Assembly (NCBI RefSeq): GCF_000832985.1
Contig: NZ_CP009920.1
Location: 1,426,001-1,490,000 of the forward strand
Direction: 5' to 3'
Origin: Priestia megaterium NBRC 15308 = ATCC 14581
Lineage (GTDB): Bacteria; Bacillota; Bacilli; Bacillales; Bacillaceae_H
DNA: 64,000 nt
Shown here: piece by piece, positions 1-64,000 of the stretch
How positions within the stretch are numbered: the first letter of the stretch is position 1
Layout: each line of letters starts with the position of its first letter
Translations under genes and position numbers: made by a program
The notes under the pieces: generated by a model
Told to the model about the DNA's origin: nothing
Databases searched by the model: none
Seen by the model: only the letters and a program-made list of their open reading frames with translations

Positions 1-603
1 GCCTGGATCCGACATATTTTGTTGAATATAATTAATTCCTTTTTGACGAATAAAGGTAAGGTACGTAAGTGGAGTTAGAGTGGGGAGCTGGCATTTTACC
101 AAATCAAGTCTCTTGACGTTAAGCTGCCAATGAATAGACTGATGGTACAAATATTGCTGATAATCAAATGCATGAAGGTTGCGAGCAGGTGAAGGAGAAG
201 TTAATTGCCCCGCTAGTTGACAAACTTGATGAATCGTTAGCTTTTCGAGCTGCTGTTTCTCTTCCAACGTTTTTAGTTTATAAAAAGCCATGACCTCTTC
301 ATTTTGAACCGTAAACTTAAAAGTAAGTTTGTCGCCGTCACTATGCGGCACAGAGGAAATTTCACCTGTAAAAGAAGAAGATTCAGTTAAAAGAACCGTT
401 TTGTTATGCTTATTTGTCTCAGCTAATAGGTAGACGCACAAAACACTCAACAGTGCAGAAGTAATAACCACTTTCCTCGGACATTGTAGCCATTGAAAAA
501 TGAAAAGTACGATTAGCAAAAACAGGCTTACAGCGGAATGATTATCATATACATATAAAGCTAGCATCATGCTAAAAGCACAGTAAATATAATATCCTTT
601 CAC
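1..603 (-). CDS. comEC: ComEC DNA uptake channel, N-terminal part (cut by window edge)
   Basis: The frame stays open from a GTG start at 603 to the window edge, giving 201 codons. AGGAG lies just upstream of the GTG. The N-terminus shows three closely spaced hydrophobic segments (about residues 4-20, 24-41 and 46-62). A polar extracytoplasmic stretch follows, as in the DUF4131 region at the front of ComEC. ComEC is the membrane channel that passes single-stranded DNA into competent cells. It is the third gene after comEA and comEB, as in B. subtilis. The Competence permease domain itself lies beyond the window, so completeness cannot be judged. Confidence 0.88.
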   Translation of the reverse strand, partial: MKGYYIYCAFSMMLALYVYDNHSAVSLFLLIVLFIFQWLQCPRKVVITSALLSVLCVYLLAETNKHNKTVLLTESSSFTGEISSVPHSDGDKLTFKFTVQNEEVMAFYKLKTLEEKQQLEKLTIHQVCQLAGQLTSPSPARNLHAFDYQQYLYHQSIHWQLNVKRLDLVKCQLPTLTPLTYLTFIRQKGINYIQQNMSDPG

Positions 604-671
604 TTTTAGCTCCTTTCTTCTTAAAAGAAAGAGGCTTCTTACTGTTACCAAGAAAAAAACCTCTTTTACCT

Positions 672-1238
672 TTAATTTGCCGTAAACAAAGCGAGAGCTT
701 CACGCTGTAAATTCATCACTTCTGCTTCGTCCGCTCCGCTTTTTTCTAAACGAGCGAGAACATCCGTCACAAATTGAAGCTTCTCTTTACTTTTTAAGTC
801 AATGATTGCGTCATCAAGTTCAACTTTTGCTGTTTTCACTCCCGCCTGTTGAAATAACTCAACAGCATACGGATGATTTTTGTAATCATTAGCGTAATAT
901 ACTGTTTTAATTCCCGCTTGAATAAGGGCTTTACAGCAGTTTAAACACGGAAAATGCGTGACGTATACTTCCGCATCTTCTGTTTTCACACCAAACTTAG
1001 CACACTGCAAGAGTGCATTCACTTCTGCATGGACAGTTCTTACACAGTGTCCATCAATCACATAACAGCCTTCGTCAGCACAATGCACGCCTCCGCTGAT
1101 CGAGCCGTTGTATCCTCCAGCTATAATACGTTTATCACGCACCACTGTAGCCCCAACAGCCAGACGTTCACAAGTGCTTCTTAAGGCTAGCAAATGGCTT
1201 TGTGCCATAAAATATTGATCCCATGAAATCCGGTTCAT
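672..1238 (-). CDS. comEB: ComEB, dCMP deaminase-like protein of the comE operon
   Basis: This 188-residue protein belongs to the cytidine/deoxycytidylate deaminase family. The zinc site is visible: His70-Ala-Glu72 (HAE) and Pro-Cys98-Leu-Asn-Cys101. The family converts dCMP to dUMP. In B. subtilis ComEB is dispensable for transformation but is reported to help polar localisation of other competence proteins. It sits between comEA (96 bp upstream) and comEC (68 bp downstream), and all three share a strand. The ATG start at 1238 follows AGGGAATGAG. Length matches the B. subtilis protein. Confidence 0.95.
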   Translation of the reverse strand: MNRISWDQYFMAQSHLLALRSTCERLAVGATVVRDKRIIAGGYNGSISGGVHCADEGCYVIDGHCVRTVHAEVNALLQCAKFGVKTEDAEVYVTHFPCLNCCKALIQAGIKTVYYANDYKNHPYAVELFQQAGVKTAKVELDDAIIDLKSKEKLQFVTDVLARLEKSGADEAEVMNLQREALALFTAN

Positions 1239-1334
1239 CTCATTCCCTACCTTTTTATTTAAAACTCAATAATTATAATTATACTTGTCTCTTTCATAGT
1301 GTAGCGTTTCTTTTCCTTTTTCGTCAATAAGTCT

Positions 1335-1970
1335 CTACTGTACCGTAATTTGAGCTTTGATTTTTTCTAGCGACTTCTCGCCAATACCTGATACTTGCCC
1401 CAAATCCTCTACTGTTTGAAACAAGCCATTTTCCTCTCGATATGAAACGATGGCACTCGCTTTTGAAGGTCCAATTCCATTTAGCGTTTGCAGTTCATCA
1501 GTGTTCGCTGTATTGATATTAACCAGGGGCTGATCATTTGAAGTTCCTGAGGAAGAGATTGAAGAAACTGGAGATGAAGGCGGGATTTCTTCTCCAGTAG
1601 CTGGAATGTAAACAGCCATTTCATCTTGTAGCTTGCTAGCTAAATTGAGCTGTCTTAAGTCCGCCTCTTTCGTAGCGCCTCCGGCTTGTGCTAGAGCATC
1701 TTTTACCCTTGCGTCTTTCGGAAGCTGGTATACACCAGGCTTCTGAACAGCTCCTTTAATATCCACCATAACAAACGGGGAATCTTGGCTCGAAATTACT
1801 TGATCAGACGACTCTCCTTCTTTTTTTGCAGCAGAAGATTCTGCCTTTATCATATCTGAGGTTTGAAGAGAACTTTCCGATTTCTCTCCGCCTGTGCGAT
1901 AGATATAAAAAGCCAACCCAATTGCTAAACAAATACAGCCAATTAGCCATTGTTTTTTTGAAAAAGTCAA
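1335..1970 (-). CDS. comEA: ComEA, membrane-bound DNA receptor for transformation
   Basis: The protein has 211 residues. A single N-terminal membrane anchor (about residues 7-23) is followed by a Ser/Glu-rich linker, an SLBB domain (about 65-125) and a C-terminal helix-hairpin-helix pair (about 148-211, with NGIGPSKA and SGIGEKSL turns). HhH domains bind double-stranded DNA, and ComEA delivers it to ComEC. I chose the TTG at 1970 because AAAGGAG lies 8 nt before it. The in-frame GTG at 1979 sits inside that Shine-Dalgarno. The gene is divergent from comER, with under 100 bp between starts. Confidence 0.93.
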   Translation of the reverse strand: MTFSKKQWLIGCICLAIGLAFYIYRTGGEKSESSLQTSDMIKAESSAAKKEGESSDQVISSQDSPFVMVDIKGAVQKPGVYQLPKDARVKDALAQAGGATKEADLRQLNLASKLQDEMAVYIPATGEEIPPSSPVSSISSSGTSNDQPLVNINTANTDELQTLNGIGPSKASAIVSYREENGLFQTVEDLGQVSGIGEKSLEKIKAQITVQ

Positions 1971-2066
1971 ATTGTACACTCCTTTGAATTTTGAAGTAAC
2001 GTCATAAATTCCATTACGTCTTCATAGTGTTTAGAAGAAAAGGCTTTTGAAGGAGGGAATGAATCA

Positions 2067-2897
2067 GTGAACATAGGGTTTATCGGAACAGGAAACATGG
2101 GGAAAATATTAATTGATGCGTTTATTGAATCAAAAGCCGTACGTCCTTCTAAAATCACTATTATGAATCGCACAAAAAAAAGAGCCAAAGAGATTCAACA
2201 GCAGCATAAAAAAATTAATGTTGCTGATACAGCTGAAGAAGTTGTTCACGCATCCAAAGTCATTTTTATTTGTGTTAAGCCATTGGATATTCACCCCCTT
2301 TTAATAAAATTAGAACCACTGCTGACGAAAGATCATTGCATTGTATCCATTACCAGTCCAATTAGCGTAGAACAAATCGAACGCCTCATTCCGAGTCAAG
2401 CAGCTAGAATTATCCCTAGCATTACGAATCGGGCATTAGCAGGTGTTTCTCTTTTCACGTTTGGAGAAAGATGTACGCCTTTTTACCAAAATTATTTACA
2501 TGAATTATTTTCATCTATGTCAAAGCCTGTGGCTATTGATCAAACGATTACGCGTGTATCATCCGATATCGTAAGCTGCGGTCCTGCATTCTTCAGCTTT
2601 TTGCTTCAACGCTTTATTGATGCAGCAGTTCAAGAAACAAATATTTCTGAAGAAGAAGCTACCGTCATGGCCAGTGATATGATTATTGGAATGGGAAAAC
2701 TGTTGGAAAAAGAAATATTTACGCTTCCTACCTTGCAGGATAAAGTATGCGTAAAAGGCGGTGTAACCGGAGAAGGTATTAAAGTTTTAGAAGCTGAACT
2801 CGGAGAGATGTTTGTGCACGTATTTCAAAAGACACATGAAAAATTTGACGAAGACATTGAGCTTGTTCACAATCAGTTTGATAGTCTTATTCCATAA
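2067..2897 (+). CDS. comER: ComER, pyrroline-5-carboxylate reductase-like protein
   Basis: This 276-residue protein has an N-terminal Rossmann nucleotide-binding turn (Gly7-x-Gly9-x-x-Gly12) and the overall look of the ProC family. It is transcribed divergently from comEA, exactly as comER is in B. subtilis. In related bacteria comER has been tied to sporulation and biofilm control; its reaction is not established. The GTG start at 2067 has AAGGAGGG 9 nt upstream. The upstream ATG at 2060 reads only four codons, so it is not the start. A terminator hairpin follows at 2924-2957. Confidence 0.88.
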   Translation: MNIGFIGTGNMGKILIDAFIESKAVRPSKITIMNRTKKRAKEIQQQHKKINVADTAEEVVHASKVIFICVKPLDIHPLLIKLEPLLTKDHCIVSITSPISVEQIERLIPSQAARIIPSITNRALAGVSLFTFGERCTPFYQNYLHELFSSMSKPVAIDQTITRVSSDIVSCGPAFFSFLLQRFIDAAVQETNISEEEATVMASDMIIGMGKLLEKEIFTLPTLQDKVCVKGGVTGEGIKVLEAELGEMFVHVFQKTHEKFDEDIELVHNQFDSLIP

Positions 2898-2923
2898 TTT
2901 CTGTAGAAATCCTGCTTTGAAAC

Positions 2924-2957
2924 AAAAAAAGAAGCCTCTACTCGGCTTCTTTTTTTT
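2924..2957. terminator. Bidirectional terminator between comER and yqeM
   Basis: GAAGCC and GGCTTC arms (2931-2949) are flanked by an A-run and a T-run, so the hairpin can end transcription from both convergent genes. It overlaps the last codons of the methyltransferase gene. Confidence 0.85.
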
Positions 2958-3696
2958 GCGCAGAGAAAAAGATGCGCTCACTGTTTGAAGTAGGCTCACT
3001 CATTTTGAAATCTGCACTTACTTCTATATTTATAAAACCAGCTTCGCTCAGCCATGATTGATAATCGTCAATCGACCAAGTGCGCTGAGCATGCACCTCA
3101 TCAAAGCGATGATATGCATCCATTTCTTCATCATAAGCAAAAAACGTAATATCATGCTCTACGCGCGTGTCTGTATCGTCATAGGTGCAGTTCCAAATAT
3201 ATGACACGTCTTCATCTACGTAAGAAAAAGATTGATTTCCAAATACGTCTTTCATCTTGTGCACTGAATGAACATCAAATATAAAGAGCCCACCTGGTTT
3301 TAAGTGCTTATATACACGTTGAATGGTTTCTTGAACTTCTTTATCACTTTGCAAATAGTTCAAAGAATCACAAAAGATTACTACACAGTCGAACTCTTTC
3401 AATAACTCAAGTTCCGCCATGTTTTGCTGAAAAAGAGATAGCGTTAACCCTGCTTCTGCCGCCTTTTCCTGGGCTACCATAAGCATATCATCAGACAAAT
3501 CAACGCCTACTACGGAGAAACCTTCTTGTGCAAATCGAACGGAGAGTTCTCCCGTGCCGCAGGCAAGGTCTAATATACTGTCAGGCTTTTTTTTCGCTTT
3601 TGCCACCTGCTGATTAAAAAATTCAGCCCAATCGTCATACGGAACGTCTGCCATTAGCTGATCATATACGTAGGCAAATTCTCCGTACCTGCTCAT
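2938..3696 (-). CDS. yqeM: SAM-dependent methyltransferase YqeM
   Basis: A class I methyltransferase of 252 residues. Motif I is clear at about residues 41-50 (ILDLACGTGE), with the acidic post-I segment VVGVDLS after it. The substrate is unknown. I start it at the ATG at 3696, which overlaps the rsfS stop by four bases (ATGA); this implies translational coupling, and the B. subtilis homologue begins at the same place. It is the last gene of the yqeG operon. A longer in-frame start at 3738 lies inside rsfS and has no support. Confidence 0.85.
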   Translation of the reverse strand: MSRYGEFAYVYDQLMADVPYDDWAEFFNQQVAKAKKKPDSILDLACGTGELSVRFAQEGFSVVGVDLSDDMLMVAQEKAAEAGLTLSLFQQNMAELELLKEFDCVVIFCDSLNYLQSDKEVQETIQRVYKHLKPGGLFIFDVHSVHKMKDVFGNQSFSYVDEDVSYIWNCTYDDTDTRVEHDITFFAYDEEMDAYHRFDEVHAQRTWSIDDYQSWLSEAGFINIEVSADFKMSEPTSNSERIFFSAQKKEAE

Positions 3697-4046
3697 AGCT
3701 GTAGCTCTTCTGAACTTACAAATGGTGCATCTCCCCATAAGCGTTCTAAGTTATAATATCCGCGCTCATCTTTATGGAAAATGTGAACCACAACATCTCC
3801 AAGATCAACAAGAACCCACTTAGCCTGCTCAAATCCTTCTAAACGCTTCACAGAAATGCCTTGTTCGTGTGCTTTTTCTTTAATTTCACGAGCGATTGCC
3901 TGCACTTGTTTATCTGAGTTACCGTGACAAATAACAAAATAATCTGCCACAAGTGAGATTCCTTCCATATTTAACGCTACGATATCGATTGCTTTTTTAT
4001 CGTCTGCTGCTTCTACAACAAGAGATAGCAATTCACGTTCAGTCAT
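3693..4046 (-). CDS. rsfS: Ribosome silencing factor RsfS
   Basis: This 117-residue protein has the RsfS/Iojap fold signature, including the run VALNMEGISLVADYFVICHG and the closing segment DLGDVVVHIFHKDERGYYNLERLW. The family binds ribosomal protein uL14 on the large subunit and blocks subunit joining when nutrients are short. The gene overlaps yqeK upstream by 8 bp and yqeM downstream by 4 bp, so the three are probably coupled. Gene order nadD-yqeK-rsfS-yqeM is conserved in Bacilli. Confidence 0.95.
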   Translation of the reverse strand: MTERELLSLVVEAADDKKAIDIVALNMEGISLVADYFVICHGNSDKQVQAIAREIKEKAHEQGISVKRLEGFEQAKWVLVDLGDVVVHIFHKDERGYYNLERLWGDAPFVSSEELQL

Positions 4047-4611
4047 GTGTTTGACCTCCTAAGATTAAATCATTATATGTCATCATCGTATCGGGATAAA
4101 CGGCCTGATGTTTAGTCATTAAAAAAGAAATGGTGTTTTTCAGTGATTGAATAAGTGCTGCATTTAAGTCCGTTTTAGCTAACTCCCGCACTTCATCAAC
4201 ACCTGGAAATCTTCTTCCGGGTTCAATGTAATCAGCAACGTACACAATTTTTTCAAGTAACGTCATGCCAGGTCTTCCGGATGTATGGTAAGCAATCGCA
4301 TCCAATACTTCCTTATCCGTAATCCCTACTTCATTTCTCACTAAAAACGCGCCTACTGGAGCATGCCATAATTCGGTATTGTATTCCAATAAAGAAGGGC
4401 TCATGTTTTGATCAATAATAATTTGCTTCATCTCTTCCTTTGGACGAAATTTGGCGTAGTCATGAAAAATAGCAGCCAGTTCTGCTTTTTTTTCGTCTGC
4501 TTCAAAACGCTTAGCTAATTCAATTGCTGTTTCCATTACCCCGACAGTATGAATATAACGGCGTTCTGTTAACTGTTTCTTTACGATTTCTAATGCCTCA
4601 GTTCGATTCAT
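4039..4611 (-). CDS. yqeK: HD-domain diadenosine tetraphosphate hydrolase YqeK
   Basis: The protein has 190 residues with HD-superfamily metal ligands: His21, the His50-Asp51 pair in IFHDYAKF, and a later His in [11 protein letters not shown]. YqeK proteins hydrolyse Ap4A symmetrically to two ADP. The start at 4611 (MNRTEAL) was chosen because it aligns with the known family N-terminus. The earlier ATG at 4644 would give an extra 11 residues deep inside nadD. Overlaps with nadD (14 bp) and rsfS (8 bp) show a tightly packed operon. Confidence 0.93.
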
Positions 4612-5173
4612 ATAATTGATTCTCCTCGATATATTGTTTAACACCAGCAGGTATAAAATAACGAATGGTTTCTTTCTTTACTACTCGTTCACGAATAAAG
4701 GAAGAGGAGACATCAAACTGCGGAACTTCTACTTCTTTTATCGGGTAAGGGGACGTAATGGTATACCCCGGGCGTTTTACACCTACAAATGTAACCAAAT
4801 TGACTAATTCATCAATTTCATACCACTTCGGCAAATATTCTACCATATCAGCACCAACGATGAAATGAAACTGATACGTTGGATATTTCTCCGTTAGTAT
4901 TCTCATCGTATCGTATGTATATGAAGGCTCTTTGCGCTCAAATTCGATCGGCTGCAGGGTAAATTGATCATGTTCTTCAATAGCTAGCTTTAGCATGTGT
5001 AAACGATGATATGGCTCAATAGGCTCTTTGATTGTTTTATGAGGTGGAATGTACGACGGCATGAACCATATCTCATCTAATTTCAAGGCATGCAAAACCT
5101 CATTTGCCATCATTAAATGCCCCAAATGAGGCGGGTTGAATGTTCCACCTAAAATTCCAATACTCTTCAACAA
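4598..5173 (-). CDS. nadD: Nicotinate-nucleotide adenylyltransferase
   Basis: NadD makes deamido-NAD from nicotinate mononucleotide and ATP, a required step in NAD synthesis. The nucleotidyltransferase signature [11 protein letters not shown] is at residues 9-19, and the second ATP-binding motif SSSFIRERV lies near residue 156. The length (191 residues) is normal. The start is one of two consecutive TTG codons at 5173 and 5170, behind AAAGGAG; the first has 7-nt spacing and is preferred. A 12-bp inverted repeat separates it from yhbY. Confidence 0.95.
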
Positions 5174-5203
5174 TCCCCGACTCCTTTAATTTACTTCATT
5201 TTT

Positions 5204-5231
5204 AAATAGAGCGGGTTTCCCCGCTCTATTT
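5204..5231. repeat. Perfect 12-bp inverted repeat between yhbY and nadD
   Basis: AAATAGAGCGGG and its complement enclose a 4-base loop and overlap the yhbY stop codon. There is no T-run after the hairpin on the minus strand. It may be an mRNA processing or stabilising element rather than a true terminator. Confidence 0.6.
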
Positions 5232-5530
5232 CATTTCACTTTTGGAAGCATTAACTGCTTATTTTCGCGTGATTCTTTATATAATACAATTGTATTTCCA
5301 ATCACTTGTACAAGCTCTGCTTTTGTTCCTTTTGTTAATCGAGCAGCAACCGTATCACGATCTTCGTCACAGTTTTGCAGAATGCTTACTTTTAATAATT
5401 CTCTTGCTTCTAATGCATCAGCAATTTGACCAATCATATTTTCGTTGACTCCACCTTTTCCTACTTGGAAAATTGGATTTAAATGATGTGCTTTTGAACG
5501 TAAAAAACGTTTTTGTTTACCTGTTAACAT
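5231..5530 (-). CDS. yhbY: CRM-domain RNA-binding protein YhbY
   Basis: A 99-residue single CRM domain protein. The conserved GxxG loop is present as GKGG at residues 24-27, and the N-terminus MLTGKQKRFLRSKAH is typical. YhbY proteins associate with the pre-50S ribosomal subunit and help its assembly. The ATG at 5530 follows GGAGG at good spacing. It sits 18 bp after aroE and before nadD in the same orientation, as in other Bacilli (yqeI). Confidence 0.94.
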   Translation of the reverse strand: MLTGKQKRFLRSKAHHLNPIFQVGKGGVNENMIGQIADALEARELLKVSILQNCDEDRDTVAARLTKGTKAELVQVIGNTIVLYKESRENKQLMLPKVK

Positions 5531-5548
5531 AAAAACCTCCGTTGTATC

Positions 5549-6388
5549 TTATCTCTTAGTTAGTGTTGAAAGAACAATGTGTTCCATTGCCTCTTCGTCA
5601 GGACGGACGTTCGTCCACTTTTCAAATGCAAGTGCACCTTGCAGTACAAACATACCGACACCGTTATGAGTGCCTGCCCCTTTTGCTTCAGCCTCTTTTA
5701 AAAGCTTTGTTTTTAAAGGGTTGTAAATAATATCGCTGACTACGGCTTCTTTTTGCAATAAAGTAAGTGCTAATGGCAGCTCATCCACGTTAGGATACAT
5801 TCCCACTGAAGTGGTATTAATAATAATATCGAATGTATCTAATTGTTTTTCTGCATCAGAAATAGACATCGCCGCCGTTTTCGTCGAAAAAGGCAGCTCG
5901 TTAGCTAATACAGCTGCTTTTTCGACGGTACGATTGCATATCGCAATTACCTCGGGAGCATGCTGAGCTGCAATTGTATAAAAAATAGCTTTTGCGGCTC
6001 CTCCAGCTCCAATAATTAAAATTCTTTTTGGGGATAAGCTTCCTTCTACTGCTTTGAGTAAAGACGTCACATACCCCTCTCCGTCGGTATTGTATCCAAT
6101 ATAACGGCCATCTTGATTAACAACTGTATTTACAGCGCCAATTGCCTTTGCTAATGGATCGACTTCATCCAAATGCTTCATAATATCAACTTTATAAGGA
6201 ATCGTGACATTAAATCCTTGAATGTTTTTATCTTTTAGCTCTCCAATGGCTGACTCAAAATGAACAGGTTCAATTGGAAAAGCTTCATAATGAGCATCCA
6301 TATTCAGACGTTTAAAGGCATCATTTTGCATCAATGGCGATAGTGAATGCCCAAGCGGATAACCAACTAGCCCATATAATGTACTCAA
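5549..6388 (-). CDS. aroE: Shikimate dehydrogenase
   Basis: The protein has 279 residues. The shikimate-binding SLSP motif occurs near residue 16, the catalytic lysine lies in NVTIPYK, the partner aspartate lies in NTDGEGYV, and the NADP loop reads GAGGAAKA. The enzyme reduces 3-dehydroshikimate in aromatic amino acid synthesis. The start is TTG at 6388, behind AAAGGGG. It is embedded in a ribosome-assembly operon between yqeH and yhbY, a placement conserved in Bacillus. Confidence 0.96.
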   Translation of the reverse strand: MSTLYGLVGYPLGHSLSPLMQNDAFKRLNMDAHYEAFPIEPVHFESAIGELKDKNIQGFNVTIPYKVDIMKHLDEVDPLAKAIGAVNTVVNQDGRYIGYNTDGEGYVTSLLKAVEGSLSPKRILIIGAGGAAKAIFYTIAAQHAPEVIAICNRTVEKAAVLANELPFSTKTAAMSISDAEKQLDTFDIIINTTSVGMYPNVDELPLALTLLQKEAVVSDIIYNPLKTKLLKEAEAKGAGTHNGVGMFVLQGALAFEKWTNVRPDEEAMEHIVLSTLTKR

Positions 6389-6407
6389 GATTTTTTCCCC
6401 TTTTTGT

Positions 6408-7514
6408 TTAAATTAAAGAATCGCGCACAAATACGCCGACTCCTTTTGGTGCATGCGCCACAACTTTTGAACCTGACTCATTAACCGTCACCCAGCCCAG
6501 CCCTGAAAAAACAATATCCGTTTTTTCATTTTTTATTGTAAATTCATGTGCAACCAGTTCAGGAAACTCATCCATTTGCTCTGGGCGCGGCGGCTGAAGC
6601 AGTTCACCTGCTTGCTTTTCATACAACTCATCTGCTTTTTCAAGCTTCGTACGATGGATATGCAAATCGTTTGATACATAACATGTTAATGATTTGCGGC
6701 CTCCCTGTACATAATCTAAGCGCGCCAGTCCTCCAAAGTATAACGTTTGCCCTTCATTTAGCTGATAAACCTTCGGCTTTATTTCCTTTTTAGGAGAAAT
6801 CAGCTTTAAGTCTCGTTTATCTACATAGTGAGCCATCTGATGGTGATTAATAATACCAGGCGTATCATATAAAGACGCGCCGTTATCAAGCGGGATATCA
6901 ATCATATCCAGCGTTGTGCCCGGATATTGAGATGTGGTAATAATATCTTTTTCTCCCGTTACTTCTTTAATAATGGCATTGATAAATGTTGATTTACCAA
7001 CGTTTGTACATCCCACAACATATACATCTTTACCTTCGCGATAATGTTCAATGGCTTCGGCAATTTCTCGAATTCCTTGTCCTTTTTGCGCGCTCATGAG
7101 GAACACATCCACTGATTTTAGCCCAAGCTCTTTCGCTTCTCGCTTCATCCAATGAATTAGTTTATTTTTCTTTATAGACTTTGGCAGTAAATCTGCTTTA
7201 TTTCCCACTAAAAGAACCTTGTTATTTCCAACAAATCGATGCAAACCAGGTAACCAGCTGCCGTTAAAGTCAAAGATATCTACAACTTTTACAACTAAAC
7301 CGTCCGTTTGACCAATTCCATTTAAGATTTTTAAAAAATCATCGTCTGTTAAGGAAACATCTTGTACTTCATTATAATGCTTCAAGCGAAAGCATCGCTG
7401 GCAAATAATAACTTCTTTTTCTAGTGCTGATTTTGGAGCATAGCCAAGTTCATCCGGTCGTTCTGTTTGAATCTCCACTCCGCATCCTACGCACTGTAAT
7501 TTTTCTTCACTCAC
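6408..7514 (-). CDS. yqeH: Circularly permuted ribosome-biogenesis GTPase YqeH
   Basis: The protein has 368 residues. An N-terminal zinc finger (CVGC, then CQRC about 30 residues later) precedes a circularly permuted GTPase domain. G4 (GNKAD) comes before G1 (GCTNVGKSTF) and G3 (DTPG). YqeH acts in 30S subunit assembly and also affects replication initiation in B. subtilis. The GTG start at 7514 follows GGGAGG. It starts 3 bp after the yqeG stop, so the two are probably coupled. Confidence 0.96.
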   Translation of the reverse strand: MSEEKLQCVGCGVEIQTERPDELGYAPKSALEKEVIICQRCFRLKHYNEVQDVSLTDDDFLKILNGIGQTDGLVVKVVDIFDFNGSWLPGLHRFVGNNKVLLVGNKADLLPKSIKKNKLIHWMKREAKELGLKSVDVFLMSAQKGQGIREIAEAIEHYREGKDVYVVGCTNVGKSTFINAIIKEVTGEKDIITTSQYPGTTLDMIDIPLDNGASLYDTPGIINHHQMAHYVDKRDLKLISPKKEIKPKVYQLNEGQTLYFGGLARLDYVQGGRKSLTCYVSNDLHIHRTKLEKADELYEKQAGELLQPPRPEQMDEFPELVAHEFTIKNEKTDIVFSGLGWVTVNESGSKVVAHAPKGVGVFVRDSLI

Positions 7515-7517
7515 GTT

Positions 7518-8033
7518 TTAATCCTCCCAGTTAATCATACCTTTTCGTTTCATCCAACCTAGAATTCTTCGTTCCATTTTACGGTTAAATTTCGTTACAA
7601 ATCCATCTGTTTGCGCAACTGGTACAACCAAAACCGTATATACGCCGAGACGATTTCCTCCTAATACATCCGTTAAAAGCTGGTCACCAATAACTACAAC
7701 CTCATCTTTTTGCAACTCCATATCACGAAGAGCTCTTCTAAATGCTTTACGCATCGGTTTGCGTGCTTTATATACAAATGGAAGTCCAACTGGATCTGAA
7801 AACAGCTTGACTCGTTTCTCCACATTATTCGATACAATCGTAATTTTAATTCCACTATCTTTCATTAACTGAAACCACTCAATTAATTCCGGAGTGGCAT
7901 CAGGGCGATCCCATTCCACCAACGTGTTATCTAAGTCGGTAATAATTCCTTTTATTCCGCGCTCTTTCAAATCGTCTGGCTTAATTTGAAACACGTTTTT
8001 CACATGTTCATTTGGTAAAAAAAGTTTCAACAC
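7518..8033 (-). CDS. yqeG: YqeG family HAD-type phosphatase
   Basis: A 171-residue HAD subfamily IIIA protein with the nucleophile motif DLDNTLVEW, the motif II serine in IVSNN and the motif III/IV segment GDQLLTD. The physiological substrate is not known; bacterial and plastid relatives act on phosphatidylglycerophosphate. The GTG at 8033 follows GAGGTG, although the adjacent TTG at 8030 is also possible. It is the first gene of the operon, preceded by a good sigma-A promoter. Confidence 0.9.
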   Translation of the reverse strand: MLKLFLPNEHVKNVFQIKPDDLKERGIKGIITDLDNTLVEWDRPDATPELIEWFQLMKDSGIKITIVSNNVEKRVKLFSDPVGLPFVYKARKPMRKAFRRALRDMELQKDEVVVIGDQLLTDVLGGNRLGVYTVLVVPVAQTDGFVTKFNRKMERRILGWMKRKGMINWED

Positions 8034-8085
8034 GTATCATGCACCTCGAATATATAGTTACATACTAAAATTAACGCCGTCTATC

Positions 8086-8113
8086 ATTATAACGACTTCT
8101 TGTTATTTTCCAA
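8086..8113 (-). promoter_or_regulatory. Sigma-A-type promoter for the yqeG operon
   Basis: On the minus strand TTGGAA (8108-8113) is followed after 16 bp by a perfect TATAAT (8086-8091). This lies about 50 bp before the yqeG start. Confidence 0.65.
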
Positions 8114-8367
8114 CCTAAAATTTTATTCTCTTCAAAAACAGGTCTTTTCTTAGTATAAAGGATATGCCTTGTGAATGCTTTAACTTTATACAGAAAGTTA
8201 TTGACAAAAGGTAGCAAACCTCTATTTGTTCGTAGGCTTACGATATATTCACTCTCTGCAAACTTAAAATAAAAAATAGTGCAGAAAACGTTTATTACTT
8301 ATCAAATAGGGTAAGTGGTAAACAAATTCTGTTAAAAGTTTTCGACAAAAAATGATAAGCCTAATTA

Positions 8368-8467
8368 TGTGGATAAGTTTATACACATTATCCTCTGTTA
8401 TAGTTCAGCAATTAATGGTAATTATAAACAACATACCCACATTTTATCCACCGAAAGCTGTGGATAA
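8368..8467. promoter_or_regulatory. DnaA-box cluster upstream of sda
   Basis: Two perfect inverted DnaA boxes, TGTGGATAA, occur at 8368-8376 and 8459-8467. TTATACACA lies at 8379-8387 and the near match TTATCCACC at 8444-8452. In B. subtilis sda transcription is under DnaA control through such boxes, linking replication initiation to the sporulation checkpoint. The same arrangement is inferred here. Confidence 0.8.
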
Positions 8468-8579
8468 CAGAACGATTGTTCCTTTATTTGATTCATGTTA
8501 GATTATAAATAAGGAATTTATTAGCATTTAAATATAACTTTTTAGGATATTTATTTTAGTAGGAGGTGGCGGCAATCTT

Positions 8580-8720
8580 ATGAGAAAATTATCAGATGAG
8601 CTGCTTATTGAATCATACAGCAAAGCAACCGAACTGCAGTTAAGCCCTGATTTTATAAAATTAATTGAAGAGGAAATTGAAAGAAGATCATTAAAGATTA
8701 GCATACAAATTCCTTCTTAA
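8580..8720 (+). CDS. sda: Sda, checkpoint inhibitor of sporulation kinase
   Basis: A 46-residue protein beginning [13 protein letters not shown], nearly identical at the N-terminus to B. subtilis Sda. Sda is a small helical hairpin that binds the histidine kinase KinA and blocks the phosphorelay, so cells do not sporulate during replication or DNA damage. AGGAGG stands about 12 nt before the ATG, which is rather far. No better in-frame start exists. The last dozen residues differ from B. subtilis. The upstream DnaA boxes strengthen the call. Confidence 0.93.
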
Positions 8721-8722
8721 CG

Positions 8723-8784
8723 AATAAAAGAGCCTTCTTAATAAAAGAAAGCTACATCTTCATTTATCTATCTACTCTTTTATT
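8723..8784. repeat. Inverted repeat between sda and psd
   Basis: The 10-mer AATAAAAGAG (8723-8732) is complemented by CTCTTTTATT (8775-8784), leaving a 42-base loop. It may help end the convergent sda and psd transcripts, but no compact hairpin with a T-run is present. Confidence 0.35.
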
Positions 8785-8793
8785 ATATAGGCT

Positions 8794-9576
8794 CTATTTT
8801 TTCAAATGAGCAATTGGTTCTCCATACTTTACATAAGAACCTGAGTGAACGTTAGAATCAAAAGTGATTGAGTTCTTCTCAAATAATAAAATGACAGTCG
8901 AACCAAACGTGAAGTAAGCCATTTCTTCCCCTTTTTCGACTACTTCTTTTTTAGAAACCGCTTCAATGCTGTTGATAAACATGGCTCCTACTTTTACCAT
9001 CAGCATGTGACCATTTTCAAATGTTAACTCCGTGAGCTTCCGGAAATTTTTCACCAGCGGTTCTTTCCCGTACTTGATTCCTAATGAATTTACTGGATAA
9101 GACTTTTGTCCAACAGTCCACGTATTCCCCACTTGGGCTTTAAGAGGACTGTGAATGCGATGATAGTCTTTCGGACTAAGATAGAGAATAATAAACTGTC
9201 CTTCTATATATTTTTCAAGAATGAGATCATTTGAAACCATTTCCTGTATAGAATAAGGTTTGTTTTTTACAATCATTTCTTTTTGAGGCGTAATGACTCC
9301 ATATGCTTCTATCTTTGCATCTACAGGACTGACAACGCTGTCTTTCTGCTGATCGACCGGACGGGCAGAAGGATTCAAACGGCGAATAAATAGCTCGTGT
9401 AAGGTTTGATAGTGATGCAGAGGCTTGTCCATTTCTTCTTTATTTACTTTAAAAACTTTTGTATAGGAGGGTATAACAAACCGACTCCATTTAGAGAAAG
9501 TGAATTTTCGAATGAGCTTCGATGATCCTTGATGATTCGTAAGCTCAATAAATGTTCGATACAGGTGCTGCAACAA
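8794..9576 (-). CDS. psd: Phosphatidylserine decarboxylase proenzyme
   Basis: Psd decarboxylates phosphatidylserine to phosphatidylethanolamine at the membrane. The self-cleavage site that yields the pyruvoyl group is seen as FGST in AYFTFGSTVILLF, near residue 227. The segment LYLSPKDYHRIHSP carries the conserved histidines. I chose the first TTG (9576), 7 nt after GGAGGT. The earlier GTG at 9591 would put that Shine-Dalgarno inside the gene. The result is 260 residues, the usual length. It is divergent from pssA, its pathway partner. Confidence 0.92.
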   Translation of the reverse strand: MLQHLYRTFIELTNHQGSSKLIRKFTFSKWSRFVIPSYTKVFKVNKEEMDKPLHHYQTLHELFIRRLNPSARPVDQQKDSVVSPVDAKIEAYGVITPQKEMIVKNKPYSIQEMVSNDLILEKYIEGQFIILYLSPKDYHRIHSPLKAQVGNTWTVGQKSYPVNSLGIKYGKEPLVKNFRKLTELTFENGHMLMVKVGAMFINSIEAVSKKEVVEKGEEMAYFTFGSTVILLFEKNSITFDSNVHSGSYVKYGEPIAHLKK

Positions 9577-9690
9577 TAATTTTACCTCCACATACTGAAT
9601 AGTTCTTTACTAGAATAAGGTTTGCGTCTACAATGAAATTACCATTATTTTTACCTTTAGTTCATTCCATCCTTTAAAGGAGTGAGGAAA

Positions 9691-10230
9691 TTGTTTTTAT
9701 TAGAGTATCTAGATCATACAATTAAAAAGCTGAGATCCCAAGCAGCAAACTCCTTAACGATTGTTAATTTAAGTTTAGGAAGCTTTGCTATTTTATTTGT
9801 CATGAAAAATGAATTGAACTTAAGTTTATTACTAATTTTTTTAGCAGCGTTAGCAGACCGATTCGACGGCATGGTAGCCAGAAAGCTGCAAATTGAATCT
9901 GAACTTGGAAAACAACTGGACTCCATGTGCGATATTATATCATTTGGCATCGCTCCAGCTCTACTACTTTATCAAAGTATTTTGTCTCACTTTGGTGCTG
10001 CAGGTTCAATTGTTACCATCTGTTACATTGCTTGCGGAGCACTTCGTCTTGCCCGCTTTAACATCACAGAAAATACTGGGTATTTTACAGGGCTCCCTAT
10101 TACCGCAGCAGGTTGTTTATTAACTCTTAGCTACTTGGGCGTCCCTTATTTGCCTTCACACTTTTATATGTTTTTAATTATCGTACTCGCTTGCTTGATG
10201 ATTAGTACTTTCAAGCTAAAAAAAGTGTAG
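9691..10230 (+). CDS. pssA: Phosphatidylserine synthase (CDP-alcohol phosphatidyltransferase)
   Basis: This integral membrane enzyme of 179 residues carries the family signature DG-x2-AR-x8-G-x3-D-x3-D, seen in DRFDGMVARKL...LGKQLDSMCD. It joins CDP-diacylglycerol and serine. The TTG at 9691 is the likely start because AAAGGAG lies 8 nt upstream. The GTG at 9682 overlaps that site. Several hydrophobic segments follow the motif. The divergent neighbour psd performs the next step. In B. subtilis, as I recall, the two genes are in one operon, so this order is different. Confidence 0.9.
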   Translation: MFLLEYLDHTIKKLRSQAANSLTIVNLSLGSFAILFVMKNELNLSLLLIFLAALADRFDGMVARKLQIESELGKQLDSMCDIISFGIAPALLLYQSILSHFGAAGSIVTICYIACGALRLARFNITENTGYFTGLPITAAGCLLTLSYLGVPYLPSHFYMFLIIVLACLMISTFKLKKV

Positions 10231-10374
10231 AGCTCCATTTACTTTTGCAGAGGAATATTATCGTCTTGCTTCTTTTCTTAATTATAGAATAAATCATCTT
10301 CTTTAAGAAACAAAGCGAAAATTCCTTAAGAATTCTTAAAAATGAATGATTCTATTCGGTAGGATATGTCATCT

Positions 10375-10407
10375 AAAAAAACTCATGCGCATGCATGAGT
10401 TTTTTTT
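10375..10407. terminator. Bidirectional terminator for the yjcZ-like gene
   Basis: ACTCATGC and GCATGAGT pair around a 4-base loop, with A6 on the left and T7 on the right. It abuts the stop of the yjcZ-like gene (minus). It could also stop pssA transcripts arriving from the left. Confidence 0.85.
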
Positions 10408-10555
10408 AATACCAGCAGCTAAAAAACCAATAGAAGCTTCCGAAAATTAATAACAGGACAAACAGAACAATCAACAATCCAAGTCCCCAGCCGAAGCCTC
10501 CTCCACATGGGTAAGCTGGATAATTAGGATAACAGCAGCCTCCGTAACCGTACAT
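10406..10555 (-). CDS. YjcZ-like small sporulation-type membrane peptide
   Basis: A 49-residue peptide starting MYGYGGCCYPNYPAYPCGGG, followed by a hydrophobic stretch (about residues 21-45) and ending SCWY. The Gly/Tyr/Cys-rich head and single membrane segment resemble the YjcZ family of small spore-associated proteins. AAGGAGGG lies 7 nt before the ATG, and a strong terminator follows, so it is a self-contained gene. Its function is unknown. Its place next to sigK may mean mother-cell expression, which is a guess. Confidence 0.8.
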   Translation of the reverse strand: MYGYGGCCYPNYPAYPCGGGFGWGLGLLIVLFVLLLIFGSFYWFFSCWY

Positions 10556-10771
10556 ACTTTCCCTCCTTACACTATGAACTACTATTAGCGTATGTACATA
10601 CCTTTTCCCTGTATAGGCTGGTAACTATCTATAAAGAAAAATCTGTGGACTTTTTCAAACTCTCTTGTCCCCGGGGGGAATTTTAAACGTACAGGCAAAG
10701 ACATCCTTCTTTTTACATATAGTGTAATGTTAGTCTCTCACAAGTTGATATCCCCTTATGGAGGTGAAGAG

Positions 10772-11500
10772 ATGTCTGCATTATTTACCGCACTAGGCTA
10801 TTTCTTTAAAGAATTGGTTTTCCTTGTTTCCTACGTAAAAAACAATGCCTTTCCTCAACCCTTGTCTGCTGCTGAAGAAAAGAGATATTTATCTTTAATG
10901 GAACAAGGAGATCAAGAAGCGCGAAACCTTCTTATCGAACACAATCTCCGGCTCGTTGCGCATATTGTTAAAAAGTTTGAAAACACGGGAGAGGATGCAG
11001 AAGATTTAATTTCAATTGGGACAATCGGTTTAATTAAAGCAATCGAAAGTTATTCGCAGGGAAAAGGAACAAAATTAGCTACTTATGCCGCACGATGTAT
11101 TGAAAATGAAATATTGATGCACTTGCGAGCGCTCAAAAAAACAAAAAAAGATGTGTCTCTGCATGATCCAATTGGCCAGGATAAAGAAGGAAATGAAATC
11201 AGTTTGATTGATGTATTAAAATCAGAATCAGACGATGTAATTGATATGATTCAACTAAATATGGAATTAGAAAAAATAAAAGAATACATCGATATTCTCG
11301 ATGATCGGGAAAAGGAAGTAATTGTTGGTCGCTTCGGTTTGGATCTGCAGGATGAAAAAACCCAGCGAGAAATTGCAAAAGAATTAAATATTTCAAGAAG
11401 TTATGTTTCGCGAATTGAAAAGCGAGCGCTCATGAAAATGTTTCACGAATTTTACAGAGCCGAAAAAGAGAAAAAAAAGAGCGGAAAGAAGGAGAATTAA
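10772..11500 (+). CDS. sigK: RNA polymerase sigma-K factor precursor (intact)
   Basis: The late mother-cell sigma factor, 242 residues, closely matches B. subtilis pro-sigma-K. Regions 2 ([37 protein letters not shown]) and 4 ([21 protein letters not shown]) are complete. The pro-sequence is present, and the SpoIVFB cleavage site falls between Ser20 and Tyr21 (FLVS/YVKNN). The ATG at 10772 follows GGAGGTG; the ATG at 10727 has no Shine-Dalgarno. The gene is one continuous frame, so no skin-type prophage interrupts it. A strong terminator follows at once. Confidence 0.96.
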
Positions 11501-11522
11501 TCCTTCTTTCCGCTCTTTTTTT
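11471..11522. terminator. Strong bidirectional terminator after sigK
   Basis: A roughly 22-bp stem (centre GAGCGGAAAGAAGGA) with an 7-base loop has an A-run on the left and a T-run on the right. It overlaps the sigK stop. It can also end minus-strand transcripts from the yrzI unit. Confidence 0.92.
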
Positions 11523-11562
11523 AAAATAATTTCCAAATGATAATCCGTAGCAAACACATCAT
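11521..11562 (-). CDS. Possible 12-13 residue peptide at the end of the yrzI unit
   Basis: The frame MMCLLRIIIWKLF follows AGGGGGAG by 2 nt (first ATG) or 5 nt (second ATG) and stops just before the terminator. It lies on the same strand as yrzI and the 20-residue ORF. It is too short to classify and may not be translated. Confidence 0.3.
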   Translation of the reverse strand: MMCLLRIIIWKLF

Positions 11563-11581
11563 TACTCCCCCTACTAATCAT

Positions 11582-11644
11582 TTAGGTGGAATCTTTCTCC
11601 ACAAGCAGCCATACAACGATATATCCTTTTTGATTAATCATCAT
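11582..11644 (-). CDS. 20-residue ORF resembling the Rae1 (YacP) target S1025
   Basis: The frame MMINQKGYIVVWLLVEKDST has AAAGGAG at 7-nt spacing from the ATG at 11644. It lies 26 bp downstream of yrzI. In B. subtilis the yrzI operon holds a very short unannotated ORF (S1025) that the ribosome-associated nuclease Rae1 cuts just before a lysine codon. The Glu-Lys pair here (GAG at 11597-11599, AAA at 11594-11596), inside VEKD, is the expected site. The assignment rests on position and motif recalled from the literature; no alignment was done. Confidence 0.6.
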   Translation of the reverse strand: MMINQKGYIVVWLLVEKDST

Positions 11645-11670
11645 TCATCCACTCCTTTCCACTGTTCAAA

Positions 11671-11811
11671 TTAGAAATGACGGTAAAACTCATACTTGCG
11701 GTCTTTTATTTCTTCTTCTAATTGTCTTACATACTGTTCATGCTTAATTTCTGCCTCAGAGTATTGACGAGACTTTATGGTAATAGTTAAAAAGAAAATG
11801 TTCAGTGTCAT
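11671..11811 (-). CDS. yrzI: YrzI family small protein
   Basis: A 46-residue peptide beginning MTLNIFFLTITIKSRQYS, with a short hydrophobic head and a highly charged helical tail (EAEIKHEQYVRQLEEEIKDRK). This fits the Bacillus YrzI small-protein family, whose function is unknown. The ATG at 11811 has AAGGAGG 9 nt upstream. The Shine-Dalgarno begins only about 10 bases after a terminator-like hairpin (11838-11868), so expression may depend on read-through. Other in-frame starts further upstream would run through that hairpin and are unlikely. Confidence 0.82.
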   Translation of the reverse strand: MTLNIFFLTITIKSRQYSEAEIKHEQYVRQLEEEIKDRKYEFYRHF

Positions 11812-11837
11812 TACAATCACCTCCTTATACACAAAAA

Positions 11838-11868
11838 AGCCACAGTAATGCATAAGCATCCTGTGGCT
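11838..11868 (-). terminator. Terminator-like hairpin 2 of the yrzI leader
   Basis: AGCCACAG pairs with CTGTGGCT, and an inner ATGC/GCAT stem makes the hairpin longer. On the minus strand it is followed by TTTTTTG (11832-11838). It ends just before the yrzI Shine-Dalgarno. Its 5' arm matches the 5' arm of hairpin 1. Confidence 0.75.
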
Positions 11869-11882
11869 GAAAAATAATAAAA

Positions 11883-11911
11883 ACCACAGGGCTACTATTC
11901 GCACCTGTGGT
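11883..11911 (-). terminator. Terminator-like hairpin 1 of the yrzI leader
   Basis: ACCACAGG pairs with CCTGTGGT, with a 13-base loop. On the minus strand it is followed by TTTTTATTATTTTT. The 3' arm of this hairpin can pair with the 5' arm of hairpin 2 (CCTGTGG with CCACAGG), which would undo both terminators. Confidence 0.75.
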
Positions 11912-11945
11912 GAATTAACGTGTTTTAATGATCAAAGTAAGAAAG

Positions 11946-12044
11946 TTACTTGATACAGGAACACGGCCGAATAGTATACGTATATAGACGATTTTTGAAC
12001 ATAGTTGAAACTGGATGACCCATAACTGATAAACGTCTTAACAT
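11946..12044 (-). CDS. 32-residue leader ORF upstream of yrzI
   Basis: A short frame begins MLRRLSVMGHPVSTM and ends with TYTIRPCSCIK. AAAAGGAGG stands 9 nt before the ATG, and a sigma-A-like promoter lies about 45 bp further upstream, so it should be transcribed and translated. It is followed within 35 nt by two terminator hairpins and then yrzI. I do not recognise the family. The layout suggests a regulatory leader peptide; a free-standing small protein is the other reading. Confidence 0.55.
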   Translation of the reverse strand: MLRRLSVMGHPVSTMFKNRLYTYTIRPCSCIK

Positions 12045-12088
12045 ATGACTCGACCTCCTTTTAATAAAGTATTTTCCTTACAATGGTA

Positions 12089-12117
12089 ATTATATCCACG
12101 GACTCATAAAAAGTAAA
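12089..12117 (-). promoter_or_regulatory. Promoter of the yrzI leader unit
   Basis: TTTACT (12112-12117) and a perfect TATAAT (12089-12094) are separated by 17 bp on the minus strand. Transcription would start near 12082, about 40 nt before the leader ORF. Confidence 0.6.
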
Positions 12118-12164
12118 CTGTTTTTTTGAAAAATAGGGAATTTTTTTATTTTTTCAACCCTCAT

Positions 12165-12194
12165 AAAAAAAAGACGATATATGATCGCCTTTTT
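12165..12194 (-). terminator. Terminator after yrhC
   Basis: AAAAGGCGAT and ATCGTCTTTT pair around a 5-base loop, with a run of eight Ts on the minus strand. It closes the mccA-mccB-yrhC transcript. Confidence 0.85.
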
Positions 12195-12201
12195 ATATCT
12201 A

Positions 12202-12432
12202 TTATTCTTTTTCTTTCATTAGTTCTTTTTTCAGTTTTTTAGTTTGATAACTAAAATAAAAGGCAAGGGCGGCAAAAAGAATAACGATGGCTTCCATTAT
12301 TCCAAGCTGCATATCACTTTTTTCACCTTGGCCAATCATAACACCAATGTACAAGAATGTACTTACGGCTAGAAGGACGTAAATAAAGCGGCTGTAATCT
12401 TCAATTTTTGCTTTGATGCGTTGAGCTTTCAT
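12202..12432 (-). CDS. yrhC: YrhC family small membrane protein
   Basis: A 76-residue protein with two predicted membrane helices (about residues 16-34 and 42-61) and a basic C-terminal tail, matching the YrhC family. Its role is unknown. In B. subtilis it is the last gene of the yrrT-mtnN-mccA-mccB-yrhC operon under CymR control, and it holds the same position here, about 80 bp after mccB. A terminator follows directly. Confidence 0.85.
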   Translation of the reverse strand: MKAQRIKAKIEDYSRFIYVLLAVSTFLYIGVMIGQGEKSDMQLGIMEAIVILFAALAFYFSYQTKKLKKELMKEKE

Positions 12433-12513
12433 ACAATCACCTTCTCAGTAGAATGTTATAACTCTACTCTATCATAGATCTATAGGTCTATAAAAATCCT
12501 ATTTTTACCACCC

Positions 12514-14572
<2,059 letters not shown>

Positions 14573-14597
14573 AATCTTGAACACCTCGCTAAAGAAT

Positions 14598-14630
14598 AAT
14601 ATAACTTAACCTATAAATTAAGTCGGAATT
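14598..14630 (-). promoter_or_regulatory. mccA promoter with probable CymR site
   Basis: On the minus strand a weak -35 (CCGACT, 14621-14626) and a -10 (TATATT, 14598-14603) are 17 bp apart. The plus strand reads GGAATT at 14625-14630, the most constant part of the B. subtilis CymR target as I recall it. The A/T-rich remainder of the site lies to its left. The overlap with the -35 fits repression. The match to the full consensus is imperfect. Confidence 0.45.
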
Positions 14631-14644
14631 AAAGTGAAAATATA

Positions 14645-14685
14645 GTCTACACCCCATGTTATGATAAACGATGCAGAGTGTAGAC
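14645..14685. repeat. 8-bp inverted repeat between mtnN and mccA
   Basis: GTCTACAC and GTGTAGAC enclose 25 bases. The following minus-strand bases (TATATTTT) make a poor T-run. It could be a weak intercistronic terminator or a processing site. Confidence 0.4.
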
Positions 14686-14714
14686 GAAAACAAACTCTAT
14701 ATTTTACGAACAGC

Positions 14715-15410
14715 TTATTTTAATTTTGTAATAAAATTCAATACTAATTTCGTTGAATTAACAGCTGCTTTTTCTAAAAATTGCTCAAAAGAAACATTTG
14801 ATTCTTTGCCGGCGATGTCAGAAAGAGCACGAAGAATAACAAACGGTACGTCAAATTGATAGCATACTTGAGCAACGGCCGCCGCTTCCATTTCAGCTGC
14901 ATACAGGTCTGGAAACTTAGAGCGGACAAACTCTACGCGCACAGGATCGTTCATGAACGAATCCCCTGTAGCAATTAGTCCTTTTACAATTTTCATATCC
15001 GTTACTTCAAGAGCGCTTTCTTCAGCAAGACGAACTAGTTTTTCATCTGCTTTAAAAGCTGCAGGCAAGTTTGGTACTTGACCGTATTCATAGTTGAATA
15101 CCGTTACATCTACATCATGATGACGAACTTCTGTTGAAATAACCGCATCTCCTACGTTTAACTCCGGATGGAAGCCGCCTGCTGATCCTGTATTAATAAC
15201 GTAATCAGGTTTGAACTTTTCTAGTAAGATGGCTGTAGATAACGCCGCATTTACTTTTCCAATACCTGATTTTAATAATACAACCTCCACACCGCTGATT
15301 GTTCCTGTCGAGTATTCACATCCTGCGATTACTGTTTCTTGACGATTTTCAATTTTATCGCGTAAAATCGTCACTTCTTCTTCCATTGCTCCAATGATTG
15401 CTACTTTCAT
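14715..15410 (-). CDS. mtnN: 5'-methylthioadenosine/S-adenosylhomocysteine nucleosidase
   Basis: A purine nucleosidase of 231 residues starting [13 protein letters not shown], the standard family N-terminus. The catalytic region includes [18 protein letters not shown] with the nucleoside-binding glutamates, and ALSDIAG with the catalytic aspartate. It splits adenine from SAH and MTA, giving S-ribosylhomocysteine for homocysteine recovery. The ATG at 15410 follows AAAGAGG; upstream in-frame codons lie in the yrrT end. It lies between yrrT and mccA. Confidence 0.95.
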
Positions 15411-15427
15411 TTTAAAACCTCTTTCTA

Positions 15428-16069
15428 CTATTGTTTCGTTGCCTCCAATACCCACACAAAGTGATTAAATTGTGTAAAGGTTATGTGAAAACCATTGCTT
15501 TCAAAGATTTGCTTTAAGACGGGAATGGTTGTATAGTATTCCCTCTCTAGATCTTCTGCTAGTTGCGTATACCCTTTTCGTTTTGCCTGAACAATGGTAT
15601 CAGCAAATGAATCCGCTGTTTCAAACATTGTATCAGCAAACACTATTTTACCACCGGTTTGAAGTAACTTTCCATAGTTTATCACAGCTTCTTCTTTTTC
15701 TTTATCTGTTAAATGATGAAAAGCATACGTACTAACTAAGCTCTCTGCTGGAAACAATGATGTATCAAATTGTAAAAAGTCTCCTGGTGTGACTAAAACA
15801 TCTGCCCCTAATTTCTGGTGTGCCAATTGTCTCATTGGTACTGAAGGTTCAATTCCTACTACAGTCAGTTCTTTTTCTAACAGTTTTTTTGTTAAGTTTC
15901 CAGTCCCTGTTCCAAATTCTATCACATGCCCTATTGAACGGTCTGCTACATACTCTAAGATTTCATTATAATTGCGAAACACTTCTCTATACTGTTCATC
16001 TTTCCCGCTTACCGATGCATCATACTCATTCGCCCACTTTTCAAAGATATCTAAAAACTCTAGACCCAT
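15428..16069 (-). CDS. yrrT: SAM-dependent methyltransferase YrrT
   Basis: A 213-residue class I methyltransferase. The SAM motif [12 protein letters not shown] lies near residue 50 and is followed by VVGIEPS. In B. subtilis yrrT heads the methionine-to-cysteine operon, and the same is true here. The methyl acceptor is not established. AGGAGG lies upstream of the ATG at 16069. The 138 bp to divergent yrzA hold both promoters. I see no clear S-box or CymR core there. Confidence 0.9.
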
Positions 16070-16207
16070 AAAAAACGCCTCCTTATAACTAATAATTCTT
16101 ATGGATATAGTATGTTTTTAGCTATCGTTTGTTCTTCATTTATAAATATTTTAAGCTTTTAACTTTCTATTTGCTATACTATAGTAATGAGGTAAGGAGG
16201 TCGTAAG

Positions 16208-16423
16208 ATGAATTTTGAATTTGAAATGATTGAAGATAAAATAGAATTTTTTGAAGCGCCTGATGTTAAAATGCTTGAGAAACAAATTGCGGAAAAAATT
16301 GATCAAAATAAAGCGATTTTGCTTGAGGTGCATAGCGTATCTCATCAAATGTCTGTGGACTATGAACAAGGTAAAAAACTGTACTCTGCGGTTGTTCATT
16401 TCAAATTAAAAAAGCAGCGCTAG
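16208..16423 (+). CDS. yrzA: YrzA family protein (DUF2536)
   Basis: A 71-residue acidic protein with the DUF2536 pattern (MNFEFEMIEDKIEFFEAPDV near the start, VHSVSHQM in the middle, VVHFKLKK at the end). It has no signal peptide or membrane helix. Its function is unknown. GTAAGGAGGT stands upstream of the ATG. It is divergent from yrrT and convergent with yrrS, and shares a terminator hairpin with yrrS that overlaps its stop codon. Confidence 0.85.
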   Translation: MNFEFEMIEDKIEFFEAPDVKMLEKQIAEKIDQNKAILLEVHSVSHQMSVDYEQGKKLYSAVVHFKLKKQR

Positions 16424-16437
16424 CGCGCTGCTTTTCT
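16408..16437. terminator. Bidirectional terminator between yrzA and yrrS
   Basis: AAAAGCAGCGC and GCGCTGCTTTT pair around a 4-base loop. The left arm runs through the yrzA stop and the right arm abuts the yrrS stop. Confidence 0.85.
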
Positions 16438-17105
16438 TATTGAAGCTTATCCACTACTGCGGGCTTCCAGCCTTCTCCATCTACCCATTCAATTTGAACG
16501 CGATATTTTGTTGATGAGTTGCCTTTAGGACTAACCGTAGCTACGGCTTTACCTACGCCACCGTTATTCCCTAAACGCCATACGGTCATATTGCTTGGGC
16601 TAATGCCTGACCCTTCGCCTACAGCTTTTAGCATTTCGTTCCAATCCGTTGATCCTTTTTTATAAGTTGCTGCAGGTGCATCTTGTGACGTACCTACTGA
16701 ATCCCATGAAGGATCTACCTTGCGTTCTGCCACGCCAGGCTCTGGATTTTTCTCTACTTCAGCCTGTGAATCTGAGTCATTTGATTCTTCATCTGTTGCT
16801 TGATCATCTTCAGAGCTTTGGTCATCTTCAGAACTTTGATCGTCTTCAGAACTTTGATCGTCCGTTGCTTGATCATCTTTCGAAGAATCATCGTCTTTTT
16901 TAGCCGTCTTGTCCGTTTTTTGGTCATTTGTTTGCGGATTGTTTTGAGTTGTTTCCGCTTGGTTATCCGATTTATCCTTATTTCCAAGAATCATCGTACC
17001 ACCGACAAATACAATTAAAACTGCTACGACAGCAATTAACAGATTATATAATCGGTTTACTTTTTTTTCTTTGTTTTCGTGTCTTGAAGAACGATTGTTA
17101 TTCAT
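16437..17105 (-). CDS. yrrS: YrrS family membrane-anchored protein (DUF1510)
   Basis: This 222-residue protein has a short basic cytoplasmic head, one membrane helix (about residues 23-41), a long acidic Ser/Asp/Gln-rich linker and a globular C-terminal domain (about 130-222, VGTSQDAPAATY... to VDKLQ) of the DUF1510 type. The start at 17105 follows GGAGG. In B. subtilis yrrS is cotranscribed with pbpI, as is likely here (117 bp apart, same strand). A role in spore or cell-wall formation is inferred from that pairing. Confidence 0.85.
   Translation of the reverse strand: MNNNRSSRHENKEKKVNRLYNLLIAVVAVLIVFVGGTMILGNKDKSDNQAETTQNNPQTNDQKTDKTAKKDDDSSKDDQATDDQSSEDDQSSEDDQSSEDDQATDEESNDSDSQAEVEKNPEPGVAERKVDPSWDSVGTSQDAPAATYKKGSTDWNEMLKAVGEGSGISPSNMTVWRLGNNGGVGKAVATVSPKGNSSTKYRVQIEWVDGEGWKPAVVDKLQ
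16805..16858. repeat. Three tandem 18-bp repeats inside yrrS
   Basis: Three near-identical 18-base units (catcttcaga-actttgat type) encode repeated SEDDQS hexads of the acidic linker. The copies differ by only a few bases, so the tract may vary in number between strains. Confidence 0.8.
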
Positions 17106-17222
17106 TGCTACAATTTCCTCCAACTTTTATAATGCTTTATTCTAACATGTGTTTTCTTATACATGAAGCATCAAAATTTATTTGAAGTATATTTGTAATA
17201 TTTTTTACAAATTCTTCTTGTT

Positions 17223-18989
17223 TTAACGTGTATTTAAGTCATACATCCCTTTAACAATATCATAAAATACGCTGTTTGTGGGAGATATCGCACTTTTTGT
17301 ATTTAAATCCACTACTACCATTGCATATTTTGGATCATCTGCAGGAAAGTAACCCGCAAACCATTTATTGACGATATCGTCTTTCACATTGATTTCAGCA
17401 GTTCCTGACTTTCCTGCCACTTCATAAGGAAGGGTTTGAAATCTTCTTCCTGTTCCTTTTTCGCTCTGTACGACACCTTTTAAAAGCTGCTGCATAGAAG
17501 CAGCTGTGGCTTTATTAATGCTATCTCCTTTTAGCTTATGCTCTTTAAACGTATACAATGACGTGTTGTTTTTATACTCTAGCGCATCTACAGCTTTTAC
17601 CTGTTTCTTTTCTCCTCCGCGTGCAATTGTCGCCATCATATTTGCTACTGCAAGCGGAGTCACTTTTACATCAAGCTGTCCAATTGCCGTTTGAGCTACA
17701 GCATTTGGTACTTTTTTTTCTCTTTCATTTGTCCAAACTCTTCCCGATTTTTCTCCTAAAAACTGCTTAAAATGTTCAAAATGAAACACATCACCCGTCC
17801 ATCCTACAGGCTGAATAAGCCCTAACTTATCGGCATATTGTTCAAGGGTATTCGGATTAGATATTATCATTTCTTTTGCTAGCTGTGCAAACGTTGCATT
17901 ACAACTTTGCGCGAAGCTTTCTTCAAACGTCAGCTGCCCTTTTTGATGATCTTCTTCTACATTATTGCCATAAATACTTTTATCGCAGTTATAGGTAAAA
18001 GAAGGCTGAATTTTATTTTGTTCAAGCGCTGCAGCTGCTGTTACGGTTTTAAATATAGATCCAGGAGTTTGTGGCGTCAGCAAACGATTTTCTACGCTGT
18101 CTGAACCATTTTGCTTTTTAAATGGATCTTTCTTATTAATCGAAGGCCTGCTGGCCATCGCAATTACTTTATTGTTTTTTATATCAATTAAGACGGCTCC
18201 TCCGTCTTTTAACTTATAATGATTTAATGTATTCTCCACTAGCTCCTGAGCAGACAAATCAAGCGTCGTACGCACACTGACTGGATAATAAGGGTTAGCT
18301 GTGCCTGTGTATTTTACATCGATGCCAAACATAGGCCCACCTAGGCGATCAACATGATAAAGGAGCTTAGACTCCTGTTCCGGCAGCAAAAACTCGTCAA
18401 AAGCCCTCTGCATCCCTGAGATACCTACAGGCGTAGTTGATTTAATTGCTCCATTTTTCAATTTGTCACTATACTTCTCTTCAATTATTTGTCTGCTTTG
18501 TGCCTCTAGTCCGATTAAATGTTCAGCAAGAGGAACTGGACGCTCATCTTTTAGAGGAATTCCAAATACGCCAGGTACCTTTAATGCATTTATTTTTTCG
18601 ACTTGTGCATGGGATAATTCTTTTGTAATAACAACCGGTGTTTTAGCATTCGCTAGTCTGTTCGTTAGTTCCTTTGGTTGCATTCCCACGATTTCACTTA
18701 CTTGCTGAACAGGCCACTTCATTTTTTCTAAAAACGGAAACAGGACTAAGCGATTATGCGTGATAGATGTTAAAGACTGTCCATTTTTATCTTCAAATTT
18801 CCCTCGCCCGTCATCTACCACCATTTCCTGCGTACGCTGTTTTACGCTTCCTTCAATTAAGTTAATCTTTTTGTCAGTAAAAGATTCTGTGCTGACAAGC
18901 TGAAGTTGAACAAGCCGTGCTCCCAGTCCACTAATTAATAATAAAATAAAAATAAGAGTAATATAAATTCGCTTGTGAATTATTTTCAT
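17223..18989 (-). CDS. pbpI: Class B penicillin-binding protein PbpI (PBP4b)
   Basis: A 588-residue transpeptidase. One N-terminal membrane helix (about residues 9-28) is followed by a PBP dimerisation region and a C-terminal transpeptidase domain. The three active-site motifs are visible: Ser-x-x-Lys in TPGSIFKT, Ser-x-Asn in SCNAT, and the KSGT box. The enzyme cross-links peptidoglycan at the outer membrane face. The B. subtilis homologue is expressed during sporulation in the mother cell. It precedes yrrS on the same strand. Confidence 0.93.
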   Translation of the reverse strand: MKIIHKRIYITLIFILLLISGLGARLVQLQLVSTESFTDKKINLIEGSVKQRTQEMVVDDGRGKFEDKNGQSLTSITHNRLVLFPFLEKMKWPVQQVSEIVGMQPKELTNRLANAKTPVVITKELSHAQVEKINALKVPGVFGIPLKDERPVPLAEHLIGLEAQSRQIIEEKYSDKLKNGAIKSTTPVGISGMQRAFDEFLLPEQESKLLYHVDRLGGPMFGIDVKYTGTANPYYPVSVRTTLDLSAQELVENTLNHYKLKDGGAVLIDIKNNKVIAMASRPSINKKDPFKKQNGSDSVENRLLTPQTPGSIFKTVTAAAALEQNKIQPSFTYNCDKSIYGNNVEEDHQKGQLTFEESFAQSCNATFAQLAKEMIISNPNTLEQYADKLGLIQPVGWTGDVFHFEHFKQFLGEKSGRVWTNEREKKVPNAVAQTAIGQLDVKVTPLAVANMMATIARGGEKKQVKAVDALEYKNNTSLYTFKEHKLKGDSINKATAASMQQLLKGVVQSEKGTGRRFQTLPYEVAGKSGTAEINVKDDIVNKWFAGYFPADDPKYAMVVVDLNTKSAISPTNSVFYDIVKGMYDLNTR

Positions 18990-19078
18990 GACTACACCTC
19001 ACTCTTTACAAGTGTCGACGTTGCCATTACTTTTAAAACCATTATCTTAAGAAATATTCATTCTTTTTTTCATTTCAC

Positions 19079-19106
19079 AAAAAACTTGCTGATTCAGCAA
19101 GTTTTT
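19079..19106 (-). terminator. Terminator after the isochorismatase-like gene
   Basis: ACTTGCTGA and TCAGCAAGT form a near-loopless palindrome with A and T runs at its sides. It separates this gene from pbpI. Confidence 0.85.
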
Positions 19107-19110
19107 ATTA

Positions 19111-19668
19111 TTAATTTTCTGTTAAAAATTGTTGAGTTGTTCTTAGCTTTCCTATTTTCGGAAAGATGTAAGAAAGAGTTGCTTCATGCTCTTCTTTTGT
19201 AAATGTCGCCATGGCATCCGTGATAAAAATTTGGTTATACCCATACTGAAATGCTTCACGAGCTGTGCTTTCCACACCAATATTTGTTGCAATTCCGCAA
19301 AGGACAATTGTATCAATTCCTCTTCGGCGAAGCTGAAGGTCTAAATCTGTCCCAAAAAAGGCTCCCCACTGACGTTTTGTCACAATATAATCATTCTCTT
19401 GAACATTAAGTCTTGGATCGAATTCCGCCCAGTCTGCAGGTCTTTCTTGAGGAGCAGATGGCTTTTGATCCGTTTCTGGCGTCAACGCATCTTTTCCATC
19501 TTGAAAATCTACTCGTACAAAACTAATAAATCCATTTTGTTCGCGGAAACGATTCACAAGCTGAACAGATTTCTCCACAATTTCGTCTCCTCCAATTGGA
19601 ACAATCCCTTTTTGTAAATCAATTAAAACAAGCGCTGTTTTAGCAAAATCGATATCTTTCATTTTCAT
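19111..19668 (-). CDS. Isochorismatase-fold hydrolase-like protein lacking the active cysteine
   Basis: A 185-residue member of the cysteine hydrolase/isochorismatase superfamily. The catalytic Asp (VLIDLQKG) and Lys (IVTKRQWGAF) are present. The usual nucleophile position in the TN-x-C-V-x-x-TA-R motif is Gly (ATNIGVESTAREA). E. coli YecD shows the same replacement, so this is a known subgroup whose reaction is unclear. Two close ATGs (19668 and 19662) are possible starts. The gene stands alone between two terminators. Confidence 0.85.
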   Translation of the reverse strand: MKMKDIDFAKTALVLIDLQKGIVPIGGDEIVEKSVQLVNRFREQNGFISFVRVDFQDGKDALTPETDQKPSAPQERPADWAEFDPRLNVQENDYIVTKRQWGAFFGTDLDLQLRRRGIDTIVLCGIATNIGVESTAREAFQYGYNQIFITDAMATFTKEEHEATLSYIFPKIGKLRTTQQFLTEN

Positions 19669-19719
19669 CTTTCCTTTCTTACATATCTTTTCTATTCTCT
19701 CCGCTTTTTAAAATCATAT

Positions 19720-19748
19720 AAAAAAAGCTGACGCGTGTCAGCTTTTTT
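19720..19748 (-). terminator. Terminator after greA
   Basis: AGCTGAC and GTCAGCT pair around a 4-base loop and are flanked by A- and T-runs. It lies 40 bp past the greA stop. Confidence 0.88.
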
Positions 19749-19787
19749 ACTTACGAGCATTCAGTAGAACGCTTCCAACCAGATGTT

Positions 19788-20264
19788 TTACTTAACAGAT
19801 ACAATTTTCACTGACATATCTCCACCAGGAGTTTGAACAGTTACTTGATCTCCAATTTGTTTGCCCATTAGACTTTTAGCAATTGGCGAATCATTTGAAA
19901 TTTTCCCTTCAAACGGATCTGCTTCTGCACTACCTACAATTGTATACGTTTCTTCATCACCATCTGGCAACTCTACAAATGTTACAGATTTACCTAATGA
20001 TACAATAGAAGAGTTTTCTACATCTTCTTCAATAATTTTCGCATTGCGAATCATATTTTCAAGCGTTGTAATACGGCCTTCTACGAAAGCCTGCTCGTCT
20101 TTTGCAGAATCGTACTCAGAGTTCTCCGATAAATCTCCAAAACTGCGGGCGATTTTGATACGCTCTACAACTTCTTTACGTTTTACTGTTTTTAAATATT
20201 CTAGCTCTTGCTCTAGCTTTAGCTTTCCTTCTTCTGTCATTGGAAATACTTTTTCTTGTGCCAT
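19788..20264 (-). CDS. greA: Transcription elongation factor GreA
   Basis: A 158-residue protein with the N-terminal coiled coil ([16 protein letters not shown] through LENMIRNAK) carrying the acidic tip [10 protein letters not shown] and a C-terminal domain ending with [10 protein letters not shown] and [11 protein letters not shown]. GreA stimulates RNA cleavage by backtracked RNA polymerase. The ATG at 20264 follows AAGGAG. The longer frame from 20291 starts before that site. It stands downstream of udk, as in B. subtilis. Confidence 0.96.
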
Positions 20265-20326
20265 AATCCCTTCACTCCTTCTTGAACTCAAAATCTCTAG
20301 TGTATACAGTCCATTTCTGTATGTAC

Positions 20327-20353
20327 AAAAAATTTTCCACTCTGTGGAAAAAT
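20327..20353 (-). terminator. Probable terminator after udk
   Basis: TTTTCCAC and GTGGAAAA pair around a 3-base loop, followed by TTTTTTG on the minus strand. Confidence 0.7.
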
Positions 20354-20358
20354 CAGTT

Positions 20359-20405
20359 AATAGAGAAATGACAGCTTCAAAATAGAAGCTGCTCGTTTCT
20401 CTATT
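20359..20405. repeat. 47-bp inverted repeat between udk and greA
   Basis: An outer 10-bp stem (AATAGAGAAA/TTTCTCTATT) and an inner 7-bp stem (CAGCTTC/GAAGCTG) are separated by 3-base internal loops on each side. It is not followed by a T-run and precedes a separate terminator. It may protect the udk mRNA end. Confidence 0.6.
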
Positions 20406-20482
20406 CTTTATAATGTTTGTGTTTAGTTAGCAGAATATGTCTGCATTGTCTTCAAAAAAATTCCTGCATCTATGCTATGTTA

Positions 20483-21118
20483 TTATAAAATGGCATTTTG
20501 TTCAAGAATTGTTTGAATTTTAGTGACCATCAAGTCAATCGCTACGTGGTTTTGACCGCCTTCAGGAATGATAATATCTGCATAACGTTTTGTTGGTTCA
20601 ACAAACTGATTATGCATCGGGCGAACGACAGATACGTATTGATCAACAACTGACTCAAGCGTACGCTCTCGTTCTTTAATATCACGAAGCATACGACGAA
20701 TGATACGAAGATCCGCATCTGTATCTACGTATAGCTTGATATCCATTAAATTACGCAAGCGCTGATCTTCTAGTACAAGAATACCTTCTAAGATAATAAC
20801 ATCTTTTGGTTCTTCTCTAATTACCTTTTCAGAGCGCGTATGAATTGCGTAATCATATACCGGTTTGTCAATGCTCTCATAATTTAATAAGTTTTGCAAG
20901 TGTTCAATCAGCAAATCATTATCAAATGCTAAAGGATGATCGTAGTTTGTTTGCAAACGCTGTTCAAACGGTACATCGCTTTGATCTTTATAATAATAGT
21001 CTTGCTCAAGAAGCATAATAGAATGCCCTTTAAAATATTCATAAATAGCTTTGGTTACAGTTGTTTTACCAGAACCGGATCCACCAGCGATACCGATTAC
21101 AACGGGCTTTTTCCCCAT
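20483..21118 (-). CDS. udk: Uridine kinase
   Basis: A 211-residue P-loop kinase with Walker [10 protein letters not shown] at residues 14-22. It phosphorylates uridine and cytidine for pyrimidine salvage. The substrate-binding stretch DYYYKDQ and the segment YDHPLAFD are conserved. It starts 7 bp after the yrrO stop, in the trmR-yrrN-yrrO-udk-greA order seen in B. subtilis. Confidence 0.96.
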
Positions 21119-21125
21119 TTTATAT

Positions 21126-22388
21126 TTAAATCCCCTTTCGCATCATGTTATATGAAAATAGAGGTTGGTCCACTTTAAATTTCACAATTTGCAGCGGATG
21201 ACGCGCAGCATCTAGTTCATTGCCATCTTCGTCCCAAATTTTATCTATTTTTTGCGTAAAGTTTTTAATTTCCGGACCGAAAAATTCCACTTCTTCTCCC
21301 GGTTTAAAATAGTTACGCTGTTGCAATGTCACGATGCTTGTTTCTTCATCATAATTCAATACTAAACCAGCAAAATCAAATTTTGTTTTCTTGCCGTGTA
21401 CGCCAAACATTTGCTCATCTACTCCAGGAACTCCTTCAAAAAAGGCAGGAGCCGTATCGCGGTTTGCACATTTGTCTAGCTCATCAAGCCATTCTTGTTG
21501 AATCACAAAATTCTCAGGATCTGCACAGTATGCGTCAATCACCTTGCGATACACGCTCACCACTGTTGCGATATAGTGAATCGACTTCATACGTCCTTCA
21601 ATTTTTAAGCTATCAATACCCAGCTCAATCATTTGAGGAATAGATTGAATTAAATTTAAGTCTTTTGGACTCATTGCAAACGGATCGTCTTGCTCATCAA
21701 ATAAAGCCGTTTCCGTTTTACCGTCTTCTACTTTAAATAAATCATAGTCCCAACGGCATGATTGACAGCAGCCTCCGCGGTTTGAATCACGCGCTGTCAT
21801 ATGGTTACTTAGCACGCAGCGGCCTGAATAAGCAATACACATCGCTCCGTGAATAAAAGCTTCAATTTCAATATCCACTTTTTCTTTCATTTCGCGCATT
21901 TCTTCAGCACCCGTTTCACGAGCAAGTACAACACGTTCTAATCCTTCTTCTTTCCAGAACTGAACGGCTTTCCAGTTTGAAAGTGATTGCTGCGTACTTA
22001 AATGTACTTCAAGCTTAGGTGCAACGCGTCGACAGGTTTCGATAATTAACGGATCAGCTACGATGATTCCAGAAACACCAGCGCGCTCTAATCCCATTAA
22101 ATAATCTTCAAGTCCGTCCATATTTTCATTATGAGCAAAAATGTTTGTTGTAACATAAATACGTGCACCGTATTTGTTTGCAAACTGAACACCTTCTGCC
22201 ATTTCTTCAAATGTAAAGTTATCTGCATTTGAACGAAGGCCAAACTCTTTTCCTCCGATAAACACAGCATCTGCTCCATAGTGTACGGCAACTTTTAATT
22301 TTTCAAGGTTACCGGCTGGAGCTAACAACTCAGGCTTCTTAGTAATAACTCGTTTACCTTCTACTACAGTATCGATTTGAACAGCCAT
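21126..22388 (-). CDS. yrrO: tRNA hydroxylation protein, peptidase U32 family (YrrO)
   Basis: A 420-residue U32-family protein. A Cys cluster (CIAYSGRC then CCQSC about 20 residues later, plus a downstream Cys) matches the putative iron-sulfur site of the TrhP/RlhA group. In B. subtilis YrrN and YrrO are reported to make 5-hydroxyuridine at the tRNA wobble position using prephenate. The hydroxyl group is then methylated by TrmR. All three genes are adjacent here. AAGGAGG stands upstream of the ATG at 22388. Confidence 0.9.
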
Positions 22389-22427
22389 CGTTTGTACCTC
22401 CTTTGTTTATCTTTCTTTGCATGCTTT

Positions 22428-23357
22428 TTAATATACCGTTTCTTTAAAGAAAAACCCTGTGTCTAACGGACGGTTAATCGGCTGTAAGCTTTCAATTTCT
22501 TCTAACAAATCGTCTTTAATGTTTTCGTATTCTTCACGGTCATCTACACATAAATCAATCGCTTGACGATATTTTTTTGTTACTTCTAAAATATATTGCG
22601 GTGACTTTAATACGCCGTCAATTTTGAATACATCTACTTCAGCATCAATCATTTCGGAAAGCTCATCGATAATGCACATATCATTTGGACTCATAATGTG
22701 CGTTCCATTTTCATCTTCGAAAATTGGATATTTATTGTTTCGCTCATTATCAAGTAAAAACATATCTTTTTCTACTTTACGATTTTCAATTTCCATGACT
22801 TTTCCTTGATACTCAAAGTAGTTGCCAAGAAGTGAACGTTTTGATTGGAACATACACGTCATGCCATGCACCTGAACTTCAATTTCTACTTCGGCTTTTT
22901 CTTTGATATCAATGATGCTATCCATGCTTAGCTCACGAGCAAGAACTGCGCGTTTAGCTCCTTTACGCCCCCAGTAGTTACATGAATACCAGTTTGTGCC
23001 CGTTGTTTCAGTACTCCAGTGCATCTTCATTTCTGGAGCTGTTTCACGCACTGCCATCAATACAGCAGGATCTCCAAATACAATCGCATCCACGCTTGCT
23101 TCTTTTAAGAATAAAATATATTCATTTAGTTCGGCGATTTTATCATTGTGAAATAATCCGTTCATCGCTACGTAGACTTTTGCATTATGCTGATGAGCAA
23201 TATTTACAGCTTCTACGATATCTTCACGTTTGAATTCACCTGCTAAACGCAAACCGTAGCGCTGTTCACCAACCATAACAGCTGTTGCTCCAGCTTGTAG
23301 TAATGATTCAATTTCCGAAACTGCAGTGGGTGTCACTAATAGTTCTGGTTTTTTCAT
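22428..23357 (-). CDS. yrrN: U32-family partner protein YrrN
   Basis: A 309-residue U32 protein, paralogous to YrrO over its length (MKKPELLVTPTAV at the start, IDVFKIDGVLKSPQYI later). It lacks the cysteine cluster found in YrrO; the equivalent segment reads CMFQSKRSLLGNY. It may act as a partner or non-catalytic half of the tRNA hydroxylation complex. Its ATG overlaps the trmR stop by 4 bp, with AGGTGACC upstream. The assignment follows the B. subtilis yrrMNO order. Confidence 0.88.
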   Translation of the reverse strand: MKKPELLVTPTAVSEIESLLQAGATAVMVGEQRYGLRLAGEFKREDIVEAVNIAHQHNAKVYVAMNGLFHNDKIAELNEYILFLKEASVDAIVFGDPAVLMAVRETAPEMKMHWSTETTGTNWYSCNYWGRKGAKRAVLARELSMDSIIDIKEKAEVEIEVQVHGMTCMFQSKRSLLGNYFEYQGKVMEIENRKVEKDMFLLDNERNNKYPIFEDENGTHIMSPNDMCIIDELSEMIDAEVDVFKIDGVLKSPQYILEVTKKYRQAIDLCVDDREEYENIKDDLLEEIESLQPINRPLDTGFFFKETVY

Positions 23358-24010
23358 TCTTGGTCACCTCTTTTAATACTAATCGCGATTCCGTCTCCAA
23401 TAGGGAGAATAGTTGTATAATAATCGGGATGATTCATCAGCCACGTATTGTATGCCTGAATTTTTTTAATTAAGCTGCGGCGTCGACGTGTTTCTACTTC
23501 GGCCAAATCGGTCGCTACGTGACCTTTAAATAGTACGTTATCCGAAATAATCATTCCTTTAGAAGACAGCATCGGCTCATAATGTTCAAAAAAACGCTGA
23601 TATTGACCTTTAGCTGCATCAATAAAAACTGCATCATAAGGACCATGACGTTCAATCTCATCTCTAAGCTCTAGTGCATCTCCAAACAACGACACAATTT
23701 TATCTTGTTTTCCCGCCCGTTCAATAAATTCTTGCGCTTTTTGGTAACGCTCTTCATTTCGTTCTACCGTAACCACTCGTGCCTCTGGAAGCGCATGGGT
23801 CATTCGAATAGACGAATATGCAATCGCTGTTCCAATTTCTAATATATGTTTTGGCTGATGAAGACGAAGAATTTGCAATAGCGTTTCAACACCAATCAAT
23901 TCCATAATCGGAACGTGATGTTCTTTTGCATAAGCTTCCATTTCTTCAATAAGCTCCTGGCGCTTAGGAATAAGCTTTTCCACATACTGCTCTACGTTTT
24001 GTAAAAGCAA
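23354..24010 (-). CDS. trmR: tRNA 5-hydroxyuridine methyltransferase TrmR
   Basis: A 218-residue O-methyltransferase with motif I ILEIGTAIAYSSI (about residues 56-68), the metal-binding pair region FIDAAKGQYQ and ISDNVLFKG. It matches B. subtilis YrrM, now named TrmR, which converts ho5U34 to mo5U34 in tRNAs to broaden decoding. The start is TTG at 24010 behind GGAGGAAG. It overlaps yrrN by 4 bp, so the modification genes are coupled. Confidence 0.9.
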   Translation of the reverse strand: MLLQNVEQYVEKLIPKRQELIEEMEAYAKEHHVPIMELIGVETLLQILRLHQPKHILEIGTAIAYSSIRMTHALPEARVVTVERNEERYQKAQEFIERAGKQDKIVSLFGDALELRDEIERHGPYDAVFIDAAKGQYQRFFEHYEPMLSSKGMIISDNVLFKGHVATDLAEVETRRRRSLIKKIQAYNTWLMNHPDYYTTILPIGDGIAISIKRGDQE

Positions 24011-24148
24011 AACACTTCCTCCGTTCTCAGAAGTACATTTTACATTATGTTTTCATAACGTTTCATTACTGCAAAATAGTAAGACAACTAGTCTATTATA
24101 AGTTTTTTTCGTTTTTACGTAAACCCGATATATTTTAACATAAAAGAT

Positions 24149-24175
24149 GGGGAATGCGAAGTATCGCGATTCCCC
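24149..24175 (-). terminator. Hairpin after mltG
   Basis: GGGGAAT and ATTCCCC form the stem, with an inner GCG/CGC pair. It is followed on the minus strand by ATCTTTT, a short T-tract, so termination may be moderate. Confidence 0.65.
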
Positions 24176-24191
24176 AATTTTAAATTCCCAC

Positions 24192-25295
24192 TTATTTTTC
24201 GGTATTTTGCTTTTCTTTACCTGTAATATGCTTGGCTTTTTCTTTGTTATGTTCTTCTAACGTTTTGGTAAAAATAACTTTCCCTTCAGGTGTGGCCAAG
24301 AAGTATAAATAATCTGTATTGGCTGGATGTAACGCAGCTTTGATTGACATCAAACCAGAGCTGGCAATTGGTCCTGGAGGCAACCCTTTTACTTTATACG
24401 TATTGTAAGGAGAGTCCACTTCTAAATGCTTATAGAACACGCGGTCTTTATGCTCTCCTAAGGCATATAAGACGGTTGGATCCGTTTGAAGCGGCATATT
24501 TTTTTCAAGGCGATTATAAAAGACGCTGGCAATTTTTTCTCGGTCGACTTTTGCAGTTGCTTCCTCTTCAATCAGAGAAGACATGGTTAACAATTTATGT
24601 GCACTGAATTTTTTCTTCTCCATTTGCCCACTGTACTGACCTAATACATTATTTGTTTTCCCTACCATTTTATCCAATATTTCATCTAACGACACATTTT
24701 TATCATAAAAATCATACGTAACGGGATATAAATAACCTTCTAGCGGATGTTTAATATCTTTTTGCATCACTTCATCCGTTACTAAATCTGGATATTTTTC
24801 TTTCATTTTATTGACGAATGCCTTATCGTCTAGCTTTTTCATGACTTCGTCTTTTGTAAACTTTGTATTTTTAGCAATGATATCAGCAATTTCGACAAGC
24901 TGACGTCCTTCTGGAATGGTGACACGAATATCAGGTTGTTTTGAAACCTCGCCTTTTTCCATTTTTTCAACCATTTCCCCTAAGCTCATGGAAGGAGAAA
25001 ATAAATACGTTCCAGCTTGAAATCCAGACACATGGGTTAATTTTACGTAATAGCGAAATGCACTTTTGCTTTTAATTAAATCTTCTTTTTGCAATACCGT
25101 ACCAATCGATTGGACGGAAGAACCTTGTGGAATGGTCACATTTACTTTTTTATTGCTGTTTCGATCCACGGGCGTTAAGCGGGATTGAGCATAGAAAAAT
25201 GCACCGCCAACTAGTAAAAGAAGTACGATAATTGTAATAAAAATAACTCGTTTTTTTCTTGAACGATTAGGTGGTAAAAATGTTTGTTGCGACAA
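24192..25295 (-). CDS. mltG: Endolytic murein transglycosylase MltG
   Basis: A 367-residue protein with a cytoplasmic basic head, one membrane helix (about residues 17-34), a LysM-like region and the YceG catalytic domain. The active glutamate lies in SSLIEEEA, and YNRL and TDPTVLYAL are conserved motifs. MltG cuts nascent glycan strands. The start is TTG at 25295; it lies five codons after an in-frame stop and behind AGGA, so it is the best choice available. It is a homologue of B. subtilis YrrL. Confidence 0.88.
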   Translation of the reverse strand: MSQQTFLPPNRSRKKRVIFITIIVLLLLVGGAFFYAQSRLTPVDRNSNKKVNVTIPQGSSVQSIGTVLQKEDLIKSKSAFRYYVKLTHVSGFQAGTYLFSPSMSLGEMVEKMEKGEVSKQPDIRVTIPEGRQLVEIADIIAKNTKFTKDEVMKKLDDKAFVNKMKEKYPDLVTDEVMQKDIKHPLEGYLYPVTYDFYDKNVSLDEILDKMVGKTNNVLGQYSGQMEKKKFSAHKLLTMSSLIEEEATAKVDREKIASVFYNRLEKNMPLQTDPTVLYALGEHKDRVFYKHLEVDSPYNTYKVKGLPPGPIASSGLMSIKAALHPANTDYLYFLATPEGKVIFTKTLEEHNKEKAKHITGKEKQNTEK

Positions 25296-25663
25296 GCAGC
25301 TTCCTGGTTAAATCTACTTCTGTAAAAGAAGATACAACCAGTTTCACCTCTTTTCTTCTTGATTTTTTATAAGTATGAACAGAGAGGAGACATGAGATTG
25401 CGATTCATTCGTATCGCCTATAGGTGTGAGATGGTATCGCTTCCTTAAACTCTCGCCTCTTCTAAAATTTTTCCATGATTTATGTTATTGTCTGCCCAAA
25501 GTCTAGTTTCATCCGTTCAAACAATGAATTCTTTTATTAAAATGCACTCTCACACGCAGGAATTATTATACTACAATTTATCTTATTTTTCGTCATTATC
25601 ATACAATCTGCCCTAAGAATGCAAGGAAAAACCTTTTTATATCTAAAAAGCACAGCCGCTATG
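25296..25663. other. mltG-yrzB intergenic region
   Basis: No gene of normal quality is visible. The segment 25382-25461 contains short complementary pieces (GCGAT/ATCGC, AGAGG/CCTCT) and a TGAGAT direct repeat. This might be a structured 5' leader of mltG. I recognise no known riboswitch there. Confidence 0.5.
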
Positions 25664-25700
25664 TAAAAAAAAGCTGATAACGATTGTCATCAGCTTTTTT
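25664..25700 (-). terminator. Terminator after yrzB
   Basis: AAAAGCTGAT and ATCAGCTTTT pair around a 10-base loop. On the minus strand the hairpin is followed by an 8-base T-run. It closes the alaS-yrzL-ruvX-yrzB transcript. Confidence 0.88.
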
Positions 25701-25707
25701 ACTATAA

Positions 25708-25992
25708 TTATTCGCCTTCTTCGTCAAGGAATGTATTAACCATTTCCTCAACCATGTCCCACTCTTCTTCTGTTTCAATCGGTTGTAGCTCACCGTCTTG
25801 ACCATCTTCACTTGGTGTGAAAGCAGATGCATGAATTTCAATTTCCTCTTCATCATCTTGGTCTGCTCCGATTGGATAGTAAATTACATATGATTTGTTA
25901 TATTGATCAGAATCAAATGTGAATAAAATTTCGCATAGCTGCTCATTTCCATTCTCATCGACGATTGTAATTTTATTTTCTTCTACGCTCAT
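25708..25992 (-). CDS. yrzB: DUF1292 protein YrzB
   Basis: A 94-residue strongly acidic protein with the DUF1292 pattern: [21 protein letters not shown] at the front, SYVIYYP in the middle, and an acidic helix [19 protein letters not shown] at the end. Its function is unknown. It follows ruvX on the same strand after 150 bp, and is last in the alaS operon. The ATG at 25992 follows GAGGTG. Confidence 0.88.
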
Positions 25993-26146
25993 GTTTGCAC
26001 CTCATTTTATATTGTAAGCTCTTAGCTTAACTTTTTCTTCAGTGAAAAGCAAGCCGTTCAGTTATTTCACTTCCCTTTTACGTACAAAAGAATATGCAAA
26101 AGGGAAATTCATAACTTTTCAGCTGAGGCAAAGCCTGCTGCTTTTC

Positions 26147-26563
26147 TTACTGCTTGCTGTCTAAGTATCCTTGAAGAATCATAACAGCTGCCATTTTATC
26201 GATTACTTTTTTGCGTTTCTTGCGGCTTACATCGGCAGACAGCAGTACTCGCTCTGCTGCCATCGTCGACAAACGCTCGTCCCACATCATCGTTTCAATG
26301 TTAAGTTTTTCTTTGACGTTGTCAGCAAACTCAATGCACGCTTCGCCTCGAGGGCCAATCGTACCATTCATATTTTTAGGAAGACCCACTACAATTTTCT
26401 CTACGGAATATTCGTCAATTAGCTGCTGTAAACGAGGATATGATTGCTCCATCTGCTCATCTGCAATTTTAATTGTTTCAATTCCTTGCGCTGTCCATCC
26501 CATTTCATCACTAACTGCCACACCAATTGTTTTGGTTCCTACATCTAATCCTAATACGCGCAT
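26147..26563 (-). CDS. ruvX: Holliday junction resolvase-like protein RuvX
   Basis: A 138-residue RNase H-fold protein (YqgF family). The first catalytic Asp is in [15 protein letters not shown], the second acidic site follows [11 protein letters not shown], and the last motif is [10 protein letters not shown]. The family acts on Holliday junctions or in 16S rRNA maturation. It abuts yrzL with no gap, which indicates coupling. It is B. subtilis YrrK. Confidence 0.93.
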
Positions 26564-26833
26564 TTATGAATCCTTTCGATGCTGTTGTAAATAAGATTTA
26601 ACAAGTTCTTCAATGAGCTCGTCTCGCTCTAACTGGCGAATTGTGTTTCTCGCATCGTTATGACGAGGAATGTAAGCAGGGTCTCCTGATAACAAATACC
26701 CAACGATTTGGTTGATCGGGTTGTAGCCTTTTTCTTGCAGTGCGTCATAAACCGTAAACAATACTTCATGTACGTTTGTTTCAGCTGGCTCATCTTGAAA
26801 ATTAAATTGCATGGTTTTATCAAATGAACTCAC
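26564..26833 (-). CDS. yrzL: IreB family regulatory protein YrzL
   Basis: An 89-residue protein of the IreB (DUF965) family: [16 protein letters not shown] at the start, [27 protein letters not shown] in the middle. In Enterococcus faecalis IreB is phosphorylated by the kinase IreK and controls cephalosporin resistance; the role in Bacillus is not defined. The GTG start at 26833 follows GAGGTGGG. The gene lies between alaS and ruvX, as in most Firmicutes. Confidence 0.9.
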
Positions 26834-26917
26834 GGTCCCACCTCACTCTCTTAATTTGTGAACACATTGTGCACTATGCTAAGTCTTATTTATATTGTAC
26901 ACCAAGAAAGAGGAGAA

Positions 26918-29551
26918 TTAAACGGATTTAACCCATTCTTCTACAGTGCCAAGTGCTTTTTCAATTTGGCTAGCATCTTTTCCTCCAGCTTGCGCCATGT
27001 CAGGGCGTCCGCCTCCGCCTCCGCCGCAAATCGTCGCTACTTCTTTAACAAGTTTGCCAGCATGATGGCCTTTAGCAATTAAATCTTTTGTTACACCTGC
27101 AATAATATTTACCTTTTCACCTTGTGGAGAAGCTAATACGATTACAGCGGATTCTAATTTTTGTTTTAAATCGTCAACCATTGCACGAAGGTTATTCATA
27201 TCCGTTGCATTCACTTTCGCTGCTAGTACATTCACACCATTAATGTTTTGCACACGGTCAACGAGATTGCCAGCTTCAATATTGCCAAGCTTTGTAGATA
27301 GTGAATCATTTTCACGCTGAAGATTACGAATTTCTTCTAGTAATCCTTCAACGCGCCCTACTAAATCACGCGGGTTGGATTTTACTTTTGCCGCAGCTTC
27401 TTTTAGTAAGCCTACTTGATCGTTCATTAACTGATAGGCAGCTTTTCCAGTTACAGCTTCAATGCGTCGAGTACCTGCACCGATTCCCGATTCTGATACA
27501 ATTTTAAATAAACCGATAACAGACGTATTTGGCACGTGACATCCACCACATAATTCTAAGCTGTAGTCGCCTACTTGTACTACGCGCACGATATCTCCGT
27601 ATTTCTCACCGAATAGCGCCATTGCACCCATCGCTTTTGCTTCGTCAATTGCTTTGTTTTCAATTTGTACAGAGATACTGTCCCAAATCTTTTCATTAAC
27701 GATTTGTTCAATTTTCTCGAGCTCTTCTTGTGTCACTTGACCAAAGTGAGAGAAGTCAAAGCGCAAGCGATCCGCTGTTACTAAAGAACCCGCTTGATTA
27801 ACATGCGTTCCTAACGTATCTTTTAATGCTTGATGCAATAAATGCGTTGCCGTATGGTTTTTCACAATCGCACTGCGGTTTTCTTCATCAAGCGTCGCCG
27901 TATATGTTTCACCTTTTACAAGCTCACCGTGTGTTACAGCTACCGTTTGGACATTTTGGCCGTTTGGCGCTTTTTGAACGTCTTTTACTTCCGCTGTTCC
28001 TGCAGCACTTTGGATCGTACCTTGGTCCGCAATTTGACCGCCGCTTTCTGCATAGAATGGCGTGTGGCTTAAGATGACTTGCGCTTCTGTTCCAGCTTCA
28101 GCGCGGTCAACAAGCTCACCGTCTACAATAATTGCTTCAACAACTGTTTCTACTTCATTTTTATCATAGCCAACAAACTCACTTGCAACGGTTACTTCAC
28201 CAAGTACGCCGCCTTGAACTTGCATAGAACTAGAATCTTGACGAGCAGCACGCGCACGCTCACGCTGTGCTTCCATTTCACGTTCAAAACCTGCATGATC
28301 AATTTTCATGTTCTCATCTTCTGCATATTCTTCCGTTAATTCAACAGGGAATCCATACGTGTCATATAAACGGAAAACATCTTCCCCTTGTACCGTATCA
28401 CTGTTTTGCGCTTTTTCTTTTTTAATAACGGTTGCCAAAATAGCTAGTCCGTCATTTAACGTTTCGTGAAAACGCTCTTCTTCATTTTTTACTACGCGCT
28501 GGATAAAATCCGTTTTTCCCTTTACTTCCGGATAGAAATCAACCATGATTTCACCTACTACCGGCACTAGCTCGTACATGAACGGACGATTAATGTTTAA
28601 CTTTTTAGCATAGCGAACTGCTCGGCGTAACAAACGGCGCAGCACATACCCACGGCCTTCATTTGAAGGAAGCGCGCCATCACCTACAGCAAATGTTACC
28701 GTACGAATATGGTCAGCAATGACTTTAAATGCCGTATCTTGCTCATCATTTGTACGATATTTAGCGCCTGAAATGTTTTCTGTTGCTTCAATAATCGGCA
28801 TAAACAAATCTGTATCAAAGTTTGTTTGCACGTCTTGAATAACAGAAACCATACGCTCTAAGCCCATTCCCGTATCGATGTTTTTCTTTGGAAGCGGCGT
28901 GTACGTGCCATCAGGATTGTGATTAAATTGAGAAAATACAAGGTTCCAAATTTCTAAATAGCGCTCATTTTCTCCACCTGGATATAATTCCGGATCAGTT
29001 AGGTCATTTCCATATGCTTCTCCGCGATCATAAAAGATCTCTGTATTTGGACCACTCGGACCTTCTCCGATATCCCAGAAATTACCTTCCAAACGAATGA
29101 TGCGCTCTTTAGGCACGCCCATTTTTTCATTCCAAATCTTAAATGCTTCTTCATCTTCAGGGTGAACTGTTACAGATAGCTTATCTGCGTCGAATCCAAT
29201 CCATTTATCGCTCGTTAAGAATTCCCATGCCCATTGGATGGCTTCTTCTTTGAAATAATCACCGATAGAGAAATTACCAAGCATTTCAAAAAACGTATGA
29301 TGGCGAGCCGTTTTACCTACGTTTTCGATATCGTTTGTACGAATGGATTTTTGTGCGTTACAAATACGTGGATTTTGAGGAATAACACGACCATCAAAAT
29401 ATTTTTTTAATGTAGCTACTCCACTGTTAATCCATAATAAAGATGGATCTTCATGCGGGACTAAAGATGCGCTTGGTTCTACATCATGGCCTTTTTCTTT
29501 AAAGAAATCTAAATACATTTGACGAACTTGTGCTGACGTCAGTTTTTTCAT
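26918..29551 (-). CDS. alaS: Alanyl-tRNA synthetase
   Basis: A class II synthetase of 877 residues. The N-terminal aminoacylation domain starts [17 protein letters not shown]. The editing domain has the metal site HTATHLLH and CGGCH, and the C-terminal domain ends with the glycine run before RPDMAQAGG. The ATG at 29551 follows AGGAGG. The earlier start at 29590 lies before that site. Expression is expected to be set by the alanine T-box directly upstream. Confidence 0.97.
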
Positions 29552-29654
29552 GATTGGTCCTCCTTTAATACTCTTCTTATTTATAGACAAAAAAATGATG
29601 ACATAAAAGCATCTATTTTCTCTGTGTACAAAAGCAATTGCTAGTTATTTGCAC

Positions 29655-29908
29655 ACAAAAAAACTCTCATCCCTGTAGCAGGGACGAGAGTTGAACTCGC
29701 GGTACCACCCTGATTATAAATGCCTAAAGCACTTATCACCTTCATAGCGTTAACGTTGCTGACACGGCAGGTTTTAGCCTGCACTCTGGACTAGCGTTCA
29801 GCTGCTCTTTGTTTAGCGCTTCTTTCAGCCAAGGAAGCCCTTCTCTAAAAACCAGTGTGCAACGTACTCGATCCATCATTGTGTTTAAAATATGTAGCGT
29901 TTTCTTAT
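29655..29908 (-). promoter_or_regulatory. Alanine-type T-box riboswitch upstream of alaS
   Basis: The T-box core AGGGTGGTACCGCG reads on the minus strand at about 29698-29712. A terminator (CTCTCGTCCCTG/CAGGGATGAGAG, 29664-29690) plus a T-run at 29657-29663 follow. In the stem I part the sequence GAACGCTAG (GCT at 29793-29795) is the likely specifier for alanine. Uncharged tRNA-Ala would favour the antiterminator and read-through into alaS. The specifier was assigned by pattern and by the downstream gene. Confidence 0.93.
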
Positions 29909-29914
29909 GGCGAT

Positions 29915-29943
29915 ATTATGACAAATTAACCGCTCTTTGTCAA
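29915..29943 (-). promoter_or_regulatory. Sigma-A promoter of the alaS T-box transcript
   Basis: A perfect TTGACA (29938-29943) and CATAAT (29915-29920) are 17 bp apart on the minus strand. The -35 overlaps the stop codon of the permease gene. Transcription would start near 29908. Confidence 0.8.
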
Positions 29944-31001
29944 TGTTTGAGCGTATAAGAGCGGATATGCAAAATAGATATTTTAATGACTGCTAAAATT
30001 GGCACAGCCAAAATGAGACCCAATACTCCTCCAAATTCTCCTCCTAAAAGGAGCGCAAGCATGATAAACAAAGGATGAATATGAAGACTCTTTCCTACGA
30101 TAAGCGGAGACAGCACATTTCCCTCTAGAAATTGCAGCACAAAGATTATAATGACAATGGTAATAACCAACTTTATCGAGATTGTGGCTGCAATAATAGC
30201 CGCTGGAACCGCACCAATAATCGGGCCAAAATAAGGAATGATATTCGTTACGCCAATAATGAAGCCTAAAAGAAGTGCATAAGGTACATGAAAGAACCAC
30301 AGTGCTGCTGTGGCAATCACACCAATAATCAGACAAACAAAAAATTGCCCTCTAATGTAATTGCCGAGCGATTCATTCACATCCGATAAAAAACGTTCGC
30401 CTGGTTTGTGCCACTTTTTAGGCGTGACATAAGCTGTTGCTTTCTTAATAGAGGAAAAATCCTTCAGCATATAAAAAACAATAAATGGAATAATGATTAA
30501 AATCAAAAAAGAAGTAATCAATGACTTTAATCCTTCGGCCACTTTTGTAAGCCACACGTTGAGCGTAGCCTCTACATCATCAATGCTGCCTTCAATTTTC
30601 TCATGTACACCGTTTGGAAGTGAAGTTGTACGATCATGAATCGATTCTACCCAATGTCTATATGTATTCGTAAAATGAGGCAGCTGTTCGTTTAAATCTT
30701 TTACTTGTTCCACAAAAATAGGGTACGACTTATAGGCTCCAAACCCAATTCCTCCAAAAAAGATGATGTAGATCAGTAAAATAGCTAGAGGACGAGGCAC
30801 GCCTTTATCATGCGTTTTTTCAATAAGCGGATGAAGTAAATATGTAATGAATGCTGCAATAAAAAAAGGCAGCAGTGCTTTTAAAAACATGTAAATAACA
30901 GGAAGCCATAAAAACTGGACTTTAAAAAAGACTAATATGCACAGCAGCGCTAATAACAGCAGTCCGAATCTATAGAACCATTTGAATGAACTATCTTTCA
31001 A
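29940..31001 (-). CDS. yrrI: AI-2E family transporter (YrrI)
   Basis: A 353-residue membrane protein with about eight hydrophobic segments and the AI-2E transporter pattern, including TNIIPYFGPIIGAVPAA and PLIVGKSLHIHPLFIMLALLLGG. The cargo is unknown; family members include autoinducer-2 exporters and Na+/H+ antiporters. I chose the TTG at 31001, 8 nt after AGAGGAGG. The ATG at 31052 has no such signal. It lies just upstream of alaS, as yrrI does in B. subtilis. Confidence 0.88.
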   Translation of the reverse strand: MKDSSFKWFYRFGLLLLALLCILVFFKVQFLWLPVIYMFLKALLPFFIAAFITYLLHPLIEKTHDKGVPRPLAILLIYIIFFGGIGFGAYKSYPIFVEQVKDLNEQLPHFTNTYRHWVESIHDRTTSLPNGVHEKIEGSIDDVEATLNVWLTKVAEGLKSLITSFLILIIIPFIVFYMLKDFSSIKKATAYVTPKKWHKPGERFLSDVNESLGNYIRGQFFVCLIIGVIATAALWFFHVPYALLLGFIIGVTNIIPYFGPIIGAVPAAIIAATISIKLVITIVIIIFVLQFLEGNVLSPLIVGKSLHIHPLFIMLALLLGGEFGGVLGLILAVPILAVIKISILHIRSYTLKH

Positions 31002-31073
31002 CGTAAACTCCTCCTCTCTTCTATTTTTTGATAAAGAAAGGAGTTTATACATGCTGTTGTCTCTTCTGCCTGC

Positions 31074-31113
31074 AAAAAAGCACTATTGCAGCTCAGTGCA
31101 ATAGTGCTTTTTT
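31074..31113 (-). terminator. Terminator after yrzQ
   Basis: AAAAAAGCACTATTGCA and its exact complement pair around a 6-base loop. This is a 17-bp stem with flanking A and T runs. Confidence 0.92.
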
Positions 31114-31114
31114 A

Positions 31115-31249
31115 TTAGTGAATAGCTTTCATCATACGTTTACGCATTTTTTTCATATTTCTTTTTGTAAACATCTCTCGATCATCTGCCATTTTAAATG
31201 CATAAGCTCCAAGACCGAAAGCGACTACTGACGGAATGATTCTGCCCAT
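31115..31249 (-). CDS. yrzQ: YrzQ-like small protein (DUF3918)
   Basis: A 44-residue peptide with a short hydrophobic N-terminal half (IIPSVVAFGLGAYAF) and a very basic C-terminus (RNMKKMRKRMMKAIH), typical of the YrzQ/DUF3918 family. Its function is unknown. GGGAGG lies just before the ATG at 31249. It sits between the zinc-ribbon protein and a strong terminator. The longer reading frame from 31318 runs into the neighbouring gene and lacks a start signal. Confidence 0.75.
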   Translation of the reverse strand: MGRIIPSVVAFGLGAYAFKMADDREMFTKRNMKKMRKRMMKAIH

Positions 31250-31274
31250 TGCTCTTCCTCCCGGTAAAAAAGAA

Positions 31275-31475
31275 TTAGAAATTAATTGTGCGCTCGTCGT
31301 CTGAGAACAAATCATCAAGCGAGCTCAATGTTCCATCTTCTTCTACTTGGTGAGTATTAATTTGTCCTTTTGAAATAGTCATTTCAATAAAACAATTCCA
31401 GCAGTAATACTGATTTACACCAATTTTGCCAACGTCAATACTTTTACAGTTTGGACATTTAAACAAAGTCGACAC
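31275..31475 (-). CDS. Small zinc-ribbon protein (YrzR-like)
   Basis: A 66-residue protein with two Cys pairs, CPNC near residue 8 and CWNC near residue 26, which make a zinc ribbon. An acidic tail follows (SSLDDLFSDDERT). Position between recD2 and yrzQ suggests YrzR of B. subtilis, though I cannot verify the name. Zinc ribbons of this size often bind nucleic acid or protein; nothing more specific can be said. The ATG at 31475 follows AGAGGTG. Confidence 0.7.
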   Translation of the reverse strand: MSTLFKCPNCKSIDVGKIGVNQYYCWNCFIEMTISKGQINTHQVEEDGTLSSLDDLFSDDERTINF

Positions 31476-31566
31476 CTCTTTATACGTTCTACTTATATAA
31501 ACGCATTATGTCCACTTCTTTCCATGTCCATACTTTATTTTCTGACAATTAGCAAAGAAGGATGGC

Positions 31567-31594
31567 AACAAAGGAGTTTATTTAACTCTTTGTT
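31567..31594. repeat. Inverted repeat downstream of recD2
   Basis: AACAAAGGAGTT and AACTCTTTGTT pair with one bulged base around a 5-base loop. No T-run follows on the minus strand. Confidence 0.4.
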
Positions 31595-31607
31595 AGCATA
31601 CGAAAGG

Positions 31608-33965
31608 TTACATGAAATCATACGGCGTAACGTTTTCCATCCCAATATTTGCATCTTTCATAAATGGAATTTCGGGATCTTCTATGTCGTTATCCAAGCT
31701 TTCTCGAAGCAACGGCTGTAAATTCGTTTGTCGGATGCTGTCTTCATTTCGGCTGACGCCAAGCTGAAACGCTTCGTCTTCGCCGCATAAAATTAAAAAC
31801 TGTTTGCTTCGCGTAACAGCGGTATAAAGTAAATTGCGTCGCAGCATCCGGTAATAGCTTTTAACAATTGGAAGCACAACAATGGGAAATTCACTTCCCT
31901 GTGATTTATGAATGGAACAGCAGTATGCATGAGTTATTTGATTAAAGTCTTGCTTTGTGTAAGTTACTTCATTTCCTTCATATGAAATAACCAGCATATC
32001 CTGTTTTTCCGTATTTTCTTTGGCAAAGAAAACCGAGACGATTTCTCCCATATCTCCGTTAAATACGTTGCTATCCGGCTGATTTACAAGCTGCAGCACT
32101 TTATCTCCCACTCGGTACGTGATATCTCCGTGCTTAAGCTCTCTTCTTTGCTCGGAAGCCGGGTTGAATAATTCCTGAAGAACTTCATTCAGCTTATCAA
32201 TACCTGCAGGACCTTTATACATAGGAGCTAGAACTTGAATATCTTTAGCCGTATAGCCTTTTTTTAACGCATTCCCGCAAACTTGTTGCACGACGTTCGT
32301 GATGTGCTGTCCTTGACAACGAATAAAAGAACGATCTCCTTGCTGCCTTGATAAGTCTTCCGGAAGCTTTCCTTTTTTTATTTCATGAGCCAAATCAATA
32401 ATTGACGATCCTTCCGCTTGCCGGTATACATCTGTAAGACGGACGGTAGGAACTACTTCTGAACTCAGTAAATCTTTTAACACCTGTCCCGGACCTACTG
32501 AAGGAAGCTGGTCTTCGTCTCCAACTAAAATAACCTGTAAATTAGCAGGAAGAGATTTAAACAGCTGATGAGCAAGCCACAAATCTACCATTGATACTTC
32601 ATCCACAATCAGTAATTTTCCGTCAATTGGATTTTCCTCATTATGATCAAATCCTTCTTGTCCGTTCCATTTTAATAATCTGTGAATGGTAACTGCTGGA
32701 AGTCCCGTCGCTTCGCTCATTCGTTTAGCAGCGCGTCCAGTAGGTGCCACAAGTAAAACAGGAAAAGCTTCATCTTTTTTATAATCCCCTGGATTTAACG
32801 AACATCCGTGAAGTTCTGCATAGAGTTCGACTATTCCTTTAATAACCGTTGTTTTCCCTGTACCTGGTCCACCTGTTAAGAGAAGCATCGGAGACATTAA
32901 AGCGGTTTGTATGCCCTTGCGCTGAGAAGGTGCATATTGCACGTCTAATCGCTCTTCTAGTTCACCCAGTGCCAATAAGAATTCTGATTCTGGAAACTGC
33001 TCTTCGTACTGCGTTTGAGCCATAATTTTTTGAATAGCTTTAACCAGCCCTTTTTCAGCATAGAAAAGGGGAGGAAAATAAATTTTTTCGTCTTGAATGA
33101 TAAGCTTTTTGTCTGCTTTTAATGCGTCCACTTCTCTTGTAAGATCCATTTCAGACAGATTCTCATGCCTGCTTTTTCGAAGAAGCTCTGCTGTTTTTCC
33201 ATACAGCTGATCTGCCGTGACGTATACATGTCCCATTTGATTGCATTCTTGCTCAATGACATATAAAATACCTGCACGCAAACGATCAGGATGATTGGTT
33301 GCCATACCAAGCCTCTTTCCAAGTTCATCGGCCCTGCTAAAGCCAATACCCTGAATATCTTCTACGAGCTGATAAGGATTATTTTGAACAATTTCAAGCG
33401 CTTCTTGTTTGTACGCTTGGAAAATCTTCATCGAAAGCTGCGGTCCAAATCCAAGGTCTGTCAGCTTTACCATTACTTCTTCTAACCCTTGATGTTCACG
33501 AAGCTGCGTGACTAAAGCTTCTGCCTTGTCGGCTGAAAGCCTCGGAACCTCTTTTAGCACAGACTCATTTTGCAAAATACGAAAAATAGCGCGTTCTCCT
33601 AGAGCGTCCACAATGTTTTCAGCAGTTTTTTTACCGATTCCGTGAAATAAATCGCTAGACAGGTACTGAACAACCCCTTGCCTTGATTGCGGAAGTTCTT
33701 TTTTAAACTGTTCAACATGAAACTGCAGACCAAACTTTGGATGCTCTTTGAAGTCTCCGTAAAACGTGTATACTTCATCTTCATTCAGCTTAGGAAAATA
33801 ACCTGTGACGACCGTTTCTTTATCTTCAATCTCTAAATTTGTTTTTTTGATCCGTATCCGCGTAACGTTATATAAGTTTTCTTCGTTATGAAAGACGGTT
33901 ACAATCGACGTGCCGCTTATATAATGACGTTCTGGCTGTGAAGGGTTCACTTGTTCTTCGTTCAT
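31608..33965 (-). CDS. recD2: RecD2-type 5'-3' DNA helicase
   Basis: A 785-residue SF1B helicase. The N-terminal region contains helix-hairpin-helix type segments (LFHGIGKKTAENIV, IQGIGFSRADELG). Walker A is GGPGTGKTT near residue 365, Walker B/motif II is IVDEVSMVD, and the C-terminal UvrD-like part has HAYCCSIHKSQGSEF and AVTRSK. RecD2 proteins act alone in repair, not with RecBC. Gene order with trmU/mnmA and yrrB matches B. subtilis (YrrC). Confidence 0.95.
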   Translation of the reverse strand: MNEEQVNPSQPERHYISGTSIVTVFHNEENLYNVTRIRIKKTNLEIEDKETVVTGYFPKLNEDEVYTFYGDFKEHPKFGLQFHVEQFKKELPQSRQGVVQYLSSDLFHGIGKKTAENIVDALGERAIFRILQNESVLKEVPRLSADKAEALVTQLREHQGLEEVMVKLTDLGFGPQLSMKIFQAYKQEALEIVQNNPYQLVEDIQGIGFSRADELGKRLGMATNHPDRLRAGILYVIEQECNQMGHVYVTADQLYGKTAELLRKSRHENLSEMDLTREVDALKADKKLIIQDEKIYFPPLFYAEKGLVKAIQKIMAQTQYEEQFPESEFLLALGELEERLDVQYAPSQRKGIQTALMSPMLLLTGGPGTGKTTVIKGIVELYAELHGCSLNPGDYKKDEAFPVLLVAPTGRAAKRMSEATGLPAVTIHRLLKWNGQEGFDHNEENPIDGKLLIVDEVSMVDLWLAHQLFKSLPANLQVILVGDEDQLPSVGPGQVLKDLLSSEVVPTVRLTDVYRQAEGSSIIDLAHEIKKGKLPEDLSRQQGDRSFIRCQGQHITNVVQQVCGNALKKGYTAKDIQVLAPMYKGPAGIDKLNEVLQELFNPASEQRRELKHGDITYRVGDKVLQLVNQPDSNVFNGDMGEIVSVFFAKENTEKQDMLVISYEGNEVTYTKQDFNQITHAYCCSIHKSQGSEFPIVVLPIVKSYYRMLRRNLLYTAVTRSKQFLILCGEDEAFQLGVSRNEDSIRQTNLQPLLRESLDNDIEDPEIPFMKDANIGMENVTPYDFM

Positions 33966-33989
33966 GTTATCCTTCCTTTACCCGCTTTC

Positions 33990-34649
33990 TTAATGTTCTA
34001 ATGTAGACAGAACTTGTTTGGCATTTGCTGCCATTACGTGATCTGGCTGCACGTTTAAAGCTTCATCTAACATCTCAATCGCCTTGTCTTTGTCATCTTT
34101 CATGGCATACGCTACGCCTAAATTATAAAAAGCATCGGCATGTTCTGGCTCTTGATTGACTACCTTAAGGAATTCAGCAATTGCTTCATCTACCATTTCG
34201 AGCTGTGCTAAACAAAGACCGTACTGAAATTTTGCTTCTACATCATGTTCGTTTAGTTCTACCGCCCGCTGAAGATAAGGCATCGCGAAACGAATTTCTT
34301 CCATATGAAACAGCGTTAAACCAAGCATAAAGTACGCATCGGATGAATCTAAGCCTTTTTTGATTGCTAAATCAAAGTAGTGCTTTGCCTGTTCAAGCTG
34401 CTCTGCATTAAAATAAATATTTCCTGCTCCGTAATACGCTGTTGCCGTTTCTTCATCTAATTCAATCGCACGTTCATAAAATTTCAAAGCACGATCCATC
34501 TCACTAACAGCCGCTAACAAATTGCCAAAATTCACATACACAATTGGATCTTTTGGATTATCTTCAATTGCTTCTGAAAATGTTTTAGCAGCCTCTTCAA
34601 ATTTCCCTTCCTGCATATACTGAATTCCTAGCTGATTTTTATCTGTCAT
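33990..34649 (-). CDS. yrrB: TPR-repeat protein YrrB
   Basis: A 219-residue protein built almost wholly of about six tetratricopeptide repeats (for example IVYVNFGNLLAAVSEMDRAL and AYYGAGNIYFNAEQLEQAK). TPRs are protein-binding scaffolds; the partner is unknown. The start at 34649 (MTDKNQLG) is favoured because GGAG precedes it. The GTG at 34661 overlaps that signal. It lies between mnmA and recD2 on the same strand. Confidence 0.88.
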   Translation of the reverse strand: MTDKNQLGIQYMQEGKFEEAAKTFSEAIEDNPKDPIVYVNFGNLLAAVSEMDRALKFYERAIELDEETATAYYGAGNIYFNAEQLEQAKHYFDLAIKKGLDSSDAYFMLGLTLFHMEEIRFAMPYLQRAVELNEHDVEAKFQYGLCLAQLEMVDEAIAEFLKVVNQEPEHADAFYNLGVAYAMKDDKDKAIEMLDEALNVQPDHVMAANAKQVLSTLEH

Positions 34650-34756
34650 TTTTTCGTTCACTCCACTGTTTTAGTTATGATTTAAGAGATTTTCACATCA
34701 TGAAAATCTAGAATATGTAAGTTATTAGTTTACCCAATAAGTAAAGTATATCATAG

Positions 34757-34788
34757 AAAAACCTCAGCTATATACGGCCGAGGTTTTT
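34757..34788 (-). terminator. Terminator after mnmA
   Basis: AAAAACCTC and GAGGTTTTT pair around a 14-base loop that contains further short pairing. The T-run is part of the right arm on the minus strand. Confidence 0.75.
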
Positions 34789-34806
34789 CGTTCTTGCTTA
34801 TATGAA

Positions 34807-36021
<1,215 letters not shown>

Positions 36022-36025
36022 CTAT

Positions 36026-37168
36026 TTACATCGTTAGTCGCTTAACGATGTTTGCTGTTTGACGTGCGGTTTTTTCAATTTGCTCAGCTGTGTTTCCTAA
36101 GCCAAAGCTAAATCGAATAGAAGTTGTTAAACGTTCAGACCCTTTTCCAAACATAGCTACAAGCACATGAGAAGGATCGATTGCTCCCGCTGTGCAAGCT
36201 GAACCGCTTGATGCCGCAATTCCTGCTAAGTCTAAATTCACGAGCATCGATTCAACATTTGTTTTTGGAAATGATAAATTTAACACATGTGGCAGAGAAT
36301 TTTCAAGATGTCCGTTAATTTCAAAGGAAATACCTTCTTCTTTCAACACAGCTACCATTATTTCTTTGTATCTTCTATATTCATCTGCACGTGTTTGCAG
36401 CGTTTGTTGCGAAATTTTCACAGCCTCTTCAAACCCGACAATACTTGTCATGTTCTCAGTTCCAGCTCGTCGTTTGCGCTCTTGTTCTCCTCCAAATAGC
36501 AAAGGAGACAGTGAAACGTGAGCAGCTGCATATAAAAAGCCCATCCCTTTTGGTCCGTTAATTTTATGAGCCGAAACGGATAAAAGATCGACACCTAATT
36601 GTTGCACATTTAACGGAATTAATCCATAAGCTTGCACTGCATCCGTGTGGAAATATGCTCCATGCTCTTTTAATAGAACTCCAATTTCCCCAATTGGCTG
36701 AATAGCACCTACTTCATTATTTCCAAACATCACCGACACAAGAATTGTTTGATCGGTTAGGGCTGATTTTATTTCATCTACAGATACTTGTCCGTACTCA
36801 TTAACTGGTAAGTAAGTCACTTCAAAGCCCTGTGTTTCTAAATATTCACACGTATGAAGCACAGCGTGGTGTTCAATTTGCGTGGTAATAATATGATTTC
36901 CTTTATGGCGGTTTGCAAGAGCTACTCCGATCAGTGCCATATTATCTGCTTCTGTCCCACCACTTGTAAAAATCAGTTCATTTTCGTGTGCTCCAATACT
37001 TGCTGCAATCGCTTGGCGAGCTTCGTCTAAATAGCGTCGACTTTCCCGCCCATAGTGATGAATACTAGACGGATTTCCAAAGTACTCATGCATAAATGTC
37101 GTCATTTTCTCAACGACTGCTGGATGTATTGGAGACGTTGCTGCATGATCAACATAAATACGTTCCAA
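36026..37168 (-). CDS. yrvO: Cysteine desulfurase YrvO
   Basis: A 380-residue NifS/IscS-type PLP enzyme. The N-terminus MERIYVDHAATSPIHP is typical. The PLP lysine sits in SVSAHKINGPKG, and the active cysteine lies in SSGSACTAGAI. In B. subtilis YrvO passes sulfur to MnmA, and the adjacent mnmA gene fits that. The start is TTG at 37168 behind AGGAGG. It follows cymR by 23 bp, so cymR-yrvO-mnmA probably form one transcript. Confidence 0.94.
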   Translation of the reverse strand: MERIYVDHAATSPIHPAVVEKMTTFMHEYFGNPSSIHHYGRESRRYLDEARQAIAASIGAHENELIFTSGGTEADNMALIGVALANRHKGNHIITTQIEHHAVLHTCEYLETQGFEVTYLPVNEYGQVSVDEIKSALTDQTILVSVMFGNNEVGAIQPIGEIGVLLKEHGAYFHTDAVQAYGLIPLNVQQLGVDLLSVSAHKINGPKGMGFLYAAAHVSLSPLLFGGEQERKRRAGTENMTSIVGFEEAVKISQQTLQTRADEYRRYKEIMVAVLKEEGISFEINGHLENSLPHVLNLSFPKTNVESMLVNLDLAGIAASSGSACTAGAIDPSHVLVAMFGKGSERLTTSIRFSFGLGNTAEQIEKTARQTANIVKRLTM

Positions 37169-37191
37169 AATAAACGCCTCCTAGCTCATTA

Positions 37192-37608
37192 TTAAATATA
37201 AAACATATAAGACGCTTGATCATCATCAGAATGATTTGCTAAATCTTCAAGCGTTGTACTATCTAGCACTTCTTTAACCGCATCTCGAATACGAATCCAC
37301 AGCTCGCGTTTTGCAGGCTCTTCATCTTCAATTCCTTCTACAGGACTAATAGGACCTTCTAAAACAGAAATAATATCACCAGAAGTAATGTTAGCAGGTT
37401 CATGGGCTAAGATGTAACCGCCATAAGCTCCGCGCACGCTTTTTACAAGCCCAGCGTTACGCAGCGGTGAAATAAGCTGCTCTAAATAATGTTCAGATAA
37501 GTCATGCGTTTGAGCAATAGTTTTAAGCGAGATAGGACCTTCGCCAAAGCGCTTCGCAAGCTCAATCATAATCGTTAAACCGTAGCGTCCTTTTGTTGAA
37601 ATTTTCAT
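37192..37608 (-). CDS. cymR: CymR, Rrf2-type regulator of cysteine metabolism
   Basis: A 138-residue Rrf2-family repressor with an N-terminal winged helix (MKISTKGRYGLTIMIELAKRFG, LSEHYLEQLISPLRNAGLVKSVRGAYGGY). CymR with CysK represses sulfur-uptake and cysteine genes in B. subtilis, including the yrrT/mccAB operon. That operon is also in this window at 12-16 kb. It lacks the Fe-S cysteine triad of IscR. A likely extended -10 (TGTTATAAT, 37750-37758) lies about 145 bp upstream. Confidence 0.95.
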   Translation of the reverse strand: MKISTKGRYGLTIMIELAKRFGEGPISLKTIAQTHDLSEHYLEQLISPLRNAGLVKSVRGAYGGYILAHEPANITSGDIISVLEGPISPVEGIEDEEPAKRELWIRIRDAVKEVLDSTTLEDLANHSDDDQASYMFYI

Positions 37609-37834
37609 ACGATACACTCCTTCAATACACTTTTTTTATTTATGAAAAAAATAAGACCCTCACGTTGTCACTGAATGCTGTGATGAGTCGTTTTTTACTA
37701 AGCTATATGAACTTCTCTATATGCATTTCTTGCAAATGTAACTGTTGATATTATAACATACTATGCCTATAAGATAAATTTCCACCACCTATTCACCGCT
37801 TGTGATACAGTGAAAGAAAAGAAAGGAGAAAAAC

Positions 37835-39112
37835 ATGGCTACAAAACCTCTCGCATTTCGAATGCGTCCGACTCATTTAGATGACGTTATCGGACAGCAG
37901 CATTTAGTTGGCAAAGATAAAATGATTTATCGAATGGTAAAAGCAAATCACTTAAGCTCGATGATTTTATATGGACCTCCAGGCGTTGGAAAAACAACAA
38001 TTGCCACAGCTATTGCAAAAACAACCAACACGGCGTTTCGTCAGTTAAATGCCGTTGTAAACAATAAAAAAGATATGGAAATTGTCGCCGAAGAAGCCAA
38101 AATGTCAGGCAAAGTAATTCTGCTGTTAGATGAAGTTCATCGGCTTGACAAAGCTAAGCAAGACTTTTTGCTTCCTTACTTAGAAAACGGCATGATCATT
38201 CTAATCGGAGCGACAACAAGCAATCCTTATCACGCAATTAATCCTGCTATTCGAAGCAGATGCCAAATCTTCGAATTAAAATCTCTTACGCCAGATGATA
38301 TCAAAATGGCGCTAACAAGGGCGCTCAACGATCCATCAAACGGATTTGGGGATAGAAAAATCATCGTAGAAGATGACGCCATGAACCACTTTGCCAATAG
38401 CTGTAACGGTGACGTGCGCTCGGCTTTGAATGCTCTGGAACTGGCTGTTTTATCAACAGGTGAAAGCGATGGTAAAATCGTTATTACCTTACAAACAGCA
38501 GAAGAATGTCTGCAGCAAAAATATTTTTCACATGATAAAAATGGTGACGCTCACTATGATGTATTATCGGCTTTTCAAAAATCGATTCGCGGCAGCGACG
38601 TAAATGCCGCTCTTCATTATTTGGGACGGCTAATTGAAGCAGGAGACTTGATCAGCATCAATCGTCGCCTTTTAGTCATTGCGTATGAAGACATTGGACT
38701 AGCTGATCCGGATGCCGGCATGAGAACTCTCGCAGCTATTCAAGCAACTGAGCGATTAGGACTCCCAGAAGCACGTATCCCGCTTGCAAACGCCGTTATT
38801 GAGCTTTGTCTATCACCGAAGTCCAACGCTGCTTACAAAGCATTAGATGAAGCGATAAGCGATATTAAAAAAGGGTTTTCCGGCGACGTTCCCCCTCATT
38901 TGAAGGATGCTCATTACAAAGGAGCAGAGAATCTTGGCCGAGGCGTTGAATATCAATACCCGCATGATTTTGATAACGGATGGGTCCTTCAACAGTATTT
39001 ACCGGATCGCATCAAAAACAAACAATATTTTCATCCTAAACAAAATGGACAAGAAAAATACTTTTCAAAAGTTTTCAATCGTTTAGAGACATTAAAAAAA
39101 GAAAATGGCTGA
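37835..39112 (+). CDS. rarA: Replication-associated recombination protein RarA
   Basis: A 425-residue AAA+ ATPase of the RarA/MgsA/WRNIP1 family. Walker A is GPPGVGKTT (about residues 48-56), Walker B LLLDEVHRLD, and sensor 1 GATTSNP. It works at stalled replication forks. The ATG at 37835 follows AAAGGAG. It is divergent from cymR, as in B. subtilis (yrvN). Its stop codon is inside the left arm of a terminator shared with pstA. Confidence 0.95.
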   Translation: MATKPLAFRMRPTHLDDVIGQQHLVGKDKMIYRMVKANHLSSMILYGPPGVGKTTIATAIAKTTNTAFRQLNAVVNNKKDMEIVAEEAKMSGKVILLLDEVHRLDKAKQDFLLPYLENGMIILIGATTSNPYHAINPAIRSRCQIFELKSLTPDDIKMALTRALNDPSNGFGDRKIIVEDDAMNHFANSCNGDVRSALNALELAVLSTGESDGKIVITLQTAEECLQQKYFSHDKNGDAHYDVLSAFQKSIRGSDVNAALHYLGRLIEAGDLISINRRLLVIAYEDIGLADPDAGMRTLAAIQATERLGLPEARIPLANAVIELCLSPKSNAAYKALDEAISDIKKGFSGDVPPHLKDAHYKGAENLGRGVEYQYPHDFDNGWVLQQYLPDRIKNKQYFHPKQNGQEKYFSKVFNRLETLKKENG

Positions 39113-39147
39113 AACTGTTGCTCAGTTTCAAAGCCATTTTCTTTTTT
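39094..39147. terminator. Bidirectional terminator between rarA and pstA
   Basis: An outer AAAATGGCT/AGCCATTTT stem and an inner GAAACTG/CAGTTTC stem make a long hairpin flanked by A7 and T6. It ends both rarA and the pst operon, so no further pst gene can follow on this transcript. Confidence 0.92.
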
Positions 39148-39158
39148 GTCTTTATCTA

Positions 39159-40088
39159 TTAAGCTGCACTTTTAACTTCTTTGCGTTTTTTCGTTTTTGT
39201 TGAACCTTTAAAGTAGCTGTCTAAAAGTTTAGCGACTAAACGAGCGATTATGTTAAACAACAGAACCATAATGATTAGAATAGCAGCTGACTTTGTTGCA
39301 ATCAATCTTGCATCAGGTACGATTCCTTCAGAGTTTAATTTCCAAATGTGAACGGCAAGCGTCTCTGCTGGTCGAAAAATATTAAACGGGTTTACAGGAC
39401 TCGTTAAGTCAGCATTTGAATTTAACATCGGCGTGGTTAAGCCAGCCGTATAAATCAACGCAGCTGCCTCTCCAAAGATTCGTCCCGCTGTTAAAATAAC
39501 GCCTGTGATAATTTGTTGAATCGCTGATGGAATGACGACTTTGACAATTGTTTGCCATTTAGTCGCACCCAACCCTAAACTCGCTTCTTTTACACTCGCA
39601 GGAACAGATGCAATCGCACTTTCACATACGCGCGTTAAACCCGGTAAATTTAAAATTGTAATCACAAGTGCTCCACCGATAAGCGTATAGCCCCAGCCTG
39701 AAAATGTGACAAAAATTAATAATCCAAATAAACCAACTACAATGGACGGTAATGACGCCATTGTTTCAATACATAAGCGGACGAAATTTAAGAAACGACC
39801 TTGCTTCGCGTACTCCGCTAAGTAAATTCCGGCTCCTAAACCAAGAGGAATAGAAATGATCAGCGTTAAAACAAGCATGTAGAACGAGTTAAACAGCTGA
39901 GGTCCGATACCGCCTCCCGCCATCGTATTGCTTGGCTTTCCAAATAAAAAGTTCGGGTCCCAAAACCCCCAGCCTTTAGCGATAATTTCAACAACTAAAT
40001 ACACTAATAGCAACACAACTAGAGCGGCAATGCCATAAAAAATACCTGTCCATATATTATTTACTGTGCGTGCATTTTTGTTTCTCAT
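39159..40088 (-). CDS. pstA: Phosphate ABC transporter permease PstA
   Basis: A 309-residue membrane protein with six predicted helices and the binding-protein-dependent transport signature (EASLGLGATKWQTIVKVVIP near residue 190). PstA and PstC form the membrane channel for phosphate. The ATG at 40088 overlaps the pstC stop by 4 bp. A longer frame up to 40172 lies inside pstC and is rejected. The usual next gene, pstB, is absent. Confidence 0.93.
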   Translation of the reverse strand: MRNKNARTVNNIWTGIFYGIAALVVLLLVYLVVEIIAKGWGFWDPNFLFGKPSNTMAGGGIGPQLFNSFYMLVLTLIISIPLGLGAGIYLAEYAKQGRFLNFVRLCIETMASLPSIVVGLFGLLIFVTFSGWGYTLIGGALVITILNLPGLTRVCESAIASVPASVKEASLGLGATKWQTIVKVVIPSAIQQIITGVILTAGRIFGEAAALIYTAGLTTPMLNSNADLTSPVNPFNIFRPAETLAVHIWKLNSEGIVPDARLIATKSAAILIIMVLLFNIIARLVAKLLDSYFKGSTKTKKRKEVKSAA

Positions 40089-40972
40089 TGATGAGCACCT
40101 CGTTTCCCAATTGCTCGGATAATTAAAATGAACACGAAAGAAATAAGCAGTAAAATCATAGCTAACGTCCACAATGCGTTATTCCATGCCGTTCCGTTTA
40201 ACGTATTAGACATATCCATTGTTAAAATACCTGTTAATGTTGCCGTTGGACTATATAAGCTTTCAGGAAGCTTAACCGTGTTTCCGATAACCATTTGAAC
40301 AGCTAGCGCTTCTCCGAATGCGCGGGCAAGTCCTAACACGATACCTGTTAAAATACCTGTTTTAGCAGATGGAATAATGACTCGGCTAATTGCCTGCCAT
40401 CTTGTTGAACCTAGTCCATAAGAAGCTTCTAAATATTCAGGTGCTACGCTTCGAATTGCATCGTCAGCAATACTTGCAATTGTCGGAAGAATCATGACGC
40501 TTAAGACAATAATTCCGGCAATCAAACTAAAGCCCACTCCGCCGAAGTTATCGCGAAGAAGCGGTACTAAAATGGTAACCCCTAAAAGGCCGTATACCAC
40601 TGAAGGAACTCCGACTAAAAGTTCTAAAACCGGTCGTAAAACCGTTGAACCAAATTTAGGCGAAATATAGTTGTTAAAAATGGCGATAGCAATTCCAATT
40701 GGAGCACTTATAATCACGGCTCCGATTGATACAAGCATGGAACCCAGAATAAACACAAGTGCCCCGTATTCTTTATTGTTTGGGCTCCATTTTGTTGAAG
40801 TCAACATTTCACCGATTGATATATTACTTTGTAAAAATGACTGTATGCCTTTTTCACAAATAAATACGATAATAGCTAACGTAACAAGTACAATTAGAAT
40901 ACCGCAAAATGTAGAAAGCGTACGGCCAATGTATTCGCTTTTTACATAATTAATGGATTTTTTCCCCTTCAT
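40085..40972 (-). CDS. pstC: Phosphate ABC transporter permease PstC
   Basis: A 295-residue permease with six predicted membrane segments and the coupling motif EASYGLGSTRWQAISRVIIP (the site where the ATPase would contact it). It pairs with PstA. It is translationally coupled to pstA, and lies 124 bp after pstS. The intact coupling loop implies that a PstB ATPase is made from elsewhere. Confidence 0.93.
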   Translation of the reverse strand: MKGKKSINYVKSEYIGRTLSTFCGILIVLVTLAIIVFICEKGIQSFLQSNISIGEMLTSTKWSPNNKEYGALVFILGSMLVSIGAVIISAPIGIAIAIFNNYISPKFGSTVLRPVLELLVGVPSVVYGLLGVTILVPLLRDNFGGVGFSLIAGIIVLSVMILPTIASIADDAIRSVAPEYLEASYGLGSTRWQAISRVIIPSAKTGILTGIVLGLARAFGEALAVQMVIGNTVKLPESLYSPTATLTGILTMDMSNTLNGTAWNNALWTLAMILLLISFVFILIIRAIGKRGAHQ

Positions 40973-41049
40973 CGCTCTGTCTCCTTACATATTCAGTATA
41001 TATTCGCTTTTCTTTTTATTCGCTATATACTTTATTAACATTCAAATAG

Positions 41050-41080
41050 AATAAGACTGACTGTGTTAGTCAGCCCTATT
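41050..41080 (-). repeat. Stem-loop between pstS and pstC
   Basis: CTGACT and AGTCAG pair, extended by partly complementary flanks (AATAAGA/CCCTATT), around a 5-base loop. No long T-run follows. Such a structure could make the pstS part of the mRNA more abundant than pstC-pstA. Confidence 0.5.
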
Positions 41081-41096
41081 CTTTTTAAAAACACTC

Positions 41097-41981
41097 TTAT
41101 TTTTTGAACTCAGTCATTGGGATATATCCCATATCTTCTACTTGCTTAGCAAAGTCCTTACCAGCTACGTAGTCAATGTACTCTTTTGCACCATCTTTTG
41201 GCTCACCGTTTGTAATCATGTACTCATAAGACCAAAACGGATATTTTTTAGAAACAATGTTTTCTGTTGTTGGCTCTACACCATCAATATTAAGCATTTT
41301 TAAACTTTCTTTTTTATCGCCAATTAAATACGACATAGCAAGGTAACTTACTGCTCCTGGCGTTGAGTTTACTGATTGCTCAACCGCTCCGTTTGAATCT
41401 TGAGCTGTACCAACGCTGTCATTTACTTTTGCGTCACCCATTAATGTTTTCTCGAATGTAGCACGTGTACCAGATGATGCTGGACGGTTGATTACGTTAA
41501 TTTTCTCGTCGTTTCCGCCAACTTCTTTCCAGTTTTTAATTTCACCAGAGAAAATCTTTTGAATTTGCTCTTTTGTTAACGATTCTACTTTTACATCTTT
41601 ATTTACAACAAGTGCGAACCCAATACCCGCTACTTTCGTATCTACAAGTTTATCTGCTTTTGATTTATCTTCGATTTTATCGGCTGCTGGAACATCAGAG
41701 TTTCCAATGTCAACTGCTCCTGATGCTACTTGGTTAACACCCGTTCCACTACCTCCACCTTGTACCGTTACTGAAAGGTTTGGATATTTTTCAGTAATTC
41801 CATTCGCTGCTTCTTCTGCAAGTGGTTGTAAAGCTGTAGATCCCGCTGCTGTTAACGTACCTGACACTTCTTCTTTGCTGCCCGAACCACTGTCGTTGCT
41901 TGCTCCGTCTTTACCACATGCTGCTAGTGCTCCTACCATTAAAAAAGCTGCTAATGTTACTTTAAAACCCTTTGTTTTCAT
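41097..41981 (-). CDS. pstS: Phosphate-binding lipoprotein PstS
   Basis: A 294-residue extracytoplasmic solute-binding protein. The lipobox LAAC ends the signal peptide (cysteine at about residue 22). Phosphate-contact segments are visible as AGSTALQPL, GGGSGTGV, NSDVPA and NRPASSGTR. The start at 41981 follows GGAGGG. It heads the pst operon and lies behind two groups of Pho boxes, so it is expected to be induced by PhoP under phosphate limitation. Confidence 0.95.
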   Translation of the reverse strand: MKTKGFKVTLAAFLMVGALAACGKDGASNDSGSGSKEEVSGTLTAAGSTALQPLAEEAANGITEKYPNLSVTVQGGGSGTGVNQVASGAVDIGNSDVPAADKIEDKSKADKLVDTKVAGIGFALVVNKDVKVESLTKEQIQKIFSGEIKNWKEVGGNDEKINVINRPASSGTRATFEKTLMGDAKVNDSVGTAQDSNGAVEQSVNSTPGAVSYLAMSYLIGDKKESLKMLNIDGVEPTTENIVSKKYPFWSYEYMITNGEPKDGAKEYIDYVAGKDFAKQVEDMGYIPMTEFKK

Positions 41982-42053
41982 TACATTACCCTCCAATAAA
42001 TATATGTGTAATTAGTACTAGTCCTTTGTACTCGAACAACAGGTACAAGACAC

Positions 42054-42107
42054 ATTATACGAGTAGATTGTTGTCTTTATATGAAGTGAATTTTAAGTTA
42101 CTGTAAA
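42054..42107 (-). promoter_or_regulatory. pstS promoter with proximal Pho boxes
   Basis: On the minus strand TTTACA (42102-42107), TTAAAA (42091-42096) and TTCATA (42080-42085) recur every 11 bp. A perfect TATAAT (42054-42059) follows, and there is no -35 match at 17 bp. This is the layout of a PhoP-activated promoter. Confidence 0.75.
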
Positions 42108-42210
42108 CTTACTTATTTGGGGTTTATTTTTTCTTATTTCTATTAAAACCCTTGAGATATAAGACTTTCTGGATATTACTGTAGAAGATACAAAAGAAAG
42201 AAAGCCAAAA

Positions 42211-42238
42211 CGTAAATTTTATGTAAATAAAGCGTTAA
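42211..42238 (-). promoter_or_regulatory. Distal Pho-box cluster of pstS
   Basis: TTAACG (42233-42238), TTTACA (42222-42227) and TTTACG (42211-42216) occur on the minus strand at exact 11-bp steps, matching the TT(A/T)ACA PhoP half-sites of Bacillus. The cluster lies about 105 bp further upstream than the proximal boxes. Confidence 0.7.
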
Positions 42239-42374
42239 ATAAATTTACATAAATCTCTTTTTTTTAATACAGTGTAAATTCATCATCAATCCATATTTTT
42301 CAATTTATTAGTACTTTTTATACATATCAAACAGAAGATTCCATCCAAAGCATAAATAGAACAGATATTTCCAT

Positions 42375-42406
42375 AAAAAAAAGAAGGCTACGATAGCCTT
42401 CTTTTT
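42375..42406 (-). terminator. Terminator after tcdA
   Basis: AAAAAGAAGGCTA and TAGCCTTCTTTTT pair around a 3-base loop. The right arm includes the tcdA stop codon. Confidence 0.9.
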
Positions 42407-43169
42407 ATTGATCACCTACGCGGCGAATCTTAATATCACTTAATAATTCATTGATAACATGACCGCCCATAATTAATCCTGCTACAGATGGAACAAAAGC
42501 ATTAGAAGATGGGGGCATTTTCGCTTTTCGAATTTGCGCTTGATCGTTTCCTACTTCTTTGCGAACTTCTTCGCGAATAACGATTGGACGTTCATCAGAA
42601 AAAACGACGTTAATTCCTTTGCGAATTCCTTCTTTACGCAGACGAGTACGAACCACTTTTGCAATCGGATCTGTATGTGTCTTTGAAATGTCTGCAATTT
42701 TGAAACGTGTTGGATCCATTTTATTCGCAGCACCCATACTTGAAATAATCGGAATATCACGTTTTAAACATTCTTTCATTAAATGAATTTTATACGAAAT
42801 CGTATCGGATGCATCCACTACGAAGTCCGGTTCGTAACTAAAGAACTCTTCATACGTTTCTTCCGTATAAAACATTTGAAGAGAAACGACGTCACAGTCT
42901 GGGTTAATATCCAAAATACGTTTTTTCATTAATTCTGTCTTGGGCTGACCTACCGTAGAAAGCAGCGCGTGAATTTGACGATTTACGTTTGTAATATCAA
43001 CATCGTCTTTATCTACAAGAATTAAACGCCCTACTCCTGACCTAGCCAAAGCCTCAGCAGAAAACGACCCTACTCCTCCTATCCCTAAAATAGCAACTGT
43101 GCTGCCTTTTAAAGTAGCTAGCCCTTCTTTTCCTATCGCCAGTTCATTACGCGAAAACTGATGCAACAT
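42405..43169 (-). CDS. tcdA: tRNA threonylcarbamoyladenosine dehydratase
   Basis: A 254-residue E1-like ATP-using enzyme. The nucleotide-binding loop is ILGIGGVGSFSAEALARSGV (near residue 27), followed by LVDKDDVDITNVNRQ and VVDASDTISYK. TcdA cyclises t6A37 of tRNA to ct6A. The ATG at 43169 follows GAGGAG; the ORF upstream of it lacks such a site. In B. subtilis (yrvM) it also lies next to the 6S RNA gene and aspS. Confidence 0.92.
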   Translation of the reverse strand: MLHQFSRNELAIGKEGLATLKGSTVAILGIGGVGSFSAEALARSGVGRLILVDKDDVDITNVNRQIHALLSTVGQPKTELMKKRILDINPDCDVVSLQMFYTEETYEEFFSYEPDFVVDASDTISYKIHLMKECLKRDIPIISSMGAANKMDPTRFKIADISKTHTDPIAKVVRTRLRKEGIRKGINVVFSDERPIVIREEVRKEVGNDQAQIRKAKMPPSSNAFVPSVAGLIMGGHVINELLSDIKIRRVGDQ

Positions 43170-43284
43170 GTTAAAACACTCCTCTATTAAATACACTAAC
43201 GTATATGAATAATTCAAATAAACAACGAAATTGACTATACCATATTTTTAGCAAAACGAACATGAGCATTCGTTATTTATCCAT

Positions 43285-43316
43285 AAAAAAACTCTATGCA
43301 AATAATTACATAGAGG
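43285..43316 (-). terminator. Terminator of the 6S RNA gene
   Basis: CTCTATG and CATAGAG pair around a 10-base loop, with seven Ts on the minus strand. Confidence 0.85.
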
Positions 43317-43334
43317 ATTTTTTATATGTATGCT

Positions 43335-43512
43335 AGTCCCGATCGTGCCGTCTCGAGTGCCTTCGTTTTGAACCCGCTCTCGGCAGGTGGGTGCTCTGCT
43401 TTAACCATTGTAAGTCCTCGAGATGAGGCATGTACGCTCGTTAAAAACTCCGAGCTCCCAAGCAAAAAATTGTTCGGTCAAAACTGGATTAAGGACGAAC
43501 ACATCAGGACTA
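43335..43512 (-). ncRNA. bsrA: 6S RNA (BsrA type)
   Basis: The minus strand contains the recognisable 6S-1 sequence blocks: AGTCCTGATGTGTT at the 5' end, TTTTGACCGAAC, GCGTACATGCCTCATCT, GACTTACAATGGTTAAAGC and CAAAACGAAGGC. The ends pair (AGTCCTGAT with ATCGGGACT, one G-U), as in the closing stem. The place between aspS and tcdA is the same as for B. subtilis bsrA. 6S RNA binds sigma-A RNA polymerase in late growth. The exact 5' and 3' ends are estimated. Confidence 0.93.
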
Positions 43513-43528
43513 TTTAGTTCTTGAAAGT

Positions 43529-43557
43529 ATCTTATCACAGAAAAAATCACTTTGCAA
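43529..43557 (-). promoter_or_regulatory. 6S RNA promoter
   Basis: TTGCAA (43552-43557) and TAAGAT (43529-43534) are 17 bp apart on the minus strand. The start would be near 43522, a few bases upstream of the closing stem. Confidence 0.7.
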
Positions 43558-43571
43558 TTAATAAGTAAAAC

Positions 43572-43613
43572 AAAAAAATCGAGCCTGTCACTGGAACGTG
43601 ACAAGCTCGATTT
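43572..43613 (-). terminator. Terminator after aspS
   Basis: AAATCGAGCTTGTCAC and its near-complement GTGACAGGCTCGATTT pair around a 7-base loop, followed by a T-run on the minus strand. It isolates 6S RNA from the hisS-aspS transcript. Confidence 0.9.
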
Positions 43614-43631
43614 AACAGACGGTTCAATCGA

Positions 43632-45410
43632 TTACGCTTCTGTTTTTTGCTTTTTTACCTGCAAATGCAGCTCGTCTAATTGCGCTTCACTTACTTCACC
43701 AGGTGCATTTGTTAATAGACAGCTTGCACTTGCTGTTTTAGGGAAGGCAATTGTATCACGCAAGTTTGTGCGTCCTGCTAGAAGCATAACTAAACGGTCA
43801 AGACCTAACGCAATTCCGCCGTGAGGAGGAGTACCGTATTCAAATGCTTCAAGTAAGAAACCAAACTGCTCATATGCTTCTTCTAATGTAAATCCAAGCG
43901 TTTTAAACATTTTTTCTTGAATATCACGCTCGTAAATACGTAAAGATCCTCCGCCAAGTTCGTAGCCATTCAATACTAAGTCATATGCTTGTGCACGGAC
44001 TTGTCCAGGATCGCTTTCTAACATTGGTAAATCTTCACGAACTGGCATTGTGAATGGATGATGAGCCGCGTAGTAACGGTTGTCTTCTTCGTCATGCTCA
44101 AGAAGAGGCCAATCTGTTACCCATAGGAAGTTAAATTTCGTTTCATCAATAATTCCTTGTTCTTTTGCAAGCTTTAGGCGAAGAGCGCCAAGTGCATCTG
44201 CTACAACTGACTTTTTATCAGCTACAAATAAAAGTAAATCCCCTTCTTCCGTTTGAAGAGCTTCCGCAAATTGCTTTTGCTCATCTTCATTGAAGAATTT
44301 TGCAATCGGTCCTTTTAAGCCGTCAGCTTCAACTTTCAGCCATGCTAACCCTTTAGCACCGTAAATTTTCACGAACTCTGTTAGAGCATCGATATCTTTA
44401 CGTGAATAGCTAGAAGCGGCACCTTTTACGTTAATGGCTTTTACTTCTCCGCCGTTTTCAACTGCTGCGCTAAATACTTTGAACCCGCAGTCTTTCACAA
44501 GCTCTGATAAGTTGACTAGCTCCATTTCAAAACGTGTATCCGGCTTATCTGAACCGTAGCGACTCATCGCTTCATCATATGACATGCGCGGGAAAGGCGT
44601 CGTTATATCTAAATCTTTTACGCGCTTCATTACTTTAGACATCATTTCTTCCGTCATTGTCATGATGTCCTCTTGAGATAAAAATGATGTTTCAATATCG
44701 ATTTGAGTAAATTCAGGCTGACGATCTGCACGCAAGTCTTCATCACGGAAGCAGCGAGCGATTTGATAATAACGCTCAACTCCGCTTACCATTAGCAGCT
44801 GCTTGAAGATTTGCGGTGATTGAGGAAGAGCATAAAACTCCCCTTCGTGCACGCGGCTTGGTACAAGATAATCACGTGCGCCTTCTGGCGTACTTTTCGT
44901 TAAAATAGGTGTTTCAACATCTAAAAAGTCATTTTGATCTAAGAAGTCACGAATTGTTTTTGTAATGTCATTGCGCATTTTAAGCGTGTTAAACATCTCA
45001 GAACGTCGAAGATCTAAATAACGATATTTTAATCGAACATCTTCTGATACTTCCGTTTGATCCGCAATAGCAAAAGGAGGTGTTTTGGCTTTGTTTAATA
45101 CCGTAATCTGCTCAGCGTGAACTTCAATTTTACCTGTTTTTAAGTTCGGGTTAACGGTTCCCTCTTCACGAGCTACAACAGTTCCTTGCACTTCCAGTAC
45201 GAATTCATTACGTACATCTTCAGCAATTTTTAGCGCTTCAGCAGATTTTTCAGGATTAAATACAACCTGTACAACTCCGCCGCGGTCGCGTAAATCAATA
45301 AAGATTAATCCCCCTAAATCACGGCGTTTTTGAACCCATCCTTTTAATAGAACTGTTTCGCCAGTTGCTTGTTCTGTTACATCACCACAGTAGTATGAAC
45401 GTTTTGTCAT
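43632..45410 (-). CDS. aspS: Aspartyl-tRNA synthetase
   Basis: A class II synthetase of about 592 residues. It has an N-terminal OB-fold anticodon domain ([23 protein letters not shown]), motif 2 ([21 protein letters not shown]), a bacterial GAD insert and motif 3 ([14 protein letters not shown]). Two ATGs stand in tandem (45413 and 45410); the second has the better distance from AAGGGGG. It lies 9 bp after hisS, so both depend on the upstream T-box. Confidence 0.96.
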
Positions 45411-45422
45411 CATGGTTCCCCC

Positions 45423-46691
45423 TTATACTTGTTCTTGCAAATAGCTGACCAATTGATCAATTGATACTTCTTGCTGTTCGCCAGATTCCATATTCTTTAC
45501 GTTTACAACTTGTTTTGCTAGCTCATCTTCACCTAGAACAACAACAAATTTTGCTTGTACACGATCAGCTGCTTTAAACTGAGCTTTCATTTTTTTATCT
45601 TGATAATCTTTATCGGCTACAAAGCCTGCACGTCGAAGCGTATTTACAATTGAAACGGATTTTTCTTTTGCTTCATCGCCCATAGTTACTACATAGCAAT
45701 CTACGCCTGTTTCTACCGGAAGCTCAATTCCTTCTGCTTCCAATGCAGATAATAAGCGTTCGATACTTAAAGCGAATCCGATACCCGGTGTTTCAGGTCC
45801 GCCGATTTCTTGAATCAGCCCATTATAACGGCCTCCGCCACAAAGAGTTGTAATGGCGCCAAATCCTTCTGCTTCACTCATTAGTTCAAATGCTGTGTGA
45901 TTATAATAATCTAACCCGCGTACTAGCGTCGGATCTACAACATAGTCAATGTCTAAATCGGTTAAGTACTGCTGTACTTTTTCAAAATATTCTTTTGAAT
46001 AGTCATTTAAATAATCAAGAATAGACGGCGCTGTAGCCATCAGTTCATGGTCCCGATCTTTTTTACAGTCTAAAATACGAAGAGGATTTTTCTCCAATCT
46101 GCTTTGGCAGTCGCTGCAAAACTCTCCAATGCGAGGTGCAAAGTGGTCAATAAGCGCTTGACGGTGAGCTTGACGACTTTCTGTATCTCCTAAACTGTTA
46201 ACAACCAACTTTAATTTTTTCAATCCAAGCGATTGGTAAAAACTCATTAACAGGGCAAGAACTTCAGCATCAATAGCTGGATCATTTACCCCTAATGCTT
46301 CTACACCAAACTGAACGAATTGACGGAAACGTCCCGCTTGAGGTCGTTCATAGCGAAACATAGGACCAATATAAAACAGCTTTGTTGGCTGCGTTGGATT
46401 TCCAAACATCTTATTTGAAACAAATGATCGTCCAACTGCAGCTGTTCCTTCTGGACGAAGCGTTAAGCTGCGGTCACCTCGATCTTTAAATGTGTACATT
46501 TCTTTTTGCACGATATCTGTTGTTTCTCCCACTCCGCGCAAAAATAATTCAGTGTGTTCAAACATTGGTGTACGAATTTCTTGGTAGTTGAACGCACGGC
46601 AGATTTCTCTTGCTCGCTGTTCAACAAACTGCCAATATTCTACTTTGCCCGGTAAAATATCTTGTGTGCCTCTAGGTATTTGAACTGACAT
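45423..46691 (-). CDS. hisS: Histidyl-tRNA synthetase
   Basis: A 422-residue class II synthetase. Motif 2 is seen in [20 protein letters not shown], the histidine-specific loop is [14 protein letters not shown], and the C-terminal anticodon domain follows. The start [15 protein letters not shown] is the family N-terminus, with AGGAGG 11 nt upstream. It is first in the hisS-aspS operon, under a T-box with a histidine specifier codon. Confidence 0.97.
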
Positions 46692-46730
46692 AACGTGATA
46701 TGCCTCCTATTTTTTAAATTTACAATACAA

Positions 46731-46985
46731 AAAAACTCTCGCCTCTACTATTTTTCCATAGTAGGGACGAGAGTTAATCTCACGTGGTACCACCCTAATT
46801 GAAACATATGACATGTTTCCACTCATTTCGTTAACGCACGAACACGTTCATCTCCTACTAAGTTTCCCTTTTCAGAGTGAAGCCTCCTGAGTGTTCTTTC
46901 ATAAAGTCATCATGTAGAAATGCTTTCAGCCTAAGACATTTCCTCTCTAGCCATGTGTCATCTTTACTACTTTTCTCGATCTTTG
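46731..46985 (-). promoter_or_regulatory. Histidine-type T-box riboswitch upstream of hisS-aspS
   Basis: The T-box core AGGGTGGTACCACG reads on the minus strand at 46784-46797. The terminator stem (CTCTCGTCCCTACTA and TAGTAGAGGCGAGAG, 46737-46774) is followed by T7. In stem I the sequence GAACACTC puts the specifier CAC (histidine) at 46891-46893. Charging of tRNA-His therefore sets both synthetases. No second aspartate specifier was seen. Confidence 0.93.
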
Positions 46986-47038
46986 GCTTATCAATATAAA
47001 AATGTTATACATTCATTTTAATTTAGCAATTGCTTTCT

Positions 47039-47067
47039 ATATTACGAATGAAATGAGCAGTTGTCAA
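47039..47067 (-). promoter_or_regulatory. Sigma-A promoter of the hisS-aspS operon
   Basis: A perfect TTGACA (47062-47067) and TAATAT (47039-47044) are 17 bp apart on the minus strand. The start would be near 47032, about 45 bp before the T-box. Confidence 0.8.
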
Positions 47068-47079
47068 GCACCTTTCATG

Positions 47080-47256
47080 TTAAGAGCGGTCTAATTGTTT
47101 TCTTAGTTTCTGAATATCTCGAAGCGTTAAACCAAATTCAGAAGCCAATTCAAGGGATGAAGCTTCACTTTCTCTGTCAATAAAATCATGAAAATGAATG
47201 CCAAATACCGGATTTACCTGCTGAAATGATTGTTCACCTTTTTCACTAAACTTCAT
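47080..47256 (-). CDS. Small HTH-like protein (YrzK-like)
   Basis: A 58-residue protein starting MKFSEKGEQSFQQVNPVFGI, with a C-terminal part (SLELASEFGLTLRDIQKLRKQL) that looks like a helix-turn-helix of a sigma-region-4 type. GGGAGGAAG lies 8 nt before the ATG. Position between hisS and the yrvJ amidase matches B. subtilis yrzK. Its function is unknown. Its end lies just upstream of the hisS promoter. Confidence 0.75.
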   Translation of the reverse strand: MKFSEKGEQSFQQVNPVFGIHFHDFIDRESEASSLELASEFGLTLRDIQKLRKQLDRS

Positions 47257-47389
47257 CGTTTCTTCCTCCCTGCCTACACTTACTTATCCTTTTATTAGCA
47301 TTGCCCAGAAAAGATGTTTTTACATAAGAAAAAGGATTTTTTTTATTTTCATCGAATACTCTATTTTGTTATAAAAAGGAGGTCTATCT

Positions 47390-48307
47390 ATTCGCCATCT
47401 AAACATGAAGTCTGTATCTGTTTTGGCTGCAAGTATCCTTTTATTACTGTGTTCTTCCTCATTTGAGCGCCCAAATGTACCGGTCCATCAACCCATTATT
47501 GTAACAGCTGACTCTCTTCATGTACGCAGCGGTCCAGGACGTTCATTTTCAATTACAAATAAATTGACGAAGAATACAAGACTATCCGTTTCAGACCGTC
47601 AAGGAGATTGGTATTATGTAGAAAGCTCGGATATTCAAGGATGGGTGTTTAAAAAATTCACGAAAACCGTAGCGCTTCGCAGCGTTCAGCCTAGCATGCA
47701 GGTAGCGCAGCGCCAGCCTGTTTATACGCTGAGTAAAAGCTTGCAGCACTTAAAGGGCAAAACAATTATTATTGATGCAGGCCATGGAGGAAAAGACAAA
47801 GGAGCCATCGGCACACAGGGCACATATGAAAAAGACCTCACTCTTCGAACAGCACTTATTTTACAAAACAAACTTCAAAAAGAAGGCGCACACGTCATTT
47901 TAACCCGCACCCATGATGAGTACCTTCTACTTTCACAGCGCACGCTGCAATCGACTAAAGCAGATGCTTTTATAAGCATTCACTACAACAGTACGAACAG
48001 CTCACAGCTAACTGGCCTTATGACGTATTATTACCATCAGCATCAGGACAGTCCACTCACACATTCTATTCATCAGTCCCTTATTAATCATGCAAAATTA
48101 AAAGACAAAGGAGAACGTTTTGGAAACTATTATGTTCTTCGCGAAAATACACGTCCGAGTACATTAATTGAACTAGGCTTTTTAAGCAACGAACGGGAAG
48201 AAACGTATATTAATTCCATCAGTTATCAGCAAATGATTACGTCCGCTATCGCTGAAGGATTAAATCACTACTTTCAAAGCAAAGAAAAAACGCAGACTCA
48301 TCTGTGA
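47390..48307 (+). CDS. yrvJ: N-acetylmuramoyl-L-alanine amidase with SH3b domain (YrvJ-like)
   Basis: A secreted cell-wall hydrolase of about 300 residues. The signal peptide ([13 protein letters not shown]) is followed by one SH3b domain (about 35-90, [13 protein letters not shown]) and an Amidase_3 domain with zinc ligands in [19 protein letters not shown] and ISIHYNS. The catalytic Glu is in LIELGFLSN. The first ATG is at 47405, 19 nt after AAAGGAGG. An in-frame ATT at 47390 has ideal 7-nt spacing, so it may be the true start. The B. subtilis homologue has more SH3 repeats, as I recall. Confidence 0.88.
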
Positions 48308-48329
48308 GCCTGCGTTTTTTCTTTGCTTT
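48276..48329. terminator. Shared palindromic terminator of yrvJ and dtd
   Basis: Two 25-base arms (48276-48300 and 48305-48329) are complementary with a single mismatch around a 4-base loop. It is coding for the ends of both convergent genes. The T-runs lie inside the arms. Confidence 0.9.
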
Positions 48330-48759
48330 CTACAATAAGCGTGACCGGTCCGTCATTTGTAAATGATACGTCCATCATTTCACCAAATGCGCCGGTTTCT
48401 ACTCGAACATTTTTTTCTGATAATATTTTATTAAAATAGTTGTAAAGCGTTACAGCATGATCTGGCCTAGCAGCTCCCATAAAGTTTGGTCTTCTGCCTT
48501 TTCGGCAATCTCCGTACAGCGTAAATTGAGATACCGATAAAATTTCTCCTTCTACATCTAGAAGCGACAAATTCATTTTGCCAGACTCATCATCAAACAC
48601 TCGCAAATTCACAATTTTATCCGCTACATACTCTGCATCAGCTTCAGTATCGTCATGGGTAATGCCCACTAAAAGCATATATCCGTGCTTAATCTCACCG
48701 ACCGTCTCACCTGCAACAGTTACTTTTGCATTCTTTGCTCTTTGTACGACTACTCTCAT
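48298..48759 (-). CDS. dtd: D-aminoacyl-tRNA deacylase
   Basis: A 153-residue DTD protein that removes D-amino acids (and glycine) mischarged on tRNA. The catalytic motif VSQFTLYGD and the Gly-Pro motif in [11 protein letters not shown] are present. The N-terminus [15 protein letters not shown] is standard. It is a few residues longer than usual because the C-terminus continues through a terminator stem shared with convergent yrvJ (10-bp overlap). It follows relA by 15 bp. Confidence 0.95.
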
Positions 48760-48774
48760 GTATAACGACCTTTC

Positions 48775-50973
48775 TTAATGCATAATTCGGCGAACTGAAT
48801 AAATGTCTCGAAGCTGCTTAATGCGCTCAACCACTTTATGAAGGTGACTGATGTTATGAATAGAAATTGACATATGAATCGTAGCCATTTTGTTTCGGTC
48901 CGATTTTCCTGAAACGGCTGAAATATTCGTTTTAGTCTCGTTTACAACCTGCAGAACTTCATTTAGTAAGCCCCTGCGGTCGTATCCGGAAATTTCAATT
49001 TCCACGTTAAACTCTTTGCCTTCTTTAATATGTGTTTCCCACTCTACAGGAATAAGGCGGCTTTCAGCATCATCTGTGTGAACGTTTAAACAATCTGCTC
49101 TATGAACAGATACTCCTCGCCCCTTTGTAATAAAACCAACAATCTCATCTCCAGGAACTGGATTACAGCATTTAGACAAGCGAATCAGCATGTTCTCTAC
49201 ACCCGGTACAATAACCCCGGAATCTTTTCGTTTATGCTGGCGAACACGCTTGGCCGCAGTGTCGCGTGCAATATCATCAATTTGGATCTCTTGTTCTTGA
49301 TCGCGCTGCTTTCTCCACTTCTCGGTTAAACGATTAGCTACTTGAGCCGCAGTTAATCCGTTATACCCAATAGCTGCATACATATCATCTTCGTTTGAGA
49401 AATTAAACTTCTCCGCTACTCGTTTGATATTATCAGCTGTTAATACTTCTTTTAAGTCAAACTCCATTTGACGAATTTCTTTTTCAACCAGCTCTTTGCC
49501 TTTTTCAATATTTTCATCGCGGCTTTGCTTTTTAAAGAATTGGCGAATTTTATTTTTGGCTTGAGACGTTTGAGCAAGCTTTAACCAGTCCTTGCTTGGA
49601 CCATACGAATGCTTAGATGTCAAAATTTCGATAATGTCCCCCGTTTTCAAACGGTAATCAAGCGTAACCATCTTGCCGTTGACTTTTGCTCCAATAGTTT
49701 TATTTCCGATTTCAGAATGAATACGATAGGAAAAATCAATTGGAACAGAACCCGAAGGAAGCTCAATGACGTCGCCTTTTGGCGTAAAAATGTAAACCAT
49801 GTCGGAAAACAAGTCAACTTTTAGAGATTCCATAAATTCTTCTGCATCGTTTGCGTCATTTTGAAATTCTAAAATTTCTCTAAACCACGTCAACTTTTCT
49901 TCAAATGAAGCATGCTCAGCTGTTTTTCCCTCTTTGTAAGCCCAATGAGCAGCAATTCCATACTCAGCAATTTGGTGCATGTCAAACGTTCGAATTTGAA
50001 CTTCTAACGGATCACCTTTTGGTCCGATAACCGTCGTATGAAGAGACTGGTACATATTTTGTTTTGGCATTGCAATATAATCTTTGAAACGTCCCGGCAT
50101 TGGCTTCCAGCACGTGTGAATAATTCCTAACACCGCATAGCAGTCTTTAATGCTATTTACAATAATGCGCACAGCTAGTAAATCGTAAATTTCATTAAAC
50201 TGCTTGTTTTGCAGTGCCATTTTACGATAGATGGAATAAATATGTTTTGGACGTCCTGAAATTTCAACTTTAATCGACACTTCATCTACTTGCTCTCGAA
50301 CTTCATCAATAACTTCAGCCAAATACTGCTCGCGTTCCGCACGCTTTTTCTTCATCAAATTTACAATGCGATAATATTGCTGAGGATTTAAGTAACGTAA
50401 AGCTGTATCTTCAAGCTCCCACTTAATTTTTGAAATACCGAGACGATGAGCAAGAGGAGCAAAAATTTCAAGCGTTTCATTTGAAATGCGTCGCTGCTTT
50501 TCCTGCGGTAAATGCTTTAGCGTACGCATGTTATGAAGACGATCCGCAAGTTTGATCAATATAACTCGAATATCTTGAGCCATTGCCACAAACATCTTGC
50601 GATGATTTTCAGCCTGCTGCTCTTCTTTAGACTTATATTTAATTTTCCCAAGTTTCGTTACGCCGTCTACTAACATTGCTACTTCTTCATTAAAAGCTTT
50701 TTCTAAATCCTTTAGTGTTATCTCTGTATCTTCAACCACATCATGTAGAAATCCAGCTGCAATTGTTGCTGGATCCATATCTAGATCAACTAAAATTCCT
50801 GCGACTTGAATCGGGTGGATAATATATGGTTCACCCGACTTGCGATATTGTTCTTTGTGAGCTTCTTTTGCAAAATCATATGCTTTTTGTACAAAAGCCA
50901 CGTCTTCTTCATTTAAATATCGCTTCGTATTGTCAATGACCTGTTCCGCTGTTAGGACTTGCTCATTTGCCAT
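48775..50973 (-). CDS. relA: Bifunctional (p)ppGpp synthetase/hydrolase Rel
   Basis: A 732-residue long RSH protein: hydrolase domain ([13 protein letters not shown] with the HD pair), synthetase domain ([22 protein letters not shown]), TGS domain ([20 protein letters not shown]), a conserved Cys-rich region ([16 protein letters not shown]) and a C-terminal ACT domain. Both catalytic halves look intact. The ATG at 50973 follows AAGGTGA. It has its own promoter after the apt terminator. Confidence 0.96.
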
Positions 50974-51009
50974 GAAATCACCTTTTATCAACTAGCATTT
51001 TTAATTCAT

Positions 51010-51038
51010 ATTGTAACTATTATCTTGAAAAAATCCAA
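51010..51038 (-). promoter_or_regulatory. Sigma-A promoter of relA
   Basis: TTGGAT (51033-51038) and TACAAT (51010-51015) are 17 bp apart on the minus strand, about 35 bp before the relA start. Confidence 0.6.
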
Positions 51039-51110
51039 GGATGTAAAGCCTTTGCGTCTAATTTATGAAATTTACATCATTTCCATTTTACGTATTAACG
51101 TTTTTTAACG

Positions 51111-51143
51111 AAAAAAGAGCACCTGTATCAGGTACTCTTTTTT
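51111..51143 (-). terminator. Terminator after apt
   Basis: AAAAGAG-x-ACCTG and CAGGT-x-CTCTTTT pair around a 3-base loop, with six Ts on the minus strand. Confidence 0.85.
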
Positions 51144-51158
51144 ATGTGATCGTTCTTC

Positions 51159-51671
51159 TTAATACGTCATTAATGTGAATACATCGTAACCGTCTAGTTT
51201 GTCACGGCCGTCAAGGTAAGAAAGTTCAATTAAGAACGCAGCTCCAACAACAATTCCGCCTAATTCTTCGACAAGCTTAATCGTCGCTTCAATTGTACCG
51301 CCTGTTGCTAATAAATCATCTGTAATCAACACGCGCTGACCTGGCTTAATTGCATCTTTGTGAATCGTTAATACGTCTTTACCGTATTCTAAACCGTAAT
51401 CTACTTTGATTACTTCACGCGGTAATTTTCCTTCTTTACGAACAGGTGCAAAGCCGATACCTAGCGCGTATGCTACTGGACAACCAACGATAAATCCGCG
51501 AGCTTCCGGTCCTACGATAATATCAACTTGTTTATCATTGGCATATTTTACAATCTCATCCGTTGCGGCACGGTATGCGTCACCGTTATCCATTAATGTT
51601 GAGATATCTTTAAATGTAATACCTGGTTTTGGCCAGTCAGGTACAATTGTAATATAATCTTTAAAATTCAT
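51159..51671 (-). CDS. apt: Adenine phosphoribosyltransferase
   Basis: A 170-residue PRTase with the PRPP-binding motif [13 protein letters not shown] and the hood segment [19 protein letters not shown]. It salvages adenine to AMP. The ATG at 51671 follows GAGGAGG. It lies 15 bp after recJ, in the secDF-recJ-apt-relA order of B. subtilis. Confidence 0.96.
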
Positions 51672-51686
51672 TCTAATGTTGCCTCC

Positions 51687-54029
51687 TCATTCAATCGAAC
51701 GCTTAAAAATATCTTGAAAGTGATTTTTAAGCTGTACATATGACGTATAAATAAAGTTTTTTTCTATTTCAATCTGCTGCTGCTTTTGGCGATAAGTCGC
51801 AGATTCTATTAAATCACGTTTCGCAGAATTTTTCACTAACGAAATTAAGCCATTGTTTATTGTAACAAATTCTAACTCAAAAAACACCTTTGCCATAAAA
51901 TCAATCGTTTCTTTCGACCAGCCCTTATGAATCGCTAAATCTTCTTTGTAGCGTTTTAAATCAAAAGGACCCTTTTTCGCTAAAAAGCCATAGAACCATT
52001 TAAAGTGATCGCGAGTTGGGATTGTATCAAAATAATGGTCTTCTTCCGTTAAGAAAATAGCGTATATTCTAGAAGGAATACCTTGGAAAAACAAAGCTTC
52101 AAGCCACTTCTGTGAAGGAGGCAAATCTAATAAAACAATCTGTTCCCCTGCAAACATACATGCTTTTGCCTGTTCTTCATCTTGAATAAGAACAACATGC
52201 TCCATCGGCAGCATCGACTTGTATTTATCAATTGTTGAATCGTGAAAAGCAACAACTTTCATTTGATCCGTGAATACCTGCTCAAAGAAACGTTTGACAT
52301 CAATAGCACTGCGATAATCAAACATCTGCCACTCATCTACAGAGATATCTTCTACCATCAGCTGCGGTTTGCGCATATTGTTCCACTCATTAATAGATAG
52401 TTCACCTACTAATGATACTTTAGCTATAGGAGATACTTCATCTAATATATAGCCTAACCCAAATCCTACTGCATCAACCGATACACCGCTGTCTTCAAAT
52501 ACCAGTTTTAAATGATTTTTATTAGCACCAATTTTCCGCATAGATGTTGTATGAACATCTTTAATGAGAACTTTTGGCTTCGGGTTATGCATACCAAATG
52601 GAGCAAGCGCACTCATTTGTTCAATGTTTTCCAGCGTAATTTCCTCTGTTGTGCATACTGTATCAACTGATGTAATTGGAATAAAATCCTGTTCGGTTAA
52701 CACGTTGCTTGCTTGTTCATTAAGACGTGTGCGCAGCTCTTCTACATCATCGCTGTTTAACGTCATGCCGGCTGCCATTGGATGCCCTCCAAAATGCGGC
52801 AAAATGTCACGGCATTTAGATAAGTTCGCGAATAAGTCAAAGCCTTCGATACTTCTTGCTGAACCTTTGGCAATACGGTTTTCAGAGTCAATACTTAGTA
52901 CAATTGTTGGTCTGTAGAACTTTTCTACGAGCCTAGAAGCGACAATTCCAACAACACCTGCATTCCATCCTTCTCCCTCTACAATAAGAACGCTGTTTTC
53001 ATCCGGAGGATACATATTTTCAACAAATTCAACGGCTTCTTCCGTAATATCGTTTACGATTTGCTGCCTTACCTTGTTTAACGCATCAATTTCTTTAGCT
53101 AAACCTTTTGCTTCTTCAGCATTTGTTGTCATAAGCAAGTGAACAGCTGGATCAGCATCTTGAAGACGTCCTACTGCATTAATGCGAGGAGCCATAGCAA
53201 ATCCAATTGTATCTTCAGTAATTTCTTCGCGTTTTACTCCACATACGCTCAGCAGCGCTTCAATTCCAGTGCGCTTCGTGAGCTTGAGATAGTCAAGACC
53301 TTTGCGAGCAATTAAGCGGTTTTCGTCGACTAAAGGAACCAAGTCAGCAATCGTCCCAATCACTGCTAGTTCTAACAAATGTTCCGGAAGCTCCCCTAAC
53401 AGCGCATGAGCGAGTTTAAAAGCCACTCCTACACCCGCCAGTTCTTTAAATGGATATGTACTTCCCGGCAGCTTTGGATGAATAATTGCATACGCATCCG
53501 GTAAAATCGGACCCGGCTCGTGGTGATCCGTAATAATTAAATCAAAATCTAATTCACGTGCATACGCCGTTTCTTCGACTGCCGAAATACCTGTGTCTAC
53601 CGTAATCACCAGCTGATAGCCGCCTGCGTTTATTTTATCAAATGCTGCCTTATTCGGCCCATAACCTTCTGTAAAGCGATTAGGAATATAAAAATCAGTA
53701 TCAGCGCCGAGCTGCTGTAAAGCAGATAACATAACAGAAGTACTGCTGACGCCGTCCGCATCGTAATCTCCATAGATCATAATTTTTTCATTATGATCAA
53801 TTGCTTGCTGAATACGAGCTACCGCTTTGTCCATATCGTGCAATAAAAACGGATCGTGGAACGTTTGTGCATCAACGTGTAAAAACTCACGTGCCGCTTC
53901 TACTGTTGTCATGCCTCTATTAAGTAATAACGAAGCTACTAGAGGTGTAATATTGAGGTTTTCTACAAATTCATTAACAAGTTGTTCATCACATTCTTGA
54001 ACATTCCAACGTTTTTTTGACTGTAACAT
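51687..54029 (-). CDS. recJ: Single-stranded-DNA-specific exonuclease RecJ
   Basis: A 780-residue DHH-family nuclease: motif I GDYDADGVSSTSVM (near residue 85), the DHH motif ITDHHEPG, the DHHA1 segment FGGHPMAAG, then an OB fold and a Bacillus-type C-terminal domain. It degrades single-stranded DNA 5' to 3' in repair and recombination. AGGGGTG lies upstream of the ATG at 54029. It probably shares a transcript with apt. Confidence 0.95.
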   Translation of the reverse strand: MLQSKKRWNVQECDEQLVNEFVENLNITPLVASLLLNRGMTTVEAAREFLHVDAQTFHDPFLLHDMDKAVARIQQAIDHNEKIMIYGDYDADGVSSTSVMLSALQQLGADTDFYIPNRFTEGYGPNKAAFDKINAGGYQLVITVDTGISAVEETAYARELDFDLIITDHHEPGPILPDAYAIIHPKLPGSTYPFKELAGVGVAFKLAHALLGELPEHLLELAVIGTIADLVPLVDENRLIARKGLDYLKLTKRTGIEALLSVCGVKREEITEDTIGFAMAPRINAVGRLQDADPAVHLLMTTNAEEAKGLAKEIDALNKVRQQIVNDITEEAVEFVENMYPPDENSVLIVEGEGWNAGVVGIVASRLVEKFYRPTIVLSIDSENRIAKGSARSIEGFDLFANLSKCRDILPHFGGHPMAAGMTLNSDDVEELRTRLNEQASNVLTEQDFIPITSVDTVCTTEEITLENIEQMSALAPFGMHNPKPKVLIKDVHTTSMRKIGANKNHLKLVFEDSGVSVDAVGFGLGYILDEVSPIAKVSLVGELSINEWNNMRKPQLMVEDISVDEWQMFDYRSAIDVKRFFEQVFTDQMKVVAFHDSTIDKYKSMLPMEHVVLIQDEEQAKACMFAGEQIVLLDLPPSQKWLEALFFQGIPSRIYAIFLTEEDHYFDTIPTRDHFKWFYGFLAKKGPFDLKRYKEDLAIHKGWSKETIDFMAKVFFELEFVTINNGLISLVKNSAKRDLIESATYRQKQQQIEIEKNFIYTSYVQLKNHFQDIFKRSIE

Positions 54030-54135
54030 GTCTCTTCACCCCTTAACCCACATTATTATACTAGAGTGGATGAAATGGAGCAACGAAAGAAAATAAGCAT
54101 ATTTTTCTGACAGTGCGCCTTGAATTTTCACAAAC

Positions 54136-54166
54136 AAAAAAACGTGCGAACACTTCGCACGTTTTT
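54136..54166 (-). terminator. Terminator after secDF
   Basis: AAAAACGTGCGAA and TTCGCACGTTTTT pair around a 3-base loop just past the secDF stop. Confidence 0.92.
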
Positions 54167-54169
54167 GAA

Positions 54170-56407
54170 TTACTTGCTTTCTACTTCTTTTTGTTCCTCG
54201 CGCTTCAACTGTTTCCCTTTCCACACAAGCCATAGCTGAGCAGCAATAAACACAGATGAATATGCACCAAGAATTAAACCTACTAACAGGGCAATTGAGA
54301 AGTTTTGAATTGATTCACTTCCGAATACAAGAAGTGCTACAACTGCAATCACAACTGTTAACACGGTGTTCATTGAACGAGTAAACGTTTCACGCAAGCT
54401 TAAATTTACGATAAACGCCAAATCGTCAAACGTTTTGGATTTGAATTTCTGCATATTTTCACGAATGCGGTCAAACGTAACAATCGTATCGTTAATTGAG
54501 TAACCAACAATCGTCAAGACAGCGGCGATAAACGTTAAATCTACCTCTAGCTTTGTTAAGCTAAAGACCGTAACGATAAAAAACGCATCATGCAACAAAG
54601 CAAGCACGGCTGCAAGCGCCATGTAGAACTCGAATCGAATCGTTACATAGATGATAATTCCAATTGAAGCAATTACAATCGCCATCATTGCATTTTTCGC
54701 CAGTTCTTTTCCAACTGTCGGCGAAACGGTGCTTACGTTTGGTTCAGAACCGTATTTATCTTTAAAGTGATCTTTTAAGTTGGCAATTTCTTTTTTATTC
54801 AAGACCCCAACTACACGTACAACACCCGTATCATTACTTTTTCCTGTAATGACTACGTCATCCGTTTTGATATCAAGAGACTTCATTTCACGCTGTATCT
54901 CAGCCTGCGTAACGGTATGATTTGCCGGAATCTCTATGCGAGTTCCGCTCGTAAAGTCAATACCTAGGTTCAGCCTAAACACAGCAACCGAGATAATACC
55001 GATAATGACGAGCACGCTTGAGAATGTGAAGAACGCTTTACGGTATTTAACAAAGTCAATTTTATCCCACACTGTAGGTAAAACGGTTGTGCCGTCATCT
55101 TTGCTTAAATCGTGAATTTGCTCTTTCTTCACGCCAAAGTAGCCTGGTTTTTTATCAAACCAGCGGCTGTTTACTAAAAGACTCATTAATAATCGCGTAC
55201 CGTATACGGCCGTAATAAAACTTAGCACAATCCCGATCATTAATGTTGTTGCAAATCCTTTTACTGAACTTTGACCATAAAAGAATAATACAAGAGCCGC
55301 TAACATCGTTGTAATATTGGCATCAAAAATGGTCGCAAGTGAGCGACGATTTCCTGCCCGGTAGGCCGATATAACAGACCTTCCTGTTTTCAGTTCATCT
55401 TTAATCCGCTCGTACGTAATGATATTCGCATCTACTGCCATACCTACACCGAGAATAAGAGCCGCGATACCTGGAAGCGTCATAACCACATGCATCAAGT
55501 CAAATACAAGCAGGTTTAAATACACGTAGAAGCTGAGTGTAATAATGGCAATAAGCCCCGGTAAACGGTAGAAAAACAGCATGTAAAGGAATATAATTCC
55601 AATTCCAATAATACCCGCTAATATAGTCGTGTGAAGAGCTTCTTCCCCAAACTGCGCTCCAACGGATGTAGAGTATAGCTCATCTAATTTAACCGGCAAC
55701 GACCCGGCATTTAGCAATTCCGCCAGCTGCGTTGCACTTTTCACTGTGAAGTTGCCACCTGAAATCTCAACATCTGGCTGTGTTAACACGCTGCTAACAG
55801 AGGCTGCAGACAGGTACTTCGGATTTTGTTTTGTCGCTTCTTTTTGGTACGAGTCTTTTCCTTCTTCATAGTCCAGCCAAATGACAATTAAATTGTTAGG
55901 TGCTGGTTTTTGAGAAAGCTCTCGCGTGATCTTTTCAAATTTTTTCGCATTTTTTAACTTTAGTGAGACGCTAGGCTGATTGCTTTGGTCAAACGATTGC
56001 TTTGCTCCGCCTTGCGCTAAGTCTGTACCATCCATCAGCACCTTATCGTTCACGTCACGGAACGTTAAGTTTGCTTGAGTTGATAACAGATCCCTGGCTT
56101 GCTTTTGATTCGTGACACCAGCTAGCTGAACGCGGATGCGGTCGTTTCCTTCAATTTGAATGCTGGGCTCACTAACTCCCAGTACATCGACACGTTGACG
56201 CAGCGCTTCAACCGTGCTGTTAAGTGCCTTTTTGTCAATGACATCGCCTTTTTTAGCTGGACTGACTTTATATAAAATTTCAAATCCACCTTGAAGGTCG
56301 AGGCCAAGTTTAATATCTTTTGTAATTCCAGTCATCGTTGTTCCGATTGTACTAAACACAAGCAGTACTAAGAGGAAAAAGGCAACGATACGTCCTCTTT
56401 TAACCAT
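54170..56407 (-). CDS. secDF: SecDF fused protein-export subunit
   Basis: SecD and SecF are joined in one 745-residue protein, as in B. subtilis. The SecD half has the first helix, a large extracytoplasmic domain with LGLDLQGGFEILY, and helices ending in GMAVDANIITYERIKDEL. The SecF half begins near residue 430 and has DFTSGTRIEI and GYSINDTIVTFDRIREN. It uses the proton gradient to help Sec export. AAGGAGG lies upstream of the ATG. Confidence 0.97.
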   Translation of the reverse strand: MVKRGRIVAFFLLVLLVFSTIGTTMTGITKDIKLGLDLQGGFEILYKVSPAKKGDVIDKKALNSTVEALRQRVDVLGVSEPSIQIEGNDRIRVQLAGVTNQKQARDLLSTQANLTFRDVNDKVLMDGTDLAQGGAKQSFDQSNQPSVSLKLKNAKKFEKITRELSQKPAPNNLIVIWLDYEEGKDSYQKEATKQNPKYLSAASVSSVLTQPDVEISGGNFTVKSATQLAELLNAGSLPVKLDELYSTSVGAQFGEEALHTTILAGIIGIGIIFLYMLFFYRLPGLIAIITLSFYVYLNLLVFDLMHVVMTLPGIAALILGVGMAVDANIITYERIKDELKTGRSVISAYRAGNRRSLATIFDANITTMLAALVLFFYGQSSVKGFATTLMIGIVLSFITAVYGTRLLMSLLVNSRWFDKKPGYFGVKKEQIHDLSKDDGTTVLPTVWDKIDFVKYRKAFFTFSSVLVIIGIISVAVFRLNLGIDFTSGTRIEIPANHTVTQAEIQREMKSLDIKTDDVVITGKSNDTGVVRVVGVLNKKEIANLKDHFKDKYGSEPNVSTVSPTVGKELAKNAMMAIVIASIGIIIYVTIRFEFYMALAAVLALLHDAFFIVTVFSLTKLEVDLTFIAAVLTIVGYSINDTIVTFDRIRENMQKFKSKTFDDLAFIVNLSLRETFTRSMNTVLTVVIAVVALLVFGSESIQNFSIALLVGLILGAYSSVFIAAQLWLVWKGKQLKREEQKEVESK

Positions 56408-56473
56408 CGACAGAAAATCCTCCTTCTTATGTAAAAAACATGAAATGATAACAATAGATAAATGACCAATCTA

Positions 56474-56502
56474 ATTATCATTCATAACCTAATGTCTGTC
56501 AA
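56474..56502 (-). promoter_or_regulatory. Sigma-A promoter of secDF
   Basis: A perfect TTGACA (56497-56502) and GATAAT (56474-56479) are 17 bp apart on the minus strand, about 65 bp before the secDF start. Confidence 0.75.
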
Positions 56503-56544
56503 ATAAAGACCTTATCAAATTTTAATACATGTATTTTACAAACT

Positions 56545-56838
56545 CTACTTTAATAATTCTTTCCAGTCTTCTCCATTATTAACACTTGAGAACATATCAG
56601 ATTTATAAGATTCAATTGTTACATAGCTCATCACCTGCGTGATCTTAACAGATAAAATATCATTTACCACTTGATGGAGAGATAGCTCTCTTTCTTTTTT
56701 CCATTTTTTCATTTCTAAATAACCCAATAAATCGTTCTCCGTTACTTCTTCATATCCAAGCATATGAAATTCTTCCATTTTGCTGGATAAGACAGGCTGT
56801 ATAAGTTCTTTCGAAGCTGAAATAAATGGATGTGTCAT
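56545..56838 (-). CDS. comN: ComN, post-transcriptional regulator of comE
   Basis: A 97-residue protein starting MTHPFISASKELIQPVLSSK, in the ComN (YrzD) family. In B. subtilis ComN promotes accumulation of comE operon mRNA and localises with DivIVA. The ATG at 56838 follows AAGGAGG; longer frames run into the spoVB upstream region. It stands between secDF and divergent spoVB, the same place as in B. subtilis. Its target, the comE operon, is at the other end of this window. Confidence 0.85.
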   Translation of the reverse strand: MTHPFISASKELIQPVLSSKMEEFHMLGYEEVTENDLLGYLEMKKWKKERELSLHQVVNDILSVKITQVMSYVTIESYKSDMFSSVNNGEDWKELLK

Positions 56839-56962
56839 ATCGATCCTCCTTCCTGTTTGACATTTTGCGTAAAATTTCTTTCTCGTATGAGGAATACTTG
56901 TCATGCTTGGACACCGACGGCGCATATATTCACTGTATAAACCTCAAGAAAGCAGTGAGTAT

Positions 56963-58513
56963 ATGTCTAAATTTTTACAGGGAACTATTATTTTAATAAT
57001 TGCTGGCTTAATTACACGTGTACTCGGGTTTGTCAATCGAATTGTGGTGGCTCGAATGATTGGAGACGAAGGTGTGGGACTTTATATGATGGCGGTCCCC
57101 ACGCTGGTATTAGTAATCACCTTAACACAGCTTGGGCTACCGGTTGCCATATCCAAGTTAGTGGCAGAAGCAGAAGCTTTAGGTGACAGGCATAAAATAA
57201 AAAAAATACTTGTCGTCTCTTTAAGCATTACGTGTACGCTTAGCGTTTTATTTACGCTCGGATTAATATTATTCGCTCCCGTTGTAGCAAAAACCTTCTT
57301 TACAGATTCACGTACGATCTATCCGCTGCTGGCGATTATTCCTGTTATTCCAATCATCGCCGTTTCGTCTGTCATCCGCGGATATTTTCAAGGAAAGCAG
57401 CAAATGAAGCCTGCTGCTTATTCTCAAATTATCGAACAAGTGGTGCGCATTACGTTAATTGCCGTATGTACAAAAGCATTTTTGCCCTATGGAATTGAGT
57501 ACGCTGCGGCTGGTGCTATGCTATCTTCCGTATTTGGAGAACTAGCTTCACTGTTTTACATGATGTTTATGTTCAAGCGAAAGAAGAAAATAACGGTAAG
57601 ACGAAAATTTTTTGCTTCTTTACATGCGGGCAAAGATACGTTCTTTGACTTAATGGGAATTGCTCTTCCCACGACAGGAAGCCGCATGATTGGGTCAATT
57701 TCTTGGTTTTTAGAACCGATTGTAGTAGCTCAAAGTTTAGCAATTGCAGGAGTAGCGACAGCTGTAGCAACGAAGCAGTACGGAGAATTAACAGGCTTTG
57801 CACTCCCTCTCCTGATGCTGCCTTCTTTTGTAACGGTGTCTCTATCCACGTCTTTGGTTCCCGCAATCAGTGAATCTCTTGCACAGAATCAAATGAAGCA
57901 AATCGAATATCGACTTCATCAAGCTCTCCGCTTGTCGTTTGTAACAGGCGGGCTAGCCGTTGTTGTTCTTTATGTATTTGCTAATCCGGTAATGGAATTG
58001 ATGTATGGTTCTGACAAAGCTGCTATTTTTGTCAAAGTAATGGCGCCTTTTTTTATCTTTTATTACTTTCAAGGGCCGCTTCAAGCTGTTCTGCAGGCGC
58101 TAGACCTTGCAAAAGCCGCCATGATTAACAGTTTTATAGGAGCAGCGGTCAAAACATCTCTTATCTTCTTACTCGCAACTCAGCCAAATCTAGGCATTAT
58201 GGGAGCTGGTCTTGCAATTGTTGTGGGAATGATGCTTGTCACTCTTTTACACCTGTCTACCGTCATGAAAAAAATCACGTATAAGATTCATGTGTTTGAG
58301 TATCTTCGCAGTTTTTCTGTAATGGGGATATCAGGTTTTACCGGACACTTCGCTTATATGAACCTTTTCACTTCCATCCCTTTGAGCTTACGAACCGTTT
58401 TATCGATTGCACTTACAAGCATTGTATACGTACTGTTTTTGCTGCTTTTTAGACTGATAACAAAAGAAGAATTAAACCGTTTTTCTGTTTTACGCTATTT
58501 TAAACGAAAATAA
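56963..58513 (+). CDS. spoVB: Stage V sporulation protein B
   Basis: A 516-residue polytopic protein of the MATE/MOP (MurJ-like) flippase group with about 14 hydrophobic segments. The N-terminus FLQGTIILIIAGLITRVLGFVNRIVVAR matches SpoVB. It is required for spore cortex synthesis, probably by moving lipid II. The Shine-Dalgarno before the ATG at 56963 is weak (AAGCAGTGAG). The frame is open 20 codons further upstream but without a better start. A terminator follows. Confidence 0.93.
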   Translation: MSKFLQGTIILIIAGLITRVLGFVNRIVVARMIGDEGVGLYMMAVPTLVLVITLTQLGLPVAISKLVAEAEALGDRHKIKKILVVSLSITCTLSVLFTLGLILFAPVVAKTFFTDSRTIYPLLAIIPVIPIIAVSSVIRGYFQGKQQMKPAAYSQIIEQVVRITLIAVCTKAFLPYGIEYAAAGAMLSSVFGELASLFYMMFMFKRKKKITVRRKFFASLHAGKDTFFDLMGIALPTTGSRMIGSISWFLEPIVVAQSLAIAGVATAVATKQYGELTGFALPLLMLPSFVTVSLSTSLVPAISESLAQNQMKQIEYRLHQALRLSFVTGGLAVVVLYVFANPVMELMYGSDKAAIFVKVMAPFFIFYYFQGPLQAVLQALDLAKAAMINSFIGAAVKTSLIFLLATQPNLGIMGAGLAIVVGMMLVTLLHLSTVMKKITYKIHVFEYLRSFSVMGISGFTGHFAYMNLFTSIPLSLRTVLSIALTSIVYVLFLLLFRLITKEELNRFSVLRYFKRK

Positions 58514-58537
58514 AACGCGGAGCAATCCGCGTTTTAT
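58510..58537. terminator. Bidirectional terminator between spoVB and yrbG
   Basis: ATAAAACGCGGA and TCCGCGTTTTAT pair around a 4-base loop. It covers the ends of both convergent genes. Confidence 0.85.
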
Positions 58538-59187
58538 TGTTTCACATCTACCAAATCTATAAAAAATTTTCCGTTGTCATAGCTGCAATATGAAACCTTA
58601 TCTAAGTTTGAATACCCTAGCTTTTCCAGCTCTGTCTTTAACCATTCCGTCGTTTTATGTTCATGTAGCAGATGCTCTTCTTGAATAATGCCATCAATGA
58701 TAAAAGGCAAATTCAAATTGCCTTTTTTGCCTGATTGCTGATCTTTCTCAAACACGGACAGCCTTCCTGAAGATTCTAAAATAGCAAATTCAACATCAGC
58801 TACATTTTTTATATTTTTATCACGCAGCTGCACGAGCAAGTCATTGAAGTTATATCGCTGCCTTTTCATTTCATGTTCGTTTATTTTTCCATTTTCAATG
58901 ATAATACTAGGTTTGCCATCAATAAAATTTCGCATTCGATTGCTTTTAAGAGACCATATAGCTAAGCCGATTTGAATAATAAGAAGCGTTAACATCGGAA
59001 GAATTGAATACAGCAAAGGATCTTTTGGGTTTTCAATAGCCATTACTGCCATTTCAGCAATCATAATAAAGACAACTAAATCCAAAATGCTCAGCTCTCC
59101 TATTTCCCTTTTACCCATGACGCGAAAAATAATTAAAACTACTACGTATAAAAGCACGGTTCGCGCAACCATGATCAATAGTTCCAC
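58534..59187 (-). CDS. yrbG: DUF421 membrane protein YrbG
   Basis: A 217-residue protein with three N-terminal membrane helices (about residues 4-22, 36-54 and 60-80) and a soluble DUF421 domain (RNFIDGKPSIIIENGKI onward). This is the YetF/YrbG type; its function is unknown, though relatives matter in spores. The GTG at 59187 stands 8 nt after AAAGGAGG. The ATG at 59229 has no signal and is rejected. It is convergent with spoVB. Confidence 0.85.
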   Translation of the reverse strand: MELLIMVARTVLLYVVVLIIFRVMGKREIGELSILDLVVFIMIAEMAVMAIENPKDPLLYSILPMLTLLIIQIGLAIWSLKSNRMRNFIDGKPSIIIENGKINEHEMKRQRYNFNDLLVQLRDKNIKNVADVEFAILESSGRLSVFEKDQQSGKKGNLNLPFIIDGIIQEEHLLHEHKTTEWLKTELEKLGYSNLDKVSYCSYDNGKFFIDLVDVKQ

Positions 59188-59333
59188 TGCAAAGACCTCC
59201 TTTATGTATTCCCTTGTAGTTTGTACCATTTATTTTAAAATAGCCTTACTTTTATGCGTCTATTTTGAAGTCATCCCGAATATGCTCGTACTAAGGGTTC
59301 ACCTATCTTTTTATTTCATGGGGGGGAAACAAG

Positions 59334-59717
59334 TTGGGTGCAAAACGAATGAGCAATGCTGTATTTGCAGGAGTAGCAACAATCTTAGTGATGGCTTTAG
59401 CGATTAGCATTATCTTTTCGCTTATTTTAAAATTTACATCGCTTGAAGAACAGTCGGTCCGTTTATTTTTACTTATTCTCTCATTTATTACACTGTTTAT
59501 CGGAGGATTTATCGCGGGAGGACGAAACGGTTCAAAAGGACTTCTCGTTGGAGGAGCCACTGGTATTTCTTATTCTTTTTTAATGTTTTTACTACAATTT
59601 CTCGGCTATAGTCACCTGTTTTCTGCACAGCAGCTCTTATTTCACGCTGGATTTATTGGAGTCGCTATTCTAGGGGGAATTGTTGGCGTAAACATTGCCG
59701 GTTCACGAGAAGCATAA
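59334..59717 (+). CDS. yrzE: TIGR04086-type membrane protein YrzE
   Basis: A 127-residue protein with four hydrophobic segments and the glycine-rich middle IGGFIAGGRNGSKGLLVGG, typical of the TIGR04086 family (YrzE in B. subtilis). Its function is unknown. The TTG at 59334 follows a GGGGGG run at 8-nt spacing; the first ATG codon in frame comes four codons later (MSNAVF) and is possible. It converges on yajC, with a shared terminator. Confidence 0.8.
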   Translation: MGAKRMSNAVFAGVATILVMALAISIIFSLILKFTSLEEQSVRLFLLILSFITLFIGGFIAGGRNGSKGLLVGGATGISYSFLMFLLQFLGYSHLFSAQQLLFHAGFIGVAILGGIVGVNIAGSREA

Positions 59718-59752
59718 AAAAACGTCACGTACATGTACGTGACGTTTTTTTA
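59717..59752. terminator. Bidirectional palindromic terminator between yrzE and yajC
   Basis: A perfect palindrome ACGTCACGTACA/TGTACGTGACGT with A7 and T7 at its ends. Confidence 0.93.
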
Positions 59753-60016
59753 TTAATCTACGCTTCTTACTTCACGAATAGCATTGCGGTCAAACGTTAA
59801 TTTTGAACCGTCAGTGCTGCGAACCACAACTTGTGACTCATCGATTGCGTCTACCAAACCGTGCATACCGCCAATTGTAACAACCTTATCACCTTTTTTA
59901 AGTGCTGATTGCATTTGCTGTACGTTTTTTTGACGTTTTTGCTGTGGACGGATTAACAAGAAATAGAAAATGACAAACATTAAAAGTAATGGCCAAATAT
60001 TTTGTAAAACACCCAT
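59753..60016 (-). CDS. yajC: Preprotein translocase accessory subunit YajC
   Basis: An 87-residue protein with one N-terminal membrane helix (WPLLLMFVIFYFLLI), the motif RPQQKRQK and the soluble segment LKKGDKVVTIGGMHG. YajC associates with SecDF, whose gene is nearby at 54-56 kb. It lies after tgt in the order queA-tgt-yajC. Confidence 0.95.
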   Translation of the reverse strand: MGVLQNIWPLLLMFVIFYFLLIRPQQKRQKNVQQMQSALKKGDKVVTIGGMHGLVDAIDESQVVVRSTDGSKLTFDRNAIREVRSVD

Positions 60017-60088
60017 GAAAACTCCTCCTTTTATTTATATTATCAACAGGTACTCATTCATAAATTTGATGAAAATTCCTGTAGTGAC

Positions 60089-61246
<1,158 letters not shown>

Positions 61247-61251
61247 TTAAA

Positions 61252-62280
61252 TTACAAAATTAGCATCGCGTCGCCGAAGCTGAAAAAGCGATACTTCTCT
61301 ACTACAGCTTGTTCATAGGCAGAAATGACGTTTTCTCTTCCTGCTAAGGCACTTACAAGCATAATGAGCGTAGATTTTGGAAGGTGGAAATTTGTAATCA
61401 TTCCATCAATTGCTTTAAATTCATACCCTGGGAAGATAAAAATGTTGGTCCAGCCTGAAGAAGCAACAAATTTGCCGTTATGCTCAGTTGCAATCGTTTC
61501 AAGGGTACGGGTAGAAGTTGTGCCTACTGAAATAATGCGACCGCCTTTTTCGCGTACGCTGTTTAGTAAAGCAGCGGTTCCTTCACTCACTTGATAAAAC
61601 TCTGAGTGCATATCGTGCTCTTCTAAGTCGTCAACGCTGACTGGACGGAATGTACCCAATCCGACATGAAGCGTTAAAAATGCAATATGCACACCTTTTT
61701 CTTTTAACTGTTCAAGCATCTCTTCTGTAAAGTGAAGACCTGCTGTTGGCGCTGCTGCAGAACCTTGTTCGCGAGCAAAAACCGTTTGGTAGCGTTCTTG
61801 ATCATCCAAGCGCTCTTTAATATAAGGAGGCAGCGGCATTTCTCCCAGTTGTTCTAGAACCTCATAAAAGATGCCTTCATAGTTGAATTCTAACAAACGT
61901 CCGCCTTGGTCGCTCGTTTCTTTACATACAGCTGTCAGACGTCCGTCACCAAACGAAATAACCGTGCCTTCTTTTACTCGCTTAGCCGGTTTTACAAGTG
62001 TCTCCCACGTATCGCCTTGTGTTTGTTTTAAAAGCAATACTTCAATATTAGCACCTGTATCTTCTTTTGTCCCAAATAACCGTGCAGGAAGAACACGCGT
62101 GTCGTTTAACACTAAACAATCTCCTTCTTGCACATAATCAAGAAGGTCATGAAACATATGATGCTTCACACTTCCTGTTTCTTTGTTTAATACCATGAGT
62201 CTTGACGCATCTCGCTGCTCAAGTGGTGTTTGCGCAATCAATTCTTCTGGTAAATGAAAATCAAATAAATCTACTTTCAA
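61252..62280 (-). CDS. queA: S-adenosylmethionine:tRNA ribosyltransferase-isomerase
   Basis: A 342-residue enzyme that builds epoxyqueuosine from preQ1-tRNA and SAM. Conserved parts are [34 protein letters not shown] and [11 protein letters not shown]. The TTG at 62280 lies 6 nt after AGGTGA and gives the family length. The GTG at 62289 is part of that signal. It is placed between the DUF2905 gene and tgt. Confidence 0.95.
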
Positions 62281-62303
62281 AATGTTCACCTGTTTCTACT
62301 TAA

Positions 62304-62504
62304 TTATTTAAATCTGCCAATTACATAAAAAATAAGTGATAACACAACGCTTACTAGAATACATGTCACAATCGGGAAATAAAAGGTTGTATTTCCTTTT
62401 TTGATAAAAATATCGCCAGGAAGCTTGCCAACAAACTGCCATAACAGCCCAATGACGACTAAAATGCCCCCTAATGTGATAAGCATCTTAGGCATATCAT
62501 TCAC
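62304..62504 (-). CDS. DUF2905 small membrane protein
   Basis: A 66-residue protein with two membrane helices (about residues 7-23 and 43-62) and the central [19 protein letters not shown], the DUF2905 signature. Its function is unknown. The GTG at 62504 overlaps the ruvB stop by 4 bp (GTGA), with GGAGGTG 8 nt upstream, so it is translated with ruvB. Confidence 0.87.
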
Positions 62505-63502
62505 TGATCAGGCACCTCCAGCTGAAAATGATCATAAACCAAAGGCGTCACGATTCGTCCTCGCGGCGTCCGCTGCAAAAAGCCGATTTGCAATAGATAC
62601 GGCTCGTATACGTCTTCAATTGTGTGAGACTCTTCACCAATAGTAGCCGATATTGTGTCTAACCCTACAGGTCCGCCCCTAAATTTTTCGATAATCCCTC
62701 TTAATAATTTATGGTCAATATGATCAAGACCTAAACGGTCCACCTGCAACATTTCTAATGCTTCGTTGGCAAGCCTTTCGGTTATGGCTCCGTCTCCTTT
62801 GACCTGAGCAAAATCTCTGACTCTTCGAAGCAAGCGATTCGCAATACGCGGAGTTCCCCTAGCACGCCTAGCCATCTCAAACGTAGCTTTCTCATCAATC
62901 TCTACATCTAAAATAGCGGCTGTCCTTTCTACTATCGAAGCAAGATCTTCTTCTTGGTAATATTCTAAACGGCTTAAAACGCCGAAGCGATCACGCAAAG
63001 GAGAAGATAAAAGCCCGGCTCTTGTCGTTGCACCTACTAGCGTAAACGGAGGCAAATCCAGACGGACGGAGCGTGCACTCGGTCCTTTTCCAATAACAAT
63101 ATCCAAACAGAAATCTTCCATTGCTGGGTATAGTACTTCTTCAACCGAACGATTTAATCGATGAATTTCATCAATAAAAAGCACATCTCCAGGCTCTAAG
63201 CTGGTTAAAACTGCGGCTAAGTCGCCTGGACGCTCAATGGCTGGCCCTGAGGTCGTTCGGATTTGCACGCCCATTTCATTAGCGATAATAGTAGCAAGGG
63301 TTGTTTTCCCCAATCCTGGAGGACCATATAAGAGCACGTGATCTAACGTTTCGCTTCGCATTTTGGCAGCTTTAATAAAAATGTCCAGATGGGATTTTAC
63401 TTTATGCTGACCAATATACTGCTGTAAGGTTTGCGGCCGCAAACTCTGCTCGATGATTTCTTCTTCACCAAGAACATCTCCCGTTACAATACGATCGTCC
63501 AT
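62501..63502 (-). CDS. ruvB: Holliday junction DNA helicase RuvB
   Basis: A 333-residue AAA+ motor: Walker [10 protein letters not shown] (near residue 61), Walker B FIDEIHRL, sensor GATTRAG, and the C-terminal winged helix ending in RTPRGRIVT. It drives branch migration with RuvA. The ATG at 63502 follows GGGAGGAG. It lies 16 bp after ruvA. Confidence 0.98.
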
Positions 63503-63518
63503 TTTACTCCTCCCTTAC

Positions 63519-64000
63519 TTATTGTTTCAATAATCGTTTTAGCGCTTCTTTAATATACTGATCCGTTGTCATCGTTTCCTTCATTAAAGCCGGAACAATT
63601 TTTTTGATTTCTCTTTCTGCATAACCTAATACTTTAAGTGCTTCAATCGCTTCATCGAGGGCTTCTGAACTTTGAGATTTGACTTCTTGTGCGTCCAAAT
63701 CTGCAAATAAAGAAGGGACGGCATCTGGTACAATATCATGCAGCTTTCCTTTTAAATCTAGAATCATCTGTCGAGCTGTTTTTTTACCTACTCCTGGAAA
63801 CTTAACTAAAAACTTCTCGTCTTCCTCTTCCACAGCTTGGACAACCTGCGCTGGATTACCTGACGCTAAAATAGCTAAACCGCCTTTTGGGCCGATTCCT
63901 GACACGCTAATTAACTTCATAAATAAATCCTTTTGTTCTCGGGAAGCAAACCCGTAAAGTGCAATTACATCTTCTCTTACATATTGATAGGTGTAAACCG
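63519..64000 (-). CDS. ruvA: Holliday junction protein RuvA (5' end beyond window)
   Basis: The frame is open to the window edge, giving the last 159 residues. The visible part starts [22 protein letters not shown], goes on through the HhH segment [16 protein letters not shown] and [15 protein letters not shown], and ends with the RuvB-binding domain III ([19 protein letters not shown]). An internal ATG at 63920 is not the start, because the homology continues upstream of it. Confidence 0.96.

Follow-up and report, generated by a model that had tools for sequence, protein, structure and literature searches.

A putative ribosome-sensing transcription attenuator upstream of the yrzI small-peptide operon in Priestia megaterium and related Bacilli

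Organization of the yrzI locus

The yrzI unit of Priestia megaterium lies on the minus strand of the window, the whole stretch of 64,000 nucleotides that was analysed, and its parts, all on that strand, were computed from the sequence. It is headed by a sigma-A-type promoter, TTTACT-17-TATAAT (12089..12117), identified by sequence scan and by its presence at the same place in homologous loci. Transcription is estimated to start at ~12082, 7 nt beyond the -10 box. Promoter-like sites are no more frequent than expected in that 1.3 kb region (4 seen versus 4.6 expected), so that the scan alone is no proof; of the 98 homologous loci, however, 95 have a promoter of the form TTTACA...TATAAT 5' of the leader, versus 0.8 in shuffles. 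The inverted repeat TTACnnnnGTAA directly follows the -10 box (12089-12078). A looser form of this repeat, counted without a shuffle control, occurs in 67/98 loci, and it may be an operator or a hairpin at the RNA 5' end.

The promoter is followed by a leader open reading frame (ORF) of 32 codons, MLRRLSVMGHPVSTMFKNRLYTYTIRPCSCIK (11946..12044, from the ORF list), whose Shine-Dalgarno (SD) sequence AAGGAGG occupies 12060-12054. Downstream come two terminators in tandem. Terminator 1 (T1, 11870..11911) consists of a hairpin (11911-11883, -16.5 kcal/mol) and a U-rich tract, and terminator 2 (T2, 11833..11868) of a hairpin (11868-11838, -18.9 kcal/mol) and a U tract. The gene yrzI (11671..11811, 46 codons; PF09501, E 5e-22) has its own SD AAGGAGG at 11826-11820 and precedes two micro-ORFs, MMINQKGYIVVWLLVEKDST of 20 codons (11582..11644) and MMCLLRIIIWKLF of 13 codons (11521..11562). 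The operon ends at a terminator (11474..11520) common to a convergent sigma-factor gene, which we take to be sigK, and a YrhC-like gene (PF14143) is located upstream of the leader unit. Every part of the layout given in the original prediction is thus present, from the promoter and the 32-codon leader through the two terminators to YrzI and its micro-ORFs. Elsewhere the window carries a T-box leader (46760-46992) and a 6S RNA (43332-43513).

The leader ORF and its SD:anti-SD helix

Homologous loci were taken from a start set of yrzI loci (L001-L156) by removal of 8 duplicate fetches, 16 loci failing the YrzI pattern and 19 with identical upstream sequence, which left 113 distinct loci. An SD-led leader ORF ending 100-300 nt 5' of the first yrzI copy was found in 98 of them. 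The other 15 gave no leader by this rule, some perhaps through mistaking a tandem copy for the first yrzI. Tandem yrzI copies, two or three, are present in many loci (L029, L031, L091, L135, L137, L140, L143 and others).

The leader peptides share little sequence. Most leaders carry instead a nucleotide element, ATTCGACC or a variant of it, with the conserved form ATTCG(A/G)CC; in the window it reads ATTCGGCC (11965..11972). Across species all three reading frames of the element are used, giving I-R-P, Y/H/N-S-T or F-D, with frame counts of 53, 20 and 16 for TTC-type elements having at least 6/7 pairs. It is therefore the nucleotides that are kept and not the peptide, and conservation of the leader peptide was dropped as an explanation for this reason.

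The element is complementary to GGTCGAA, an extension of the leader SD. In the window its partner is 12055-12048, within the SD region AAAAGGAGGTCGAGT (12048..12062) that is the proposed sensing arm of an SD:anti-SD helix. Counting Watson-Crick and G-U pairs, the match is 7/7 in 83 of the 98 loci, 6/7 in 11 and 5/7 in 4, while 200 shuffles gave 7/7 matches in a mean of 8.4 loci and a maximum of 17. Among ordinary SD-led start sites of the window only 1 of 24 has a full 7/7 partner. The helix occurs in several versions: GGTCGAA/TTCGACC in 37 loci, GGCTGAA/TTCAGCC in 7 loci of the B. subtilis group, GGGAAGG/CCTTCCC in 2 loci (L023 and L149, the latter from Anoxybacillus flavithermus), GGTTGAA/TTCAACC in one (L030) and GGTTGAT/TTCAACC, with 6/7 pairs, in B. 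licheniformis-like loci. Pairing in the helix reaches 98.5% within the seed alignment A2, yet no pair is changed on both sides; its covariation is seen between groups and not inside A2. For the window leader RNA the predicted fold is more stable than that of any of 200 shuffles (z -5.74).

The leader sequence TCCTGT, which the original prediction saw as a possible partner of T2, is not the key element: in the predicted fold its TCCT is bound to the AGGA of the SD, and the related locus L006 has TCCTAC at this position. A second conserved feature is a frame-independent motif with a consensus near CAACTTCAT, whose log-likelihood is 61.3 compared to 22.4-29.9 in 4 shuffles (12 starts for the shuffles, 25 for the real set). 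It is found in 35 yrzI leaders, mostly 6-20 nt 5' of the anti-SD element; the window copy, CAACTATGT (11999..12007), lies 27 nt from it. The motif was also seen by eye in bmrB-type and ABC-2 leaders, and it may be a polymerase pause or a further pairing partner. No Rfam family scores above its gathering threshold over the leader, and RF02968 matches T1 at chance level (16.3 bits versus 36.8 for gathering).

Tandem terminators and alternative pairings

At least two terminators are predicted between leader and yrzI in 91/98 loci versus 4/98 dinucleotide-shuffled ones (one shuffle each). A simple scan restricted to loops of 3-8 nt listed neither T1 nor T2 of the window. The original prediction rightly noticed that the two hairpins share arms: the T1 3' arm CCTGTGG is complementary to the T2 5' arm CCACAGG (-14.8 kcal/mol). 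This pairing was said to cancel both terminators, which it would not do by itself, since the T1 5' arm could then pair with the T2 3' arm beside the T2 U tract (-10.4 kcal/mol). The T1 5' side must also be held, and a leader segment that overlaps the anti-SD element, TACTATTCG (11968..11976), can do so on paper, being able to form 9 bp with CGAATAGTA in the T1 apical loop (11901-11893).

The longest exact match between leader and intergenic region is, taken alone, mostly noise outside IRP-type leaders, and for this reason wobble pairs, bulges and swap tests were used instead. The computed complementarity is on average stronger within a locus than between loci. The leader fits the T1 loop of its own locus at -6.44 kcal/mol versus -4.97 after swapping (p 1e-4; 38 representatives of 97 loci, kinship ignored). 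The pairing is predicted in many lineages and is poor or not seen in the B. subtilis and B. licheniformis groups by the same own-versus-swapped comparison. In A2, 85.3% of cells pair in this leader:loop helix and its covariation score is above all 500 shuffles; 196 of the 500 match its count of pairs changed on both sides and its pair-type count, and its outer two pairs are broken in 10 and 11 of the 25 sequences. The T1 3' arm likewise fits the T2 5' arm of its own locus (-12.42 versus -10.17 kcal/mol, 0/20000 permutations; 40 representatives of 91, kinship ignored), as does the T1 5' arm its own T2 3' arm (-12.75 versus -10.46). Lineage-wide likeness of the stems may explain part of this own-locus fit.

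Staged folding of the leader RNA

The window RNA was folded at successive stages of its synthesis with the leader free, with the anti-SD element covered or with the SD and first codons covered. The unblocked RNA forms the SD:anti-SD helix with a probability of 1.0 and T1 forms, as it does when the anti-SD element is covered. With the SD and first codons covered, the leader:loop helix has a probability of 1.0 as long as the T1 3' arm has yet to be transcribed. For RNA extended to 11860 the probability of T1 is 0.92 in the free state, 0.97 with the element covered and 0.07 with the SD covered; in this last state leader:loop and T1':T2 pairings each reach 0.93. When T1 is just complete (11883) it wins in all states, with a probability of 1.0 even if the SD is covered, and when T2 is complete (11838) both terminators stand at 1.0 even under SD coverage. 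Finished terminators win at equilibrium, so antitermination must be kinetic.

Among 87 loci, SD coverage lowers the T1 probability by at least 0.3 relative to each of the other two states in 50, taking for each locus the most favourable of four stopping points, and none has the opposite effect at that point; among representatives the folding switch is found in 14/33. Mutually exclusive structures dependent on ribosome position are thus predicted clearly for the window and partially across loci.

The yrzI micro-ORFs and Rae1

The window micro-ORF at 11582..11644 ends in VEKDST, and micro-ORFs ending in MEKDQV or VEKDST are found at the same place in relatives. Its B. subtilis group counterpart reads MLRMELLMHYTMEKDQV, a peptide of 17 residues, and the window micro-ORF is likely the counterpart of S1025 of B. 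subtilis. Rae1 reportedly cuts S1025 between Glu13 and Lys14, a position that fits the 17-residue peptide. By analogy with B. subtilis, Rae1 would likely cut the window micro-ORF at its Glu-Lys codons (11599-11594). A loose EK-type micro-ORF pattern is present in 70/98 loci, and short ORFs like the one at 11521..11562 are found in some relatives. Rae1 (YacP, PF05991) is encoded in the genome of the window (E 1.1e-60), so that both features of a Rae1-target operon, a Glu-Lys micro-ORF beside yrzI and a gene for Rae1, are present. In B. subtilis S1024, S1025, S1026, yrzI, bmrC and bmrD make up six of seven Rae1 candidates, and yrzI, S1024, S1025 and S1026 are reported to be up in the absence of Rae1 (PMC10632193).

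Spread of the leader and genes behind it

Of 397 genomes sampled from the order, 193 contain PF09501. A covariance model spanning SD to T1 (R1), built from the 25 seeds of A2 with the window among them, matches 201 of these 397 genomes at E <=0.01. The genome of the window has one R1 match, at this locus only (E 1.7e-15, by construction since it is a seed). In a class-wide draw R1 matches 10 of 121 genomes at E 0.001, 5 of these outside the order. The congeners G002 and G004 have neither YrzI nor an R1 match; Rae1 is nevertheless present in G004.

From 18 chosen genomes 28 R1 matches were made into loci, of which at least 24 were looked at. Among the loci listed the leaders precede YrzI-like ORFs and also other genes, some of them transporter-like or transferase-like. 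An ABC-2-type ATPase (PF00005) is located behind the L175 and L178 leaders, with a PF06182 permease in L175, and L179, L180 and L182 share the ABC-2-type ATPase motif. The product behind the L183 leader is BmrC (YheI chain 7m33, E 8.2e-194), the one behind L184 is 62% identical to it, and L171 has BmrC by eye. An APH-fold protein is encoded behind L174 and a GNAT protein behind L177. MFS transporters follow the L200 and L203 leaders, which hold AAACGACCT against the SD AGGTCGTTT, and an MFS protein follows the L176 leader, whose layout is poor by eye. None of the proteins tried reaches an NCBIfam cut-off with its best match, one permease had no match and two proteins are cut by the end of the locus; no resistance is therefore claimed. 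L181, a weak R1 match (E 0.0039), was rejected for lack of a leader-like layout. L138 has no terminators by the rule used.

In 15 non-yrzI leaders (9 bmrC-type, 4 ABC-2, 1 APH and 1 GNAT), with leaders and start sites picked by eye, the SD fits its own leader at -17.29 versus -12.69 kcal/mol when swapped (0/50000 permutations, kinship ignored). Left out of this set were the near-duplicates L178, L184, L190 and L183, and also L176, L181 and L200-L207; the bmrC-type loci come mostly from protein search and not from R1. These loci share the yrzI-type SD:anti-SD design, as in AGGGTTTGCT/GGCAAACCCT of L189. The nearest BmrC-like proteins in the genome of the window (L194) and in a congener (L195), at 46% identity, have no such leader that could be seen. 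Directly 5' of bmrC in L185-L193 a micro-ORF ending in EGG or ESG was seen by eye. It is probably the counterpart of a B. subtilis cryptic ORF that is said, from the title of Deves 2023, to be cut by Rae1.

Published data on yrzI

The yrzI region of B. subtilis is already known: it serves as a reporter of protein-synthesis inhibition, is a target of Rae1 and harbours an RNA bound by Hfq. A description of the yrzI leader as an attenuator was not found in the open-licence PMC papers searched, in agreement with the statement made at the outset that none was known. In the table of a review, yrzI-luciferase is given as a marker for protein-synthesis inhibition and credited to Hutter 2004 (PMC7604286). 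In B. subtilis a 234-nt RNA, ncr2184/ncr60, which maps between yrzI and yrhG, is recovered with Hfq, its strand not being given in the table (PMC3574147), and in B. amyloliquefaciens FZB42 a short yrzI-yrhG transcript is noted as coding for a small protein (PMC4634765). B. licheniformis yrzI is reported to have a 5' UTR of 301 nt (PMC3871023); our estimate for the relatives L116-L118 is 286-289 nt.

Several reports from mutants mention yrzI. It is up together with bmrBCD in a whiA mutant (PMC10714963) and together with bmrCD upon RNase P/Z depletion, where the paper speaks of yrzI mRNA stability and not of read-through (PMC10100781). A yhfW mutant likewise has raised yrzI (PMC7317962), and the genes up in a sigW mutant include yrzI and S1026 (PMC3498285). 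The published facts on yrzI and bmrB fit a ribosome-sensing attenuator in part.

A model for control of the yrzI operon

The computed layout, pairings and folds make it probable that the yrzI leader is a ribosome-sensing transcription attenuator placed before a small-peptide operon, with the SD of the leader as the sensing arm. The original prediction of ribosome-controlled attenuation stands as to its kind and its conserved layout (leaders in 98/113 loci, terminators in 91/98); the key pairing differs, being SD:anti-SD. The course of events that we infer for the cell is the following. With no ribosome on the leader, the SD would pair with the anti-SD element and T1 (or T2) would form. A ribosome moving over the leader would cover the element for a time and T1 would form as well. 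A ribosome held at or just past the start codon, by a drug, a shortage of charged tRNA or a queue, would mask the SD and free the element. The freed element could then pair with the T1 loop side, upon which the T1 3' arm would pair with the T2 5' arm, both terminators would be bypassed and RNA polymerase would continue into yrzI and the micro-ORFs. The finished mRNA would probably be cut by Rae1 in the EK-containing micro-ORF.

Other readings of the same features have to be weighed. The SD:anti-SD helix could mainly limit leader translation while the T1-ended leader RNA acts in trans as a small RNA, for instance bound to Hfq, and yrzI is expressed by leaky read-through. The Hfq-co-purified RNA of B. 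subtilis agrees with this in size, as the estimated T1-ended RNA measures 222-224 nt in four near relatives (L105, L106, L107, L109) and 233 nt in two (L104, L120); cross-complementary double terminators and a leader stretch fitting the T1 loop would however be unneeded, and the use of yrzI to report protein-synthesis inhibition suggests regulation of the unit downstream, which makes this role improbable. It is also unlikely that control operates mainly through Rae1 and mRNA stability, with stalled ribosomes protecting the mRNA or altering its cutting and the leader terminators being constitutive: the rise of yrzI and its neighbours without Rae1, the stability wording of the RNase P/Z-depletion paper and the frequency of EK-type micro-ORFs favour such control, but the covarying SD:anti-SD and leader:loop pairings upstream would be left unexplained.

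Arg-rich stretches and the IRP motif of several leaders recall peptide-specific arrest leaders, in which a particular peptide motif causes stalling, as it does in erm leaders. Conserved codons in three frames (IRP, YST/HST/NST, FD) show that nucleotides are kept, however, and the first leader codons vary by eye; arrest of this kind is very unlikely here.

Returning to the attenuator with the SD as sensing arm, a broader proposal is possible and is put forward tentatively: that these leaders are a broad class of codon-independent sensors of ribosome state in Bacilli, in which the leader SD senses and a ribosome held at or near the start frees the anti-SD element as antiterminator. This class would drive the YrzI operon in about half of the sampled genomes of the order and bmrCD, ABC-2, MFS, APH-fold or GNAT genes elsewhere; in the yrzI and bmrCD operons Rae1 would serve to switch it off. 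If so, YrzI and the micro-peptides would belong to a response to ribosome stress, a role to which the family named 'probable sporulation protein' in Pfam would then be linked. A yrzI attenuator of the kind described would account for the use of yrzI as a reporter of protein-synthesis inhibitors and for the joint change of two Rae1-target operons in B. subtilis, and it would be a sensor working without a dedicated stalling peptide or codon. The covariance model offers a means to find such leaders before other genes.

Comparison with known attenuators

In the trp-type attenuator of E. coli alternating helices are read by ribosome position and amino-acid codons do the sensing. Helices alternate in the yrzI leader too, which would sense by its SD and has two terminators. 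The uORF of toiL-topAI of E. coli is described as sensing several classes of ribosome drugs, as proposed here, and differs in that termination is Rho-dependent and the ribosome-binding site of the target gene is sequestered (PMC12121999). The tlrB (yxjB) leader of B. subtilis has a leader peptide, a terminator and a drug-stalled ribosome, with timing by polymerase pausing; for B. pumilus a weak hairpin is predicted to contain the leader SD. It has an RXR motif for tylosin stalling and a sequestered target-gene SD, and the report identifies no antiterminator (PMC6851288).

The bmrB leader of bmrBCD in B. subtilis likewise combines a leader ORF, an intrinsic terminator and a downstream Rae1 target; it is induced by chloramphenicol, erythromycin and lincomycin, leader translation being needed for induction by lincomycin, and unlike the yrzI leader it controls an ABC exporter (PMC4191407). 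The bmrB paper sets its structures at nt 60-162 of bmrB, and its main text mentions RBSs, with neither 'Shine-Dalgarno' nor 'ribosome binding site' (PMC4191407). An SD paired with a downstream leader element is a bmrB-type feature found here, in 83/98 yrzI leaders and 15 non-yrzI leaders, and not part of the published definition. The published bmrB is a 53-codon GTG ORF (PMC4191407), while the SD-led ORF used here in L189 and L190 is in another frame; in L189 a 52-codon GTG ORF and the SD-led 23-codon ATG ORF are in different frames. The reported bmrB leader mutant has more termination and no lincomycin induction, and bases of its 5' UTR were altered as well (PMC4191407). This would suit an SD:anti-SD anti-antiterminator only if the helix is kept in the mutant; if the 5'-UTR changes broke it, the scheme predicts more read-through, and the lower read-through seen gives no clean support. 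The points on ORF frame and mutant lowered our confidence in the attenuator reading slightly.

The Rae1-controlled operon of B. subtilis, with yrzI and an S1025-like micro-ORF, is the same operon as the one treated here; the Rae1 reports concern mRNA decay and do not describe its leader as an attenuator in what they say of it (PMC10632193, PMC11780869). The vmlR and cplR leaders resemble the yrzI leader in having a uORF, an antiterminator/terminator logic and induction by ribosome drugs, and differ by their 3-codon uORFs and ABCF target genes. In vmlR an anti-antiterminator is named as such, as is proposed for the yrzI leader, and in cplR a 5' hairpin sequesters the uORF; the SD of the vmlR uORF is described as single-stranded, while the yrzI leader SD would itself be the anti-antiterminator arm (PMC9226507, PMC10201436). 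By the features accessible to computation, the yrzI leader classifies as a predicted ribosome-mediated transcription attenuator of the bmrB/vmlR kind, with anti-antiterminator, antiterminator and terminator. Novel relative to these systems are its position before yrzI, the proposed sensing role of its own SD, an element kept regardless of frame, the pair of terminators and a wide distribution.
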